Positions 1 through 64,000 of a stretch of 64,000 nucleotides of DNA are shown one piece after another. Position 1 is the first letter of the stretch; the number at the start of each line of letters is the position of its first letter. The stretch comes from Tridacna crocea (taxonomy: Eukaryota > Mollusca > Bivalvia > Cardiida > Cardiidae), in NCBI GenBank assembly GCA_943736015.1, contig OX031069.1:21147235-21211234 (forward strand), given 5' to 3'. Position numbers and translations under genes: made by a program. The notes beneath the pieces are model-generated. The model worked only from the letters and a program-made list of their open reading frames with translations. It searched no databases and was not told the DNA's origin.

Positions 1-60
1 ATCAATAACTTATACAAATCGTCGGTCGGCTTCGCCTCCCTCCGATTTAATTCCATACAA
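1..60 (+). repeat. Short hairpin-bearing repeat
   Basis: aaatcgtcggtcggcttcgc and cctccctccgattt form an imperfect stem with a TTCG-like loop. atcaataacttatac occurs at both 1 and 73. Confidence 0.4.
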
Positions 61-179
61 ATGAAATATATGATCAATAACTTATACATGTATATGCCGG
101 TATTTCGAAAGAATATGGCGCGTCATACTATATATAAATACACGCAATATAATGTGAACGCGATAACTGTGACCTTTGT

Positions 180-260
180 TTCGTTGTCTGCGCATGTCAT
201 ATTCTTTGAAGATTCGACTGTCTTTTATGAAGCATCACTTGCCCCAAAAGCCGGCTGACT
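180..260 (+). repeat. Repeat shared with 3358-3440
   Basis: gttgtctgcgcatgtcatat and gaagattcg...atgaagcatcac recur at 3358-3440 with small changes. The ORFs over both are therefore not trusted. Confidence 0.6.
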
Positions 261-920
261 GTAATATTACGCTCTATAAAGTAGTAATCTAGAAAATAGC
301 TTTTATCAATACGTTTGAGGGGAAATGAGACCTGCTTTAGCTCCAGATTTCTCTAGACTGCTGATCATAGCTGAGTGAATTGCACGAGGTAGTGTTTTAT
401 TGAGTAAACGCTTATTTTAGTTTGAAATTCAAAGTAACGGTTGTCGCGTAGGAAAATGGTTCGGTTCTGTACCCAGGATGCCCAAATTAGATAGATGAGT
501 GCTTATAGAATGCCATCTAGCGGGAGATAATGACTTTGTTTACCAATTTTGGCTTATTATCTTCTCTAAAATATAAACACAGCAGTGTGTAATTTATGAT
601 TCAAAACCATAGTGAGCTAATCAATAATTGGCCCAATAATTTACCTTTACCACCCCTCTTTGAATATCGACTGATCCAGGTGGATGCCAACATAATCGCT
701 TTCACTTTTTATATCTTCTTACCAGTACAAGTCAGTTATACAAGTTTAAGTCGATTTGTGTTTACCAACATTTTCTCCTTTTCCCCCAATATTTTCTAAA
801 TCCTTTTCTTCAGGGTTGTGAAAACTCGGGATTGTTTAGTAGAGGTTAAAATGGTGTAATATTTATATTTTCAATGGACATTTCCAAAACTGTCTGCGAT
901 TTAGTTCCAAGATTTTTTTG
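260..920. other. No supported feature
   Basis: AT-rich sequence. The only open frame (596-799) has no recognisable content. Confidence 0.6.
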
Positions 921-922
921 CT

Positions 923-1099
923 GGTGTCATGGAGAGAAATGACCCCCATTACAAAATGACCCACGGGTCATTTCTCTGCGTCGAGGAATGACCCATGGGT
1001 CATTTCTCTACGTAGAGAAATGACCCATGAGTCATTCCTCTACGTTAAGAAATGACTGTGGGTCATTTTGTAATGGGGGTCATTACTCTGCATTACACC
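923..1099. mobile_element. Foldback element built from AAATGACCC repeats
   Basis: Terminal inverted repeats of about 40 bp (ggtgtcatggagagaaatga at left; tctgcattacacc at right), both including ccccattacaaaatgaccca. The interior is alternating aaatgaccc / gggtcattt units joined by tctacgtagag. 177 bp in all. Confidence 0.8.
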
Positions 1100-1460
1100 G
1101 GCAAGTACAATGTAGTAACGTGATACATAGGAATTGCGTCCAGCAATCGATCTATATCTAGATCACTTCAAAGCGGAAATTCCAATTGCGATTTGTAGGT
1201 CAATAAAAAAACATATACATAGTTACCGAAATCGAATTCCAAATGATTAAGATTTTTCCTCTTTTACAATGTTGAACAAGTTATGTACACTAGAGTCTCC
1301 AGATATTTGTATTGAATTCACCTGAGGAGAAAGAAAGTAACACGGAAATCCCACACAAAAAATCTACTTATCCGAGACTATACAGGCCTATATATTTATT
1401 TTCCTTGTCGTGGTCGCTTCAACCTGTACATATTCTATACATGATTATCGATTTATACTC

Positions 1461-1689
1461 TTAACTCTTTACCAAACAACAAAATTTTGGACTGGTCCAA
1501 ATTGAGAGCATTTGCAGACGACAAAATAAGTGTGAATCAAAAATTTAATTTTGATTTTGGAAGGGTAGAAAACATTGTGGGAAAAGGAGAAAATGCTGGT
1601 TACCAGCATTTTCTCCTTTTCCCACAATGTTTTCAAAAGGGTTCTTTCTAAAGGTCGTTAAGAGCCGGGATAATGTGGTAAAGAGCTAA
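1461..1689 (-). mobile_element. TH element (subfamily A)
   Basis: Complete R-core-L copy, starting at TTAA and ending ctaa. The core hairpin 1568-1634 is perfect across both arms, with a single central T. It serves as a good type copy: R arm with gcatttgcagacgac, then aagggtagaaaac, core, then the short L arm. Confidence 0.85.
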
Positions 1690-1732
1690 TTCCTCTGGGC
1701 GGTAAATCTTCATGTTTTAGAAATTGCCTTTG

Positions 1733-1921
1733 TAACTCCTTACCAGACAATATTTCAGGTTTGTCCAAATCGAAAGCATATGCAGACGACAAAATAAAAA
1801 AAAAGTGACTGAAAATTCGAAATTTGTTTTGTGACGTATAAAAAAAAACATTTTGGGAATATTTTCACAATGCTTCTATCTCAGGGTCGTAAAAGGCAGG
1901 AATTGTTTGGTAAAGGGTTAA
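1733..1921 (-). mobile_element. TH element, core deleted
   Basis: R arm and L arm are intact but the centre of the hairpin is missing (about 45 bp), leaving cattttgggaatattttcacaatg. Confidence 0.7.
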
Positions 1922-1976
1922 ATAACTTGCCAAACGGCCATTTTAATGTAAAAGATCTATGGTAAATATTTTGAAG

Positions 1977-2187
1977 TTAACCCTTTATCCTACAATCCCT
2001 ACTTTTTACGACCCGGAGAAAGAAGCTTTTTGAAAACATTGTGGGAAAAAGAGAAAATGCTGATAACCAGCTTTTTCTCCTTTGCACAACGTTTTATGTC
2101 ATTCCTGAACAAATTTCATTTCTTTTATCACATTCATTTTGCCGTCTGCAAATGCTTTAAATTTTGACCAGTCTAAAATTTTGTTAA
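1977..2187 (+). mobile_element. TH element, right end truncated
   Basis: TTAA and L arm are complete, and the core has mismatches (ctttttctcctttgcacaac). The R arm ends at aaaattttgttaa without its last 13 bp. Confidence 0.7.
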
Positions 2188-2188
2188 A

Positions 2189-2335
2189 TAACTTTCCAAA
2201 CAACACACCATTGGACTGGTCAATATCACGAAAGCATTTACAGTCGATAAAATTAATGTAATATGGTAAACATTTTGGAATTTTCCTGAAAGGGTAGAAA
2301 ACACTGCTGGTTCCCAGCATTTTTCAAAAATTGGT
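2189..2335 (-). mobile_element. TH element fragment
   Basis: R arm followed by a shortened core (aacactgctggttcccagc); no L arm. Confidence 0.5.
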
Positions 2336-2389
2336 AGTCCAAGTACCAGTGGTTAGTAACCAGAAGAATTTCTAAAGATTTCATATATA

Positions 2390-2853
2390 AGCCCATGTTA
2401 AGCTTCTCACCAACGGTCAGGGGTCAAATTTGACCCTAGGGCTATAATTTGGACACTCTTTGTAGAGGCTTACTGGATAAAGCCACATGCAAAATTTGGT
2501 AACCCTAGGCCTTATGACTAAGTACAGGGAGATCTCTAAAGTTTCTCTATATAAGCCAATATAAAACTAGTGACCCCCGGGCGGGGCCAATTTTGACCCA
2601 AAGCCAATAATTTGGATAATCTTATTAGAAGCCCTCTCCGCTAGATATCGATATCAATACCTTCATTCAAGTACTAGTATTTAGGCATCTGCAAAGTTTC
2701 ATCAAAACTGGATAAGTAGTTTCAGAGAAGAAAATGTTCAAAATAAAAGTTAACGGACGGAGGGACGCACTGACGCACAGTCGAACCTACGACGGACACC
2801 GGGCCATAACATATAAATTTATGCGCTGGTCTTCGGCCAGTGGAGCTAACAAT
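2390..2853 (+). mobile_element. HINE-like element, 3' portion
   Basis: Two diverged units, aaagtttcatcaaaactgg, a cggacggagggacgcac tail and the 3' hairpin gctggtcttcggccag followed by tggagctaa. Same end structure as 51803-54001. Confidence 0.6.
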
Positions 2854-3150
2854 CCACAGTATTTACTAACCAGACAGAAGGCTTTTGAAAATATTGTTAT
2901 TTCTTATCTCTCTTTCACGGTCACATGCCATCATTTCCGCCAAAGTTTATTTATCGTTTGCAAATGCTCTCTATTTATACTAGAATTTTGTTGTTTGTAA
3001 AGAGTTTAAGTCGCTTTCTGAATTAATTCAGCTTGACGAAAAGAATACTTAATCCTGCAAAGTAAATAAATATGGAGGTCCATAGCCTGTAGTCAATACC
3101 AAAAAATGTAATTTCAAAATTGTTTTCGTCGAAACAATCCTATCGAATCA

Positions 3151-3213
3151 GACAGTATAGATACAAGATCAGACTGCACGTTCTGTGCAGTCTGATCTTG
3201 ATCTATACTGTCT
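3151..3213. mobile_element. P2 palindromic MITE core
   Basis: gacagtatagatacaagatc and gatcttgatctatactgtc flank agactgcacgttctgtgcagtc; a 63-bp near-perfect hairpin. Type copy of the P2 family (GATCAGACTGCAC motif). Confidence 0.8.
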
Positions 3214-3469
3214 GCTATAGCGCTATAGCAGACCACTAGCCATCAACTTCAAATTGGGATCTGACGATCAATGGCGTTAAGGGTAATACAGGTGAGAAAA
3301 GAGGACATAACCGTATTGATCACGTGGCCTGTATTTATTCAAAGATACTATAAAGGCATTGTCTGCGCATGTCATATTCTTCGAAGATTCGGCATGTCTT
3401 CTATGACGCATCACCCATTCCCTGAAAAGTGGGGATTATACCGAAGATATACTTGTGTAAGCCTGTAGG

Positions 3470-4940
3470 GACTGTTTTAAAGTTAAAGTTATAAACCATT
3501 GCCCACAATGAGGGCCATTCTTCAGTTACTTCCCTTGATTCTTGTCCAGTGCTACATTGTTCCTAATGAGAGGATTACTCGGATTTAATCCTTGATTTTC
3601 TTGCACTGAACAGCTATGTTCTTGAGATAATATTGCAAGTAAACATACTTAGATAATTTTACAAATCAATGTATCTGTAGTTCCTGATGAATAAGAACAG
3701 AAATTGAATTGAATTACATGACGGCCTTAAACAAACATATTATCTCATAGTTATATTTATCACAATATACCAAAGGGAACTAAGGATAAAAACAAAGAAA
3801 AACACGTAAAAAGGACCAATCTGTTATTTTAGATACCTTTAGTATTTATCTGGCAAGGGAGATAATTTAATTCCCAAAAATAATCCCCATTGAATATGAG
3901 GTTGAAAACATTCCTCTATTCAAAGAATTGAAAAAAGGTGTGTTTGGAATAAAATCATCCAAAAAAGGTAAAATAATTTCTATTTTTTACTTTTATCTAG
4001 CATCAAAAATGATACAACGACAGTTTCAATTTGGATACATTTTGAATTTATCTTTTAGGTACGTTTTGACTTTATTTTGGGGTGTGTTTCGACTTATGTT
4101 TTGGGTACGTTTTGGTTTGGGTACGTTTCCATCGCTAGTGAGTATGAGGCATTCTGTCCATCAGCTGCATGCCTTGAAACAGAAGTTACTTGTGTTTTCT
4201 CATACGAACATTATACTATAAAATCTGTATGGTGCACTGCAAGAAGTTTATATAAGTCCTCTTTCTCCACCCCCCCCCCCCTTTTTCCGAAAAAAATACG
4301 GAAGACTAAAAGGCTCCTGACAGCCAGCTGTATTTCTACAACGTTTAACTGTTCTTTTTTTTTCCCAAAATATAAAGAGAAACAGAGTCACCTTGATGTT
4401 CCTTTAACGTTGGCAAAAGAAGCATTAATTACATCTACTTAATAATCTTTGTAAATACTAACTTAATAATAATCTAGTGCAAGTCATGACAATCTATCGT
4501 TTATCATTATGTATTTTTATAGATGCTTATATGAATATTGTATATGGGTAGGTGTGAAAGAATTATTAGTGTTCTGCGATCTAATTCTCTATAGCAAGTA
4601 ATTCTACAGTCCCTCATAAAAGCCCACTGTCTCTGAAAATCCCAGATCCTGGTGGAAGAGTTAACTTGTCAAGCAAGCTGATAAGACAGTATAATTTATT
4701 GCCTCTAATTAGTTCGAATCTGACCAGGGACTATATTCTCTGATCCACAGTGTGAAACGTGTACTAAAACTGATTAGTCCTGAAGAGTCTTGCATTCATA
4801 GCATTTAAAATCTATGTCAAGTTCCAAGAAACAATTTTAAACACGCATCAATTTTCTTGGATGCCAGGCGCTGTGAACATGTAGAATGTAACAATTTTTG
4901 TGAATCATAAACCTTCAAAATTTTGATAATAGTCATTACG
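3470..4940. other. No supported feature; C-homopolymer at 4270-4281
   Basis: AT-rich. Open frames at 3928-4442 overlap in two frames and look like noise. Confidence 0.6.
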
Positions 4941-4944
4941 AAAA

Positions 4945-5060
4945 GGTTTCAATCGTGGTAAAGAAACTCCAGGAAAGCATGGATAGGTGAATTAGCTACA
5001 TTAATAAAACTCAAATAACATTGAAAACATTTGATACAGTAAAATCAATCAGTCCATCAA
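4945..5060 (+). mobile_element. SINE tail fragment
   Basis: aaagaaactccaggaaagc and atggataggtgaattagc match SINE tails at 21420 and 26790. Confidence 0.5.
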
Positions 5061-5122
5061 TCAATCTCTGGAAAAGGCTTCTGACAGCTGGCTGTCAGGA
5101 GACTAACTGGCTCCTGACAGCC

Positions 5123-5360
5123 GGTGTAATGCAGAGAAATGACCCTCCCCTACTAAATGACCCATAGGTTATTTCACTACGTAAAAATTGGCCCATTGGT
5201 CATTTTACTACGAAGGGAAATGACCCGGGCCATTATTCTACGTGGAGAAATGACCCTTTGGGGTCATTTCTCTACGTAGAATAATGACCCGGGTCATTCC
5301 TCTTCTTAGTGAAATGGCCTATGGGTCATTTTGTAGGGAGGGTCATTTCTCTGCATTACA
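5123..5360. mobile_element. Foldback element built from AAATGACCC repeats, second copy
   Basis: ggtgtaatgcagagaaatga opens and tcatttctctgcattaca closes. The interior uses the same units as 923-1099 but in a different number and order. Confidence 0.8.
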
Positions 5361-5387
5361 GAGAGGTGGTCAGAAAAGAAAATATCG

Positions 5388-5495
5388 GTCATACCATAGG
5401 CGTCCGGGGGAACAAGACAGTTCCCCGACAAGACAGTTCCCCCGACAGATTTGGACACAGTCCCCCGACACTTTTGAAGACAGTTCTACGAGACT
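5388..5495 (+). repeat. GACAGTTCCCC short-motif repeat
   Basis: Four or five units of (a)gacagttccccgacaaga type follow ggtcataccataggcgtcc. A relative in inverse orientation is at 11066-11242. Confidence 0.65.
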
Positions 5496-6693
5496 TTTGT
5501 TCAATGTCAAACAACAAAGTACATGTAAATCTTATCATGGATAAACAAAATGTTTCATTAAATATTTTATGAATAAATGATCTTTTCATTCTTTTTAGTC
5601 CGGTCTGTTAGCTCAAAAATGTTTACCAGCCGGACGAAAGTGTGAAAATTTTATATGATGTAAAAAATACGTTTCTAAAACGAAAAAAAGGGGTGTGCCC
5701 GATTTTAAGGCCCTAGATCAATTTTTATTGCGATTTGAAATTCGGATAACTGTACTGTCCGAATACTTTTCCTTTGTAGAACAGTAATTTGGTTGTTTCC
5801 CGTTTAATCACAATGTATGATCGACAAAAATGTTGTTTCAGGAATATTTTGCCATTTTAAAGGCACAGCTGGATTTAGGGATTGATTTTATAAATATTCT
5901 ATATATGTCTTTCGTATCTGTGTGTTTATCTGTCCGTCCATTTGCCTGTCATTTAAATTGCTTGCACTTTACATACTTAAAAAGAACTGACTTTGAATTT
6001 CGCGTATAGGATTGCTTTGAATTTGGTCGATCGGCAGGACAAATCAAATTGCCTTCAGATTTCCGCATACAATGCAATAGACGATTTGCGATTACATGTG
6101 ATATAACAGATATTTTCTTTTTATCCAAAGCATTTTTTTCAAGGACAAATGCTGTATGTCCCGTTCGCAAACCCTTTAAATTTGGACAAAATCACAACTG
6201 AAAAGAAAATGATATAGCAAAACATCTAGAGGAAATCAATTCTAACACAATTTAGTAATATTTCGTGATATTGATTTTGAAAAAAATAATCATGAACAGA
6301 CTAAATATGCATTTTATGAGATCGTATTGAAATAAAGAGCACATAGAGACTAAGAATGAACCCTCAGTAACCTGTGTATAATTCAAAATCCCGTCCATTA
6401 ATGATCGCCACACGGGTAAATTAACATGAAACAAAAAATACAGTCAGTTTAATGTGACACATGTTTGGAAATCTGTAAGAAGACAGTACATTACAACTCT
6501 TCTATAGGTCACCCACCCTGCAGTGCCATACCGAGATCAAAAGAACACCGAGTTAACCCTTTACCCATTTTTCACATCTTTAAATGCTCAAAATGAAGTT
6601 TGAATAAATATTTTGTGAATACGGTATGAAAGGTTTGAAATTTGATCTGAAGCCACGTTTCTTTTGTCCATGATCTATAATCTGAAGTTATGA

Positions 6694-7474
6694 GTGTAGG
6701 ACAAAACCCCCCCTAGGCCAAAACCCCCATGGACAAACCCCCCCAGGACAAAACCCCCATAGGATAAAAGCCCCCCCAGGACAAAACACCCATCATATAT
6801 AAAAAACATATAAATTTGAGAAAACACACATAATTTCCAAACAGTTTTAAAGTGTTCAAAACAAGTCTCTTTGATTTAAGGGGAAAAAAATCAAACATGA
6901 AAGGCAAAAAATGATTTAGATATTATCTTATTTCAGTTTGTAACTTAAGTTTGTTGATAGTTTCTATTGATATATTAACACCTATACAGACTTGGGTAAG
7001 ACAGGTGTTGAGAAGGGATTAAGACACCTGATTTGCAAGTTTACACCTGTCATATTCACTAATGTTTAGCAGTAGATTTGAACATATAAAAGCACCAAAT
7101 AAGAAAAAAAATCAAAAAATTAAATGAATTAATATTATGAATGTATACAGAAAACAACACATTTTTGGTCATAAAGCACAATTTTAAGAAAAAAAAACAA
7201 CACATTTTTGATCATAAAGCACAATTTTAAGAAAAAATATTCTTATCAAATCAATTTAACTTATACAAAATCATTATTTTTTACAACCCCCACAAGTATT
7301 TAAAGCAGTTAATTTTATTCAACTTCAACATGGTTGTACAAAAATAATCAATTTAAAATCATGGGGGTTTTGTCCATTTTTCGGTTAAGGGTATGGGGGT
7401 TTTGTCCATGGGGCTTTTGTCCATGGGGGGTTTGTCCTAGGGGGGGTTTGTCCTAGGGGGGTTTTGTCCGTACC
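6694..7474. mobile_element. Foldback with GGACAAAACCCCC multi-unit termini
   Basis: The left terminus has about five ggacaaaaccccc-type units (6699-6795) after gtgta. The right terminus has six gggggttttgtcc-type units (7363-7470) ending gtac. A 570-bp AT-rich interior includes a ~45-bp tandem duplication (7152-7238). No coding signal. Confidence 0.75.
7152..7238 (+). repeat. Two-unit tandem repeat
   Basis: aacaacacatttttggtcat and aacaacacatttttgatcat each continue aaagcacaattttaag. Confidence 0.7.
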
Positions 7475-7886
7475 CCGAAGGTATATGTCAGTAGGAACAT
7501 GCCTGTAAACGCAACAAAGACGGTTTGATAATAGTGCTGTAATATCAGTAAATGGACTGTTCCTGTCTCTCTGAAGACACTGGACCCCTATTTTACCTTT
7601 TACGAAAGTATTTCGTGTTTTGGCGACCCGGAAAAAGGGGCAGACGTGTTGATTTGTCCCACTTTCTGTTTTTTTTGTCTCACATCCTCAACCTCAACAC
7701 CGCCCACACCCCCCGCAAAAAAAGTAATCAATGTATAGTTCAAAAACATCTATGAAAAATGAATTTTCAAAGTGTGAGAGAAAATATTGGGAAAAAAAAG
7801 GAATCTTTCTCCAGCTTCAACAAGATGTTTTACTTTTTCAAGGACAATTACAACCATTTGAACCACCTTTAATCTCCATACGCTGG

Positions 7887-8332
7887 GTGTAGGACGAAAA
7901 CCGAATGGGACAAAAGCCCACTGGACAAAAGCCCACTAGGACAAAAGCCCACTGGGACTATAGCCCAATAGAACTTTTAGTTCTAATCATATATCGAATT
8001 AATAAGTTTCGTATATATTATGTGACTTGTCTCTACAAAAAGTAGAAAACATGTGAAAAGCAGAAAATGCCGATAAGCAACATTTTCTTCTTCTTTCACA
8101 CGGTTGTTATAAGAATGGGAAATGTTGCAGAGAATTAAACATTGAGAAGAAAGGAAAGCAATTTGATCATTCTGATCAATAAATCTCTGTGTTTTTTCTA
8201 CAAAAATGATTAAAGAATTATTAATATACACTTTTTTTTATTAGCAGTGGGCATTTGTCCTCCCTGTCGAAATTAGCAGTGAGCTTTTGCCCAGTGGGCT
8301 TTTGACCAGTGGACTTTTGTCCGTCCCCCACA
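7887..8332. mobile_element. Foldback with GGACAAAAGCCCACT multi-unit termini
   Basis: Left: gtgtaggacgaaaacc then ggacaaaagcccact three times and a variant. Right: cagtgggcttttgaccag and gtggacttttgtccgtcc. The interior contains a decayed TH core (8036-8115). Same plan as 6694-7474 with a different motif. Confidence 0.75.
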
Positions 8333-8383
8333 TGCTAAGTATATGGAGGTCGTCGGGTGAAAACATTCACTGTAACTATTTAA

Positions 8384-8612
8384 AACCCTATCCCGCATAA
8401 CACAAGCTTTTCACGACCCTGAGAAATATAGTTTTCAAAACTGTTGTAGAAAAGTGATAAAGTTCTGATAACCACCCTTTTCTCCTTTTCCATTTGCTAT
8501 GCTTCTTACAAACAATTTCATTTGTTCAAGTCACATTCAAATTTTTGTCTGCAAAGGCTTGAAATTTGGGCAAGTCTCAAATTTTCGTTTGGTAAAGAGT
8601 AAATGAAGATTC
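8384..8612 (+). mobile_element. TH element, degenerate
   Basis: Both arms are recognisable (cacgaccctgagaaa; tttgtctgcaaaggctt) but the core has decayed and no longer pairs well. An old copy. Confidence 0.6.
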
Positions 8613-8614
8613 AG

Positions 8615-9405
8615 TATTGTAAGAAATTGGGGAAAAGGGAGAAAAATAACATTAATATAACTGCAGTAGACCTTTCCTATTTTTATGTCTGATTAATCAA
8701 CTAATGTTTGCCGAATTCCGTGGCTAAGTTTTTTAACGTACTGGTTCGAAATCAAGGAATCGGTGGTTTGATTTATGTAAACTATTAAAGTAATAATTTT
8801 TGTTTTTTAAAAAAAGTTCCAGTATCTGCAAATAGACAGAGACAGTTTATTTACCCAAAACTGGAATATCATACATTTTCAATTTACAGCGGAAATCCTG
8901 ACTTTGAAATAATATTTTAAATCTCTATAGTTGCATTTGTGTCATGTTCCTGTTTGAACTACCTTATAAATTAACTATCGTAATAACAAAATTCAATTCA
9001 AATCTCAAACCTCCCATTCCTTCCAGAAAAAAAACAGAAGTTCGAGCACCGACTAACACACACGTAGCATAATTAAGTGTTTATCCCGTTCAGCCTTACG
9101 TTGATATCACTTGTAAAGGGTTGAAATTGTTAAAATGTTACAGAGGATAAGTCTGTTCTAATTACTGGCCCTAAAAGATGCATTTTTCTGCCCGAACTTT
9201 TTTTTTTTGTTTTCAAACGCACAATTATGTAACCTGATTTAATCGGCCCCAGTTTAATGTATATTTGCACTTATTTCTTTCGGAATGGGCTGGGGGATTT
9301 GTTTTTTCAAATTATTAAACCTTATCCTACTAATTAAATGACACTTTAAAGCCGATCGTAAAATCCCAAATGTTATTTCAGAGGAATATCTCGAGGAAAA
9401 ATATC
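8615..9405. other. No supported feature
   Basis: Low-complexity AT-rich sequence with T-runs. Confidence 0.6.
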
Positions 9406-9414
9406 TCCGTATCG

Positions 9415-9525
9415 GACAGTGTAGATGATCTAGGATCAGACTGCACATTCTTCGTAGTCTGATCTTAGTCTACATTGTCTGCAAAAGATCATTTAGTCGC
9501 GCTTGGCAGCCTAAAAGTTAATGCA
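9415..9525 (+). mobile_element. P2 element
   Basis: Hairpin ggatcagactgcac... tagtctgatcttagtctac, followed by the family flank caaaagatcatttagtcg and cagcctaaaagttaatg. Confidence 0.7.
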
Positions 9526-10129
9526 TACAAAAAGTTCTATCAACACGCTCGACAGAAGATGGTTCTTATGGTACTGCTTTACTATCTAAGTCCACCGAAA
9601 GATTGATAAAACGACATTTCTTTTTTTGTGTGTATTTTCGAAAAAGACGATTAATAAAACTACTGGCACAGCCGTTTTAGATTTTTTGGACCTTTCAAAA
9701 ATTTCGGAACTTAATATAAAAGTGAAAAAATTACTAAAAAAATTCCCCTTTCTGGGTATCATTTCGGATTTTTTCACATCTATATTACTGAAAATAAACC
9801 AAAATCCACCTACAAAGTAAATTAAAAAACAAATTTTCGATAAAAAAATGAAGTTCTCTGAAATTTGAAAGCGTTTTGATCGACCCTCAGTGATCAAATC
9901 ATTATGAGATACCAATATATGTGTTCTGATAAAATGCAAAGGAAGAGTATTCGGACACTACATCTATCCGAATATATAATAGGCAGTAATTAATGAACTA
10001 GGCCACTAAAATCGGGCACACCAGGCAAAAATGGTTCGGAATGATGTTTATTAACTGTATGCAAAATTTGTTGCTTTCGTCCGGAGTGTAAACATTTTGC
10101 TAAAAAATCGAGTTAACAGACCGGACTAT

Positions 10130-11060
10130 TTGTGACTAATTAAAGTGTTTGTACATGTGATTAGCGAGTACATTTGGTCATCGCAGTAAAGTCTATAAAC
10201 TTAGTTCGACGGAACAATTTGATGGCCTATCGTCACAAAATATCAAACAATATCAAAATACAATACATTCTCCCAAATTGTGTATGATCTACAATATGTA
10301 CAGTTGTCTTAGTGTACATGATAAACAGAAAAGGTATTTCACTCAGTAACTCCCACCCCCGCTCTCTCTACTGTATTTCGAAAAAAACAGGGGAATGCAC
10401 ATATTTAAAATACAAATTATTCAAAGACTATAAATCAACACCAAATGCTCGCCATACTTTTATCAACTTTGATGCTGGCGAAAAGTCTTCTTAAGGTAGA
10501 AAACCCATAATACTACTAATGCAACATGGAATAAAATTTCTTGATAGTGGATAAAGACGGGTTTACAGAGATATAATACTTTTGCACATTTTTAACCGAC
10601 CAGAAATTACTTTGACGACTATCTTGAAATTATTTGTTGATACTTTCGTTAGTTTCAAGAAAAGGGAGGTAATTATCATATCCCTTTTGTAATGAGGATA
10701 GCGGTTAATTCCTAGGAAGGAAAATAAAACAGCTATTACGTAATCGCTGTTTAAAAAGGAAAAAGTGGCTCGGTTAAAGTAGTACCATAATACTCAGTTT
10801 TAATCATAGCAAATTTTGTAGGCTTATATTTTAGTGGAAAGAGCAGATTCTTTTACGGATGGTATGCTCATGACAGATTTGTTGTGATTTCACCCATGGG
10901 AAATAAAGTTCTCTCCGTCATTCTATTTAGAAATCTTCTTCGCAGGGTGCAGGCAATATTCGATCACAACATCAATTATCTACGAATATTTCTAATTTCT
11001 CATGATTATCAATCATAACTGTGTAAACTATACAGTATAAAAGGTCATTAAATTTGCTAT
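10130..11060. other. No supported feature
   Basis: AT-rich, without repeats that I can match inside the window. Confidence 0.55.
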
Positions 11061-11065
11061 GAAAC

Positions 11066-11242
11066 AGAAGTGTCGGGGAATTGTCTTCAAAAGTATCGGG
11101 GATTTGTCTTGTCGGGGAACTGTCTTGATAACGCGCCCAGTTTCCTTGTCTTTTATATTTGCATCTTAGCTCTCTATTTCTGCATATCTTAAAGACTAGT
11201 AAAAGACAAGGAAACCGAGCGCTTATGGTCATACTATAGAGC
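11066..11242 (-). repeat. GACAGTTCCCC short-motif repeat, inverse copy
   Basis: gtgtcggggaattgtcttc and tgtcggggaactgtcttg units, then an inverted pair cagtttccttgtctttt / aaaagacaaggaaaccg, ending tatggtcatactatag. Confidence 0.65.
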
Positions 11243-11368
11243 TAAAATGCTTTATTTCTCAAATAATATAAGAATCAAAAATACATTTTGTTTTCTTAAA
11301 AAAAATATTTTTTAAAAAATGTAATCATCAAAATGTATTTCACCTTTATTTTAAAGCGATAAACTAAC

Positions 11369-11411
11369 CTGCAAGTAACCCAAACAAAACGCAGACCCGT
11401 AGCATCGCCAT
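11369..11411 (-). CDS. Possible first coding exon with signal peptide
   Basis: On the minus strand an ATG in good context (aacaacaATGG) opens MAMLRVCVLFGLLAG and runs into a strong donor, TTGCAG|gttag, after 43 coding bases (phase 1). The peptide looks like a signal-peptide h-region. A CCAAT box (ATTGG at 11560-11564 on the plus strand) and a GCGCATG motif lie about 150 bp upstream. I could not identify the next exon on the minus strand below 11369, so gene identity is unknown. It could be chance. Confidence 0.35.
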
Positions 11412-11894
11412 TGTTGTTATCTAAATTCCTCCGTTTCTCAGTTCGGAGAACCTCAGAATAAAGGCTTTCGACTTCAATCACTGGTTTTGTCTACAATTTG
11501 CACTATGCCCTGTCATTCGATATGTCATTCGGGTGATGGGAGCGTTGTCTGCGCATGTTATTGGTTGCTTATTTCCGTTTATTTATCGTCGCTACCGGTT
11601 GCCCATCTGAGAAGACGGTTAGTTTTTACGGGGGATAGTGCAATGATACAAGTCGAAACTACCAAGAGCTTCGCCTGGTTCTTTAATGTGCTCAGCGTAT
11701 AGCACCATCACACAGGACCTCGGTTTAATGTCTCATCCGAAAGAGTATTACTTCGACGAGAAAAGACTTGGTGCTTATATATCTGGCTTTTGTTGAAGCA
11801 TTCCACATAAAGGCAGACATGATGCTTACAGTTATAATTCTGAGAGTGGGTCAAATACGTTCTTTCTCCACAGTTTCACAAACTATACCTGCCT

Positions 11895-12350
11895 TCAATA
11901 TAATATACGGCCGGTAGGGGACTCAGTATTGCTTTGCAATACTATCAGAATGCTTGTTTTAATTTGAAAGGGTAGAAAACATTTAGGGAAAAAAAGGAGA
12001 CATAACATGATATCTTGGTTTGTAGGCTGAACCCCTGACACTGACTGAGACATTGCCTGAGACTGAACTGACGTGGACGCGGCTTCGGACTGAGCCATAC
12101 TCTCCGTGCGGTCAAATGCTGACTGTGGACCGGGGGAAAAAACACTAGTGTCTAAGTTCAAATTCAAATTACTACCTTCTAACAGTTCTTGCTCTTCACC
12201 TCGATATAATACAGTATTTGCCTGACTTAATGCATCACTGAACGAAAATTCTCCCTCTGACGGACCTCTCGACTGAACTGTTCTCTTTTTTTTTCTTGAG
12301 TTGCCTTCACTCCCACTGCTCCACTTCTTTCTTTTCGACTTTTTACCCAT
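11895..12350 (-). CDS. Lys/Arg- then Ser/Gln-rich ORF start, possible non-LTR ORF1 fragment
   Basis: The ORF begins MGKKSKRKKWSSGSEG, with a second basic patch SRKKKRTVQ, followed by a Ser/Gln/Thr-rich segment to about residue 110. From there (below about 12020) the DNA becomes the right half of a TH core, cctttttttccctaaatg, so the natural C-terminus was lost to an insertion or recombination. A basic N-terminus with a low-complexity linker is common in LINE ORF1 proteins, and a dispersed repeat lies just upstream on the same strand. That identity is inferred, not recognised. Confidence 0.3.
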   Translation of the reverse strand: MGKKSKRKKWSSGSEGNSRKKKRTVQSRGPSEGEFSFSDALSQANTVLYRGEEQELLEGSNLNLNLDTSVFSPGPQSAFDRTESMAQSEAASTSVQSQAMSQSVSGVQPTNQDIMLCLLFFPKCFLPFQIKTSILIVLQSNTESPTGRILY

Positions 12351-12514
12351 AACAAAACATTTAAAACATTTTCAATACAGTCCAAGTGTTCCAAATATAT
12401 TCCGACCACTTTCGAAGTAATAAGCATGAAATAAAGTCCAAAAAAGCCGTTTTAAATCAGAAAATTATTTCCAAAATCTCGGAGCTAAAAAAACATGCGT
12501 CCTCTACCGCCATT

Positions 12515-13370
12515 AACCACATGACTCATTCATATGAATTGATTCAAATTCGTTACACCAAGATGATAAAATTACCGTTTGTCATACATGCCCTCAGATC
12601 GTCTCTACAGACGTAACCGTGTTTATTCGTCCTCGGTTTTACGCTTGCTCTTGGCTGGCATTTTTCTGTAAGGTGCACAGGCATATACAGACTAGAGACA
12701 GGAAGAGGCGGTTCCATGTTCCGTCTTCTGCATATAACTGTGCACATGCTATAGCCGCAGTCATTTAACACTACCGGTACTGGCCAAAGCGAGGCTTTGG
12801 GTGGAGCCTGTCTCTTGTAGGCGTACCTTCCAAGGAATGCGGCTATTTACGACGTGAAGCAGTCGGAAATAAGCTCTTTCCTCTTCAATAAGGGAGGCAA
12901 CTCTGGCATTACTAATTACAAAATTTTGTACGAGTTGCTTCCCTTTGACCATTATATTCGTTCAACGTTCTCTTGCAAATGTCTTACTTTGTGAACAAAA
13001 ATCAGCTCAGAACAAAAAGCAAAGCAAAAACTCAGATAAAATGGACGAAAATAGGCTGAAAATGCAAGGAAGAAAAGGAAATTGGGCAAAAAGACCTGAA
13101 AATGTATGTAACGAAAATCAGTTGATACGAAATGAACGAGCGGGAAATAATCAAAGGAAATTTAAAAGAAAGCAAGGTAGTTTTTCCTTGGTATCTTGTG
13201 ATTGGACTGGTGCTTCGGGTTTTAAGTCATGGGTCATTTTCAAAAAAACAAATCGCGTGTATCTTCACATATGAACTGTAAACCCCCCACAAAATACATG
13301 AAACATTGACGAGTTTTATGTGCACAGTATCCGGATTGTAGATATATTCGGGTAAAGTTTGGCTTTGTAG
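12515..13370 (-). repeat. Dispersed repeat R1, copy 1
   Basis: Shares with 23615-24450 long stretches such as cgtgtttattcgtcctcgg, gaagcagt, ataagggaggcaact, acgagttg and atccggattgtagatatatt. About 0.85 kb; no conserved ORF. Lies directly upstream (minus strand) of the KKSKRKK ORF, so it could be the 5' region of a retroelement. Confidence 0.7.
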
Positions 13371-13464
13371 AAGAAGTATAAAAATCCTGTTCATAGAACA
13401 CTTCATTTAATTTTAGAAAAATAAATAACACAAAAATTGGAGGAAGGGTTTGATAAGCATTTTA

Positions 13465-13665
13465 CTATTTAGCAGATGACCAACTTTTTGACTGCATCAA
13501 CGTGAAAGGTTTAGCAGACGACAAATCTAAAAATTTGTCAAAAGATAACTTCTGTCTTTGATAAGATAAGAAAACACTGTGGTAAAGTGAAAAACATGCT
13601 GGATAAGAGTATTTTCTCATATTTCCATAATGGTTTCAAAAGAACAGAGAATTTTTAAGGATGTT
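13465..13665 (-). mobile_element. TH element, degenerate
   Basis: Decayed R arm (tagcagacgacaaat) and core (gaaaacactgtggtaaagtg). An old copy. Confidence 0.5.
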
Positions 13666-13669
13666 TGAA

Positions 13670-14560
13670 GCTTAGTCTCAATAGTGAAACGCTTTGGTGA
13701 TATTTTTCATATTTGCACATTTATTGTAGACTATACCAAGTCCATTATAAATTTTCTAGTAGCAAAAGCAGAGCGCTATACAGACTTTCTGTTTCGTCGG
13801 TTAAATCTGTATGGCAGCAAAATGCAACTGAGATTTTAATAATAAACATGACCAAAGACAACAAACCATTCATTACATAAAGAGCTTGTAGACTAAAAGT
13901 CATTTATTTCATGTAAATCTCAGAAAAAACACTGGGGAAATTTATCATGGGTGGTAGCAATTTTGCGTGTATTTGGGAACGTAAACAACTCAAGTAACAG
14001 ACAAATTGCATGGTTTTCTCTGTGTTAAGCTTTTAAATTGAAAATATTTGTATTTCAAATGAAGGGTTAATTGATACTCAAGCAACAGACATGTTTAAAT
14101 CCTAGTTTTGTGCCCTCTTTGTGAATTTATGAGAGGACAAATTTGCGCGCAAAATCTGTGCGGAACTTTCAACTGGTTTTGTCTTGATCGTCTCTGTCCC
14201 ATAGGCGATCAGTCAAAAAGTATGTTCATAGCCTATGGGGATAGAACTTTATCCGTACTAGTTTGAAACTGTGAACTGCATGGTGAATTGTTACATGCAT
14301 GCATGATCATCCGTGATGCATGTGGTCAACAGGTTTTGTACATAAAGCTGGGTCCTTATTGACCATCAAATCTAAAGCCAGCTCTATAACATGATTTCCA
14401 AACTTACTGTCAGACTGAAAGAAACATTTTGTATGTTTGTTTTGGCCTTAGGGTGCTGAAGCGTTGTCAGCCCATGTATTCATGTAGATGATTTCTTAAA
14501 TTTTCTTTATGTGTAAGAAAAAATGCAGTTGGAATGATAGAATTTGCCATAAAAAGGCAG
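13670..14560. other. No supported feature
   Basis: No repeat or coding signal recognised. Confidence 0.55.
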
Positions 14561-14754
14561 AGTTCCAGATAGAGGGAGAGATTTTGATTTCGATCGATTT
14601 AAAGTACAATCATTCCTTCTTATCTTGAGCTCTGAAAAGGGAAGAAAACTTTGTTGGAAAAGGAGAAAATGTCATTCACCATGATGTTTTAAAAACAAAA
14701 AAAAGTCTTCAGAAAAGACAGCTGACGTACAATGTACTGAAATATGAATGTTGG

Positions 14755-14935
14755 AATTGTTTTATGGCTCAATCAATATGAAGTAAAATAATGAGAAATG
14801 ACCGGCAAGTTATTGCCTTTGTTCATCACTGTTTTTAATTTTGTTGAAAAATAATTGATCTATTGGGTTGTTGGGTGATGCTCAATGCTTGTAAATAATG
14901 GTGTGATATATGTTCAAGAAAATATGGCAGCAAAT
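14755..14935 (+). repeat. Duplicated segment R2, copy 1
   Basis: ttttatggctcaa through gttgggtgatgctcaatgct to caagaaaatatggc aligns with 17345-17525. Confidence 0.7.
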
Positions 14936-15325
14936 TTTTCATATCGCACACAATCAGTTGAATATCTTCTCTATACATGTACATGTATCAGCGTTTGCTG
15001 CATAAGATCTAATGCCTTAATTTTTTTTATCACTTCAGTAGAAAGGCATGTCACACCTTTCATAAATAAAGAAGTGGAGTACAAGATATGATACCCGGGA
15101 GTCAAACAAGATACTAATGCAGCATATTTCTCAGCCAAGTGGTGTAAAAGTTTGATGATCAACAGACAGCGATGTACTAAACAATAGAGAGAAATGGATA
15201 AATGCTTAAGTGGAAAGTTGCTTCAATGTTGGACGGTAGGACTCAGCATAGCTCCAGATAGAGGCAGAAATTTTGATTTCAAAATTGAAAATACATGTAT
15301 TATGAATTCTCCACTAATTCGATCC

Positions 15326-15374
15326 TATGTTGTGGGTACTCATTGAGACGATTCTAATGAGTACCCACAACATA
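15326..15374. other. Perfect 19-bp hairpin
   Basis: tatgttgtgggtactcatt (15326-15344) and aatgagtacccacaacata (15356-15374) are exact reverse complements around an 11-nt loop. Confidence 0.85.
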
Positions 15375-15379
15375 AGGTT

Positions 15380-15649
15380 TTGAAGAAAATTAAAGGATTT
15401 GGAAAACCATCGTTCCCTCTTATCTGGAGCTCTGACTCAGGAAAGCATGAAAATCTTGAACAGAAACTGTTTTTACTGAACTCAAACTTAAGTGCAAGAA
15501 AAGTGACAGTTACAAATGGTGTCCTTGTGTGTGTGGCTGAAAGGTTTGGACCTGAGCTTTGTATTCAAGACACGGATGTTGAAATCCCGTGTCCAATTCA
15601 TCAAACTCAGAAAAATTTGTTGTTGGACAAATTACTTTTTTCAGTCTAG
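15380..15649 (+). CDS. Unrecognised ORF, 89 codons
   Basis: An uninterrupted frame from MKKIKGFGKPSFPLIWSS to DKLLFSV. I do not recognise it. Its first part is related in sequence to 14560-14640 (both carry tccagatagag and a later cttatcttgagctctga-like string), so it probably belongs to a dispersed repeat rather than a host gene. No splice sites are convincing. Confidence 0.2.
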   Translation: MKKIKGFGKPSFPLIWSSDSGKHENLEQKLFLLNSNLSARKVTVTNGVLVCVAERFGPELCIQDTDVEIPCPIHQTQKNLLLDKLLFSV

Positions 15650-15778
15650 TTGTGAGCATTTGGTCTACCTCAGCAATCATCATATATGATAGGGTCAGTA
15701 TGAGATGTGTCTATTTTTGCACATTGATTTTTTTTGCTTTTGAAAATGTCTGAATAATGTCAAGGTCATTTGTATTGA

Positions 15779-15940
15779 TTAACTCATTACCAAATGACAA
15801 AATTTTTGGCTTGCACAAATCGAATACATTTCCAGACGACAAAATAAAAGTGACTTGTTCGTAAAGGGTAGAAAATATTGAGGAAAAAGGAGAAAATACC
15901 AGCATTTTCTCATTTTCCCACTATGTTTTCTAAAGTTTTT
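15779..15940 (-). mobile_element. TH element, L arm lost
   Basis: TTAA and R arm are followed by a core whose centre is shortened to aaaataccagcattttc. The sequence ends in a T-run. Confidence 0.65.
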
Positions 15941-16439
15941 TTTTATTATTATCATTTCAGCACTGATTCAAATATCTTTAAGTTTAACAACAATGAATGT
16001 CACACATTTTAGCCTGAAACTGATTTTACAGCTTTGGTCTGAATGGACTGTGATTAAGCCAATAGTGTAAATATGGATATATATGTGTTACAAAAATTTT
16101 GCGAATTACAGATAATGGACAATCTGCACACCGAAATGTTTGCAAACTCAAGGCCCTTGATTCTCTTTTTATTGGTATTCTTGTAAAATGTATGAACAGA
16201 AAAGTTCACAAATTTTCCAAATCCACAAAATCACAGAAATTTCCATTTTGCAAAAAATTTCCAGTCATACAGTATCTACTCTGCCTGAAACTGTCACAAA
16301 CAGAAACAATTTTTCAGCAATCAGTTGATGCATAAAATTGAGGTAAATGGACTGTTTGTTTTTTTTGTATAAAATATTCAAAGCAAACGGAAAGTTACAA
16401 GTCTTGAGACCTTGAAAGCATCTACCAGCTCAAAACATA

Positions 16440-17255
16440 AATAAACAAGAAGGCCAACATGTCCCTGGATCGCTCACCTGAATTTTTGAGAGGACCATAG
16501 CCATTTTTTTTTTTTTGAGGTATTGAAACACTAGAAACAAAATCATTATTTTGCCAAGTAATTTTTAAAAGGTCACCTGTAAAGGTCCTTATAAAATCTG
16601 ACCAGCAGTTTCAGAAAAGAAGAATTTTTAGGAGTTTCTTAATTTCTGTACAGTGCAAGTAGCCCCCATTCACCAGAGCCATGTTTCTTGACCTATCAAA
16701 AGTTCAGGAACAATTTTTGGAAAGGGTCATTCAAGGAACATTTCTGTGAAATTGTTTTAAAATCTGACCAGCCATTTCAGAGAAGAAGAATTTTCAAGAA
16801 TTTCTTCATGTCCATATAGTGCAAGTAGCCCCCATTCACCAGAGCCATGTTTCCAGACGAATCAAAATTTTGTGAAAAAATTCTGAAAAGGGTCACCAGA
16901 GAAACATTGCTGTGAAATTGTTTTATAATCTGACAACAGGTTTCAGAGAATATGAATTTTCAAGAATTTCTTCATTTCCATATAGTGCAAGTAGCCTCCA
17001 TTCACCAGAGACATTTCACGGACAATTTTTGAAAAGGGTCACCCAAGGATCATCTCTGTGAAATTATTTCAAAATCTGACCAGCGGTTTCAGAGAAGAAG
17101 AATTTTTAAGAATTTCTTCATTTCCCTATAGTGCAAGTAGCCCCCATTCACCAGAGCCATGTTTTTTGAGTCAATTTATTATTTCAAAATCTGACCAGTG
17201 GTCTCAGAGAAGAAGAATTTCCAAGAATTTCTTCATTTCCCTAATTTTAAATGTT
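16440..17255 (+). mobile_element. HINE-like element, ~166-bp units, 3' end missing
   Basis: Opens aacaagaaggccaacatgtc and atcgctcacctgaat. gcaagtagcc recurs at 16655, 16821, 16987 and 17133, i.e. spacings 166, 166 and 146. No terminal hairpin is seen. Confidence 0.7.
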
Positions 17256-17344
17256 CTGCACTAAGCTCTTTCTTTATTGAACAACAAATAACTTTGGCTG
17301 AATACATTGTCGTTTAGTAATGAGTTAAATATAAACATTGAAAA

Positions 17345-17525
17345 TCTTTTATGGCTCAAAATAAAGTAAGATAATGAAAAGTAACCTGGCAAGCAATTAT
17401 CTTTTTTTTCATCACCATTCTTTAAATTTGTTTTGTTGAAAAGCAGTATCTATTGCGTTACTGGGTGATGCTCAGTGCTCGTAAATAATGGTTTCATAAA
17501 TGTTCAAGAAAATATGGCGGCAGGG
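17345..17525 (+). repeat. Duplicated segment R2, copy 2
   Basis: Second copy of 14755-14935, about 2.6 kb downstream, same orientation. Confidence 0.7.
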
Positions 17526-17987
17526 GCCTGCCAATATGCATGTGAATAATGTTTACAAATCACAAATTAAAATCTATTTGTTCTATCTGAGTATGTACAA
17601 AGAAGTAGGTCGAGCACCAGTGCATTCAGCTACCTTCCAAAAAACCTCTACCTCAGGTGTTTTTTTTTACTGATACAGCATGTGAAAGGTTTGAAAATTT
17701 CTTTTTTTTCATTTCAGATTTTCGGAACAGAATTGCTGGGGGAGTTAATGTTAATGGTTGTCTTGTAACTTTTGCAACACTTAAACTTTACAAACATTCA
17801 AGAAGAAACATATGTGAGACACTGAAGAAACAGAATTAGCATTCAAACATCTATCTACCATATTGTAGAACCATCGTGAAGTCATTTATGAAGAAACAGA
17901 TTCAGCTAGTGATATGTCCCTCTCAGAAGAAGATAACTACCATGTATAGAAACTTATTACTTTGATTCTGTAAAAAGAACAAAATGC

Positions 17988-18197
17988 CTAACCCTTTACC
18001 AAACAAACCCTGGTTTTTACGACCCTGAGATAGAAACCTTTTGAAAACATTGTGGTTACCAGCATTGTCTCCTTTTCCCACTATTTTTTCTACCCTGCTG
18101 GAAAAAAAATCAATTTTTCAATTAGGTTTTTATTTTGTCGTCTGCATATGCTTTCAATTTGGACCAGTCTAAAATTTTGTTGTTTGGAATAGGGTTA
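17988..18197 (+). mobile_element. TH element with shortened core
   Basis: Complete arms. The left half of the hairpin is deleted after cattgtgg, leaving mainly the right half. Confidence 0.75.
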
Positions 18198-18239
18198 ACT
18201 CATGATAACTGAGACTACAAAATTTTCCAGGTTAACCTG

Positions 18240-18466
18240 TTAACCCATTACACACAATCCCTACTTTTGACACCCCTGAGAAAGAAGCCTTTTGAAAACA
18301 CTGTGGAAAAAGGAGAAAATGCTGGTAACCAGCATTTTCTCCTTTTCCCACAGTGTTTTCTACCCCTTCTAGACCAAATTTCAATTTTTCAATCACCTTT
18401 ATTTTGTCGTCTGCAAATGCTTTCAATTTGAACCAGTCTTACATTTTCTCGTGTGGTAAAGAGTTA
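18240..18466 (+). mobile_element. TH element
   Basis: Complete. The core carries the paired variants cactgtgg/ccacagtg, so the change is present in both arms. Its right TTAA (18463-18466) is also the left TTAA of the next copy. Confidence 0.85.
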
Positions 18467-18650
18467 ACACACAATGCGGACTTTTGATGCTCCTGGAAAA
18501 GAAGCCTCTGGAAAACATTGTTGCAAAAGGAGAAAATGCTGGTAACCACATATTTTCTCCTTTTTCCACAATGTTTTCATTGAAATTGCCGTCTGCAAAT
18601 GCTTTCAAGTTGGACAAAGGCTAAAATTTTGTCATCTGGTAAAGGCTTAA
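18463..18650 (+). mobile_element. TH element
   Basis: Shares TTAA with the preceding copy. The core is slightly shortened (ggtaaccacatattttctcc) and the R arm ends ggcttaa. Confidence 0.75.
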
Positions 18651-18847
18651 AATATTTTGCACACTGTAAATTACATGTAGCTAAAATTATGAGATTCATT
18701 ATTTGAAAGACCAGAAAACACTGATGGAAAAGGAGAAAATGCTGGTATCTAAAGTTTTTCTTCTCTTCATCCTTCAATGTTTTCAACCCGTTTTGAAATC
18801 AAATCTCAAAACATGAATCTAAATTCAAACTGTCCTCTTCAACTGTT

Positions 18848-19069
18848 TTAACCCGATACCAAGCAATCGTAACAACCCTGAGGAATTTGAACTCTGAAAA
18901 CATTGTGGGGAAAGGAGAAGATGTTGGTAACCAGCATTTTCTCCTTTTCCCACAGTGTTTCCTACCCTGATGGAAACAGGCTTCATTCTTTGAGTTTCAT
19001 TTATCTTGTTGTCTGCAAATGCTTTCGGTTTGGACAAGTCTAGAACTTTGTTGTTTGGTAAAGAATTAA
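18848..19069 (+). mobile_element. TH element
   Basis: Complete between TTAA 18848-18851 and 18066+1000 (19066-19069). The core has unpaired changes (agatgttgg versus cagcatttt). A further core fragment lies at 18700-18800. Confidence 0.8.
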
Positions 19070-19229
19070 ATTATGGTTGACCAACATGGATTAAGATTTA
19101 TTGTAAATTAATAATTTGTGGCTAAAGTAATATTTGAATAGGGAAAAGGCTAATAATGACGAATTGTGTGGTGCACAGAGTAGGAAAGTTTTCTTTGAAA
19201 GGATTGAAAACATTGTGAGAAAATGAGAG

Positions 19230-19412
19230 AATGGTGCCTTTTAGACCAGTCTAAAGTGAAATCATTTGCAGACAACAAATTAAATGTCAACCAAATATTG
19301 AGATATGTCTTGGAATGGATAGAAATTATTGTGAGAAAAGCAGAAAATGCTAATTACCAGCGTTTCTCTCCTTTAGCTCATTATTTTCAAAAGCCTTCAT
19401 CATCTGGATTGA
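19230..19412 (-). mobile_element. TH element, ends lost
   Basis: R arm from agaccagtctaaagtg and a decayed core; no TTAA is seen at either end. Confidence 0.55.
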
Positions 19413-19469
19413 TAAAACAGAATTATGTGGAAAAAGTTAAATACCTGCTGATACAGTTGATTGTGTTGA

Positions 19470-19775
19470 TTGTATGGTGTTTACAGCCACTTTAGTATTA
19501 ATTCAATAACATTGCAGTGGCCTGTTCACCTATTCATGTTTTCCTGGAGTCTCTTTTACCAGTACTCCACACAGTTTTCTTTTCCAAACCCATGGCTGCT
19601 TTCCCACATAACCAGTGCCAAGGCACTAGCCAGTGTTGGGAGAGTAATGATTCCTGTGGCAATGACTATCAGTTATCCCCTAAAAGAAATAGGTCGAGCC
19701 AGGGATGGAACCCACAACCTCTTATTCTCATATCCTGCGTGCTACCGAATGAGTTACCAGGGCTTTGCCTCCCTT
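19470..19775 (-). mobile_element. tRNA-headed SINE
   Basis: Minus strand: head with actcattcggtagc (A-box-like) and gggttccatccc (B box), body with gtgggaaagcagccatgg, tail to the plus-strand tggtgtttacagcc. Confidence 0.7.
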
Positions 19776-19928
19776 AGGTATAAAGGTTTTGAAAAGATTA
19801 TGGCAAAAGAGGAAAATGTAGATGACCTACATGCTGTTTTTCCCAAGTATTTTTTTAACAACTCAAAACAGTAACCATCCCTTGACTCACATTTGTCAGT
19901 TGCAGATGCTTTCAGTATATTTCGTTTG

Positions 19929-20157
19929 TTAACTCTTTACCACACCAGAAACTTTTGGACTAGACCAAATTGAAAGCATTTGCAGATAACAAAATAAAGG
20001 TGACTCAAAAACAGAAATTTGTTCTGGTGAGGGTAGAAAACATTGTGGGAACAGGAGAAAATGCTGGTTACCAGCATTTTCTCCTTTTCCCACAATGTTT
20101 TCAAAGGGCTTCTTTCTCAGGAGCATCAAAAGTAGGGATTGTGTGGTAATGGGTTAA
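19929..20157 (-). mobile_element. TH element
   Basis: Complete R-core-L copy between two TTAAs, with a near-perfect core at 20036-20102. Confidence 0.85.
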
Positions 20158-20189
20158 AGTATTAGCTTCAGGTTCAGGAAATAGTGAGA

Positions 20190-20356
20190 ATGTAAACATT
20201 GTGGGAAAAGGAGAAAATGCTGATAACCAGCATTTTCTCCTTTTCCCACGATGTTTTCTACCCTGCTGGAAACAAATTTCAAATTTCTAGTTACAGTTAT
20301 ATTGTGGTCTGCAAGTGCTTTCAATTTGTACCAGTCTAAAATTTTGTTGTTGTTTA
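20190..20356 (+). mobile_element. TH element, left arm lost
   Basis: Intact core (gctgataaccagc loop) and R arm. The L arm and left TTAA are missing. Confidence 0.65.
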
Positions 20357-20630
20357 AGAGTTTGGTAATTACACACAGAGAACTGAATATTTTTGTAAAA
20401 TACATGTATATAAATGTACAGAACTGAATTGTTAAATAAATAAGGTTTGTATTATGAATTTCTATCTTTTTATCTTGTCATTCTTTTTACCCCATTCCAC
20501 ACAATCCTGAGTTTTAACAACCTCAAGTAGAGAAGTCTTTTGAAAACACTGTAGGCTTTCTAAAAAATTGTAGGAAAAGAAAAAAATGTTGGTAACTAGT
20601 CAGGATGCCTTTGAAGAAAAAGAAGGTTTT

Positions 20631-20868
20631 TTAACCCTTTACAACTCAATGACGACTTTAAACACCCTTGAGGAAGAAGCCTTTGTAAAACACTGCAGGA
20701 AAAGGAGAAAATGCTGCTGGGAACCAGCATTTTTCTCTTTTTCCCACAGTGTTTTCTACCCTATTAGGATCAAATTTCATTATTTGAGTCACATTTAAAT
20801 TCTTGTCTGCAAATACTTTCAAGTTGGACGAGGTCAAAACTTTGTCGTCTCGTAAAACACAGAGTTAA
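20631..20868 (+). mobile_element. TH element
   Basis: Complete, with an expanded loop (gctgctgggaaccagc). The right TTAA leads directly into the half-core array at 20870-21060. Confidence 0.8.
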
Positions 20869-20869
20869 A

Positions 20870-21060
20870 ACATTGAAGGTTTTTGGAAACATTGTGAGAA
20901 AAGAAGAAAATGCTGGTGACCAGAAGGGAAGTCTATGAGATAAAGAGACGGCTTTTGAAAACATTGTTGGAAAAGAAGAAAACGCTTGTGACCAGAAAAG
21001 GAGAATTCTTTTGAGAAATCGACAGCTGTTGAAAACATTGTGGGAAAAGATGAAAATGCT
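20870..21060 (+). repeat. Direct array of three TH half-cores
   Basis: Three left half-hairpins in the same orientation begin aaacattgtgagaaaag (about 20897), aaacattgttggaaaag (about 20957) and aaacattgtgggaaaag (about 21030). They are separated by gaccagaagg- or gaccagaaaagg-type spacers. None has its right half. Confidence 0.7.
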
Positions 21061-21485
21061 CTGTAGCTCAGCTGGTAACGACATTTGAGGGAGCGTGTTG
21101 CTGGCAGGCCCGTAGGAACGGGGGGGTGGGGCTCAGCCCCCCCCCCCCCCCCCTTAGCGCAATGACACGACCATGCAAAAAATCTCAGTATTTCGAAGTT
21201 AGCCCCCCCAATCTTGAAATGCTTCCTACGTCGCTGGAGCCTGGTACAAATCTCCAGCTTGCCAATTTCTCTCCGAGAATTTATGATAGTCATTGCAACA
21301 GGATACATTCCTGTCTTGCTTCTGAATAACCTGTGTATGATGCCCTAGATGGTTATGTGGGAAAGTAGCCAATGGCTTGGGAAGAACATAGTGAGAAATG
21401 CTGGAAAAGAAATGCTTGGAAAGCATGGATAGGTGAAGTGGCTGCAGCTTTGATATCATTGAAAGTACTTTATTGTATCAACTCT
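21061..21485 (+). mobile_element. tRNA-headed SINE interrupted by a G/C-homopolymer element
   Basis: Head ctgtagctcagctggtaacg at 21061, body gtgggaaagtagccaatggc and tail ataggtgaagtggctgc. Between about 21108 and 21233 lies an unrelated segment from cccgtaggaacgggggg, with an 18-C run, to cttcctacgtcgctgg. Confidence 0.6.
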
Positions 21486-21486
21486 T

Positions 21487-21588
21487 AGGCTGCTCAGTGC
21501 AACTCAAGGACCTTTTGCAGGCAGTGTTGATCAAGATCAGATTGCACAGAACATATAGTCTGATCTTTGATCTACACTGTCCAATAAG
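21487..21588 (-). mobile_element. P2 element
   Basis: Flank ctgctcagtgcaactcaagg then hairpin atcaagatcagattgcac / tagtctgatctttgatctac. Confidence 0.7.
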
Positions 21589-21784
21589 GGGATATTTTAT
21601 CCTGAAAAAAATACCTTTGAAATAGCCAAATTTTTTACTATCAGTTTTGAAGGTTTCATCTCAGTTACTTAGTAGGATAAGAGCTGAATTTTAAAGGAAC
21701 AAATCTACCAGACTATAAAAGTTCTGTACTATTTAGTATCAATAACATTTACAGATAGAATTCGATCAAAAGTTTCTCAAAGGA

Positions 21785-21916
21785 GACTTTGCAAAGGATA
21801 TGAAATTATTGTGGCAAAAGGAAAATAGCATGTAACCAGCAATTTTCCTCAAGATTCTCATTATGTTCTCCAAAAGCCTAAACAGTGTCTCTAAGGACTG
21901 TCTTGTAAAGGGTTAA
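21785..21916 (-). mobile_element. TH element, degenerate
   Basis: Core remnant (ttattgtggcaaaagg) and L arm ending tcttgtaaagggttaa. Confidence 0.5.
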
Positions 21917-21919
21917 ATT

Positions 21920-22735
21920 CCATGAGAATTATTTGATTAAAATGTATAAGAAAGAGTCATAGACTTAGTAAGCATACTGTTTGACAACTTTTTTCATCGA
22001 TTTAAATAAGCTACGGTGTAGTCTACATAATTGTGTGCAAATATGATTTTCCTTGTTTCATATATGACGAAAAAAATAGATAAATAGCCATTCTTCTCAA
22101 TTAGATACAGTTTAATTACAATATCGAATTATATCTTTTACCAATCAACCCAATAAATGATGCCCATAGACTCATGCTGCAAAACTATCGCAGCCGGGAT
22201 TTAAAAAAAAAAAAATATGACCTAGGGGAGAAAACTCCTACTGTCTAAGAGTAAGAGTAAAGCAAGAGTAGTCTCCCTTATAATGATCCGCCCTTCATCA
22301 TTTCTCCTAGACGCTTGACGGATCAAAGTACTAAACACTAGGGAAAAAGGTGAAGTGCATGTAACTTTTTTAATCTGTTTTTGATGAAGATTTCAATTAA
22401 TTTTAACGAAAGAGTTTCATTGATATTGATTTTAATACAAAACACTAGAATCTAAGTTTTAAATAAGATTATTTCCTGCTTTTGCTACTTGAAATTTTAA
22501 TGGAATCACCGAGAAAGGTTTGAATCTTTGAAAATCGCCATTTGCAAAGGTATGAAGCTTGCGGACGGCATTGTTTAAAATGACGCTTCACAGAATGTAC
22601 GATCTGATTATGAGTCAACACAGTTTACTTGTTAGTAAACCTTTCAGTGCAAAATAGATAAACTTAAATTCCAGCGGACGGCTATAAATACAATCTATTG
22701 AAACTTACAAAGATTTTGATTGTATAGGCTTGACT
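21920..22735. other. No supported feature
   Basis: AT-rich. Scattered tcatttctcctagac-like strings have no matching partner. Confidence 0.5.
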
Positions 22736-22858
22736 GCATCAGCGGACGGCATAGATCAAAGATCAGACTGCAAGTTCTGTGCACGTTCTGTGCAGTCTGA
22801 TCTTGATCTATGCCGTCCGCAAAAATCTCTGCTTTCGCCTATGGCGCCGAAAGGGTTA
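22736..22858. mobile_element. P2 element
   Basis: gcggacggcatagatcaaag ... gatctatgccgtccgc flank a loop with gttctgtgcac repeated. Arm change is paired (cggcatag / ctatgccg). Confidence 0.75.
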
Positions 22859-23012
22859 AGCCTATCTGGATAGAGTTAAAATCTTTACAGAGATAGATCT
22901 AGAGCGCTCTAGTTCCGGTAAACTGTTTGTTCAAATCGTCGACAGACGTTCGATGTCTAAGGCGCGTACAAACGAAAACTTCAAAGTGCCATATATAATG
23001 AAAGTTGCCTTT

Positions 23013-23081
23013 GTGGTCTGTGTAGATAATGATCAGACTGCACAGAACGTTCAATCTGATCTTTGATCTACACCGTCCACT
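23013..23081. mobile_element. P2 element
   Basis: gtgtagataatgatcagactg to gatctttgatctacaccg hairpin. Confidence 0.7.
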
Positions 23082-23614
23082 TTCCTCAGACTTTCTGTAC
23101 AATTTTATGAAACTTTAAAACCTTAATTGTTCGGAAAGTTTTTTTAGACTGAAGTTATCTCTTGTTTATTTGGCGCTCTATGGGTTTGTAACGGGAATAT
23201 GATTGATATTCATTGGGATTTATTTCAACTAAACATCATCTTCCTAAATAAGCCAATTTATGTTTTGAAGTTGAGCTATAAATTGACCTGCTATATTTAG
23301 CGATATATATGTCGGTATCGTTATTGAATGAAAACATAGTTTTGTTTGTATAAGTTTGCATTATGTTATCATAGTGGTTATCATTAACTCATTAATTTCA
23401 TTTACTGAACATCTATAACCTCAATGATATCTGTAACCAAATGTTGCATTTTTTTTTTTATTGTAGCGCGATCTTACATTGAATTCCAAATTCAAATATT
23501 GGCGGTTATAATTAACATGAAATAAACGGGAGACTACCTGCCGCCTGTTAAGAAAAATAATAAGTTTGACCGTTTTTTTTTTGTCTGGTTGCATGTCGTT
23601 TTTATAACAGTTAA

Positions 23615-24450
23615 AATTAACCATTTGACCATATGAACTGATGAAATTCGTTACACCTACATGAAAAATTATCGTTTGTCAAACGGATCGTCTCTACAGA
23701 CGTTACCGTGTTTATTCGTCCTCGGTTTTATGCTTGCTCTTGGCTAGCATTTTTTTGTAAGGTGGACAGGCATATAAGGATTACAGACAGGAAGAGGAGG
23801 TTCCATGTCCCGCCTTCTGCACATACAATGCACATACTGTAGTCGCAGTAATTTAGCACCTCCGGAAGTAGCTAAAGCGAGGTTTTGGGCGGAGTCTTTG
23901 TTTTGTAGGCGTACCATCCAATGGTATGCACGTACTCACGACGTGAAGCAGTTAGAAATAAGCCCGTTCCTCTCCAATAAGGGAGGCAACTGTAGCATTC
24001 CAATTAAAAAATTTTGTACGAGTTGTTTCCCTTTGACCATTAGTCGTTCATCATTCTCTTGCAAGACTCTTATATTTTGACAGAGTATCGGCCCGGAACA
24101 AAAAGCAAACCATAGTGCAGATAAATGGAGGAAAATAAGCGATATATTTAACAAATTAAGGAGAGAAAGCAACGTAAACTGGTGTTACAGACAAAAATTG
24201 ATGCGAAAGGAACAAACCGGAAATAGCAAATAAGCTTGGTAGAGAAGATATGGCACTTTATATTTCCATGATTTCTTTGCGATTCTACGGGTGCCAATGG
24301 TTGTAAGTCGCATGTTTCTTTTTTTAAAGTAAACACTTGTATATCTTTGCATATGAACCATATCAAAGACAATAAACCAGTAAACATGAACGAGATTCAT
24401 TTGTTCAGTATCCGGATTGTAGATATATTCGGATAAAAGTTTGAATTGTG
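23615..24450 (-). repeat. Dispersed repeat R1, copy 2
   Basis: Second copy of 12515-13370, same orientation, with small indels throughout; no ORF adjoins it here. Confidence 0.7.
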
Positions 24451-24592
24451 AGAACATTTTGAAATATATTCAATACAACACTTTAAGTGAGTTGAAAAGA
24501 AAATGAAGAAAATAACATAATTGAGAGAGTTTCGTAAAAATACAGTTGTAAAAACTTGTTTCTATCGAATGGCAGTCATTTGAACACCAAGT

Positions 24593-24685
24593 AATTTCGA
24601 CACCCAGTCATTTCGACACATTTTGGTCATTTCGATCCCCGGTGGAAAATGTTTGCAAACGTTGGTCATATAGACACCTCATTTT
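24593..24685 (+). repeat. ATTTCGACACC short-motif repeat
   Basis: caagtaatttcgacaccc, cagtcatttcgacac, ggtcatttcgatcccc and ggtcatatagacacc are four successive variants. Only one terminus of the kind seen in the foldbacks is found. Confidence 0.5.
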
Positions 24686-24789
24686 TAGAGCACTTTTTAA
24701 ACTCGACTTTTTATTATCAAGTTACTTTCATTTCTTTTAAAGATGTCATATCACTATAATTTTGTGTTGGTGTTTGACCAAACATGTTT

Positions 24790-25025
24790 TTAAATAACTT
24801 TATTCAAGGGTAAATACTCCGAGTATGGGTATATCTGTACAATTTTCTGTGGAAAACATTGTGGCAAAAGGTTAAATTGCTCATCACGAGCAATTTCACC
24901 TTTTGTCACAATGTTTTCTATGCTATCAAAAGGTGTCATATACACATAAGAAACAACTGCATCCTTGCTGTTATTTAGGGTCAATTAGAGATGCCATAGA
25001 AAAGCATTATGGGGTAAAGGGTTAA
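24790..25025 (+). mobile_element. TH element, subfamily D
   Basis: The core loop is gctcatcacgagc with arms aaaggttaaattgc and gcaatttcacctttt. The right arm differs from subfamily A (cataagaaacaactgcatcc) and ends atggggtaaagggttaa. The left end is degraded. Confidence 0.75.
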
Positions 25026-25029
25026 TATG

Positions 25030-25520
25030 CAGTATAATATTTATCACACCTTCACCTGTCTCTAACTGTGTTTGACTTCACATTTTTATTGATTGAAATA
25101 AATCATATTTAATGAAAACCCTACAAAATATAATAAAAAAAAGGTTAAGAAAACATATATCCTTCACACGTTCAAGATAAAAATGTATCTACAGACAGTA
25201 TGTCCATTTTACCAAATCAGTAATTTACAGAATATACTGGAATCATCCTGTTTGTCTGTGTCTCTGTGTCTGTCCGTCTGTGTACAAAATACCAGTAATT
25301 TTGTGTCCCAAACTCCTACAGTTTTCCTTCAACTGTATTGAAACTTTGCACACATATTAATCATTATACGAAAGATTTGCAATATGCCTTTTTCAAGTGT
25401 CAAATTCCTGGTTGAAGAATTATCTCCTCCTTAACTTGACACTCTTTTCTGTGAAAGGGCTGGTAGGGGTATTAAGTCACATTAAGTGACAGCTCTAGTT
25501 TGACTTGCTGAAATAAAAAG
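25030..25520. other. No supported feature
   Basis: Contains a short (tctgtc)n-like run at 25253-25282 only. Confidence 0.55.
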
Positions 25521-25524
25521 GAAT

Positions 25525-25735
25525 TGCAGACAACAAATGAAATGTAGTTCAAGCATGAGATTTGTCATTGACAGAGTTGAAAACATATTGGGAATGCAGT
25601 TAAAAAACGGGCTTAGTGTTTGATAGAAAAAAAAAAACATGTCAGAAAAGGAGAAAATGCTAGTTCCCAATATTTTCTTGTTTCCACATTATTTTCAAAA
25701 TACATTTTCCTAGAGGTAAACAAAGGTTAATGAAT
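25525..25735 (-). mobile_element. TH element, degenerate, partly duplicated core
   Basis: R arm remnant (attgcagacaacaaatg), a first core half near 25570 and a second near 25645. Ends caaaggttaa. It lies 20 bp before the Tigger relic. Confidence 0.5.
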
Positions 25736-25756
25736 TTTTTTCTTTCCATCTTTGTA

Positions 25757-26213
25757 GTGTAAATATGGAAGTGAGGTGCAAAACGCAGAAACTAGTTTAC
25801 CTCGTTGGAGAAGAGAGAAATCACCAAGCATGAGACAAAAAACATTAATATTTTTCGGGAAGAAGTTGTGAAGTATTTAACGAAAAAATGGGGCAAGAGT
25901 CTTCCACCATCCACACTCAGTGCTTTTTTGAAAAACAAAGAGAAATGGACCAGTGGTTCGGAAGATTACAGGGTTCAGACTAGCACACCAAAACACATGA
26001 GCCTGGATGAGACCCTTTATGGTTGGTACTCAGACTTAAGTAAAAGAAATATAGTTGTAAGTGGTAATAATGCTTGTCAAGAAGGCAAAGAAACTTGGTT
26101 GTGGGCTGGGGATTCAGGATTTATCTTATTCCAATGGATGGCTGGCCAAATTTAAGAAATGCCATAGCATTGCAGCATGCAAACCTAAATGTAAGAATGT
26201 TTCAAGTCCAACC
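25757..26213 (+). pseudogene. Tigger/pogo-type transposase relic, CENP-B-like DNA-binding N-terminus
   Basis: PPSTLSAFLKNKEKW matches the psq-type HTH of Tigger/CENP-B proteins, and LDETLYGWYSDLSKRNIVVS matches the following CENPB-type HTH. The reading then shifts frame near 26065: the next frame continues AKKLGCGLGIQ and SNGWLAKFKKCHSI, which is the end of the same domain. The N-terminus is also broken (TGA near 25826 in the frame of the ATG at 25764). Homology stops about 20 bp before a TH element at 26230, and no DDE catalytic region follows. This is a decayed 5' fragment of a Tc1/mariner-superfamily transposase. A domesticated gene is less likely given the frameshift. Confidence 0.72.
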
Positions 26214-26229
26214 CAAGTTTTTACTGGTT

Positions 26230-26456
26230 TTAACCCATTACCACACAATCCACACTTTTGACAACCCTGAGAAAGAAGCCATTGGAACATAATGTGGAAA
26301 AAGGAGAAAATGCTGGTAACCAGCATTTTCTCCTTTTCTCATAGCGTTTTCAACTCTTCACAACAAATTTCAAATTTTTAGTCACTTTTATCTTGTCGCC
26401 TGCAAATGCTTTTGATTTTGACAAGCCTAATATATTGTCGTTTGGTAATGAGTTAA
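26230..26456 (+). mobile_element. TH element (subfamily A)
   Basis: Complete between TTAAs, and follows directly on the Tigger relic. Its R arm has the acaagcctaa variant. Confidence 0.85.
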
Positions 26457-26495
26457 TTCTTTGTCTCGACAAAATTCCTGTTGACTTTTTTTTTC

Positions 26496-26624
26496 ACTGG
26501 CATTTTCTCCTTTTCTCACAATGTTTTGTACTCTTTAAAAAACAAATTTCAAACTTTTAGTCACCTTTGTCATCTGCAAATGCTTTTGACAAACCTAAAG
26601 TACTGTCGTTTGGTAATGAGTTAA
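26496..26624 (+). mobile_element. TH element, right half only
   Basis: Starts inside the core (ggcattttctcc) and runs through the R arm to gagttaa. Confidence 0.7.
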
Positions 26625-26654
26625 CTCTTTATCTTGACCAAATTGCTGTTTATT

Positions 26655-26885
26655 TTGTATAACCCTTACCTTGATGACAGATAGTCACTGCGATAGGATT
26701 CATTCCTCGCCAATCGCTGACCATTGTTATGATGATGATTGTGTGGGAAAGCAGCCAGTGGCTTGGAAAGAAAATGATGCAAAGTACTGGTAAAAGAAAC
26801 TACAGGAATGCATTGATAGGTGCACTGGCCACAGCGATATAACTGAAATAATGTTGAAAATGGTGTTAAACACCATTCGATCAAT
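26655..26885 (+). mobile_element. SINE body and tail
   Basis: gatagtcactgcgatagg, gtgggaaagcagccagtgg and ataggtgcactggcc, ending gttaaacaccattcg; tRNA head missing. Confidence 0.65.
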
Positions 26886-26887
26886 TA

Positions 26888-27076
26888 TTAACCATTTACA
26901 AATCAATCGTTGGTTTTTATGAAGCCGACATAGAATGCCAGCATTTTCTCCTTTTCCCACAATGTTTTCTACTCTTCCTAAAACAAATTTCAATTTTTGA
27001 GTCACATTAATTTTGTTGTCTGCAAATGCTTCCAATTTGGACAAGTCTAAAATTTTGTTGTTTGGTAGAGAGTTAA
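26888..27076 (+). mobile_element. TH element, left half-core deleted
   Basis: TTAA and a short L arm, then directly gccagcattttctcc and a complete R arm to gagttaa. Confidence 0.75.
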
Positions 27077-27189
27077 TCAATTGTCTATTGGAAGATTTTT
27101 ATAAAATAAGTGTATAAATATGCATAAAACTGTATTTAGAAATAAATAAAGTTTATTTTATGACTTTTTGTCTTTATATTTCCTTTACT

Positions 27190-27510
27190 AGTTATCATAC
27201 AATCTCCACTTTTAACAAAACCCAAGAAGGCTATTGAAAACAGTGCAAGTCTTCAAAATCACTGTGGGAAAAGAAGGAAATGCGGGTGACGAGAAGAGAA
27301 GGCTGTTGAGAAAAGAAAAGGCTTTTGAAAATACTGAGTGTTTTGGAAAACATGTTGGGAAAAGAAAAAAAATGCTGGTAACCAGCATTTTCTCCTTTTC
27401 CCACAATGTTTTCTACCTTACAGAAGATAGAAATTATTGTTTGAGCAGTAGTCAAATTGTCTTATATAATTGCTTTGAATTTGGTCCAGTCCATACAATT
27501 ATAGTTGGTG
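27190..27510 (+). mobile_element. TH element with repeated left half-cores
   Basis: The L arm is followed by several left half-cores in direct order (near 27240, 27263, 27320 and 27345) and then one complete hairpin (27350-27412). The R arm is diverged. It resembles the array at 20870-21060 but is still attached to its element. Confidence 0.65.
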
Positions 27511-27638
27511 TAAGGGTAAATCCTGTTGTAGAGATTTGCTGACAAAGGCTGTATTTTGCTGAAGTATGTAAGGGGAGGTTAAAGCTTTTGCCTGCCTCTC
27601 ATATTTCATCTGTAAAAAGGTGAAAAAAGATGTCTTGT

Positions 27639-28082
27639 TTAACTCCTTACCACACAGTTCCAACTTTTAACCCTTTCCCAAACAACAAATTTTGGACCCT
27701 TCCAAACCCAAAGAGTTTGTAGACGACAATTTTAGATTAGGGGAAAATTGCAGAAAGTTCTCAAAAAGGTTAGAAAACACTGGGAAAAGGAGAAATTGCC
27801 TGTTACGAGCAATTTCTCCTTTTCCCAAAGTGTTTTCAAAATACTTTAATTGCAGACACTTAAAAACCAGGGATTGTTAGGGAAAGGGTTAATGACCATG
27901 AGAAAGAAGCCTTTTGGAAACATTGTGGGAAAAGGAGAAAATGCTGGTAAACAGCATTTTCTCCTTTTCCCACAATGTTTTCTAACCTTCACAAAAAAAA
28001 TTCCGAGTCACTTTTATTTTTGTCGTCTGAATGTGCTTTCAGTTTTGACCCGTTTGAATTTTGTCATTTGGTAAAGATTTAA
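27639..28082 (+). mobile_element. TH element interrupted by a second TH element
   Basis: The outer copy starts ttaactccttaccacac and reads to acttttaa (27670). It resumes at 27889 with ttaatgaccatgagaaag and runs to gatttaa (28082). The break falls at the TTAA that the L arm naturally contains (acttttaacgaccc). Confidence 0.85.
27667..27892 (-). mobile_element. TH element, subfamily C, nested
   Basis: Complete element with ccctttcccaaac ends, flanked by TTAA on both sides and inserted in the outer copy. The core has the loop gcctgttacgagc with arms gagaaattgc/gcaatttctcc. Confidence 0.85.
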
Positions 28083-28189
28083 AGTCAGGATATTCAGCCA
28101 GCTGCCAGTATAGCAAGATATCCAGTTTATGTTGATGTTTCCCTTACCCTTCCCAACCCTCTCAAAGTACAGCTTAGCCCTGCAACTCC

Positions 28190-28417
28190 TCAACCCTTTA
28201 CCAAACAATCCCTGGTTTTTACAACCTTGAGATAGAAGTCTTTTGAAAACATTGTGGGAAAAGGAGAAAATGCTGGTAACCAGCATTTTCTCCTTTTCCC
28301 ACAATGTTTTCTACCCTTCACAAAACAAATTTCAAAATTTCAGTCACTTTTCCTTGTCGTCTGCAAATGCTTTCGATTTAGACAAACCTAAAATTTTGTA
28401 GGTTAGTAATGACTTAA
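28190..28417 (+). mobile_element. TH element
   Basis: Complete; the left end is tcaa instead of ttaa. Perfect core at 28244-28311. Confidence 0.85.
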
Positions 28418-28581
28418 CATGACGAATTGTCAATGACTACAGAGTTCAACTCGGATATCAATCATACTAAATGCATACATCAGTGAAGTCTAATCCAGAA
28501 GGTCTTAAAAAAAATAGCAGATTTTTTTTCTGCATGATTGTCAAAGTTTTAAAATAAAAGGAAATAAATGCTACAAATCTT

Positions 28582-28998
28582 CTCCCAGATTCCGCGCTAT
28601 TAACATAACCGGGAACAGACGGGTTTTAGTTACAATCAAGGGAGATAAATGCTAACAAATTTGTCTTTAAAAATTGCAGGGGTTACTTCCCTTTATATAA
28701 GAGAGGACCAAACGCTTGTGAACATTATGGAATTCAAACGAAACAAAAGCAGTAATTTTCTTCGAAGGGTCAAACTTTCCTCGAACCTCCCAGATTCCGC
28801 GCTATTAACATAACCGGGAACAGACGGGTTTTAGTTACAATCAAGGGAGATAAATGCTAACAAATTTGTCTTTAAAAATTGCAGGGGTTACTTCCCTTTA
28901 TAATAGAGAGAGGACTAAACGCTTTTGAACATATGGAATTCAAACGAAACAGTAACAGGCAGTAATTTTCTTCGAAGGGTCAAACTTTCCTCGAACCT
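28582..28998 (+). repeat. Recent ~205-bp tandem duplication
   Basis: Unit 1 28582-28786 and unit 2 28787-28998 both start ctcccagattccgcgc or an equivalent and end ttcctcgaacct. They differ by a few substitutions and short indels near gagaggac and the ggcagtaat segment. Confidence 0.85.
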
Positions 28999-29037
28999 GC
29001 TGGCTTACTGACAGAGGAGCTGAAAACGGTGTCAATA

Positions 29038-29261
29038 GTAAACCTTTCACCAAACAACTTCACGACCTCGAGACAGTGGCCTTTTGAAAACATTGTGGGA
29101 AAAGGAGAAAATGCTGGTAACCAGCATTTTTCTCCTTTTCCCACAATGTTTTTCTGACCTGATAAAGAATTAAAGTTCATTTGAACTACATGTACTTTCA
29201 AATTTATTGTGTGCAGATGCTTTCAATGCGGTCGGGTCACAATCGTTCGGGAACCGGTTAA
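29038..29261 (+). mobile_element. TH element
   Basis: L arm variant (cttcacgacctcgagacag); the core has an extra T in the right half. Ends ccggttaa. Confidence 0.75.
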
Positions 29262-29499
29262 GTGTGTCTTACAAGTTGCTGCTTGAAAAAAGTATTTTTA
29301 TTTTTTCTTTATTTTATGAAAAATAAAAATCCCTATTATATTTTGGACCGTATAGATGTATGCCATCTGCTAAGTACATCCTTTGCTTTATCTCATGGAA
29401 GACCGAAAGGTTTTTAACAGCTAACAGTCACTTTTACTCCTTGAACCATGTGATAATAGTGGAGTTCGATTTATTCTGGGGGATTTGGGGGGTGTGTGT

Positions 29500-29536
29500 A
29501 GAGAGAGAGAGAGAGAGAGGAGAGGGAGGGGAGGGT
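29500..29536 (+). repeat. (GA)n microsatellite
   Basis: gagagagagagagagagagg followed by agagggaggggaggg. Confidence 0.9.
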
Positions 29537-29596
29537 TAAAAAAACATAAATGTAAATGAATCAAAAAGTCAGAATGTGAAGAAGGAATAAGGGGCT

Positions 29597-29825
29597 TTAA
29601 CTCATTACCAAACGACAATATTTTCGGCTCGTCCAAATTGAAAGCATTTGCAGACGACAACATAAAAGTGACTGAAATTTTGAAATTTGTTTTGTAAAGG
29701 GTAGAAAACATTTTAAGGAAAGGGGGAAATGCTGGTTACCAGCATTTTCTCCTTTTCCCACAATGTTTTCTAAAGGCTTCTTTCTCAGGTACATCAAAAG
29801 TAGGGATTGTGTGGTAATGGGTTAA
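29597..29825 (-). mobile_element. TH element (subfamily A)
   Basis: Complete between TTAAs. The left core half reads aaggaaagggggaaatg, partly unpaired with the right. Confidence 0.85.
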
Positions 29826-29953
29826 GTCAAATAAAAAAAAAACACCCAAAGTTTTCATAATGTTTTACTTCATAATATTACAAACTATCTTTAAAAGAAA
29901 GTCTGGTCTAGAAAATAAACAAATAGATGAGCTATACTCTGGCAAAGGGGGAC

Positions 29954-30182
29954 TTAACCCTTTCCCAAACAATCCCTGGTTTTTACGGGTCTGGAATAGT
30001 AGCCTTTTGAAAACATTGTGGGAAAAGGAGAAAATGCTGGTAACCAGCATTTTCTCCTTTTCCCACAATGTTTTCTACCCTATCATAGACAGAAATCATC
30101 TTTTCAGCAATAGTTGAATTGTCGTCTGCAAATGCTTTCAATTTCGTCCAGTCCAAAAGTTTGTCGTTTGGGAAAGGGTTAA
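29954..30182 (+). mobile_element. TH element, subfamily C
   Basis: ccctttcccaaac ends, L arm gggtctggaatagtagcc, perfect core, R arm preceded by catagacagaaatcatc. Confidence 0.87.
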
Positions 30183-30323
30183 TGCATCTCCGTGACGGAT
30201 GATACCATGAACGTTGTCATATCGATCAACAAAGTCCATTTTGTCAATCAAACAACCAAGTCATGTGTTGATACTTTACGCAGATGTACTAGGTCCCCTT
30301 TTTACCGAGCATGGCTAAATTAT

Positions 30324-30548
30324 TCAACCCTTTCCAAAATGACAAACTTTTGGACTAGACCAAAATGAAAGCATTTGCAAACGGCAATTCAACTCTTGTT
30401 GAAAAGATGATTTCTATGATAGGGTATAAAACATTGTGGGAAAAGGAGAAAATGCTGGTTACCAGCATTTTCTCCTTTTCCCACAATGTTTTCAAAAGGC
30501 TACTATTCCAGACCCGAAAGAAACCAGGGATTGTTTGGGAAAGGGTTG
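30324..30548 (-). mobile_element. TH element, subfamily C
   Basis: Opposite orientation to its neighbour at 29954. Ends are tcaa and ttga, i.e. one mutated base each in the TTAA. Confidence 0.83.
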
Positions 30549-30668
30549 ATCATTGTTTTTGATTGCAAAGTTTGTCAAAAATCAATCAAACCTTATAATT
30601 CTAATAACACCTACATCACAATTTTAAATCTCCTTACATTTTTTACAATGTAGTATGTACCATATTAT

Positions 30669-30896
30669 TTAACCCATTACCACACAATCCCTACTTTTGA
30701 TGCCCCTAAGAAAGAAACCTTTAAGAAACATCGTGGGAAAAGGAGAAAACGCTAGTTACCAGCATTTTCTCCTTTTTCCAAAATGTTTTCTGCCCTTCAC
30801 AAAATGAATTTCAAATTTTCAGTAACGTTTCTTTTGTCGTCTGCAAATGCTTTCAATTTGGACAAACCGAAAATTTTGTTGTTTGGTAATCAGTCT
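30669..30896 (+). mobile_element. TH element
   Basis: Complete L arm and core; the right terminus has decayed to ggtaatcagt. Confidence 0.75.
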
Positions 30897-30898
30897 TG

Positions 30899-31223
30899 AC
30901 AAAAAAAACAAAAATTTGGACTTGACCAAATAAAAAGCATTTGCAAACCACAAATTAAGTCTTTACCAAAGAACAAAATTTTAGACTGGTCCAAATTAAA
31001 AGCATTTGCAGATGTCAAAATTTAGGGTTTGTCCAAACTGAAAGCATTTACAGAAGAAAAAATAAAAGTGACTGAAAATTTGAAATTTGTATCGAAGTAG
31101 AGAGAAAACATTTTGGGAAAAAGACAAAATGCTGTTTACCAGCATTTTCTCCTTTTCCCACAATGTTTTCAAAAGGCTTCTTTCTCAAGGTTGTTAAGTT
31201 GGGATTGTGTGGTAAAGGGTTAA
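30899..31223 (-). mobile_element. TH element preceded by repeated R arms
   Basis: Three R-arm segments in direct order begin near 30913, 30961 and 31020. The last continues into a full core and L arm ending aagggttaa. This suggests stepwise nesting or slippage between R arms. Confidence 0.7.
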
Positions 31224-31249
31224 ATGTTGCTAAAATGATAATTCATTTC

Positions 31250-31373
31250 TTTGATAGATTGGAAAACTGTGTCAGATAAGGATAAAATAGTGTTTACCAT
31301 TCTCCTATTCCCACAATGATTACAAAAGCCTTCTATGTCATTAACAGCCGAGACTGAGTGGTAAAAGAGTTAA
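31250..31373 (-). mobile_element. TH element, degenerate
   Basis: Core remnant and L arm ending aaaagagttaa; that TTAA also begins the next element. Confidence 0.55.
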
Positions 31374-31655
31374 CTAGAGACAACAAAAGAATAAACTAAC
31401 GAAAATTTGAAAGCCTTTACACGTGACAAATTTAATTGACGCATAATTATGTTGAGACTTTTCACTCAAATAGTAGAAAACAGTGTAGGAAAAAGAGAAA
31501 ATACTAATAACCAGCTCTTTCTCTTTTTCCCACAAAGCTTTCTTCACTTTCACAGGCAGTATCTATCATTTCGGCTACATTTAATATTTCGTCTATAAGT
31601 GCTTTAAATTTTTGACAAGCCCAACACATTCTCGTTAGGTAAAGAGTTACTGTTA
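31370..31655 (+). mobile_element. TH element with two R arms (R-core-R)
   Basis: Both sides of the core carry the R arm: the left side reads gaaagcctttacacgtgac and the right side reads tcgtctataagtgctttaaa. No L arm is present. Diverged. Confidence 0.55.
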
Positions 31656-31665
31656 ATGCAACAGC

Positions 31666-31892
31666 TTAACTCTTTACCAAATGACAAATTTTTAGATTGG
31701 TCCAAACTGGAAGCATTTGCAGATGACAAAATAAATGTGACTGTAGAATCGAAATTTGATTTGGAAAGGGTTGAAAACAAGTGGGAAAAGGAGAAAATGC
31801 AGATTACCAGCATTTTCTCCTTTTCCAACAATGTTTTCCAAAGGCTTCTAACTCAGGGTTGTCAAAGTTGTCATTGTGTGGTAAAGGGTTAA
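31666..31892 (-). mobile_element. TH element (subfamily A)
   Basis: Complete between TTAAs; the core left half is slightly shorter (aacaagtgggaaaag). Confidence 0.85.
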
Positions 31893-32025
31893 TAATTCAT
31901 GCTTTACCTGGATTTCACTGGCACTGGAGTGGGGTCTGAAATGTCTTGCCAAAAAACATTTACTATGAACCAAAGCGCCTCTGAAAATGATGGAAGCAAT
32001 GGGGTTTATCTTTATTAGAATGTCT

Positions 32026-32251
32026 TTCACTCATTACCAAACGACAACATTTTAGGTTTGTCCAAATCGAAAGCATTTGCAGATGACAAAATAAAGTGAC
32101 AGAAAATATGAATTTGTTTTGTGAAGGATAGAAAACATTGTTGGAAAAGGAGAAAATTCTGGTTATCAGCATTTTCTCCTTTTCCCAAAATGTTTTCTAA
32201 TGGTTCTTTCTTAGGGTCGTCAAAAGCAGGGATTGTGTGGTAATGGGTTAA
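32026..32251 (-). mobile_element. TH element (subfamily A)
   Basis: Complete; left terminus tcactcattacc, right ttaa. Confidence 0.83.
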
Positions 32252-32432
32252 ACAGGGCACTTGAGACCTCAGCCTAGAAATTAGCTCTTCCTTAGCACAT
32301 CAGGTCCAGTAGCAGAACAATTGCATCATGGGGGAGAATACTCTGAAAACATTATGGAAAGTGGAGAAAGTGTATATGCCAAGCAAATTCTCTTTTGCAA
32401 AGGCCCCTACTTTCCCCCATAGCTTATAAAGG

Positions 32433-33905
32433 TTTAACCCTTTACCACACAATCCCAACTTTTAACAACCTTAAGAAAGAAGCCTTGTGAAAACATTCTA
32501 CAACAAGAGCGGCAAATTGTCGCAAGATACGCCCATCTTACCCCAAGTTGTAAAGCTGGGGCATGCACCGGACAAAATTCAAATATGAAAAACAACAAAG
32601 GGCAATAACTCAAAAATTAAGCAAGCAAGAGTTGTGATTCCTGTGCACTATACCCCCCATTGATGAGATCTATCCACCCATGAAATTTCATAACCCTAGG
32701 TAGTATAGTTTTGGAGATATCTTCCGGACAAAAATTAAGTATGAAAAATTACAAAGGGCAATAACTCAAAAGTTAAGCAAGCAAGAGTTATGATTCCTGT
32801 GCACTCCACTCTCCCTCCATGAGATCTATCCACCCATGAAATTTCATAACCCTAGCTAGTATATTTTGGAGATATCAACCGGACAAAATTCAAGTATAAA
32901 AAACGACAAAGGGCAATAACTCAAAAATTAAGCAAGCAAGAGTTATGATTCTTGTGCACTGCACTCCCCACCATTGAGATCTATCCACCCATGAAATTTC
33001 ATATCCCTAGCTACTATAGTTTTGAAGATAAGCTCCGGACAAAATTCAAGTATGAAAAACAACAAAGGGCAATAACTCAAAATTTAAGTGAGCAAGAGTT
33101 ATGATTCCTGTGCACTGCACTCCCCCTCAATGAGATTTATACACCCATGAAATTTCATAACCCTAGCTAGTATAGTTTTGAAGATATGCTCCAGACAAAA
33201 TCCAAGTATGAAAAACAACAAAGGGCAATAACTCAAAAATTAAGCAAGCAAGAGTTATGATTCTTGTGCACTGCACTCCCCCTCAATGAGATCTATGCAC
33301 CCATGAAATTTCATAACCCTAGCTAGTATAGTTTTGGAGATATGCTCCGGACAAAGAACTGGACGCCGCCAAGTATGAAAAACAACAAAGGGCAATAACT
33401 CAAAAATTAAGCGAGCAAGAGTTATGATTCCTGTGCACTGCACTCCCCTTCAATAAGATCTATCCACCCATGAAATTTCATAACCCTAGCTAGTATAGTT
33501 TTGGAAATATGCTCCAGACAAAATCCAAGTATGAAAAACAACAAAGGGCAATAACTCAAAAATTAAGCGAGCAAGAGTTATGATTCCTGTGCACTGCACT
33601 CCCCCTCCATGAGATCTATCCACCCATGAAATTTCATAACCCTAGCTTGTATAGTTTTGGAGATATGCTCCGGACAAAGAACTGGACGCCGCCCGCCCAC
33701 CCGCCCGCCACGGGTGATCCCATAATACGTCCCGTCTTTGACGGGCGTATAAAAAGGGATAAAATGCTGGTATTCAGCATTTTCCCTTTTCCCACAATGT
33801 TTTCTAACCTTCCCATAACAAATTTAAACTTTTCAGTCACATTCCTTTTGTCCTCTACAACTGCTTTCAATTTGGAAGTCTAAACTTTTATTGTTTGGTA
33901 AAAAC
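32433..33905 (+). mobile_element. TH element split by a HINE-like tandem array
   Basis: The left part (TTAA, L arm, gaaaacatt) ends near 32499. The right part resumes near 33752 with aaatgctggtattcagc and continues through the R arm to about 33905. The intervening 1.25 kb is the 156-bp tandem element. Confidence 0.8.
32500..33751 (+). mobile_element. HINE/pearl-like element with seven ~156-bp tandem units
   Basis: Starts aacaagagcgg. Subterminal inverted repeats are atacgccc (32527-32534) and gggcgtat (33743-33750). The 3' end has the short hairpin cccgtctttgacggg (33731-33745). The core has seven units, with gggcaataact at about 32600, 32756, 32911, 33067, 33223, 33390 and 33546. This layout (tandem core, subterminal inverted repeats, 3' palindrome) is that of non-autonomous Helentron elements (HINEs) such as bivalve pearl. 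No coding capacity. Confidence 0.75.
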
Positions 33906-34085
33906 TTATCGGTAAGATATCTATAGTCAAAATTTCCCTATTTGCCACAATATTTTGTACACATAAAAAAAAAAACCAATCCAAAGAGAGAACAATAATA
34001 CAAAGACAAAAACCACGACATTATCGCAGGTTTCAGGATCCATGAATGAAAATACACGTACATCTACTGTGAGGAAAACATTTTT

Positions 34086-34200
34086 ATCAAATAACCTCCC
34101 TTGTTTTCAGTGTAATATACCCATTACGAATTTTCTTTTATCACATAACCTCCCTTGTTTTCAATGTAATATACCCATTACAAATTTTCTTATCTTACGT
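34086..34200 (+). repeat. Two-copy tandem repeat, ~57 bp
   Basis: ataacctcccttgttttca recurs at about 34090 and 34147, each followed by atgtaatatacccatta-type sequence. A third relative is at 35019-35060. Confidence 0.7.
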
Positions 34201-34217
34201 TTGATATCACATTTGTG

Positions 34218-34237
34218 TGACGTCAATTTTGACGTCA
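34218..34237. promoter_or_regulatory. Paired CRE palindromes inside a dispersed repeat
   Basis: Two full TGACGTCA sites (34218-34225, 34230-34237) lie 12 bp apart. TGACGTCA is the CREB/ATF consensus. They belong to a repeat unit, so regulatory use is only possible. Confidence 0.4.
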
Positions 34238-34335
34238 TTTTGTAGGCATTTCATACAAGTTAATGCGGGTGCATTTATAAATGTTTTTTCATTATCCGAT
34301 ATATATTTTGTGAAATATCGCTATGTGATAAAAAG

Positions 34336-34482
34336 AATCTGACATTCGTGGGCATTTGAGATAAAATTTTATTAAACTTGTCAAGGAAAATGTTATTAAG
34401 CTAGCCAAAGGCTCGCTTAATAACATTTCCCTAGACTTGTTTAATAAACTCTTATCTCAAAAGCCAACTCATGTCAGATCCT
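34336..34482. mobile_element. Foldback MITE, empty reference copy
   Basis: An imperfect palindrome from aatctgacattcgtgggc to gccaactcatgtcagatc, with an inner perfect arm aaatgttattaagc / gcttaataacattt. It contains an unoccupied TTAA at 34441-34444. Related copies are at 34640-35010 (occupied) and 35393-35500 (partial). Confidence 0.75.
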
Positions 34483-34504
34483 ATATATCTTAAACACATT
34501 TGTT

Positions 34505-34524
34505 TGACGTCACTTTTGACGTCA
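34505..34524. promoter_or_regulatory. Second paired CRE palindromes
   Basis: TGACGTCA at 34505-34512 and 34517-34524, with the same 12-bp spacing as at 34218, in the second copy of the repeat. Confidence 0.4.
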
Positions 34525-34639
34525 TTTTGTATGCATTTCATACCAGTAAGTGAGTCTTATTGAAAATATCTTGGGTGTATTTATGTATGTTTTTGCATCA
34601 TGTGATCATATTTTGTGAAATACCGTCATGTGATAAAAA

Positions 34640-35010
34640 GAGTCCGACATATGCGGGCGTTTGAGATAAGATTTTACAAAACTCATCAAGAAAAATGTTA
34701 TTAAACTCACCAAAGGCTTGCTTAATAACCTTTCCCTAGACTCGTTTAACCCTTTACCCAACAATCCCTGGTTTCTACAACCGAGAGGAAGAAGCCCTCT
34801 GAAAACATTGAGGGAAAGGGAGAAAATGCTGGTAACCAGCATTTTCTCCTTTTCCCTCAATGTTTTCTACTCTTCTAAAGTCAAGTTTCGATTTTTGAGT
34901 TACACTATTTTGCTGTCTGCAAGTGCTTTCAATTTGGACCAGTCTAAAATTTTGCCGTTTGGGAATGGGTTAATAAAATCCTATCTCAAAAGCCTACTCA
35001 TGCCAGATCC
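34640..35010. mobile_element. Foldback MITE, copy occupied by a TH element
   Basis: Matches 34336-34482 on both sides of the TH insertion: gagataagattttac... to cctagactcgtttaa, then ttaataaaatcctatctcaaaagcc. Confidence 0.75.
34746..34973 (+). mobile_element. TH element with proven TTAA duplication
   Basis: The element proper is 34750-34969, with TTAA on each side (34746-34749, 34970-34973). The core carries a paired change, attgaggg / ccctcaat, instead of attgtggg / cccacaat. The empty site is at 34441-34444. Confidence 0.9.
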
Positions 35011-35392
35011 TTTACCACATAACTTCCCTTGTTTCCAATGTAATGCAGCCATTGCAAATTTTCTTGTCTCACATACATGTGAGATAAGAAAATAGTGCTG
35101 TATTTGGTCAACACCATGTAACAATACACTGAATTTCTAAAATATTGCAGACCCGAGTGAAATGAACAGCCAAGATTTGTAATCATGATAAAGTTGTCAA
35201 TTTACCGTAATCACATTTAAATTCAAAACAAAATCAATATATGCAACTGTCTTTGGAACTACTTTTCCTTCGTAATATACCTTTCAAAGTAGTGACTAGG
35301 CTTCATGTAAATTTCATTACACATCATATATGTATGTCTGTGTTTTAACACATTATTGACTATAGTTCTTGTTGTACAGTTATGTGATAAGA

Positions 35393-35500
35393 AGAATCTG
35401 ACATTCGTTGGCTTTTGAGTAAAATTCTATTAAACTCATCCGCAAAAAAGTTTTACTCAGCTCGCAAAAGGCTCGCTTAATAAAATTTTTTGTAAAGTCA
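35393..35500. mobile_element. Foldback MITE, partial copy
   Basis: gaatctgacattcgttggc and gctcgcttaataaaattt match the 34336-34482 element; the right half is lost. Confidence 0.55.
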
Positions 35501-35602
35501 TACAAACTTAAACTTATTCATAGCAATTTCAAATTTTCTGTTTTCAGGTGTTAATTTTAGAAACTGGACTTGACTAAAATTCATTAGGAGAAAGGCTTTT
35601 TC

Positions 35603-36238
35603 AAACAAGAGGGCTATGATGGCCATGAAGTTGCTTACCGGAGTCTTTTGACCAAACCTGATCCATTTTCTAACTTTTTTGAGATACTATGACAAACATT
35701 CTACTAAGATTTTCATGAGTATTTAACTAAAAATGTGGCTTTTCAACAGCATAAACAAAGTTTTTTGAAGATTTGACTCAGTGACCTACCTAGGTAGTTG
35801 TTGACCTACATGACCCATTTGCAAACTGGTCCAAAAAATCGTAAAGACAAACAATCTGACCAAGTTTCATGAGTATTGCACTAAAAATGTTGCCTCTGGA
35901 GCATACACAAGATTTTTTGAAGATTTGAACTACTGACCTATTTTTTACCTGAAACTCGTCTAAGTTAACATCAAGACAAACATTCTGACAGACTTGCACG
36001 AGTTTTGGACTGAATATGTGGCCTCTACAGCACACACAAGGCTTTTCTAAAATTTGACCTAGTGACCTTGTTTTTTTTTGGACAGGACCCATTTTCAAAC
36101 TCGTACAAAATATCGTCATGAAAAAACATTCTGACTAACTTTCATGAGTATAAGACTGAAAATATGGCCTCTAGAGGGTACACATGGTAAAACTTAAAGA
36201 TGCATGCCGCACACCAGACACTTTGTGCTCAGATGAGC
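35603..36238 (+). mobile_element. HINE-like element, short array
   Basis: Begins aacaagagggctatgatgg and contains about three diverged ~145-bp units (gtgacct near 35781, 35933 and 36062). It ends with a degraded hairpin and tgtgctcagatgagctt. Same family as 51803-54001. Confidence 0.7.
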
Positions 36239-36239
36239 T

Positions 36240-36480
36240 TGGAATGGTGGGAAAAGAAGAATATGCATGGAACTAGCATTTTCTGCTTTTCACAGAGTTT
36301 TCTACCCATTCACAAACAGAAATTATCTAAGAACATCTGAACTGAAAACATTAATTTTGGCAAAGAAAAGTTAAATATTGATTTGTCTTGAAAGTGATAA
36401 AAACATTGTAGGAAAAAGGAAAGAGTCTTAATTTCCAGCATTTTCTCCTTGTCCCATATTGTTTTCAAAAGCCCTTTTTT
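36240..36480. repeat. Two TH core fragments
   Basis: A + fragment at about 36245-36350 and a - fragment at about 36395-36475; both have diverged hairpins. Confidence 0.5.
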
Positions 36481-36648
36481 AAAACCCTTTACCAAAAAAT
36501 CCCTGGTTTCTACGGACCCAGCAGAAGACACCTTCAGACAAAATTGTGGGAAAAAGAGAAAATGATGGGAACCAGCATTTTCTCCTTTTTTCATCAAATA
36601 TTTTCTACTGGAAAAGTCTAAATTTTTGTTGTTTGTTAAAGTTAAGGG
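36480..36648 (+). mobile_element. TH element with shortened R arm
   Basis: L arm and core (gatgggaaccagc loop), then only the distal R arm ggaaaagtctaaatttt. Confidence 0.65.
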
Positions 36649-36817
36649 TTATCAAATTTGGTGAAAGGTTCAGGAGTTAAGTACTTTCTAACATAATCAC
36701 TAACAGCAGGGTATCATATATAAAATGTATACGCCTAAAACAAAAGATATGGCACTGGAGAAAGCTTAAAAAAAGAGAACCTGAATTATAGCCTTGTCAT
36801 TGGGTCAAAAAAAGAAT

Positions 36818-37041
36818 CAACTCCATTACCAAACAACAAAATGTTAGGTTTGTTCAAATCGAAAGCATCTGCAGACAACAAAATAAAAGTGACTAAAAAT
36901 TTGAAAATTGTTTTCTGAAGGGTAGAAAACATTGAGGGAAAAGGAGAAAATGCTGGTTACCAGCATTTTCTGCTTTTCCCACAATGTTTTCGAAGTGATT
37001 CTTTCACAGGGTCTTTAAAAGTCGGGATTGTGTGGTAACCT
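36818..37041 (-). mobile_element. TH element
   Basis: Complete R-core-L. The left core half has the attgaggg change without its partner in the right half. The right terminus stops at gtggtaac. Confidence 0.8.
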
Positions 37042-37044
37042 CTG

Positions 37045-37520
37045 AAACTTTTACTCATAAATGATAAAATCTACGCCAAACTAGTTGAAAGCTGTTGGAA
37101 AACAGCACACACAGTAACTTCCACAGATGGAAAGAGGTACAATTCCATTTGAGAACTATTTCCTTCTCCTCTTTGTTCTAGAAGCTGAGTTATAAAAACA
37201 ATCATATAAAGGTCAACAAGTAACCGTTTCCTTTTTGCCCAATGGGTAATTTTGTATGCATAGAAAATCTCATTACAATACATTATCGATAAATAAATAT
37301 TGACTAACAAAAATTAGATGGTTGAGTGACAGGATACAGTTTTTAAATCCATGACTCAAACAGTGCAAAGTTATAGCTATAATACAGTTTTCAATTTCTG
37401 TATTTCATTTCACATTTCTATTTAGATACTCTCAATAGTAAAAACTGAAGGCGTGAAGTGTCCTAACACAAAAGTGCCACGGGTAAAAATCTATTTTGCT
37501 TTAGTTCAGAAGATTCAGTG
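37045..37520. other. No supported feature
   Basis: Downstream of the MRL gene on its strand; no exon signal or repeat recognised. Confidence 0.5.
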
Positions 37521-37524
37521 AATT

Positions 37525-37700
37525 CTGAATGCATTGTGCAAATAAGAGATAATCCTAGTAAGCAGCATTTTCTCCTTTTCTCACAGCCTTTTCTACGCTA
37601 TAAAAGACAAGTTCCATAAATTGAGACAAATTTAAATTGTTATCTGCAGATGCTTTCAGTTTAGACCAAGTCTACATTTTTTGTTGTATGGCAAAGAATT
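37525..37700 (+). mobile_element. TH element, L arm lost
   Basis: Decayed left core, intact right core and R arm ending aaagaattca. Confidence 0.65.
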
Positions 37701-37898
37701 CACTCTTTACCAAAATAACAAAAATTTAGACGGATTCAAATCGAAAGTATTTGCAGACTCAAAAGTTGAAATTTGTTGAGGAAAGGTTTGGAAAAGGAAA
37801 AAAAGTGGGTTACCAGCATTTTCTCCTTTTCCCACAATGATTTCAAAAGGCTTCTTCCTCAGAGTTGTGAAAACCAGGGATTGTTTGTTGAAGGATTA
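37697..37898 (-). mobile_element. TH element
   Basis: R arm, asymmetric core (left half shortened) and L arm; abuts the previous copy. Confidence 0.7.
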
Positions 37899-37919
37899 AT
37901 CACCATCTGACTGTATTGT

Positions 37920-38126
37920 AAATGTAACTGACAACCCTAAGGTAGAAGCCTTTTGAAAACATTGTGGGAAAAGGAGAAAATGCTGGTAACCAGCATTTTC
38001 TCCTTTTCCCACGATGTTTTCTAAACTTCCCAAATCAAATTTCGATTTTCTGTCAAATTTATTGTATTGTTTTCAAAAGATTTCACTTTGGATCACTCAA
38101 TAAATTTGTCATTTGGTAAATAGTTA
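37920..38126 (+). mobile_element. TH element, left terminus lost
   Basis: Perfect core at 37954-38021 and R arm ending aaatagttaa. Confidence 0.75.
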
Positions 38127-38297
38127 AAATGAAGGCTATAAGAACAGATCATAGCGTTACCAATGCATGGCTGTAATGGCGAAAATTTTGAGTTAAAAAA
38201 GGAGCATGACTGTCAAAAAATATTCTGAAGGTTTTCCTTTCATCTTGCATGCATCCCCTTTCTATAGCTAACCAGCCTGAGCTTGAAGTAAGTATCT

Positions 38298-38522
38298 TCA
38301 ATCCTTTACCCCATGAGGCATTTCTATGGTATCTCTAATTGATCCTAAATAACAGCAAGGATGAAGCCGTTTTTATGTGCATATGACACCTTTTGATAGC
38401 ATAGAAAACATTGTGACAAAAGGTGAAATTGCTTGTGACAAGCAATTTCACCGTTTGCCACAATGTTTTCCAAAGGCTCCTACAAACATTGCGAAATGAG
38501 TATCTATGGAGTAAAGGGTTAA
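38298..38522 (-). mobile_element. TH element, subfamily D
   Basis: tcaatcctttaccccatgag start, outer arm with cataggagccgt-like sequence, core loop gcttgtgacaagc (self-paired variant) and end gtaaagggttaa. Shares TTAA with the next copy. Confidence 0.83.
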
Positions 38523-38735
38523 CCCCTACCATACAATGCCCTGAGGAAGACAGCTTTTGAAAAACATGGGGGGGAAAGGAGAAAATGCTGGTTACCAGCA
38601 TTTTCTCCTTTTCTCACAATGTTTTCTGTCCCTCAACAAGACAAGTTTAATTTTTGAGTCATGTTCATTTTTTTTCTATTTCGCTTGCTTTCAATCAGGA
38701 CTAGTCTAAAATTTTGCTGTTTGGCATAGCATTAA
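38519..38735 (+). mobile_element. TH element next to the MRL terminal exon
   Basis: Shares its left TTAA with the subfamily D copy. Its right TTAA (38732-38735) lies about 184 bp past the MRL stop codon, so it is probably within or just after the 3' UTR. Confidence 0.78.
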
Positions 38736-38918
38736 TATAAATCACAAAGGTATAAGAAAAGTCAGAGCTTTTCTATAAGGACAAAGATAACAGGGCTATG
38801 AGAACACCTTTTTTTTTTTTGGTATGAAAACAGCCGAGATAATGAAATCTACAATCTTAACAAAAATCTAAAAATCATCAAAACTGGATAAGAACAAAAG
38901 ACACACTTAATATCAATA

Positions 38919-41348
38919 CTAGGAAGCTGGAAGTTGAGTATCTTTATTTCTTTTTGGTGGGGGAGGCGGCGGAGGTTTACGTCCTCCCATTTTTATCGAT
39001 TGTCCTTGACCTTTCATCCCCATATATTTGAGATTCTCATTATCATATCCTTCCAAAAGTTCTGGAGGCGGTGGGGGAAGGTCATTAATGTCTAAAATCC
39101 CCTCACAGTTGTCATAAATTGGATCTATATTTTGAATATCAGTCTCGTTTGGCACGTAAGCAATGTCAGCTGCATTAGTCATTGTTGATGATGATTGGGA
39201 TGATGACGATGTTGATGATAGTCGAGTGGACTCACTACGCCTTGGTGGCGGTGGTGGTAATATTTTTTTACTCTGTTGTGGTAACACTTTTGGTTTTTCT
39301 ATATTGTCTGACAGATTCACACTATTATTATTTTGACTAGATGAAAGCACATTTCCATTGACTCTTTGCTGAGGATCAGCTGGCTTTGGCAGTGTCTCTG
39401 GAGGACACTTTGTGTCATTTGATCTTTGAACAATACTCTGTGGTAAGGATTTATGCATATGCTTGTTTAATTCTGCCATATAGGGCAGAGGTGCATAGGT
39501 AGTGTCTTCATTACTATTGGCACAAGCACTTTGATTTTGACCATGTGTTTCATGAACATTTTGTGACCTTGGAGAAACCACAATGTCATTTGGATATGTT
39601 GAACTTTGTGCTTGAGACATGACCTGGTTGCCATTGACAACAATGCTACTGCCTGAAGGTCGTTTCTTATGGGTTTTGGTTCCTGTAGAACCAGAGTGGG
39701 GTGCTGGTGGAACAAGAGGAGGTGGAGCTGGGCCTGTGACAGGAATAACTGGAGGAGTAACAGGTTTGACCACTGAACTTCTGTTTCCAGAGAGCCTTGG
39801 GGACAGACATCCTAGTGGACTTTGGGGTGTTCCTGGAACTGATGCAGGGCTTGGGTAATCAAAAGGTGCTGCTGGAGCTGATTGGTGCATGACTGGTGGA
39901 GACTGACTCTGTGTTATAAAGTTCTGGGCAGACATGATCATTGTTGGGGTACTAGGTCCTGTCTGAACCCGACTTGGAATCTGTAAAGGAGGTGGAGGTG
40001 GAGATGCCAGCTTCGACCGTGGGGGTATTGGAGAAGAAAGAGGCTTTGGACCTGTTACTGGGGGCTGCTTAGTAGGTTGAGGCTGCTTGGCAGACTGAGC
40101 CTGCTTATTAGCTTCTTCCTCAACTGACTCTAAGCTTGATTTGGATGTATTAGAAGTATTTCTTTTGTGACCTTTTTCGATAGATCCAGTTGAACTGCCC
40201 GAGGACGGCCTGTTCTTTTTAACTCCAACAGGTTTCTGGGCTACTGGTGGTCCTTGCTTACTGACATGGCCTTGACCTGGGGGAAGCGATGGACATGGTA
40301 AATTTTGATTTTGCATCTGGGATGATTCAATGCTTTCGTACAATGGCATTGCTGAATGAGAATGATATTGCTCTGTGTAACCATAATTACCAGACGGGGA
40401 TGTTGGACTCAGAACATGACCTTGACCAGAGTCATTGGAATCCATAGATGAAATAGATGAACCGCGAGAATGTGTCTTTGGCTCTTTTTGTTGAAACCCA
40501 TACCCTTTTGACCCTTTTTGGGGCTGAGGGGACATAGGGAGTCTGGATGTGGGTGACATTGGTAAATGCTCATACTGAATTGTTTGTGACATTGACCTTG
40601 TATGGTCACGATATTGACCTTCACCTTTCTTATCCCCATTCATTTCACTATTGCACGCTGGAGCTGATTTTCTCCTTTCATAGATATCTTTTTGATTTCC
40701 TGTACTGACTGGCTTTACCTCATCTGGTCCTTCCAAAGAACCAATATTGATACCGTCTAGAGATGTCTGTACCATCTCAGATATCTGCCTTGTTGTTCCA
40801 GTAGTTACAGGTAATTTAGCTCTCATCTTGCTACTTCTATGTGATAGACTCATTCTGCCTTCTCCACTTGATGTGGAATCTTCACTAGAATCCGTTGAAG
40901 CGCTTGTTATTGAGTCACGATGACGTACAGGTATCAGTTCTTCACCTGTGTCATTAATCACACTATGGGTCGTACTAAACGAAACTCTTTTAACTGGCAC
41001 CTTATCCAGCTTGATTCCTTCTTGTACTTGTGTACTTGTCAGTGATGATTTTCTCTCGACTGGAAGGCGTCCATCCACATGATCCAACTCAGAATATGTA
41101 CTATCGTCAGATTCTTTACTTAGTAAAGGTTCTTTAAGTGGGACTGGATTTTTCACGACAACTATTGAGTGCCTGCAGCCGGGTTCTGGCATAGAGAGTC
41201 TACTGTCCGTCAGATCCCCTTGATTGAGTTCAGCAAGAGCTTCGGCAGCATCAGTTTGGTCGCCAAGACTAGCTCGATAATCCCGTGTGTCCCAAGTTAA
41301 AATTTCTCTCTGCAGGTTCTGGAAGTTAGCCAATAACTGTTTTCCAAA
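38919..41348 (-). CDS. RAPH1: Terminal coding exon of MRL-family (lamellipodin/RIAM/MIG-10-like) adaptor
   Basis: This exon encodes the end of the PH domain plus the whole proline-rich tail, 809 codons and a TAG stop. An AG acceptor lies at 41349-41350 and the exon opens in phase 0 with FGKQLLANFQN, continuing RIAK from the previous exon. No ATG begins it: the longest ORF reading starts at a TTG (41333), which is Leu here. Counted from the exon start: Ser-rich stretches near 146-162 and 291-304; PIPPRSK near 440; LASPPPPPLQIPSR near 447; AELNKHMHKSLPQSI near 625; ILPPPPPRRS near 696; LPPPPPELL near 757; PPPPPPPKRNKDTQL near 792. Vertebrate lamellipodin ends with the same succession, which supports orthology. 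(F/L)PPPP motifs bind Ena/VASP EVH1 domains and PxxPx(R/K) motifs bind SH3 domains such as Abi, so the expected role is coupling Ras/Rap and phosphoinositide signals to lamellipodial actin. Tyr sites such as DPIYDNC could be kinase targets (inference). No convincing poly(A) signal is seen in the first 180 bp past the stop, before a TH element begins. Confidence 0.9.
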   Translation of the reverse strand, partial: FGKQLLANFQNLQREILTWDTRDYRASLGDQTDAAEALAELNQGDLTDSRLSMPEPGCRHSIVVVKNPVPLKEPLLSKESDDSTYSELDHVDGRLPVERKSSLTSTQVQEGIKLDKVPVKRVSFSTTHSVINDTGEELIPVRHRDSITSASTDSSEDSTSSGEGRMSLSHRSSKMRAKLPVTTGTTRQISEMVQTSLDGINIGSLEGPDEVKPVSTGNQKDIYERRKSAPACNSEMNGDKKGEGQYRDHTRSMSQTIQYEHLPMSPTSRLPMSPQPQKGSKGYGFQQKEPKTHSRGSSISSMDSNDSGQGHVLSPTSPSGNYGYTEQYHSHSAMPLYESIESSQMQNQNLPCPSLPPGQGHVSKQGPPVAQKPVGVKKNRPSSGSSTGSIEKGHKRNTSNTSKSSLESVEEEANKQAQSAKQPQPTKQPPVTGPKPLSSPIPPRSKLASPPPPPLQIPSRVQTGPSTPTMIMSAQNFITQSQSPPVMHQSAPAAPFDYPSPASVPGTPQSPLGCLSPRLSGNRSSVVKPVTPPVIPVTGPAPPPLVPPAPHSGSTGTKTHKKRPSGSSIVVNGNQVMSQAQSSTYPNDIVVSPRSQNVHETHGQNQSACANSNEDTTYAPLPYMAELNKHMHKSLPQSIVQRSNDTKCPPETLPKPADPQQRVNGNVLSSSQNNNSVNLSDNIEKPKVLPQQSKKILPPPPPRRSESTRLSSTSSSSQSSSTMTNAADIAYVPNETDIQNIDPIYDNCEGILDINDLPPPPPELLEGYDNENLKYMGMKGQGQSIKMGGRKPPPPPPPKRNKDTQLPAS

Positions 41349-41396
41349 CTGAAAATAGAAAAAGAAAAACTGATGTGTAAATTAATGTCCAAACTT

Positions 41397-41633
41397 TCAA
41401 CCCTTTCACCCTTTACCCCATAAGGTATTTCTATGGTATCTCTAATTGACCCAAAATAACAGGAAGGATGAAGCCGTTTCTTATGCGTACATGACACCTT
41501 TCAATAGCATAGAAAACATTGTGACAAAAGGTGAAATTGCTCGTCACGAGCAATTTCACCTTTTGCCACAATGTTTTCCAAAGGCTCTTATGAGCAATGC
41601 GTAGAAACGAGTATCTATGGAGTAAAGGGTTAA
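41397..41633 (-). mobile_element. TH element, subfamily D, in MRL intron
   Basis: Core loop gctcgtcacgagc with perfect arms; starts about 50 bp upstream of the terminal-exon acceptor. Shares TTAA 41630-41633 with the next copy. Confidence 0.83.
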
Positions 41634-41851
41634 AAAACAATCCCCGGTTTTCATGACCCCGAGGAAGAATCTCTCTGAAAACAATGGGGGAAAATCAGAA
41701 AATGCTGGTAACCAGCATTTTCTCCTTTTCCAAAATTGTTTTCCGCTCTTTGAAAGTCAAGTTTCATTTATTGGGGCATGTTTATTTTGTTGTCTGCAAA
41801 TTTTTTTCAATTTGGACAAGTTCAAAATTTTGTTGCTTGGTATGGAATTAA
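41630..41851 (+). mobile_element. TH element
   Basis: Left end reduced to ttaaaaaacaatcc; core and R arm complete, ending gaattaa. Confidence 0.78.
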
Positions 41852-41879
41852 GAAACGATTCTGAGCCATAACAGCCCTT

Positions 41880-42045
41880 ACAGAGAAACCTTTTGAAAAA
41901 GTTGCAAGTATAAAACAATGCTGGAAACTAGCATTAATTTTTCTCCTATTCCACAAATGTTTTCTATCTTTCACAGATGAAACCCTTCATTTATGCTACT
42001 TTTTACACTGTAGTCTGCAATTGTTTGCTATTTGCAAAAGTCTGT
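41880..42045 (+). mobile_element. TH element, degenerate
   Basis: ccttttgaaaaagttgc and tgtagtctgcaattg remain recognisable; both termini are lost. Confidence 0.45.
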
Positions 42046-42062
42046 GTTGGCCATGTTAATAT

Positions 42063-42292
42063 TTAACCCTTTATCACACAATGACAACTTTTAACGACCC
42101 TAAGGATGGGGCCTGTTGAAAACTTTGTGGGAAAAGGAGAAAATGCTGGCAACCAGCATTTTCTCGTTTTCCAACGAAGTTTTCTACTCTATCAAAGAAA
42201 AATCGCATCATCTGAGCCACTATGAAATTTTCATCTAAAAGATTATTTCAAGTTGGTTAGGTCTGAAATTCTGCTGTGTGGTAAAAGGTTAA
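42063..42292 (+). mobile_element. TH element
   Basis: Complete, with the typical L arm acttttaacgaccctaagg. Right TTAA 42289-42292 is shared with the next copy. Confidence 0.83.
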
Positions 42293-42518
42293 CCCTTTCC
42301 CAAACGATAAGCTTTTGGATTAGACCAAATTGAAAGCATTTGCAGACGACAATTCAACTTATGCTGAAAAGATGATTTCTGTCTATGGCAGGGTCGAAAA
42401 CATTGTGGGGAAAGGAGAAAATGCTGGTTACCAGCATTTTCTCCTTTTCCCACACTGTTTTCAAAAGGCTTTTATTCCAGACCCTTAAAGAACCAGGGAT
42501 TTTTTGGGAAAGGGCTAA
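42289..42518 (-). mobile_element. TH element, subfamily C
   Basis: ccctttcccaaacgataagc start; the core is nearly perfect. Ends gggctaa. Confidence 0.83.
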
Positions 42519-42519
42519 A

Positions 42520-42955
42520 GGGGTCCATTCAGTTTTAGTGCCATAACTAAACTATCTTGTAAAATACTGATGAATACTGCTGTAATCAAGCTTTTGTGTA
42601 TAGTACTGATAAATACAACTACAATCTTTCTTGTAATCTCATTAATTCATTGCCTCATTGTGTTCAATGAAAAGAAGCAGTTTTGGGCATTTAAAAAATG
42701 AGATCTAGTCAATTTATAAATGGTAACACCATCTATTTTTATTACACCCATCAGGTAAGATACCATTATACTGCTTTATGTGTGTTGTGGATAATCTGAC
42801 ATTTTCACAAGTTTTGCAAAACTCTGGCAAAAAATCTTAAAACACCTTAAGATAGAGGGGTACAAAGACTATTAAGAAAATACAATTGAACAAAGTTTTG
42901 TCTTTCTATACCAGTAATTTGCCAGCCATTGCCTTACATTAGTCAGTAGTAAAAC
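42520..42955. other. TH-free intron stretch
   Basis: Inside the MRL intron 41349-49058; no repeats matched. Confidence 0.5.
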
Positions 42956-42960
42956 ATATC

Positions 42961-43189
42961 TTAACTCTTTACCAAACGACAAAATTTTAGACTGATCCAA
43001 ATTGAAAGCATTTGCAGACGACAAAATAAAAGTGAATGGAAATTTGGAATTTCTAGTGGGAAGGGAAGAAAACATTGTGGGAAAAGGAGAAAATGCTGGT
43101 GACCAGCATTTTCTCCTTTTCCCACAATGTTTTCAGAAGGCTTCTTTCTTAGGGTCTTTAAAAGTCGGGATTGTGTGGTAAAGTGTTAA
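42961..43189 (-). mobile_element. TH element (subfamily A)
   Basis: Complete between TTAAs; loop gctggtgaccagc, core perfect. Confidence 0.87.
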
Positions 43190-43203
43190 GTCTGCTGTCA
43201 GTA

Positions 43204-43479
43204 GCTCTTTACTAAATGACATGATTTTAGACTAGTCCAAATTGAAAGCATTCGCAGACAACAAAATAAACATGACTCAAAAATTGAAATTTGTTTAGAG
43301 AAGGGTAGAGAATATTATGGGAAAAAGGAGAAAATGCTGGTTACCAGCATTTTCTTCTTTTTCCACAATGTTTTCTACTCTTTTCAAAACATGTCTCAAC
43401 TTTTCAGTCACACTTATTTTGTCTCCTGCATGCACTTTCAATTTTGAAATATGTAAAATTTTGTTGCCTGGTAAAAAGT
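43204..43479. mobile_element. TH element with two R arms (R-core-R)
   Basis: Left arm gcattcgcagacaacaaaat and right arm attttgtctcctgcatgcac are both R type in inverted orientation around the core, so the whole 276 bp is one imperfect palindrome with no L arm. Confidence 0.75.
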
Positions 43480-43691
43480 ACAAGGACACTTAAATACTGC
43501 AAAGACTTGGACAATTATGACTACAACAAAAGAAAATGTGCAACCAATGAATATGAATTTTACTGCAACAGGAATTCCTTTTATTTTTTTAAATTTCAAA
43601 GCTATCATGTGACCCATAAATCGTACATGTATTTATACATGGACATGTGGCCAAATTATACACTAAAATGTTGGCAGAAATAATTTTTTTC

Positions 43692-43922
43692 TTAACTCTC
43701 TATTAAATGACAAAATTTTAGACAGGTCTAAATTGCAAGCACTTGCAGACGACAAAATAAACGTAGCACAAAAATTGAAATTTGTTTCCAGCAGTTGAGA
43801 AAACATTGTGGGAAAAGAAGAAAATGCTGGTTACCAGCATTTTCTCCTTTTCCCACACTGTTTTTAAAAAGCTTCTATATCTCAGGGTCGTAAAAACAAG
43901 GGTTTGTGTGGTGAAGGGTTAA
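43692..43922 (-). mobile_element. TH element (subfamily A)
   Basis: Complete between TTAAs. The right core half has cacactg, unpaired with the left cattgtg. Confidence 0.85.
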
Positions 43923-44100
43923 TAAGACAAACACTTTACATAAATAAATTTACCTTCATTTTTTCTTAAAGATCCAGTTTAAAAAAGTTTTTATGCAATT
44001 TTTTTCAGAAACAAATCACAACAAACCACTACCATCTCTCAGTATCTCACTGTAATATCACACAAACAAGAGATATAGACTAGTATGATCCCAAAACCAC

Positions 44101-44330
44101 TTGACTATAGTTAGATGACAAAATTTTAGCCTTGCCCTAATTGAAAACATTTGTAAACTGCAATTAAAATGTTATTGATACATGAAATTTGCCCTTCATA
44201 TGATGGAATACATTGTAGGGAAAGGAGAAAATGCTGGTTACCTACATTTTCTCCATTTCCAACAATGTTTTCAAAAGCCTTTTCCTCAGGGATGTTAAAA
44301 AATCGCTACTTTTTGGTAAAAGGATTACCT
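44101..44330 (-). mobile_element. TH element, diverged
   Basis: R arm and core (gttacctacattttc) recognisable; termini degraded. Confidence 0.6.
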
Positions 44331-44517
44331 AAGCACTTCACTAAAGCAGCTAATTCCCCTCTATTTGATAACAATGTGGTATTTTACATTATCAGCCTGT
44401 AAAAACAATGATAACCCCTGTATCGATGCTAATCCCTTTTTATACACAAATATTACACATTCATGACTAATATGATTAATCTCTGCCCACATTTTAATCT
44501 TCAAAACCTTTAGGCAC

Positions 44518-44744
44518 CTTATTCCATTACCACACAATCCCTGCTTTTAACGACCGAAAGAAGCCATTTGAAAACATAGTAGGAAAAAGAGAAAATGCTG
44601 GTAACCAGCATTTTCTCCTTTTCCCACCATGTTTTCTGCCCTTCTCTGACCAAATTTCAATTTCTCAGTCACATTTATTTTGTCGTCTGCAAATGCTTTC
44701 AATCTGGACTGGTCTAATGTTTTCTTGTGTGGTAAACAGTTATA
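44518..44744 (+). mobile_element. TH element
   Basis: Both arms complete; ends ttattcc and cagttat are mutated TTAA sites. Confidence 0.75.
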
Positions 44745-44754
44745 GAAACTGATT

Positions 44755-45030
44755 ATATGGTGTTAAAGGTCATTTACAACAACAATAAAGCTATCATGGC
44801 AGCCAGTGCACCTGTCCCTGCTTTCATCAAGTTTCTAACATCAATACTTAGCACAATATTCTTTCCAAGCCAGTGGCTGCTTTCCCACATTATCATCATC
44901 AAAACAATGGTCAGCTATGTGAGAGTAATCAATCCTATGATTATCATCAATGCTCTGAAAGAAATTTACCAAGCCAAGGATCAAACCAGCAGCCCATTAT
45001 TCTGGATGCTACTGACTGAGCTATCAAGGT
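44755..45030 (-). mobile_element. tRNA-headed SINE
   Basis: On the minus strand: a tRNA-like head with A box tagctcagtcagtagc and B box ggtttgatcc, then a body containing gtgggaaagcagccactgg and a tail ending tttaacaccata. Length about 275 bp. The gtgggaaagcagcca body is shared with the copies at 19470, 21061 and 26660. Confidence 0.7.
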
Positions 45031-45044
45031 TTGGCACCTTAAAA

Positions 45045-45235
45045 ATAAACAGACCTTTGAAAACATTGTGGGAATGAGAGGAAAATGCTGGTAACCAGCA
45101 TTTTTATCTTTCCCCACATTGTTGTCTGCCCTTCCAGGGGTAAATTCCAGTTTTAGAGTCACATTAAATGTTTTGTCTGCAAAATGCTTTCAACTTGGGA
45201 AAGTCTTAAATTGTGTCATTTGGTAAAAAGTTGTC
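45045..45235 (+). mobile_element. TH element, L arm lost
   Basis: Core with unpaired indels and R arm; the missing left side meets the head of the neighbouring SINE. Confidence 0.65.
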
Positions 45236-45239
45236 ATTT

Positions 45240-45490
45240 TTACTAAAGGACAAAATTCTAGACTCTGCCTAATCCAAAGCATGAGCTCTTCACCAGCAAA
45301 GAGCAAAATGTTGGACTTATCCAATTTCAAAGCTGAAAAATACAGAAGGATTGGATTTGTCAAAGGGTTGCAACAAATGTGGGAAAAGGAGTCAATGCCG
45401 GTTAACCACACTGTCTTCCATTACCACAATGTTTCAATAGCAGTGTTCTTCAGGGTCATTTAAACTTAGGATTGTTTGGTCAGGTGATCA
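45240..45490 (-). mobile_element. TH element, degenerate, R arm doubled
   Basis: Two R-arm pieces (near 45247 and 45297) precede a decayed core and L arm. Confidence 0.5.
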
Positions 45491-45545
45491 TTTCTAAATG
45501 GTAATTTATATGTTGCTCAAATAATGGGTTTGTTTGAGAAAGGGT

Positions 45546-45775
45546 TTAACTCTTTATCAAAAAAAGAAATTCTAGACTGGTCCAAATTGAAAGCATTTCC
45601 AGACGACAAAATAAATGTGACTCAAGAATTGAAATTTGTTTCAGGACGGGAAGAAAACATTGTGGGAAAAAGGAGAAAATGCTGGTTACCAGCATTTTCT
45701 CCTTTTCTCACCATGTTTTCAAAAGGCTTCTTTCGAAGGGTTGTTAAAAGTCAGGATTGTACGGTAGAGGGTTAA
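45546..45775 (-). mobile_element. TH element (subfamily A)
   Basis: Complete between TTAAs with intact arms. Confidence 0.85.
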
Positions 45776-45917
45776 ATTGGATAAAAGATAATGAGAAAAG
45801 GAGTAACTGCTGGTGACAAATATTTTCTACTCTTCTCATGTTGTCAAAAGCTCTGTTCCTCCACTACAAACAAAGGTTTCATTTTATTGTTAACCCTTTA
45901 GCACATAATCATGTGTT

Positions 45918-46148
45918 TTAAATCCTTTCCCAAACACTCCCTGGTTTTTACGGGTCTGGAATAGTAGCCTTTTGAAAACATTGTGGGAAAAGGAGAAAAT
46001 GCTGGTAACCAGCATTTTCCCCTTTTCCCACAATGTTTTCTACCCTATCATAGACAGAAAATCATCTTTTCAGAAGGAGTTGAATTGTCATCTGCAAATG
46101 CTTTCAATTTGGTCTAGTCCAAAGGTTTGTCGTTTGGGAAAGGGTTAA
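45918..46148 (+). mobile_element. TH element, subfamily C
   Basis: gggtctggaatagtagcc L arm. The start has an extra 'at' before cctttcccaaac, and the TTAA lies in an L-arm-like fragment (45891-45921). Shares 46145-46148 with the next copy. Confidence 0.82.
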
Positions 46149-46328
46149 CTCATTACCAAACGACAAAATTCTGGATCTGTCCAAATCAAAAGCAATTGCA
46201 GGGCAGAAAACATTGTGAGAAATGGAGAAAATGCTGGTTACCAGCATTTTCTCCTTTTCCCACAATGCCTTCTAAAGGCATCTTTCTCAGGGTCATCAAA
46301 AAGTAGAGATTGTGTGGTAATGGTTTAA
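46145..46328 (-). mobile_element. TH element with short R arm
   Basis: About 45 bp between gcaattgca and gggcagaaaac are missing; core nearly intact. Shares TTAA on both sides. Confidence 0.78.
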
Positions 46329-46523
46329 CAAACCTGAGGAAGAAGACTTTTGAAATTATTATGAGAAAATGCTAGTACACAGCATTTTCTCCATTTCCCA
46401 CAATGTTTTCTATCTTTTCTCAGACAGCTTTTCCTTTTGAGCTTTATTTAATTTGTCACTAAGTCTTGTAAAATGCTTTCAATTTCGACAATTCCAAAAT
46501 TTTGTCATTTGGTAAAGGGTTAG
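46325..46523 (+). mobile_element. TH element, truncated L arm
   Basis: Starts at the shared TTAA and enters the L arm at acctgaggaagaag. The left core half is shortened; ends aagggttag. Confidence 0.7.
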
Positions 46524-46532
46524 CCATAACAG

Positions 46533-46962
46533 TTAACTCTTTAGCAAACGACAATGTTTAACTCATTACCAAACGACAATATTTTAGGCTTGTCCAAATC
46601 AAAAGCATTTGCAGACAACAAAATATAAGTGGCTGAAAATTTGAAATTTGTTTTGTGAAGAGTAGAAAACATTGTGGGAATAGGATAAAATGCTGGTTAC
46701 CAGCAATTTTTCCTTTTCCCACAATGTTTTCTGAAAGCCTCTTTCTCGGGGGTCGTCAAAAGTAGGGATTGTGTGGTAATGGGTTAAGACTAGTTCAACT
46801 TGAAAGCACTTACAGACAACAAAATTCATGCAGACAGGTGGAAAACATTACTCAAAACATAGTGGGAAAAGGAGTAAAGGCTGATTACCAGCCTTTCTTA
46901 CATGTTTTCGAAAGGTTTCTTCAACAGTCATAAAAACCTGGGTTTGTTTGGTAAAGGGTTAA
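46533..46962 (-). mobile_element. TH element interrupted by a second TH element
   Basis: The outer copy reads ttaactctttagcaaacgac to 46561 and resumes at 46784 with ttaagactagttcaac. It runs through a decayed core to aagggttaa. Confidence 0.8.
46558..46787 (-). mobile_element. TH element, nested
   Basis: Complete subfamily A element with TTAA at both borders, inserted in the R arm of the copy above. Confidence 0.85.
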
Positions 46963-47188
46963 CTCATTTACCAAACGACAATATTTTGGACTTGTCCAAA
47001 TCGAAAGCATTTGCAGACGACAAAATAAAAGTGACTGAAAATTTGAAATTTGTTTTGTGAAGAGTAGAAAACATTGCGGGAAAAGGAGAAAATGCTGGTT
47101 ACCAGCATTTTCTCCTTTTCCCACAGTGTTTTCAAAGGCTTCTTTCTCAGAGGCGTCAAAAGTAGGGATTGTGTGGTAATGGGTAAAC
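46959..47188 (-). mobile_element. TH element
   Basis: Shares 46959-46962. Ends gggtaaac, followed by a leftover L-arm terminus of another copy (gttgtaaaaaccccgg to 47226). Confidence 0.82.
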
Positions 47189-47323
47189 AGAGTTGTAAAA
47201 ACCCCGGATCGTTTGGTAAAGGGTGAAGCCAATGAGATTAAAAAGATCTATCCCTTATACTTTGCCTTGGGATACTTAAACAGGATAAATTTTTAATTGA
47301 TTAATCATAGTGATTTCTTCTTA

Positions 47324-47412
47324 GGCTGCTTACCATGATTTATTGTGCTGACAGAATAGATCAAGATTAGGATGCAATTTTGAGCAGTCTGATCTCAAAT
47401 CTTTATTGTACA
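47324..47412. mobile_element. P2 element, diverged
   Basis: taggctgcttaccatg flank and hairpin remnant agatcaagattagg / cagtctgatctcaaatc. Confidence 0.5.
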
Positions 47413-47577
47413 ATACTGTGAGATTTTTCTTGCAAAAAAAAAAAGAACTTTAAAATAACAGTATTTGGGATTTTATTTTTGGCTGGAAATGTTTGTTTCT
47501 TTTTTCAGATGTATACTGGTAAATAAAATGAAATTGGAACAATGAAGACTTAAGATAATATTAAGAATGGTTACCAA

Positions 47578-47808
47578 AATTTACCCTTTTACCAATCAAT
47601 CCCTGATTTTTACTAACCTGAGAAATAATCCTTTTGAAAACATTGTGGGAAAAGGAGAAAATGCTGGTAACCAGCATTTTCTCCTTTTCCAACAATGTTT
47701 TCTACCCTTCTGGAAACAAATTTCAATTTTTGAGTTATGTTCATTTTGTTGTCTGCAAGTGCTTTCAATTTGAACCAGTCTAAAATTTGTTGTTTGGTAA
47801 AGGGTTAA
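47578..47808 (+). mobile_element. TH element
   Basis: Left terminus ttaccctttt; core, R arm and right TTAA complete. Confidence 0.82.
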
Positions 47809-48154
47809 AATGAAGAATAGTGAGTTGGCCTGGCTATTAAAAGATTCAAGATGCTAATATTCATACTCAGTTATTACACTTCTTGCAATCGCCTTGATTC
47901 AGGGGGAAGGGGCAGAGAAAAACAAAGTGTACGAAATGGCTGTAACCATTTGTTTTTGTGTGAGATTGGGATATAAATATCAGGGAAGGGAAGGAACTAG
48001 TACAATGTTTTAGTATTTTAGTCCATAGTTCTCTCCCTTTGTGCAACACCCACACAATGACCCACAAGGTTACGACTGCAAACCATCTATAGAATGATAT
48101 ACAATTGATTCAACTGGCACTGGCATAAAAAGTGCTTCCAATATATCAACCCTT

Positions 48155-48381
48155 TAACTCTTTCCCAAGAAAGCCCTGGTTTTTACGTGTCTGGAGTACA
48201 AGCCATTAGAAAACACTGTGGGAAAAGGAGAAATTGCTCTTAACCAGCAATTTCTCCATTTCCCACAGTGTTTTCTACCCTTTTGGAGAACTTTCTGCCA
48301 TTTTTATCAAATTTAAAATTGTCATCTACAAACTCTTTGAATTTGGAAGAGTCTAAAATTTATCGTTTGGGAAAGGGTTAA
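48155..48381 (+). mobile_element. TH element, subfamily C variant
   Basis: tctttcccaagaaagccctgg start. The core has two paired changes (cactgtggg/cccacagtg, gaaattgc/gcaatttc) and the R arm is diverged (tcatctacaaactctttg). Confidence 0.82.
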
Positions 48382-48833
48382 GCAACCGAGGTTTCAGCAG
48401 CCCCAGCCTTCCCCTTTCCTTACTAAGATCTTTGTTTTGCAGGAATGACCTTCTCCTCCTGAAAGCTCGATAGCAATCAATGACAAACAAGACAAATAAA
48501 CTTTTTTTTAAAAAGAGGACAGATGTTGCTAACTTTTCGCAAGGCATTTGCAAGGCAGCAGTGCGAATCTATAGGTTGTTTGTATGTTCCACAGTTGTCT
48601 TTTGACAGACTTTCATCAAATGCATGAGAGCTAGAAGATGCTTGTGCAATCATCGTGCAGCCTTGCAAAGAAATTGCAAAGAAAATGGACATGTTGAAAA
48701 CCATCTTGCGATGTCTATGATGTTGCAAATTTGTACAGTAGTCTTGCAGAGTGCGCGTGAAGTCCTGCAATTTGTTTAAAAATGATCCTGTACAGCTGTC
48801 GTAAGGCTAATGTGAAACAGGCTTTAGGAAGAA

Positions 48834-48905
48834 CTCTCTTTAGCTCAGTGGTTATGGTGTTCACTTTATCATCCAGATATTCTAGGTTCATATCCTGCCC
48901 AATCC
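48834..48905 (+). mobile_element. tRNA-like SINE head
   Basis: A box tagctcagtggttatgg and B box ggttcatatcc, about 45 bp apart, as in a tRNA-derived SINE or tRNA pseudogene. I do not see acceptor-stem pairing good enough for a functional tRNA. Confidence 0.55.
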
Positions 48906-49058
48906 TTCTGCTATGCATTTAGTTCATTTGTTTCTTTGTTGTCGACTTTCCAAGTCGAGATTGTGTGGTAAACGGTTAATTACTATCATAATGTAAACTG
49001 CAAAAATTTTCTCTCTGAGCATGTCTTAAATTTTGTTTTTTGATAAGAGTTATGTTAC

Positions 49059-49160
49059 CTTGGCAATCCTGATTCCCATAATCCATTGGTCTAGGGCTGC
49101 TTTGTTTTCAGCACATAGATAGCGTATGAACTTGGATGTCTTCTTCTGAATCTGGGGATG
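49059..49160 (-). CDS. RAPH1: MRL gene internal exon: C-terminal half of PH domain
   Basis: A 34-codon exon running from HPQIQKKTSKFIRYLC to DQWIMGIRIAK. The acceptor is cattttccag just above 49160 and the donor AAG|gtaac lies below 49059; both boundaries are phase 0. It carries the invariant PH-domain Trp of the C-terminal helix (DQW). HPQIQKK is almost unchanged from vertebrate RAPH1/RIAM. It joins exactly to the exon at 51582-51692 upstream and 38919-41348 downstream. A TH element starts about 48 bp upstream of its acceptor. Confidence 0.88.
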
Positions 49161-49207
49161 CTGGAAAATGAGACCGATTTGTTATTACTATAAGAGCAAG
49201 TTTTCTT

Positions 49208-49410
49208 TTGAACCCTTTACCAAAAATTCCCTGATTTTTACAACCCTGAAAAAGAACACTTCTGAAAAAACATTGGGAGAAAATGCCGGTCCCCAGCATT
49301 TTCTCCTTTTCCCACAATGTTTTCTACCCTTCCCAAAACAAATTTCAAATTTTAAGTCACTTTATTTGTTGTCTGCAAATGTTTTCAATTTAGACTACCG
49401 GTAGTCCAAT
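49208..49410 (+). mobile_element. TH element in MRL intron
   Basis: L arm and core (left half shortened), R arm to gactaccggtagtcc. Begins about 48 bp upstream of the acceptor at 49161. Confidence 0.75.
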
Positions 49411-49479
49411 TTTTTTTTCTCATTTACAGGTGTATTAACAAACTTACTGTAAAGGTATAGTAATAAAGGCATATTAGGT

Positions 49480-49660
49480 AAGACTCTTTCTCAAACAACA
49501 AAATTTAGACTGGTCCAAAAAGAAACCATCTGCATTTTCTAACATGAAGAAGTTTGCCTTTACACTTAGAAACCACTGTGGAAACCAGTGTTCTTGCCAA
49601 TTCCAACAGTGTTTTCAAAGGCCTTGCTCCACAGGAGCTGAAAAAAAAATATGAGATCGT
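49480..49660 (-). mobile_element. TH element, degenerate
   Basis: R-arm start ctcaaacaacaaaatttag and a decayed core (aaccactgtggaaaccag). Confidence 0.5.
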
Positions 49661-49688
49661 TCGATAAAATTAATAGAATAACACCACC

Positions 49689-49917
49689 TTAACCCTTTCC
49701 CAAATGACAAACTTTTTGACTAGACTAAATTGAAAGCATTTGCAGACGACAATTCAACTATTGCTGAAACGATGATTTCTGTCTATGACAGGGTAGAAAA
49801 CATTGTGGGAAAAGGAGAAAATGCTAGTTACAAGCATTTTCTCCTTTTCCCGTAATGTTTTCAAAAGGCTACTATTCCAGACCCGTACAAACCAGGGATT
49901 GTGTGGGAAAGGGTTAA
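49689..49917 (-). mobile_element. TH element, subfamily C
   Basis: Complete between TTAAs; core loop gctagttacaagc. Confidence 0.87.
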
Positions 49918-49919
49918 AC

Positions 49920-50625
49920 CCAAGGAGATGACAATGAGTCAGGATGGTTTGATAAACAGAGTAACTCAGGTGGGTGGGGGTCGGTTAAGAACCTGACCTT
50001 CTGTCACCTATTTTATTCAAAGAATCACTCACACATGATGTCTTTTGATATGTATCAATGTGCATGCCTGCTGGTCTACAAAGGATTACATAAAAGCCTT
50101 AAATGTACCCTTGGAAAATCAGAGTGAAGAGAATTTCCACATCATATAGATATTGGTGGGTAATAAGGTCACAAAAACAAAATAATTCCTAAAGAAATAA
50201 GACAGTCATGCTCACTTTTTCAAGAAATGGTCAAACCAACACCAAAAATATGTTCTTTTTCTTCATTTTTTCTGATTAAATAGGCTGATAAAAAGAAAAG
50301 GAAGTTAATCTTCTAGTTTGCAAAAAAAGAAAGGAAACAGATGAAAAAATCTAATGCTCCATTTTTGTATTCAGAAAGTTTTCAGGAGTTGTCTGCTGGA
50401 GAGATACAAAAATTCTATCATTCAGGTTATAGGGAAAATTACAGTCATTTTCTCATGCATCCTTCACAAAATATAGGGTTTTGACAGATTCTCCTTCTCT
50501 TCTCTTATCTATCATCCTTGCAAGCACACAATACGGAGTAAAGACTGACACTCCAGGCTAAGGAATTTTTAAAACATTGTCAGAATAGGAGAACATTTGG
50601 TTTCCAAAGAAACTGACCTCTTGTG
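49920..50625. other. TH-free intron stretch
   Basis: Inside the MRL intron 49161-51581; no exon-like frame or matched repeat. Confidence 0.5.
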
Positions 50626-50629
50626 CTCC

Positions 50630-50690
50630 CTGATTTTGATCTACACTGTCCAAAATGCAAATAGATCAAGATTGTGCACTAAAACGATTA
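50630..50690. mobile_element. P2 fragment
   Basis: gattttgatctacactgtcc followed by a second inverted piece tagatcaagattgtgcac. Confidence 0.45.
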
Positions 50691-50695
50691 AAACT

Positions 50696-50925
50696 TGTAC
50701 CTCTCAACAAAATTATTTGACTCTTATAAATCCAAAACATTTGTAGACTACAAATTGGATGTGGCAGAACTCATAGATTTTGTCTTAGAAAGGGTGGAAA
50801 GCATTGATGGAAAAGGAGAAAATGCTGATTACCAGCATTTTCTCTTTTTCCTCAAAATGTTTTCACAAGGTATTGTTTTTCAAGGGCATTTAAACTTGGG
50901 GCTGTGCAGTAAAGTATTCAGTTGT
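50696..50925 (-). mobile_element. TH element, diverged
   Basis: R arm, near-complete core (gctgattaccagc loop), L arm; TTAA ends mutated. Confidence 0.65.
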
Positions 50926-51010
50926 CTTATTTATGAAGAGAATTGCTTTTTCTTTCATGTACCCCTTATTTAGTGTTAGAAAAAGCTTTCTTCATGTACA
51001 TTTTCATTAA

Positions 51011-51225
51011 TTTAGCCATTTGACACATGGCAAAATTGAAAGCATTTTCAGATGGCAATCTCATTGTGGCTCAAATGACACACTTTTTTTTAAATAGGGG
51101 TAGCAAACTTTATAAGAAAAGGAGAAAATGCTGGTTACCAGCATTTTCTCCTTTTCCTACAATGTCTTAAAAAGGCTTCTTTCTCATGGTCATTAAAAGT
51201 TGGGATTGTGAGGTAAAGAGTTATA
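51011..51225 (-). mobile_element. TH element, diverged
   Basis: R arm shortened, core good; ends gtaaagagttata. Confidence 0.7.
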
Positions 51226-51280
51226 ATCCAAATTTTGCTGTTTAAAAGCTAGTATTGTGGGGAAAAACATCTATCTCATT

Positions 51281-51350
51281 AGACAGTGTAGATCCAAGAT
51301 CAGACTTACCCTGTCTGATCTTGACCTATCCTGTCAATCAAAGGTCCTTG
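51281..51350. mobile_element. P2 element
   Basis: gacagtgtagatccaagatc and gatcttgacctatcctgtc hairpin, then aaaggtccttgagtc flank; between two TH copies in an MRL intron. Confidence 0.65.
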
Positions 51351-51372
51351 AGTCAAACTATGCAGCAGAAGA

Positions 51373-51556
51373 GTAACTCTTTACCAGATGACAAAATTTT
51401 AGACTGGTCCAAATTGAAAGCATGAGCGGACAACAAAACAAATGTGACCCAAAAATTATAACTTGACTTTGGAAGAGTAGAAAACATTGTGGGAAAAGGA
51501 GAAAATGCTTCATTTGTAGGGTCGTTAAAAGTCAGGATTGTGTTGTAAAGGGTTAA
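51373..51556 (-). mobile_element. TH element, right half-core deleted, next to exon donor
   Basis: R arm and left half-core end at aaatgct, then directly the L arm (gggtcgttaaaagtcagg). The TTAA ends 25 bp inside the MRL intron. Confidence 0.78.
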
Positions 51557-51581
51557 TTTGGAAAACAAACTGAAACCTTAC

Positions 51582-51692
51582 CTTCAGTGCAAAACAGAAG
51601 TCCGAGGGAGCATGGTATTTTTTCTTCCAGTTAAAACCATAGTATAATTCTACAAACTCAAACTGTACCAGACAGACGAGGTCTTTGGGAGA
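51582..51692 (-). CDS. RAPH1: MRL gene internal exon: middle of PH domain
   Basis: A 37-codon exon from SPKDLVCLVQFEF to YHAPSDFCFALK. The acceptor is tttgtttcag above 51692 and the donor AAG|gtaagg lies below 51582; both are phase 0. SPKDLVCLVQ corresponds to the SRDLxCFxQ stretch of vertebrate MRL PH domains, and KYHAPSDFCFALK to KYKAPTDxCxVLK. The right TTAA end of a TH element (51373-51556) sits 25 bp inside the following intron. Confidence 0.88.
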
Positions 51693-51802
51693 CTGAAACA
51701 AACAGTGACTGAGAATAAGTCTATGGTAGCATAATATCAGGGGTAACAACCTACGTCATAGCATACATCATCGGAGACATTTTAAATCTGCCATTTTCAT
51801 TT

Positions 51803-54001
51803 TAACAAGAGGGCCATGATGGCCCTGAAATCGCTCACCTGAGTTTATTGACCAAACATGCACTATCTAGTTTCCCAGTGACCTAGTTTTTTATCAGATA
51901 TTACCCATCATCAAACACTTTTGAGATATCAATAAGACAAACATTCTGGCCAAGTTTCATGAGTATTGGACTGAAAATGTGGCCTCTACAGTGTACAAAA
52001 GGTTTTTCTAAGATTTCATCAAGTGACCTAGTTTTGGACCCGACAATTACCCATTATCAAACTCTTTTGAGACATCACCAAAACAAACATTCTGACCAAG
52101 TCTGAAGAGTATCAGGCAGAAAATGTAGCCTTTAGAGTGTACACAAGGTTTTTCTAATATTTGACCCATTGACCTAGTTTTTGACTCCACATGACCCATT
52201 TTCAATCTCATTCAAGGTATCACCAGGACAAATATTATGAACAAGTTTTAGAAGTATCAGACTGAAAATGTGTCCTCCAGAGCATACAAAAGGTGTTTAT
52301 AACATTTGACCTATTGACCCAGTTTTTGACCCAACATGACCCATTTTCAAACTCATCCAAGATATCATAAAGGCAAACATTCTGACTAATTTTCAAGAGT
52401 GTTGGACTGAAAATGTGGCATCCAGAGCATATACAAGGTTTTTCTAAGATTTGACCTTGTGACCTAGTTTTTAACCCCCAATGACCCATTTTCAAACCTG
52501 TCTGAGATATCATCAAGACAAACATTCTGACCAACTTACAAGAGTTTCGGACTGAAAATGTGGCCTTTAGAGCCTACAAAAGGTTTTTCTAAGATTTGAC
52601 CTAGTGACCTAGTTTTTGACCCCACATGACCCATTTTCGATCTTGTCCAAGATATCATCCAGGCAAACATCCTGACCAACTTTCATGAGTATCCAACTGG
52701 AAATGTGGCCTCTAAAGCGTACAAAAGGTTTTTCTAACATTTGACCTGGTGACCTAGTTTTTGACCCCACATGACCCATTTTCAAACTCGTCCGAGATAT
52801 CATCCAGACAAACATCCTGACCAACTTTCATGAGTATCCGACTGAAAATGTGGCCTCTAGAGCGTACAAAAGGTTTTTCTAAGATTTGACCTAGTGACCT
52901 AGTTCTTGACCCCACATGACCCATTTTCGAACTCGTCCGAGATATCATCCAGACAAACATCCTGTCCAACTTTCATGAGTATCCGACTGGAAATGTGGCC
53001 TCTAGAGCGTACAAAAGGTTTTTCTAAGATTTGACCTAGTGACCTAGTTCTTGACCCCACATGACCCATTTTCGAACTCGTCCGAGATATCATCCAGACA
53101 AACATCCTGACCAACTTTCATGTGTATCCGACTGAAAATGTGGCCTCTAGAGCGTACACGAGGTTTTTCTAAGATTTGACCTGGTGACCTAGTTTTTGAC
53201 CCCACGTGACCCATTTTCGAACTCGTCCGAGATATCATCCAGACAAACATCCTGACCAACTTTCATGAGTATCCGACTGAAAATGTGGCCTCTAGAGCAT
53301 ACACGAGGTTTTTCTAAGATTTGACCTGGTGACCTAGTTTTTGACCCCACGTGACCCATTTTCGAACTCGTCCGAGATATCATCCAGACAAACATCCTGA
53401 CCAACTTTCATGAGTATCCGACTGAAAATGTGGCCTCTAGAGCGTACACGAGGTTTTTCTAAGATTTGACCTGGTGACCTAGTTTTTGACCCCACGTGAC
53501 CCATTTTCGAACTCGTCCGAGATATCATCGAGACAAACATCCTGACCAACTTTCATGAGTATCCGACTGAAAATGTGGCCTCTAGAGCATACACAAGGTT
53601 TTTCTAAGATTTGACCTGGTGACCTAGTTTTTGACCCCACGTGACCCATTTTCGAACTCGTCCGAGATATCATCGAGACAAACATCCTGACCAACTTTCA
53701 TGAGTATCCGACTCAAAATGTGGCCTCTAGAGCGTACACAAGGTTTTTCTAAGATTTGACCTAGTGACCTAGTTTTTGACCCCACATGACCCATTTTCGA
53801 ATTCGTCCGAGATTTCATCGAGACAAACATCCTGACCAATTTTCATGAGTATCCGACCAAAACTGTGGCCTCTAGAGCGTACACAAGGTAAAAAGTTGAC
53901 GACGGACGACGGACGACGCACGCCGCACGACGGACGACGGACGACGGACACAGCACGATCACAATAGCCCACCATGAGCACTTCGTGCTCAGGTGAGCTA
54001 A
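51803..54001 (+). mobile_element. HINE/pearl-like element, 14 tandem 145-bp units
   Basis: 5' end aacaagagggccatgatggc, containing the palindrome gggccatgatggccc (51811-51825). Subterminal inverted repeats are gctcacctgag (51833-51843) and ctcaggtgagc (53988-53998). The 3' hairpin gagcacttcgtgctc (53976-53990) is followed by aggtgagctaa. Core units recur at gacctag 51880, 52025, 52171, 52316 and then every 145 bp to 53766. The unit carries a 71-codon open frame in antisense only because it repeats; those ORFs are not genes. Lies in the MRL intron 51693-58288. Confidence 0.85.
53896..53950 (+). repeat. (GACGACGGAC)n microsatellite-like tail
   Basis: Runs of gacgacggac just before the 3' hairpin of the HINE-like element; a usual position in this family. 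Confidence 0.7.
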
Positions 54002-54460
54002 AAAGGTAAGTTTTTCGGCTTGTACATAATTGTTTTTGAAGACCTGTCCAAACAAAGCCTGGTACATATGGTACCATAAAACATATGGTACCTGACAACT
54101 TTCTTTGTTAGTATACATTAATATTTTGTTTATTAGTTTCGTTGATTTTGCAATTAAAGCCAGTGACAAATGAGCCATTTAAAAATAGATGTTGTATACA
54201 ATGCCGTTAAGAATAATTCTGTTGAGGTGTTTAGAGCTACAACATTGTTTCATGGCATTTTGATTTCATGAATAGGACAAATATATTTACTGTCACCAGA
54301 TGAAGTAGGTATTTTAAGTTGATTTTAGATACATATATCTTTTTTAAGTAATTAATATGCATTTTGCGCACAAAATGGACGGCTATTCTGACACCTCTGC
54401 TATGACGTAGGTTGTCACCCTTGGATATACTACTCAAACTTTTTTAGGTATCATTCAGGT
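54002..54460. other. TH-free intron stretch
   Basis: Inside the MRL intron 51693-58288. gccagtgacaaatgagcc and a short tacatatggtaccataaaacatatggtacc inverted repeat near 54062 are the only structure seen. Confidence 0.5.
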
Positions 54461-54462
54461 GT

Positions 54463-54693
54463 TTAATCCTATACCAAACAACAAAATTTTAGACTGGTCC
54501 TAATTAAAAGCACTTGCAGACAACAAAATTAACGGAACTCAAAAATTGAAATCTATTTCCAGAAGGGTAGAAAACATAATGGCAAAAGGAGAAAAATACT
54601 GGTTACCAGCATTTTCTCCTTTTTCTCACAATTTTTTCAAAAGGCTTCTGTCTCAGGTTCATACAAATCAGGGATTGTTTGGTAAATGGTTAA
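54463..54693 (-). mobile_element. TH element (subfamily A)
   Basis: Complete between TTAAs; core slightly uneven (aaaaatactgg). Confidence 0.83.
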
Positions 54694-54862
54694 ATGTTGG
54701 TGTATGTTGCAACTATGCAGTTTTGAAGAATATAACATCAAATTCATTAGTGTAACAATATATCATACTGAAAAACCATACCTGATACAGGTCACACATA
54801 TTACATTGGTTGAATTTAATATGGTGATCCTTAGCAAGTTTTGAGAACTGTATATTATACAG

Positions 54863-55072
54863 TTAACTTTTTTACCATACGACAAAACTTTAGACCAGTC
54901 CAAACAAAGTAAACGTTACTCAAAAATTAAAACTTGACTGTAGGAGAGTAGAAAACATTGTGGGAATAAGGAGAAAATGCTGGTTACCAGCATTTTCTCC
55001 TTTTCCCACATTGTTTTCAGAAGGCTTCTTCATCTGAGCAAAAAAACCAGGGACTGTTCAGTAAAGGGTTAA
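54863..55072 (-). mobile_element. TH element
   Basis: R arm shortened by about 20 bp, core and L arm complete. Confidence 0.82.
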
Positions 55073-55522
55073 ATACCTGCCTTTGTTGCCACCTCCATCA
55101 AAGAGCAACCTGTATTAACCCTAAACACAAATTTCTGTATTCAACCTAAATAAAGCAATGCTAAGATAATGGTTGGTCAAGCCTGTCTGTAACAGAATAC
55201 AAGATCATATTGACACAATTCTGGCGTGGAACATATTCCACTTGTCTTTGTTGGCGTCTCTTTATTCTGACCTCTTGGTATAGAATCAATAAGCAATTAC
55301 CGATGTCTTCTTATTTTTTATTTTCACACAGACCTTAAACTATCAGAAATGTCCGTCCTTACATTACTCAAATGTCATGTCAGGACTCGGGCAATTAATC
55401 TATAGATGTTGCTTGTGACCCATAGAGTGGTATCTATATGTTGCATGGCGTTTGACTCGCGTTTTCAACATTAATTTCAGTTAAATTGGATTGACCTGTG
55501 AATCTGTCTGCTTTCCTGGGTC

Positions 55523-55710
55523 GGTATTCACCAACTTCTCTTAAGAATATTCTCAGTCTTATTCTTCAAGATTTTCTACGTTTGAAAGTAACACAACTCC
55601 TCATTGGCTAAACGAAATGGTTTAGCCAATCAGGCATTGTGTTACTTTCAAAGTTTGAAAATTCTGGAGAATTAAGACAAAGATCGTTCATAAGAATGGT
55701 TGGTGAATAC
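55523..55710. mobile_element. Palindromic MITE, GTATTCACCAAC ends
   Basis: gtattcaccaac opens and gttggtgaatac closes a 188-bp near-perfect inverted repeat. The inner arms gaaagtaacacaa and ttgtgttactttc flank a loop of cattggctaaa / tttagccaatc. A separate family from TH. Confidence 0.8.
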
Positions 55711-55721
55711 AGATCTTGGTG

Positions 55722-55884
55722 TTTCTTTCACCTGCACTTGGCACAAAATTCTTCGGAAGCCACTGGCTCCTTTCCCAATTAACCACTGTCAAAACAAACA
55801 GCGAACACGAAATAAATCGTGTCAAAATGACTGTCATAAATCCTCAAACAGGGATTCACAGCCCTTGGGATTCTACCAAGCCTT
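55722..55884 (-). mobile_element. SINE body fragment
   Basis: Minus-strand gggaaaggagccagtggc-like body and tail resemble the SINE body at 44755. It runs into a P2 palindromic element at 55886. Confidence 0.5.
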
Positions 55885-55885
55885 C

Positions 55886-55962
55886 CCCTGCATGCAGTCT
55901 GATCTTAGTCTGCACTGTCCGCAAAAGGTCTTTGAGTCGAGCTTTGCAGCCTTAGCATTAAG
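55886..55962 (+). mobile_element. P2 element, right half
   Basis: gcagtctgatcttagtctgc then ctgtccgcaaaaggtctttg and gcagccttagcatta flank. Confidence 0.6.
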
Positions 55963-56101
55963 GGATAGTTGTGGATGAAAAATCTGCAAGCTCATGATCT
56001 GCACTTAAAGATGTAAAATACAGCTGTTACAGAGATGCTTTGGATAAAAATGTAGCCCAAAATGCATCAGTGCAAAAGAACATAGTAATATATTTTCCAC
56101 T

Positions 56102-56324
56102 TTAACTCTTAACCAAAAGACAATATTTTAGACTGGTCCAAATTGAAAGCATCTGCAGATTACAAAATAAAAATGAAAAATTGAAACTTGTCTTTAGAAG
56201 GGATTAAGAAACATTGAACAGAAAGGAGAAAATGCTGAACAAGCATTTTCTCCTTTTCCCACCATGTTTTTAGAAGGGTTCTTTCTCAATGTTGTGAAGT
56301 CGGGATTGTGTGGTAAAGAGTTAA
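56102..56324 (-). mobile_element. TH element (subfamily A)
   Basis: Complete between TTAAs; core centre shortened to gctgaacaagc. Confidence 0.82.
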
Positions 56325-56344
56325 ACAAAATGCATGCCATCTAA

Positions 56345-56500
56345 CAGCCCTGTGAAAGAAGCTTTTTTTGAAAACATTGTGATAAAAGGAGAAAATGCTG
56401 GTGACCAGCATTTTCACTTCTTTCCATAATGTTTTCTATTCTTCCAAAGACAAATTTCAATTTTTAAGTCATTTTCAATTGTTGCACACAAAAAGCTTTC
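56345..56500 (+). mobile_element. TH element, right terminus lost
   Basis: L arm, core, first part of R arm. Confidence 0.6.
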
Positions 56501-56684
56501 AATCAAGAGTCCAAGATATCCTTATAAACATGGATTAATCCAAATGAATTTAAGTTTGAAATGAGAATGCACTGACAATTTGTTTATTGCCAGCTTTTTG
56601 CCACCATGTTTTCAGAAGAGGTGTGCCACATGATTCAAACCATCCCCAATGTGATGTGTTAAATCCATGGCAATCAACAGATTT

Positions 56685-56913
56685 TTAACATTTTCCCCAA
56701 AAAGCCATTGTATTTACGTGTCTGCAGTACAAGTCTTTTGAAAACACTGTGGGAAAAGGTGAAATTGCTCTTAGCGAGCAATTTCTCCTTTTCCGCCAGT
56801 GTTTTCTACCCGTTTGGGCAACTTTCTGCCATTTTTTATCAAATTTGAAATTGTCGTCTGCAAACTCTTTGAGTTTGGAAGAGTCTAAAATTTGTCATTT
56901 GGGAAAGGGTTAA
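56685..56913 (+). mobile_element. TH element, subfamily C variant
   Basis: Same subgroup as 48155 (cgtgtctgcagtacaag L arm). Core loop gctcttagcgagc; paired cactg/cagtg change. Confidence 0.82.
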
Positions 56914-57008
56914 ACTCCAAAATACTGAGAGCACAGGGCAGATAGCACATTTCAAATTGGCGGAGTTAAATAGTTGAAACTTGTCTTTGAATAGGTAGAA
57001 ACCATCAT

Positions 57009-57172
57009 GCAAAGCCCGGTAGCTCAGTTGATAGTGTATAACTCTTACAATAAGGAGGTCATTAGGGCTTGAACCTGCGCAGCCAATCTCTTTCGGAGGA
57101 TTGCTGATACTCTTTGCAGCAGGGTTCATTCCTCTCCCACTGCCACCATTGTTTCCACAATGGTTATAAGGG
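57009..57172 (+). mobile_element. tRNA-headed SINE, partial
   Basis: A box tagctcagttgatag, B box ggcttgaacct, then a body with aatctctttcggagg and gcagggttcattcc. Ended by the TH element at 57177. Confidence 0.6.
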
Positions 57173-57176
57173 TCAT

Positions 57177-57405
57177 TTAACCCATTCCTACGCAATCCCT
57201 ACTTTTGACGACCCTGAGAGAGAAGCCTTTGGAAAACATTGTGGGAAAAGGAGAAAATGCTGGTAACCAGCATTTTCTCCCTTTCCCACAATGTTTTCTA
57301 CCCTTCACAAAACAAATTTCAAATTTTCAATTACTTTTATTTTGTCGTCTGCAAATGCTTTCAATTTGGACAAACCTAAAATTTTGTCGTATGGTAATGA
57401 GTTAA
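57177..57405 (+). mobile_element. TH element (subfamily A)
   Basis: Complete between TTAAs; perfect core at 57233-57299. Confidence 0.87.
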
Positions 57406-57518
57406 ATAGGGATTGTTTTGTAATGTGTTATCAGAATTATATCTGGAATTGCAATCACGATCTTAAATAAAGATATAGGTGGGGTGTAATTATGAATTAA
57501 ACCAGTAAATAGGCTGCT

Positions 57519-57605
57519 AAGTGTGACTCAAAGACCTTATGCATGCAGTGTACATCAAGATAAGACTGCATGAAGAATGTGCTGTCTAATCTTGGCTCCA
57601 CACTA
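57519..57605 (-). mobile_element. P2 element
   Basis: taggctgctaagtgtgactc flank and hairpin atcaagataagactgc / ctgtctaatcttggc. Confidence 0.6.
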
Positions 57606-57707
57606 ATAAAGAGATATCATTCCGTAGAAACACCCATGACATAGCAAAATTTAGGTTTCAATCCAATGATAGTCTTTGAAGTCTAACAGTTCTGAACTTT
57701 GATCCCT

Positions 57708-57936
57708 TTAACCTTTTAGTACACAATGACGACTTTTGACGACCATGGGGTAAAAGCCTTTTGAAAACATTGTGGAAAAAGGAGAAAATGCTGGTAACCA
57801 GCATTTTCTCCTTTCCCCACAATGCTTTCTACCCTTTCTAAAACAAATTTCAATTCTTTAGTCACATTTATTTTGTCGTCTGCAAATGCTCTCAATTTGG
57901 ACCAGTCTAAAATTTTGTTGTTTGGTACAGAGTTCA
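57708..57936 (+). mobile_element. TH element
   Basis: Complete; right end ttca. Confidence 0.82.
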
Positions 57937-58027
57937 TCCATACAGGACCAAAACTGCATAGACAGCAAAACTTATGTTTTTCCCATCGGCTTGAAAGTTT
58001 AATCTTAGTTATTCAGCAGGATAAGGG

Positions 58028-58257
58028 TTAACTCATTACCAGACGACAATTTTTAGGCTTGTCCGAATCGAAAGCATTTGCAGACGACAAAATAAAAGTG
58101 ACTGAAAAATTGAAATTTGTTTAGTGAAGGGTAGAAAACATTGTGGGAAAAGGAGAAAATGCTGGTTGCCAGCATTTTCCCCTTTTCCCACAATGTTTTT
58201 TCTAAAGGCTTCTTTCTCAGGGGTGTCAAAAGTAAGGATTGTGTGGTAATGGGTTCA
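58028..58257 (-). mobile_element. TH element next to MRL exon donor
   Basis: Complete; right end ttca. It lies about 31 bp inside the intron after the exon at 58289-58435. Confidence 0.83.
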
Positions 58258-58288
58258 CACACAAAACAAACATATTTAGCTAACTTAC

Positions 58289-58435
58289 TTTACTTATTTT
58301 ACCCTTAGGGTTATAATACAATCCGGATGCCCGCAGGACAAAGTAGTACTTTTTCCAGGCCTTTTTACCATCTGTTTTTAGATGAAGTACACCCTCAACC
58401 TCTGGTACTTGAGCAGCACTGCCTGAGAAAAATTC
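58289..58435 (-). CDS. RAPH1: MRL gene internal exon: RA-PH linker and start of PH domain
   Basis: A 49-codon exon beginning EFFSGSAAQVPEVEGVLHLK and ending NPKGKISK. The acceptor is gaatatttcag above 58435 and the donor AAA|gtaagt lies below 58289. An alternative GT 11 bp earlier would break phase with the next exon, so the gtaagt donor is chosen. VPEVEG, DGKKAWKK and FVLRASGLYY are hallmark MRL (and Grb7/10/14-related) PH residues; the KKAWKK basic patch contacts phosphoinositides in this fold. This is the most 5' exon found. Nothing matching the Ras-association domain is visible up to 64000, so the preceding intron is longer than 5.5 kb. Confidence 0.88.
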
Positions 58436-58484
58436 CTGAAATATTCAAAAATAAATACTGTTATCCTACGACATCGAAATCTAA

Positions 58485-58650
58485 TTAGGCCTTTACAAAT
58501 TGAAAGCAATTGCAGATGAAAAATAAAATATGACCATAATAATGAAATTAGTGTATGAAAGGGTAAAATCACACATGGAAAATACAAAATGCTGGTTACC
58601 AGCATTTTCTCCTTTTCCAACATTATTTTCAAAAAGCCCTTTTCAACCAA
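58485..58650 (-). mobile_element. TH element, diverged
   Basis: R arm (gcaattgcagatgaaaaat) and right core intact, left core decayed. Starts 50 bp upstream of the 58435 acceptor. Confidence 0.6.
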
Positions 58651-58809
58651 CTGCCATTCCAAGCATGTATTTGGCCAGAGTTTCTTTATAACTTTACAAT
58701 AAGTAGACAGCATAGATCAATTATAAGGTTATAAGGGGGGGGGAAAGAGGAGTCTGATCTGATCTTGACCTGCACTTGCTCCGAAAAAAAAAAAAAAAAC
58801 AACCTAGTT

Positions 58810-59036
58810 TTAACTCTTTACCAAACGACAGAATCATAGACTGGTCCTATCTGAGAGCATTTGCAGACAACAAAACAAATGTAACTTAAAAACATTAAAA
58901 TTTGGTTGGAGAAGGGTAGACAACATTGTAGGAACAGAAGAAAATGCTTGATACCAGTATTTTCTCATTTTCCCACAATGTTTTCAGAAGGCTTCTTTCT
59001 CAAGATCATTAAAAACAGGATTGTGTGGTAAAGAGA
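58810..59036 (-). mobile_element. TH element (subfamily A)
   Basis: Complete arms; core with gcttgataccagt centre; right terminus aaagagatca. Confidence 0.75.
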
Positions 59037-59040
59037 TCAT

Positions 59041-59252
59041 GCGTTACCACACAATCCTGACTTTTGATAAACGTAAGAAAGAAAGCTTTAGAAAACATTG
59101 TGCACAAAGGAGAAAATGCTGGTAACCAGCCTTTTCTCCTTTTCCACAATGTTTTTCTGTCCTACCAAAATCAAATTTCAATTTTTGAGTCAAATTTATT
59201 TCATCATCTGCAATTGCTTTGAATTTGGACTAGTCCATAATTTTGTCGTTTA
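59041..59252 (+). mobile_element. TH element
   Basis: L arm, core and R arm; right terminus shortened (gtcgttta). Confidence 0.75.
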
Positions 59253-59291
59253 CTCAGTTCAGAGCTAAAGGGTTTCAGTGTCACTGTTTGA

Positions 59292-59512
59292 TTAACCCTT
59301 TACCAAACATCAAAATTTTGGACTTGTCCAAATTGAAAGCATTTGCAGATGACAAAATCAACATGACTCATTTTTTTTTTTTTCCTGGAAGGGTAGAAAA
59401 CATTGTTAGAAAAGTAGAAAATGCTGCCAGCATTTTCTACTTTTCCACAATGTTTTCAAAAGTATTCTTTCTCAGGGTTGTAAAAACCAAGGGTTGTATG
59501 GTAAAGGGTTAA
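59292..59512 (-). mobile_element. TH element
   Basis: Between TTAAs; core centre shortened to atgctgccagcat, still self-complementary. Shares 59509-59512 with the next. Confidence 0.82.
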
Positions 59513-59740
59513 GTCTCTACAGACAAAAACATTTCAGAATTATCCAAATTCAAAGCATTTTGTATACAGCAAATATGATATGGCTAAAAAAATTAAGAAT
59601 TAATTTTAGAAGAATAGAAAATATTGTAGCAAAATCAGAAAAATACTTGTTACAATGTACTTTCTCCTTTTCTAACATTGTTTTCTAAAGCCCTCTTTCT
59701 CATGGTTGTTAAAATTTGGGATAGAGTGCTAATGGGTTAA
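59509..59740 (-). mobile_element. TH element, diverged
   Basis: Middle member of a three-element chain sharing TTAA at 59509-59512 and 59737-59740. Confidence 0.72.
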
Positions 59741-59966
59741 CCCTTTAACAGGAGACAAAGTTGTTGCCTAGTCCAAATTGAAGCATAATTTGCAGACCAC
59801 AATTTCAGTGTGGCTCAAATGTTGCAATGTTTCTTAGACAGGGTATAAAACATTGTTAGAAAAGGAGAAAATGCTGATTACGGGCATTTTCACCTTTTCC
59901 TACATTGTTTTCAAAAGCCTTATTTTCCAGGGCATTGAAAGTTGGCATTGTCTGGTAAATGGTTAA
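59737..59966 (-). mobile_element. TH element, diverged
   Basis: Last member of the chain; core centre gctgattacgggc. Confidence 0.75.
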
Positions 59967-60025
59967 ATGGTAGGCCAAGACGAAGAAATTGTTAATTCAA
60001 GGCAATATTTGGTAGAATATTCTCA

Positions 60026-60259
60026 TTAACCCTTTACTCCATTACTCCTTTACTCATTTCTACGCATTTATTGTAGAAGCCTTTTGAAAACATTGTGACA
60101 AAAGGTGAAATTGCTCGTGACGAGCAATTTCACCTTTTATCACAATGTTTTCTATGCTATCAAAAGGTATCATATACACATAAGAAACAGCTTCATCCTT
60201 GCTGTTATTTAGGGTCAGTTTGAAATACCTTAGAAATGCCTTATGGGGTAAAGGGTTAA
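60026..60259 (+). mobile_element. TH element, subfamily D
   Basis: Complete. Core arms gaaaacattgtgacaaaagg and ccttttatcacaatg around ggtgaaattgctcgt/acgagcaatttcacc. Outer right arm as at 24960. Confidence 0.87.
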
Positions 60260-60428
60260 ATATTGGACTGTTTTATAAAGCGTTAAGATGCAGATGTATA
60301 CCCAAATATGCAGTGTTGCAATAGATCTCTTTTTGAAAAATTTAGAGGAACATAAAAGAAAAAAAAATCTCATTATCAGCAAGCTCTCCTTTTGTTTAAC
60401 TTCTTTTACATGATTCATAAATTACATG

Positions 60429-60695
60429 TAACTCTTTACTACACAATCCCGACTTTTAATTACCCTAAGAAAGAAACCTTTAGAAAGCATTGTGGGAAAA
60501 GGAGAAAATACTGGTTACAATTACCACAATGTTTTCTACCCTTCCCGAACAAAATTCGGAAAAGGTGAAAATACTGGTTACAACCACAATGTTTTCTACC
60601 CTTCCCGAACAAAATTTTCAGTCACATTTATTTTGTCGTCTGCAAATGCTTTCATTTTGGACCGGTCTATAATTTTGTCATTTGGTAAAGAATTA
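60429..60695 (+). mobile_element. TH element with internal duplication
   Basis: The segment from ggagaaaatactggttacaa to cttcccgaacaaaatt occurs twice (about 60500-60556 and 60560-60618). The core no longer forms the usual hairpin. Confidence 0.75.
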
Positions 60696-60914
60696 ATTCA
60701 AATTTCAAAATTTTTGACTTACCCACATTAAAAGCTTTTACAGGAAACAAACCAAGCTTGACTCAAAAAATAAATAAAAATTTGCTTCCACAATGGTAGG
60801 AAATATTATGGGAAAAGGAGGAAAGTACCCGTTACCAGCATTTTCTCCTATTCCCACAATGTTTTCATGTCTACTCTCAAACATGGTCCTCTACATTGTT
60901 TAGTAAGGTGTTAA
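60692..60914 (-). mobile_element. TH element, diverged
   Basis: Shares TTAA with both neighbours; core asymmetric. Confidence 0.7.
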
Positions 60915-61144
60915 CTCATTACCAAACAACAAAATTCATGTTTTATCTAAATCGAAAGCACTTGCAGACGACAAGATAAAAGTGACTAAAATTTTTAAAT
61001 TTATTTTGTGAAGGGTAGAAAACATTGTGGGAAAACATTGTGGGAAAAGGAGAAAATGCTGGTTACCAGCATTTTCTCCTTTTCCCATGTTCTCAGTTTC
61101 TTTCTCAAGGTCGTTAAAACTGTAATTGTGCGGTAATGGTTTAA
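60911..61144 (-). mobile_element. TH element
   Basis: Left half-core start duplicated (aaaacattgtggg twice in tandem at 61019-61047); right half lacks its end. Confidence 0.78.
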
Positions 61145-61255
61145 ACCACCAATAAAGACAATAGTTACTCTTAGTTTTTAGCTTTCTCCAGGTTTTCCAA
61201 TCTTTTTCCTCATATTTTCTGCAATAAATATGTTTAAAGTTTCAAAAGACTTTGA

Positions 61256-61484
61256 TTAACCCTTTCCCAAACAATCCCTGGTTTTCACAACCCTGAGATA
61301 GAAGCCTTTTGAAAACATTGAGGGAAAAGGAGAAAATGCTGGTCACCAGCATTTTCTCCTTTTCCAACAATGTTTTCTATCCTGCTGGAAACAAATTTCA
61401 GTTTTTGAGTTATGTTTATTCTGTCGTCTGCTAGTGCTTTCAGTTTGGACCAGTCTAACATTTTGTCGTTTGGTAAAGGGTTAA
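61256..61484 (+). mobile_element. TH element
   Basis: Between TTAAs; loop gctggtcaccagc; left core half attgaggg unpaired with caacaatg. Confidence 0.84.
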
Positions 61485-61489
61485 ACTGA

Positions 61490-61825
61490 ATCCAAATTTG
61501 AATGCCAGTTATACACTAAACTCCATGGGTTTCAATCCTTGAGTTTTATTTATAGAGCAAACAAAATTCATGTATTTTAACAAACAAAACTCACAATTAT
61601 ATGAAAAAACTCACTGCTCAGTGCAATATGACACTCAGTGCTCAACAGGAGGTTTTAACTCGATGTTTTACAAAAAATATAAAATATGCAAATGAACACA
61701 TCTGTTACACAGACAACAAAAACGTGACTGAATGTTACAGATGGTTTTATTTGTTCTATGCTACCCAGGAAAAAAACTTTCACAGGAAATGGGCCCTCAA
61801 AAGTACCCTATACATAACAAGTACT
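61490..61825 (+). other. Unassigned; 85-codon open frame
   Basis: An open frame at 61601-61855 (MKKLTAQCNMTLSAQQEV...) runs into a TH element at 61826. It is not on the MRL strand and I do not recognise it. Confidence 0.3.
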
Positions 61826-62055
61826 TTAAACCCATTACCAAACGACAATATTTGAGACTGGTCCAAATTGAAAGCATTTGCAGACGACAAAATCAAAGTG
61901 ACTGAAAATTTGAAATTTGTTTTGTGAAAGGTAGAAAACATTGTGGGAAAAGGAGAAAATGCTGGTTACCAGCATTTTCTCCTTTTTCCACGATGTTTTC
62001 TACAGGCTTCTTTCTCAGGGGCGTCAAAAGTAGGGATTGTGTGGTAATGGGTTAA
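61826..62055 (-). mobile_element. TH element (subfamily A)
   Basis: Complete; shares TTAA 62052-62055 with the next. Confidence 0.85.
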
Positions 62056-62281
62056 CCCTTTACTGCACAATTGCGAGTTTGAACGACACTGAGAGAGAAA
62101 CCTTTTGAAAATATTGTGGGAAATGGAGAAAATGCTGGTAACCAGCATTTTCTCCATTTCCCACAATGTTTTCCACTTTATTTAAGACAAACCACATCAT
62201 TTCAGTGCCACTGAAATTGTTCTCTGCTAATATTTTCAATCTGGAGAAGTCAATCTTTTTATTGTTCAGTAAAGACTTCAT
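62052..62281 (+). mobile_element. TH element
   Basis: Core with a paired change (gggaaatgg / ccatttccc); R arm and right end diverged (agacttca). Confidence 0.78.
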
Positions 62282-62335
62282 CCTTTTCTGTAAGATCTTA
62301 TACTTGCACAAACCTGGGGAAGATGGATTATTAAA

Positions 62336-62440
62336 ATGTATTTGCAAAACGGAGAATTAAATGCTGGTAATCACCATTTTTTTTTCCATTTTCCACAATG
62401 TTTCCTATGCTGTCATAGACAAATCACACATAATCTGCTA
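62336..62440 (+). mobile_element. TH element fragment
   Basis: Core remnant (atgctggtaatcacc) and start of the right side. Confidence 0.45.
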
Positions 62441-62467
62441 TCCTTTCATAGTATGCGATCCCATCTT

Positions 62468-62694
62468 TTAACTCTACAGTATACCAAACAACAAAATTTT
62501 AGACTGACTGAAAGGATTTGTAAACAGTCAACAATGCTTATACTTTGGTTAAAAAAATTATCTTGGGAAGAAAATGAAACATTGTGGAAAAAGTAGAAAA
62601 CGCTGATTACCTGAATTTTCTTCTCATCCAACACTGTTTTCAAAAACTCTCTCCCAGCATTGTTTAAAGTGGGGATAATGTGGTACAGTGTTAA
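62468..62694 (-). mobile_element. TH element, diverged
   Basis: TTAA at both ends; core decayed (gctgattacctgaatt). Confidence 0.68.
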
Positions 62695-62799
62695 ATCACA
62701 TTAAGCTGTCATCATCAAAATACTTTCACTATAGATAAGTCTCAATTTTTGAAGTGTAGTAGAGTCTTTGTCATCCAACCCATTTGAGACATACACAAC

Positions 62800-62985
62800 T
62801 GAAGAAACTGGAAATATTGTGCAAAAAGGAGAAAAGATTCTGGTTGCGGTCATTTTCTCCTGTTTTCCAGAATGTATTCTGCCTTTTCAGTGCTTTTTGG
62901 AAGTCCGTCGTTTGAAAATCATGTAATTTGTCACCTGCAAATGCTTTCTAATCAAGTCTATGAAGTCATACTTTGGTGAATGATT
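62800..62985 (+). mobile_element. TH element, degenerate
   Basis: Core (attgtgcaaaaaggag) and R arm (cacctgcaaatgctttc) recognisable. Confidence 0.5.
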
Positions 62986-62989
62986 ACCA

Positions 62990-63340
62990 ATCACCATATA
63001 AACAAAAGAAAGCAAGGAAATAGAAAACAGTGACTGACAAGGAAGAAAATCAAAAGAACAGCTCATCCATTGTGACAGAAAGAAGCAATGACATGACTCA
63101 TTTGCAACTGGTGCATTATAGACACTTTGGCCTGAGTGGGCAAAATTGGCTGGCCAAAATTTACTGGTAGGATCATCTGGCCTTCCAAATATGGTAGCTT
63201 GTTAAAATAGAAAACTAAATTCTTTCAGTTTTGTTTCTGGTAGATTTAAATAGTCATGCTGCTGTCAAGGAAAATTTGTTAAAAAACACATTGTGTATGC
63301 ACACAACATGGACAAATCCAGAAGTCAATTGTCTGGTAAA
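62990..63340. other. No supported feature
   Basis: No RA-domain exon of the MRL gene and no repeat matched. Confidence 0.5.
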
Positions 63341-63342
63341 GA

Positions 63343-63568
63343 TTAAACCCTTTACCACACAATCCCGATATTTAACGAACCTCAGAGATAGAAACCTTTT
63401 TAAAACATTGTGAGAAAAGGAGAAAATGCTGATAACCAGCATTTTCTCCGTTTCCCACAATGTTTTCTATCCTTGCAAATCAAATTTCAGTGTTTGATCA
63501 TACTTTGTCGTCTGCATGTGCTTTTGATTTGGACCAGCCTAAAATTTTGTCGTCTGGTATAGAGTTCA
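63343..63568 (+). mobile_element. TH element
   Basis: Complete; right end ttca. Confidence 0.82.
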
Positions 63569-63684
63569 ACAACCAGTGTGGTAATGTTCAGGGCATAAGT
63601 TGTGATACTATAAGATTTGTTTTCCCTCCTTACCACAGATTATCTTCTCAACTCATCCCCCAAATCCCCCTCTTCCTTCCACCT

Positions 63685-63800
63685 CTACCACAAAATCCTG
63701 AGTTTTAAAAACCTTTAAAATGCTTTAGAAAACATTTTCGAAAATGAGAAAATGCTGGTCACATGCATGTCTTCATTTTGCCGTCCAGTTTGAGTTAACA
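63685..63800 (+). mobile_element. TH element fragment
   Basis: L arm and left half-core, with a short decayed right side ending gagttaa. Confidence 0.5.
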
Positions 63801-63939
63801 CTTTGTAACACAGCAGTCTGATTCTCATCTTTAAGTTCTATTCTGTTTGGATATATTTGTCAAATACTATAATCAAGCTAGCATCCGTATGATTGCCGCA
63901 ATCTGGATTTCATTTCCAAACTGAGAATATCACCATTTC

Positions 63940-64000
63940 AGATACAAGAACAGACTGCATGCACACCCCTGGAGCCAGAGGTCTGATCCTTGTCTTCACA
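63940..64000. mobile_element. P2 element, cut by window end
   Basis: agatacaagaacagactgc then ggtctgatccttgtc; diverged. Confidence 0.4.

Follow-up and report, generated by a model that had tools for sequence, protein, structure and literature searches.

A filled and an empty site in the window

The window is a 64,000-nucleotide stretch of contig C14 (G000:C14:21147235-21211234) from a genome of 1,048,827,098 bases in 31 contigs. It contains two plus-strand copies of a palindromic foldback repeat, 305 bp apart (34303-34489 and about 34608-35014). Copy 1 is uninterrupted and has a single TTAA at 34441-34444. Copy 2 is divided into a left portion (34608-34749) and a right portion (34974-35014) by a 220-bp element of a family here called TH, which lies on the plus strand at 34750-34969 and reads CCCTTTACCC...GGGAATGGG. 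One TTAA precedes the element (34746-34749) and another follows it (34970-34973).

The direct repeat formed by the two copies breaks off at the insertion, with 34303-34444 and 34608-34749 being 85% identical over 142 nt, and it is found again beyond the element, where 34970-35014 is 88.9% identical to 34441-34485. When the flanks of copy 2 are rejoined, without TH and without one of the two TTAAs, they align with copy 1 over 161 bp with 85.7% identity, no gaps and an intact TTAA. Copy 1, being palindromic, offers a second empty site, in reversed orientation, in its left arm, and the rejoined flanks match that site as well. This arrangement had been proposed in the initial annotation: the single TTAA of copy 1 agrees in coordinates and letters, the description of copy 2 as TTAA, 220-bp element and TTAA is right to the base, and the claim that removal of the element plus one TTAA restores copy 1 is borne out by the ungapped alignment, in which the two copies match on both sides of the insertion. 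The exact ends given for the element also hold, both in the window and in many other copies, although, as a refinement, its terminal repeats do not match perfectly, being CCCTTTACCC and CCCATTCCC in the window copy.

The window is rich in related sequence. By an HMM built from its 31 full-length TH copies, 32.6% of its length is TH sequence, and the copies include one at 61260-61480 (plus strand), which has TTAA on both sides and 83% identity to the copy in the foldback. A minisatellite-like array lies beside the foldback site, at 33000-33693, its repeat units being 156-167 or 323 bp long. On the minus strand, 38922-41381 is an open frame of 820 aa (stop to stop) that has no Pfam match at E 0.01.

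Insertion at TTAA across the genome

The family consensus is 221 bp long and has the ends CCCTTTACCA and CTCTTTACCA. Among 101 full-length copies from the window and 20 sampled loci, an exact TTAA is present on the left in 75, on the right in 82 and on both sides in 62, and is missing on one or both sides in the other 39. Because TTAA starts at 0.79% of positions (1,730 in the 220 kb sampled), its presence on both sides of 62 of the 101 copies is not due to chance.

A test for empty sites began with 95 full-length copies flanked left and right by a TTAA no more than 2 bp from the model ends. After removal of 37 that had further TH sequence at a distance of up to 25 bp, the flanks of the remaining 58 were rejoined and searched against 356 kb. 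Eight of the 58 have a spanning paralogous match (a maximum of three is shown per copy), and at least one shown match contains TTAA in six of these eight (W_34750, W_29958, L030_8761, L028_3286, L007_1151 and L004_1497). There is a single TTAA in at least one shown match for the first five, which include the foldback copy and the copy at 29958-30178 (plus strand), whose empty counterpart is at L027:4814-4882. Other shown matches read TAAC for W_29958, TAAA for L030_8761, TAAT or TTGA for L028_3286, and TCAA or TTCA for L007_1151. L004_1497, which occupies the same foldback site, has an extra TTAA. As for the remaining two copies, L007_49 sits inside a copy of the sister family TH2 (see below), and the TH2 copies shown read CTAA at that site, while the paralogous match of L030_6607 is ragged. 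A looser, earlier run gave spanning matches for 13 of 68 copies, but TH sequence in the flanks confounded most of it. Full-length TH copies typically lie exactly between two TTAAs, and a single TTAA is found at related empty sites; TH therefore inserts at TTAA with a 4-bp duplication.

The foldback itself is a dispersed palindromic family, with 3789 candidates genome-wide at a first look, and the other copies with top scores have identities of 92-97%. The TTAA is unbroken in all of the best-scored 40 genomic copies, window copy 1 included, in a scoring that favours unbroken copies. In eight further genomic copies the site reads TTAA in seven and TTCA in one, and the form of the rejoined site, GACTCGTTTAATAAAATC, is the most frequent (five of the eight). 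Patterns for this TTAA, allowing up to two mismatches, find 856 empty sites, 141 left filled junctions and 229 right filled junctions across the genome, from which the ratio of empty to filled can be read only roughly, the three patterns being unequally strict; the reversed-pattern controls gave 0 for each. Matching the listed junctions (100 on each side) with one another gave 28 same-strand pairs, the window's own included, and the insert is 205-229 bp in 27 of them and 449 bp in one. Twelve of the 141 left junctions match the pattern exactly. The letters were read at 84 of the left junctions, and 81 of these have an exact TTAA, although the pattern itself demands TTAA within two mismatches. 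A second, different TTAA of the foldback gives 236 left-junction matches (reversed control, 0). When the junction was moved 4 bp off the TTAA there were 35 matches, none exact and two with one mismatch (reversed control, 1); little weight can be placed on this control, as its TAAA tetramer differs from TTAA by a single base and no fewer than two of its matches pair with listed right junctions.

By hand count, TH2-like tips occur in 11 of the 84 left junctions read, and TH-like tips are also present in the filled list. In addition, a TH copy on C4 has the opposite orientation to the foldback from that of the window copy. It follows from the two kinds of tips and from the reversed copy that the insertions are independent, and the foldback site is thus one of many independent TTAA-directed insertions. 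A single foldback TTAA that has been filled or left empty hundreds of times is a natural record of piggyBac-type target choice.

One occupied site, L004:1497-1720, carries TH in reverse at the foldback TTAA used by the window copy, with the extra TTAA on the right, which may be the record of an earlier insertion or excision. We considered whether TH and foldback had been duplicated together at this locus, the fourth-listed TH match, and rejected the idea: TH is reversed there, and the flanks are 75-79% identical to those of the window, versus 93% for TH.

The abundance of TH was estimated from 22 loci of 10 kb on C1-C17, which were chosen by position rather than by a random generator, with C18 and the small contigs absent. 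TH covers 17.9% of these 220 kb (bootstrap 95% range, 14.0-21.9%; range among loci, 2.6-43.8%), a count that takes in some TH2 sequence, the TH HMM also matching TH2. As a control for false positives, the reversed sequence gave 0 nhmmer matches. Copies of at least 150 nt occur at 6.9 per 10 kb, which corresponds by sampling to about 720,000 per genome (558,000-892,000). As a rough figure, about one TTAA in ten is occupied by TH (151 copies versus 1,730 TTAAs in 220 kb). The duplication of TTAA is in itself ordinary transposon anatomy; what stands out is the scale, with one 221-bp family estimated from the sampled loci to make up about 18% of the 1.05-Gb genome, together with the constrained palindrome described below.

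Assignment to a transposon superfamily

The initial annotation had taken the duplicated TTAA as the mark of piggyBac-type transposition. The duplication stands, in the window and in many other copies; as a mark of piggyBac by itself it does not, because Kolobok elements also duplicate TTAA, with RR..YY ends (PMC9587614, excerpt), and the duplication is therefore common to both superfamilies and does not discriminate between them. The tips are more informative. Typical full-length copies start with CCC and end with G[AG]G. The YY..RR arrangement is found in 29 of the 31 window copies at each end, with a CC start in 25 of 31, which is not the 5'-RR..YY-3' arrangement of Kolobok. (Per-position conservation was not applied to the tips, the alignment having turned terminal mismatches into gaps.) A CC[C/T]T-type tip with short terminal inverted repeats, as in piggyBac, is present at the 5' end and in part at the 3' end, where three of the five subfamily consensuses have the tip CCCTTT and the largest subfamily has CTCTTT. 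The four piggyBac 5' motifs listed in PMC10813416 (excerpt) include CCCTT and CCCAT; TH starts of both kinds occur, while the CTCTT of the largest subfamily is absent from the four.

Potential sources of transposase are present in the genome. There are 118 matches to the piggyBac transposase domain PF13843, many of them without internal stops. Fourteen of the 118 places were examined and sorted into eight groups, and ends consisting of TTAA and CCC could be placed for five. These ends are CCCTTTATATAC, CCCATTTATGCC, CCCTTTCAG, CCCTTGTCATGC/CCCTAGTCATGC and CCCTCTAGA; none equals those of TH, and so no transposase-bearing element with the TH ends CCCTTTACCAC was found among the five groups, and none of these was retained as the TH partner. 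One of the elements, at L037:872-3629, has CCCTTTATATAC ends and an open frame of 624 aa, and appears to lie within a TH copy, the halves of which are at 780-856 and 3632-3757. Among other coding sequence in the sampled loci, an open frame of 576 aa on the minus strand of L012:8273-10000, cut by the end of the locus, has a DDE_1 transposase domain, and the domains seen include ankyrin, DCAF15 and THAP, which together with the chromosome-scale contigs point to an animal, perhaps, from its repeat motifs, a mollusc. The THAP open frame, in L022, was considered as a Kolobok transposase and set aside: its match is to a THAP domain of about 80 residues, beyond which the frame runs into TH sequence.

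Taken as a whole, TH is very probably a non-autonomous piggyBac-type DNA transposon (a MITE), an assignment that we make because of the TTAA, the tips and the presence of piggyBac transposases in the same genome. A piggyBac-superfamily transposase, supplied in trans, would excise the element at TTAA, and the excised element would be pasted into another TTAA, a cycle presumably repeated several hundred thousand times.

There are two points at which this account might be mistaken. One is the superfamily. Sola3, like Kolobok, duplicates TTAA, and TH might belong to one of these superfamilies and be moved by its transposase. The KolobokP lineage is rich in bivalves (PMC9587614, excerpt), and the piggyBac loci examined (14 of 118 PF13843 places) include no partner for TH. 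However, the RR..YY ends of Kolobok, and the AG tips of the Xenopus elements (PMC6004289, excerpt), are the opposite of the YY..RR tips of TH, which resemble those of the piggyBac elements with placed ends in this genome; we consider a different superfamily highly improbable. The other point is the history of copy 1, which could have been filled once and lost TH by precise excision, and so be a repaired rather than a virgin site. Excision by piggyBac is usually precise (PMC2872659, excerpt), and both histories leave the same sequence. For this reason the word "proves" in the initial annotation was slightly too strong, a paralogous empty site being what either a never-filled or a precisely excised site would give; its overall interpretation is otherwise supported. 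Excision from copy 1 is nevertheless unlikely, because the unfilled state is the commoner one (the 856 empty sites against 141 or 229 junctions, with the unequal strictness of the patterns in mind), and copy 1 is a typical example of it. The conclusion about TTAA is unchanged either way.

A conserved internal palindrome

The element contains a palindrome of 67 nt, at 34801-34867 in the window copy, which was identified as an inverted-repeat match and consists of two 33-nt arms, 97% complementary, with 1 nt between them. It is the best-conserved part of TH. In 142 near-full copies, the pairwise difference is 13.6% at the 66 arm sites and 29.4% elsewhere. Clustering on the non-arm sites gave five groups of 84, 9, 7, 6 and 6 copies (112 of the 142, smaller groups being dropped). 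Between any two of four of these five subfamily consensuses, 0 or 1 of the 66 arm sites differs, the one difference being uncompensated, while the non-arm parts differ by 10-25%; in the fifth (n=7), three arm pairs differ and all three differences are compensatory.

Pairing is maintained as well as sequence. In 208 copies, 138 cells hold compensated double changes, compared with a mean of 38 and a maximum of 49 in 30 shuffles, although some of these copies are probably TH2 and relatedness is counted along with events. In a set of 24 palindromes (21 distinct, picked among the better hairpin matches), double changes occur at eight pairs, and the covariation is 0.137 versus 0.040 in shuffled sequence, a value reached in none of 500 shuffles, and versus at most 0.032 when the pairing is slid. 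The number of further pair types in the same set is less striking, being reached by 17 of 500 shuffles.

The sister family TH2 provides a second view of the palindrome. It is represented by 16 near-full copies of 221 bp, of which the other 15 are 88.6-93.5% identical to the query copy; in the window, the TH2 search finds copies at 38297-38522 (plus strand) and 60025-60261 (minus strand), and a further copy, at 41404-41633 (plus strand), is colinear with TH when reversed. A one-strand alignment had suggested that TH2 shares just the palindrome and tips with TH. This was rejected, because reversed TH2 is colinear with TH, has the same length and carries the palindrome in the same register (52-118). 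The two families are 85% identical over the palindrome, 57% over the 51-bp spacer and 42% over the 3' part, the last value being barely above that of shuffled sequence. By hand count there are 10 differences in the palindrome, eight of which form four compensatory flips (65/105, 72/98, 77/93 and 82/88); of the remaining two, one is uncompensated and one is a loop base.

A related palindrome is found in one transposase-bearing element. The piggyBac element at C8:24819960-24823612, bounded on both sides by TTAA-CCCTCTAGA on our reading of the sequence, has a PF13843 match without a stop at 24821097-24822170 and subterminal inverted repeats that are 82% identical over 180 bp. The left repeat contains a TH-like palindrome and the right repeat the first half of one. 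No subterminal repeats like these were found in the other examined piggyBac groups; in L032 there are weak remnants of the palindrome to either side, and in L037, L039 and G the inverted matches overlap TH hits. A single palindrome in the C8 element by chance would be unsurprising, because remnants of TH abound and, of 358 palindrome places in the sequence sampled, 27 have no TH or TH2 neighbour. The C8 variant of the palindrome occurs at 44 places genome-wide with up to two mismatches (control, 0). One of these, C2:10453739, is about 0.5 kb before a PF13843 match (C2:10454288) and is the sole such case besides C8, where about 0.01 neighbours would be expected by a hand calculation (44 places versus about 90 transposase loci of 3 kb). 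The variant also clusters near contig starts (C1:17968-36588, C2:15581-16672, C3:43448-48399 and C8:8393-8940), where it looks as if it were part of a subtelomeric repeat, and it is therefore not confined to piggyBac. We consider the link between the TH palindrome and a transposase-bearing piggyBac element to be suggestive. In viral_contigs, the exact 31-nt core of the TH palindrome has 0 matches.

Within clusters, the mismatch between arms is near, and slightly below, twice the arm divergence (e.g. 0.088 versus 0.102), which indicates that the arms decay nearly independently after insertion, with correction being at most slight. In the largest cluster, divergence from the cluster's own consensus is 0.051 in the arms and 0.130 in the rest, which is not what simple neutral decay after insertion would give; finer subfamilies or alignment error are likely causes, although the explanation is partial. 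Our reading is that the constraint acts on those TH copies that multiply. The palindrome, near one end of the element, may be a cis-acting part needed for efficient movement. It might plausibly be a binding site for a transposase dimer, by analogy with the end palindromes of piggyBac and piggyBat, which are bound by the cysteine-rich domains of their transposases (PMC11707139, excerpt), and its length of 67 nt would also permit an extruded hairpin.

It is tentatively suggested that selection has kept the palindrome as a portable cis-module of a piggyBac lineage, a module that keeps its pairing through compensatory change, is better conserved than any other part in at least two MITE families and is present in the subterminal repeats of a transposase-bearing element. 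Hairpins promote template switching, and so the palindrome could instead be dispensable for movement and owe its conservation to correction of one arm by the other, to exchange between nested copies or to search bias. The choice of the 24 covariation sequences among better hairpin matches and the closeness of the arms to their own cluster consensus are both compatible with such an origin, and the same search bias has been named for the coral elements discussed below (PMC2872659, excerpt). Correction, however, would preserve pairing rather than identity, yet four of the five consensuses share the 66 arm bases to within one, and the mismatch of about twice the divergence limits any correction after insertion to a slight effect. 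We regard a dispensable palindrome as possible but doubtful. It is also conceivable that the hairpin acts as RNA, for instance as a source of small RNAs, and that TH was kept or spread for that reason; folding would be expected of an RNA that had this 33-bp stem and its compensatory changes, and the best Rfam matches in a lax search are microRNA hairpins. The best of these reaches 35.9 bits versus a cut-off of 80, as expected of any long hairpin, and at the cut-off no Rfam family is found in the whole window, so that a role as RNA seems quite unlikely. If the suggestion of a selected cis-module is true, the palindrome could have let one MITE family fill about one-tenth of the TTAAs and about one-sixth of a 1-Gb genome.

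Relation to known TTAA elements

No description of TH was found in the literature covered, which includes the available part of a study of bivalve transposons (PMC10294476) and lies largely outside subscription papers. Both piggyBac and piggyBat target TTAA. Like TH, they have palindromes near their ends, but these are 14-19 bp long (PMC11707139, excerpt), whereas that of TH is 67 nt and starts 52 bp from one end; TH, unlike them, is too short to encode a transposase. The T2-MITE of Xenopus, a Kolobok derivative, resembles TH in being a TTAA-target MITE family of ancient origin and recent activity, but it has a terminal AGGRR motif of the RR..YY class (PMC6004289, excerpt), as opposed to the YY..RR tips of TH.

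The nearest precedent for TH is provided by the CMITEs of Acropora corals. According to the available text (PMC2872659), CMITEs are small and TTAA-flanked, have mostly CCCTTT-type ends and are ascribed to piggyBac; their internal region, which has a conserved sequence of 75 bases, varies less between families than the terminal inverted repeats do, a logic that TH shares; and there are alleles with and without the element in which TTAA is duplicated, much like the empty and filled sites of TH. They differ from TH in size and number, being about 100 bp long with about 1,600 copies in A. millepora, compared with 221 bp and about 0.7 million copies by sampling. In that same text no hairpin, palindrome or stem-loop is mentioned, whereas TH has its 67-nt palindrome. 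TH thus repeats the CMITE pattern of a core conserved over the ends at far greater abundance, and adds evidence of pairing. The CMITE core has been suggested to act in transposition (PMC2872659, excerpt), and a constrained palindrome that changes mostly by compensation makes the question raised by CMITEs, of whether internal MITE sequences drive success, a testable one.
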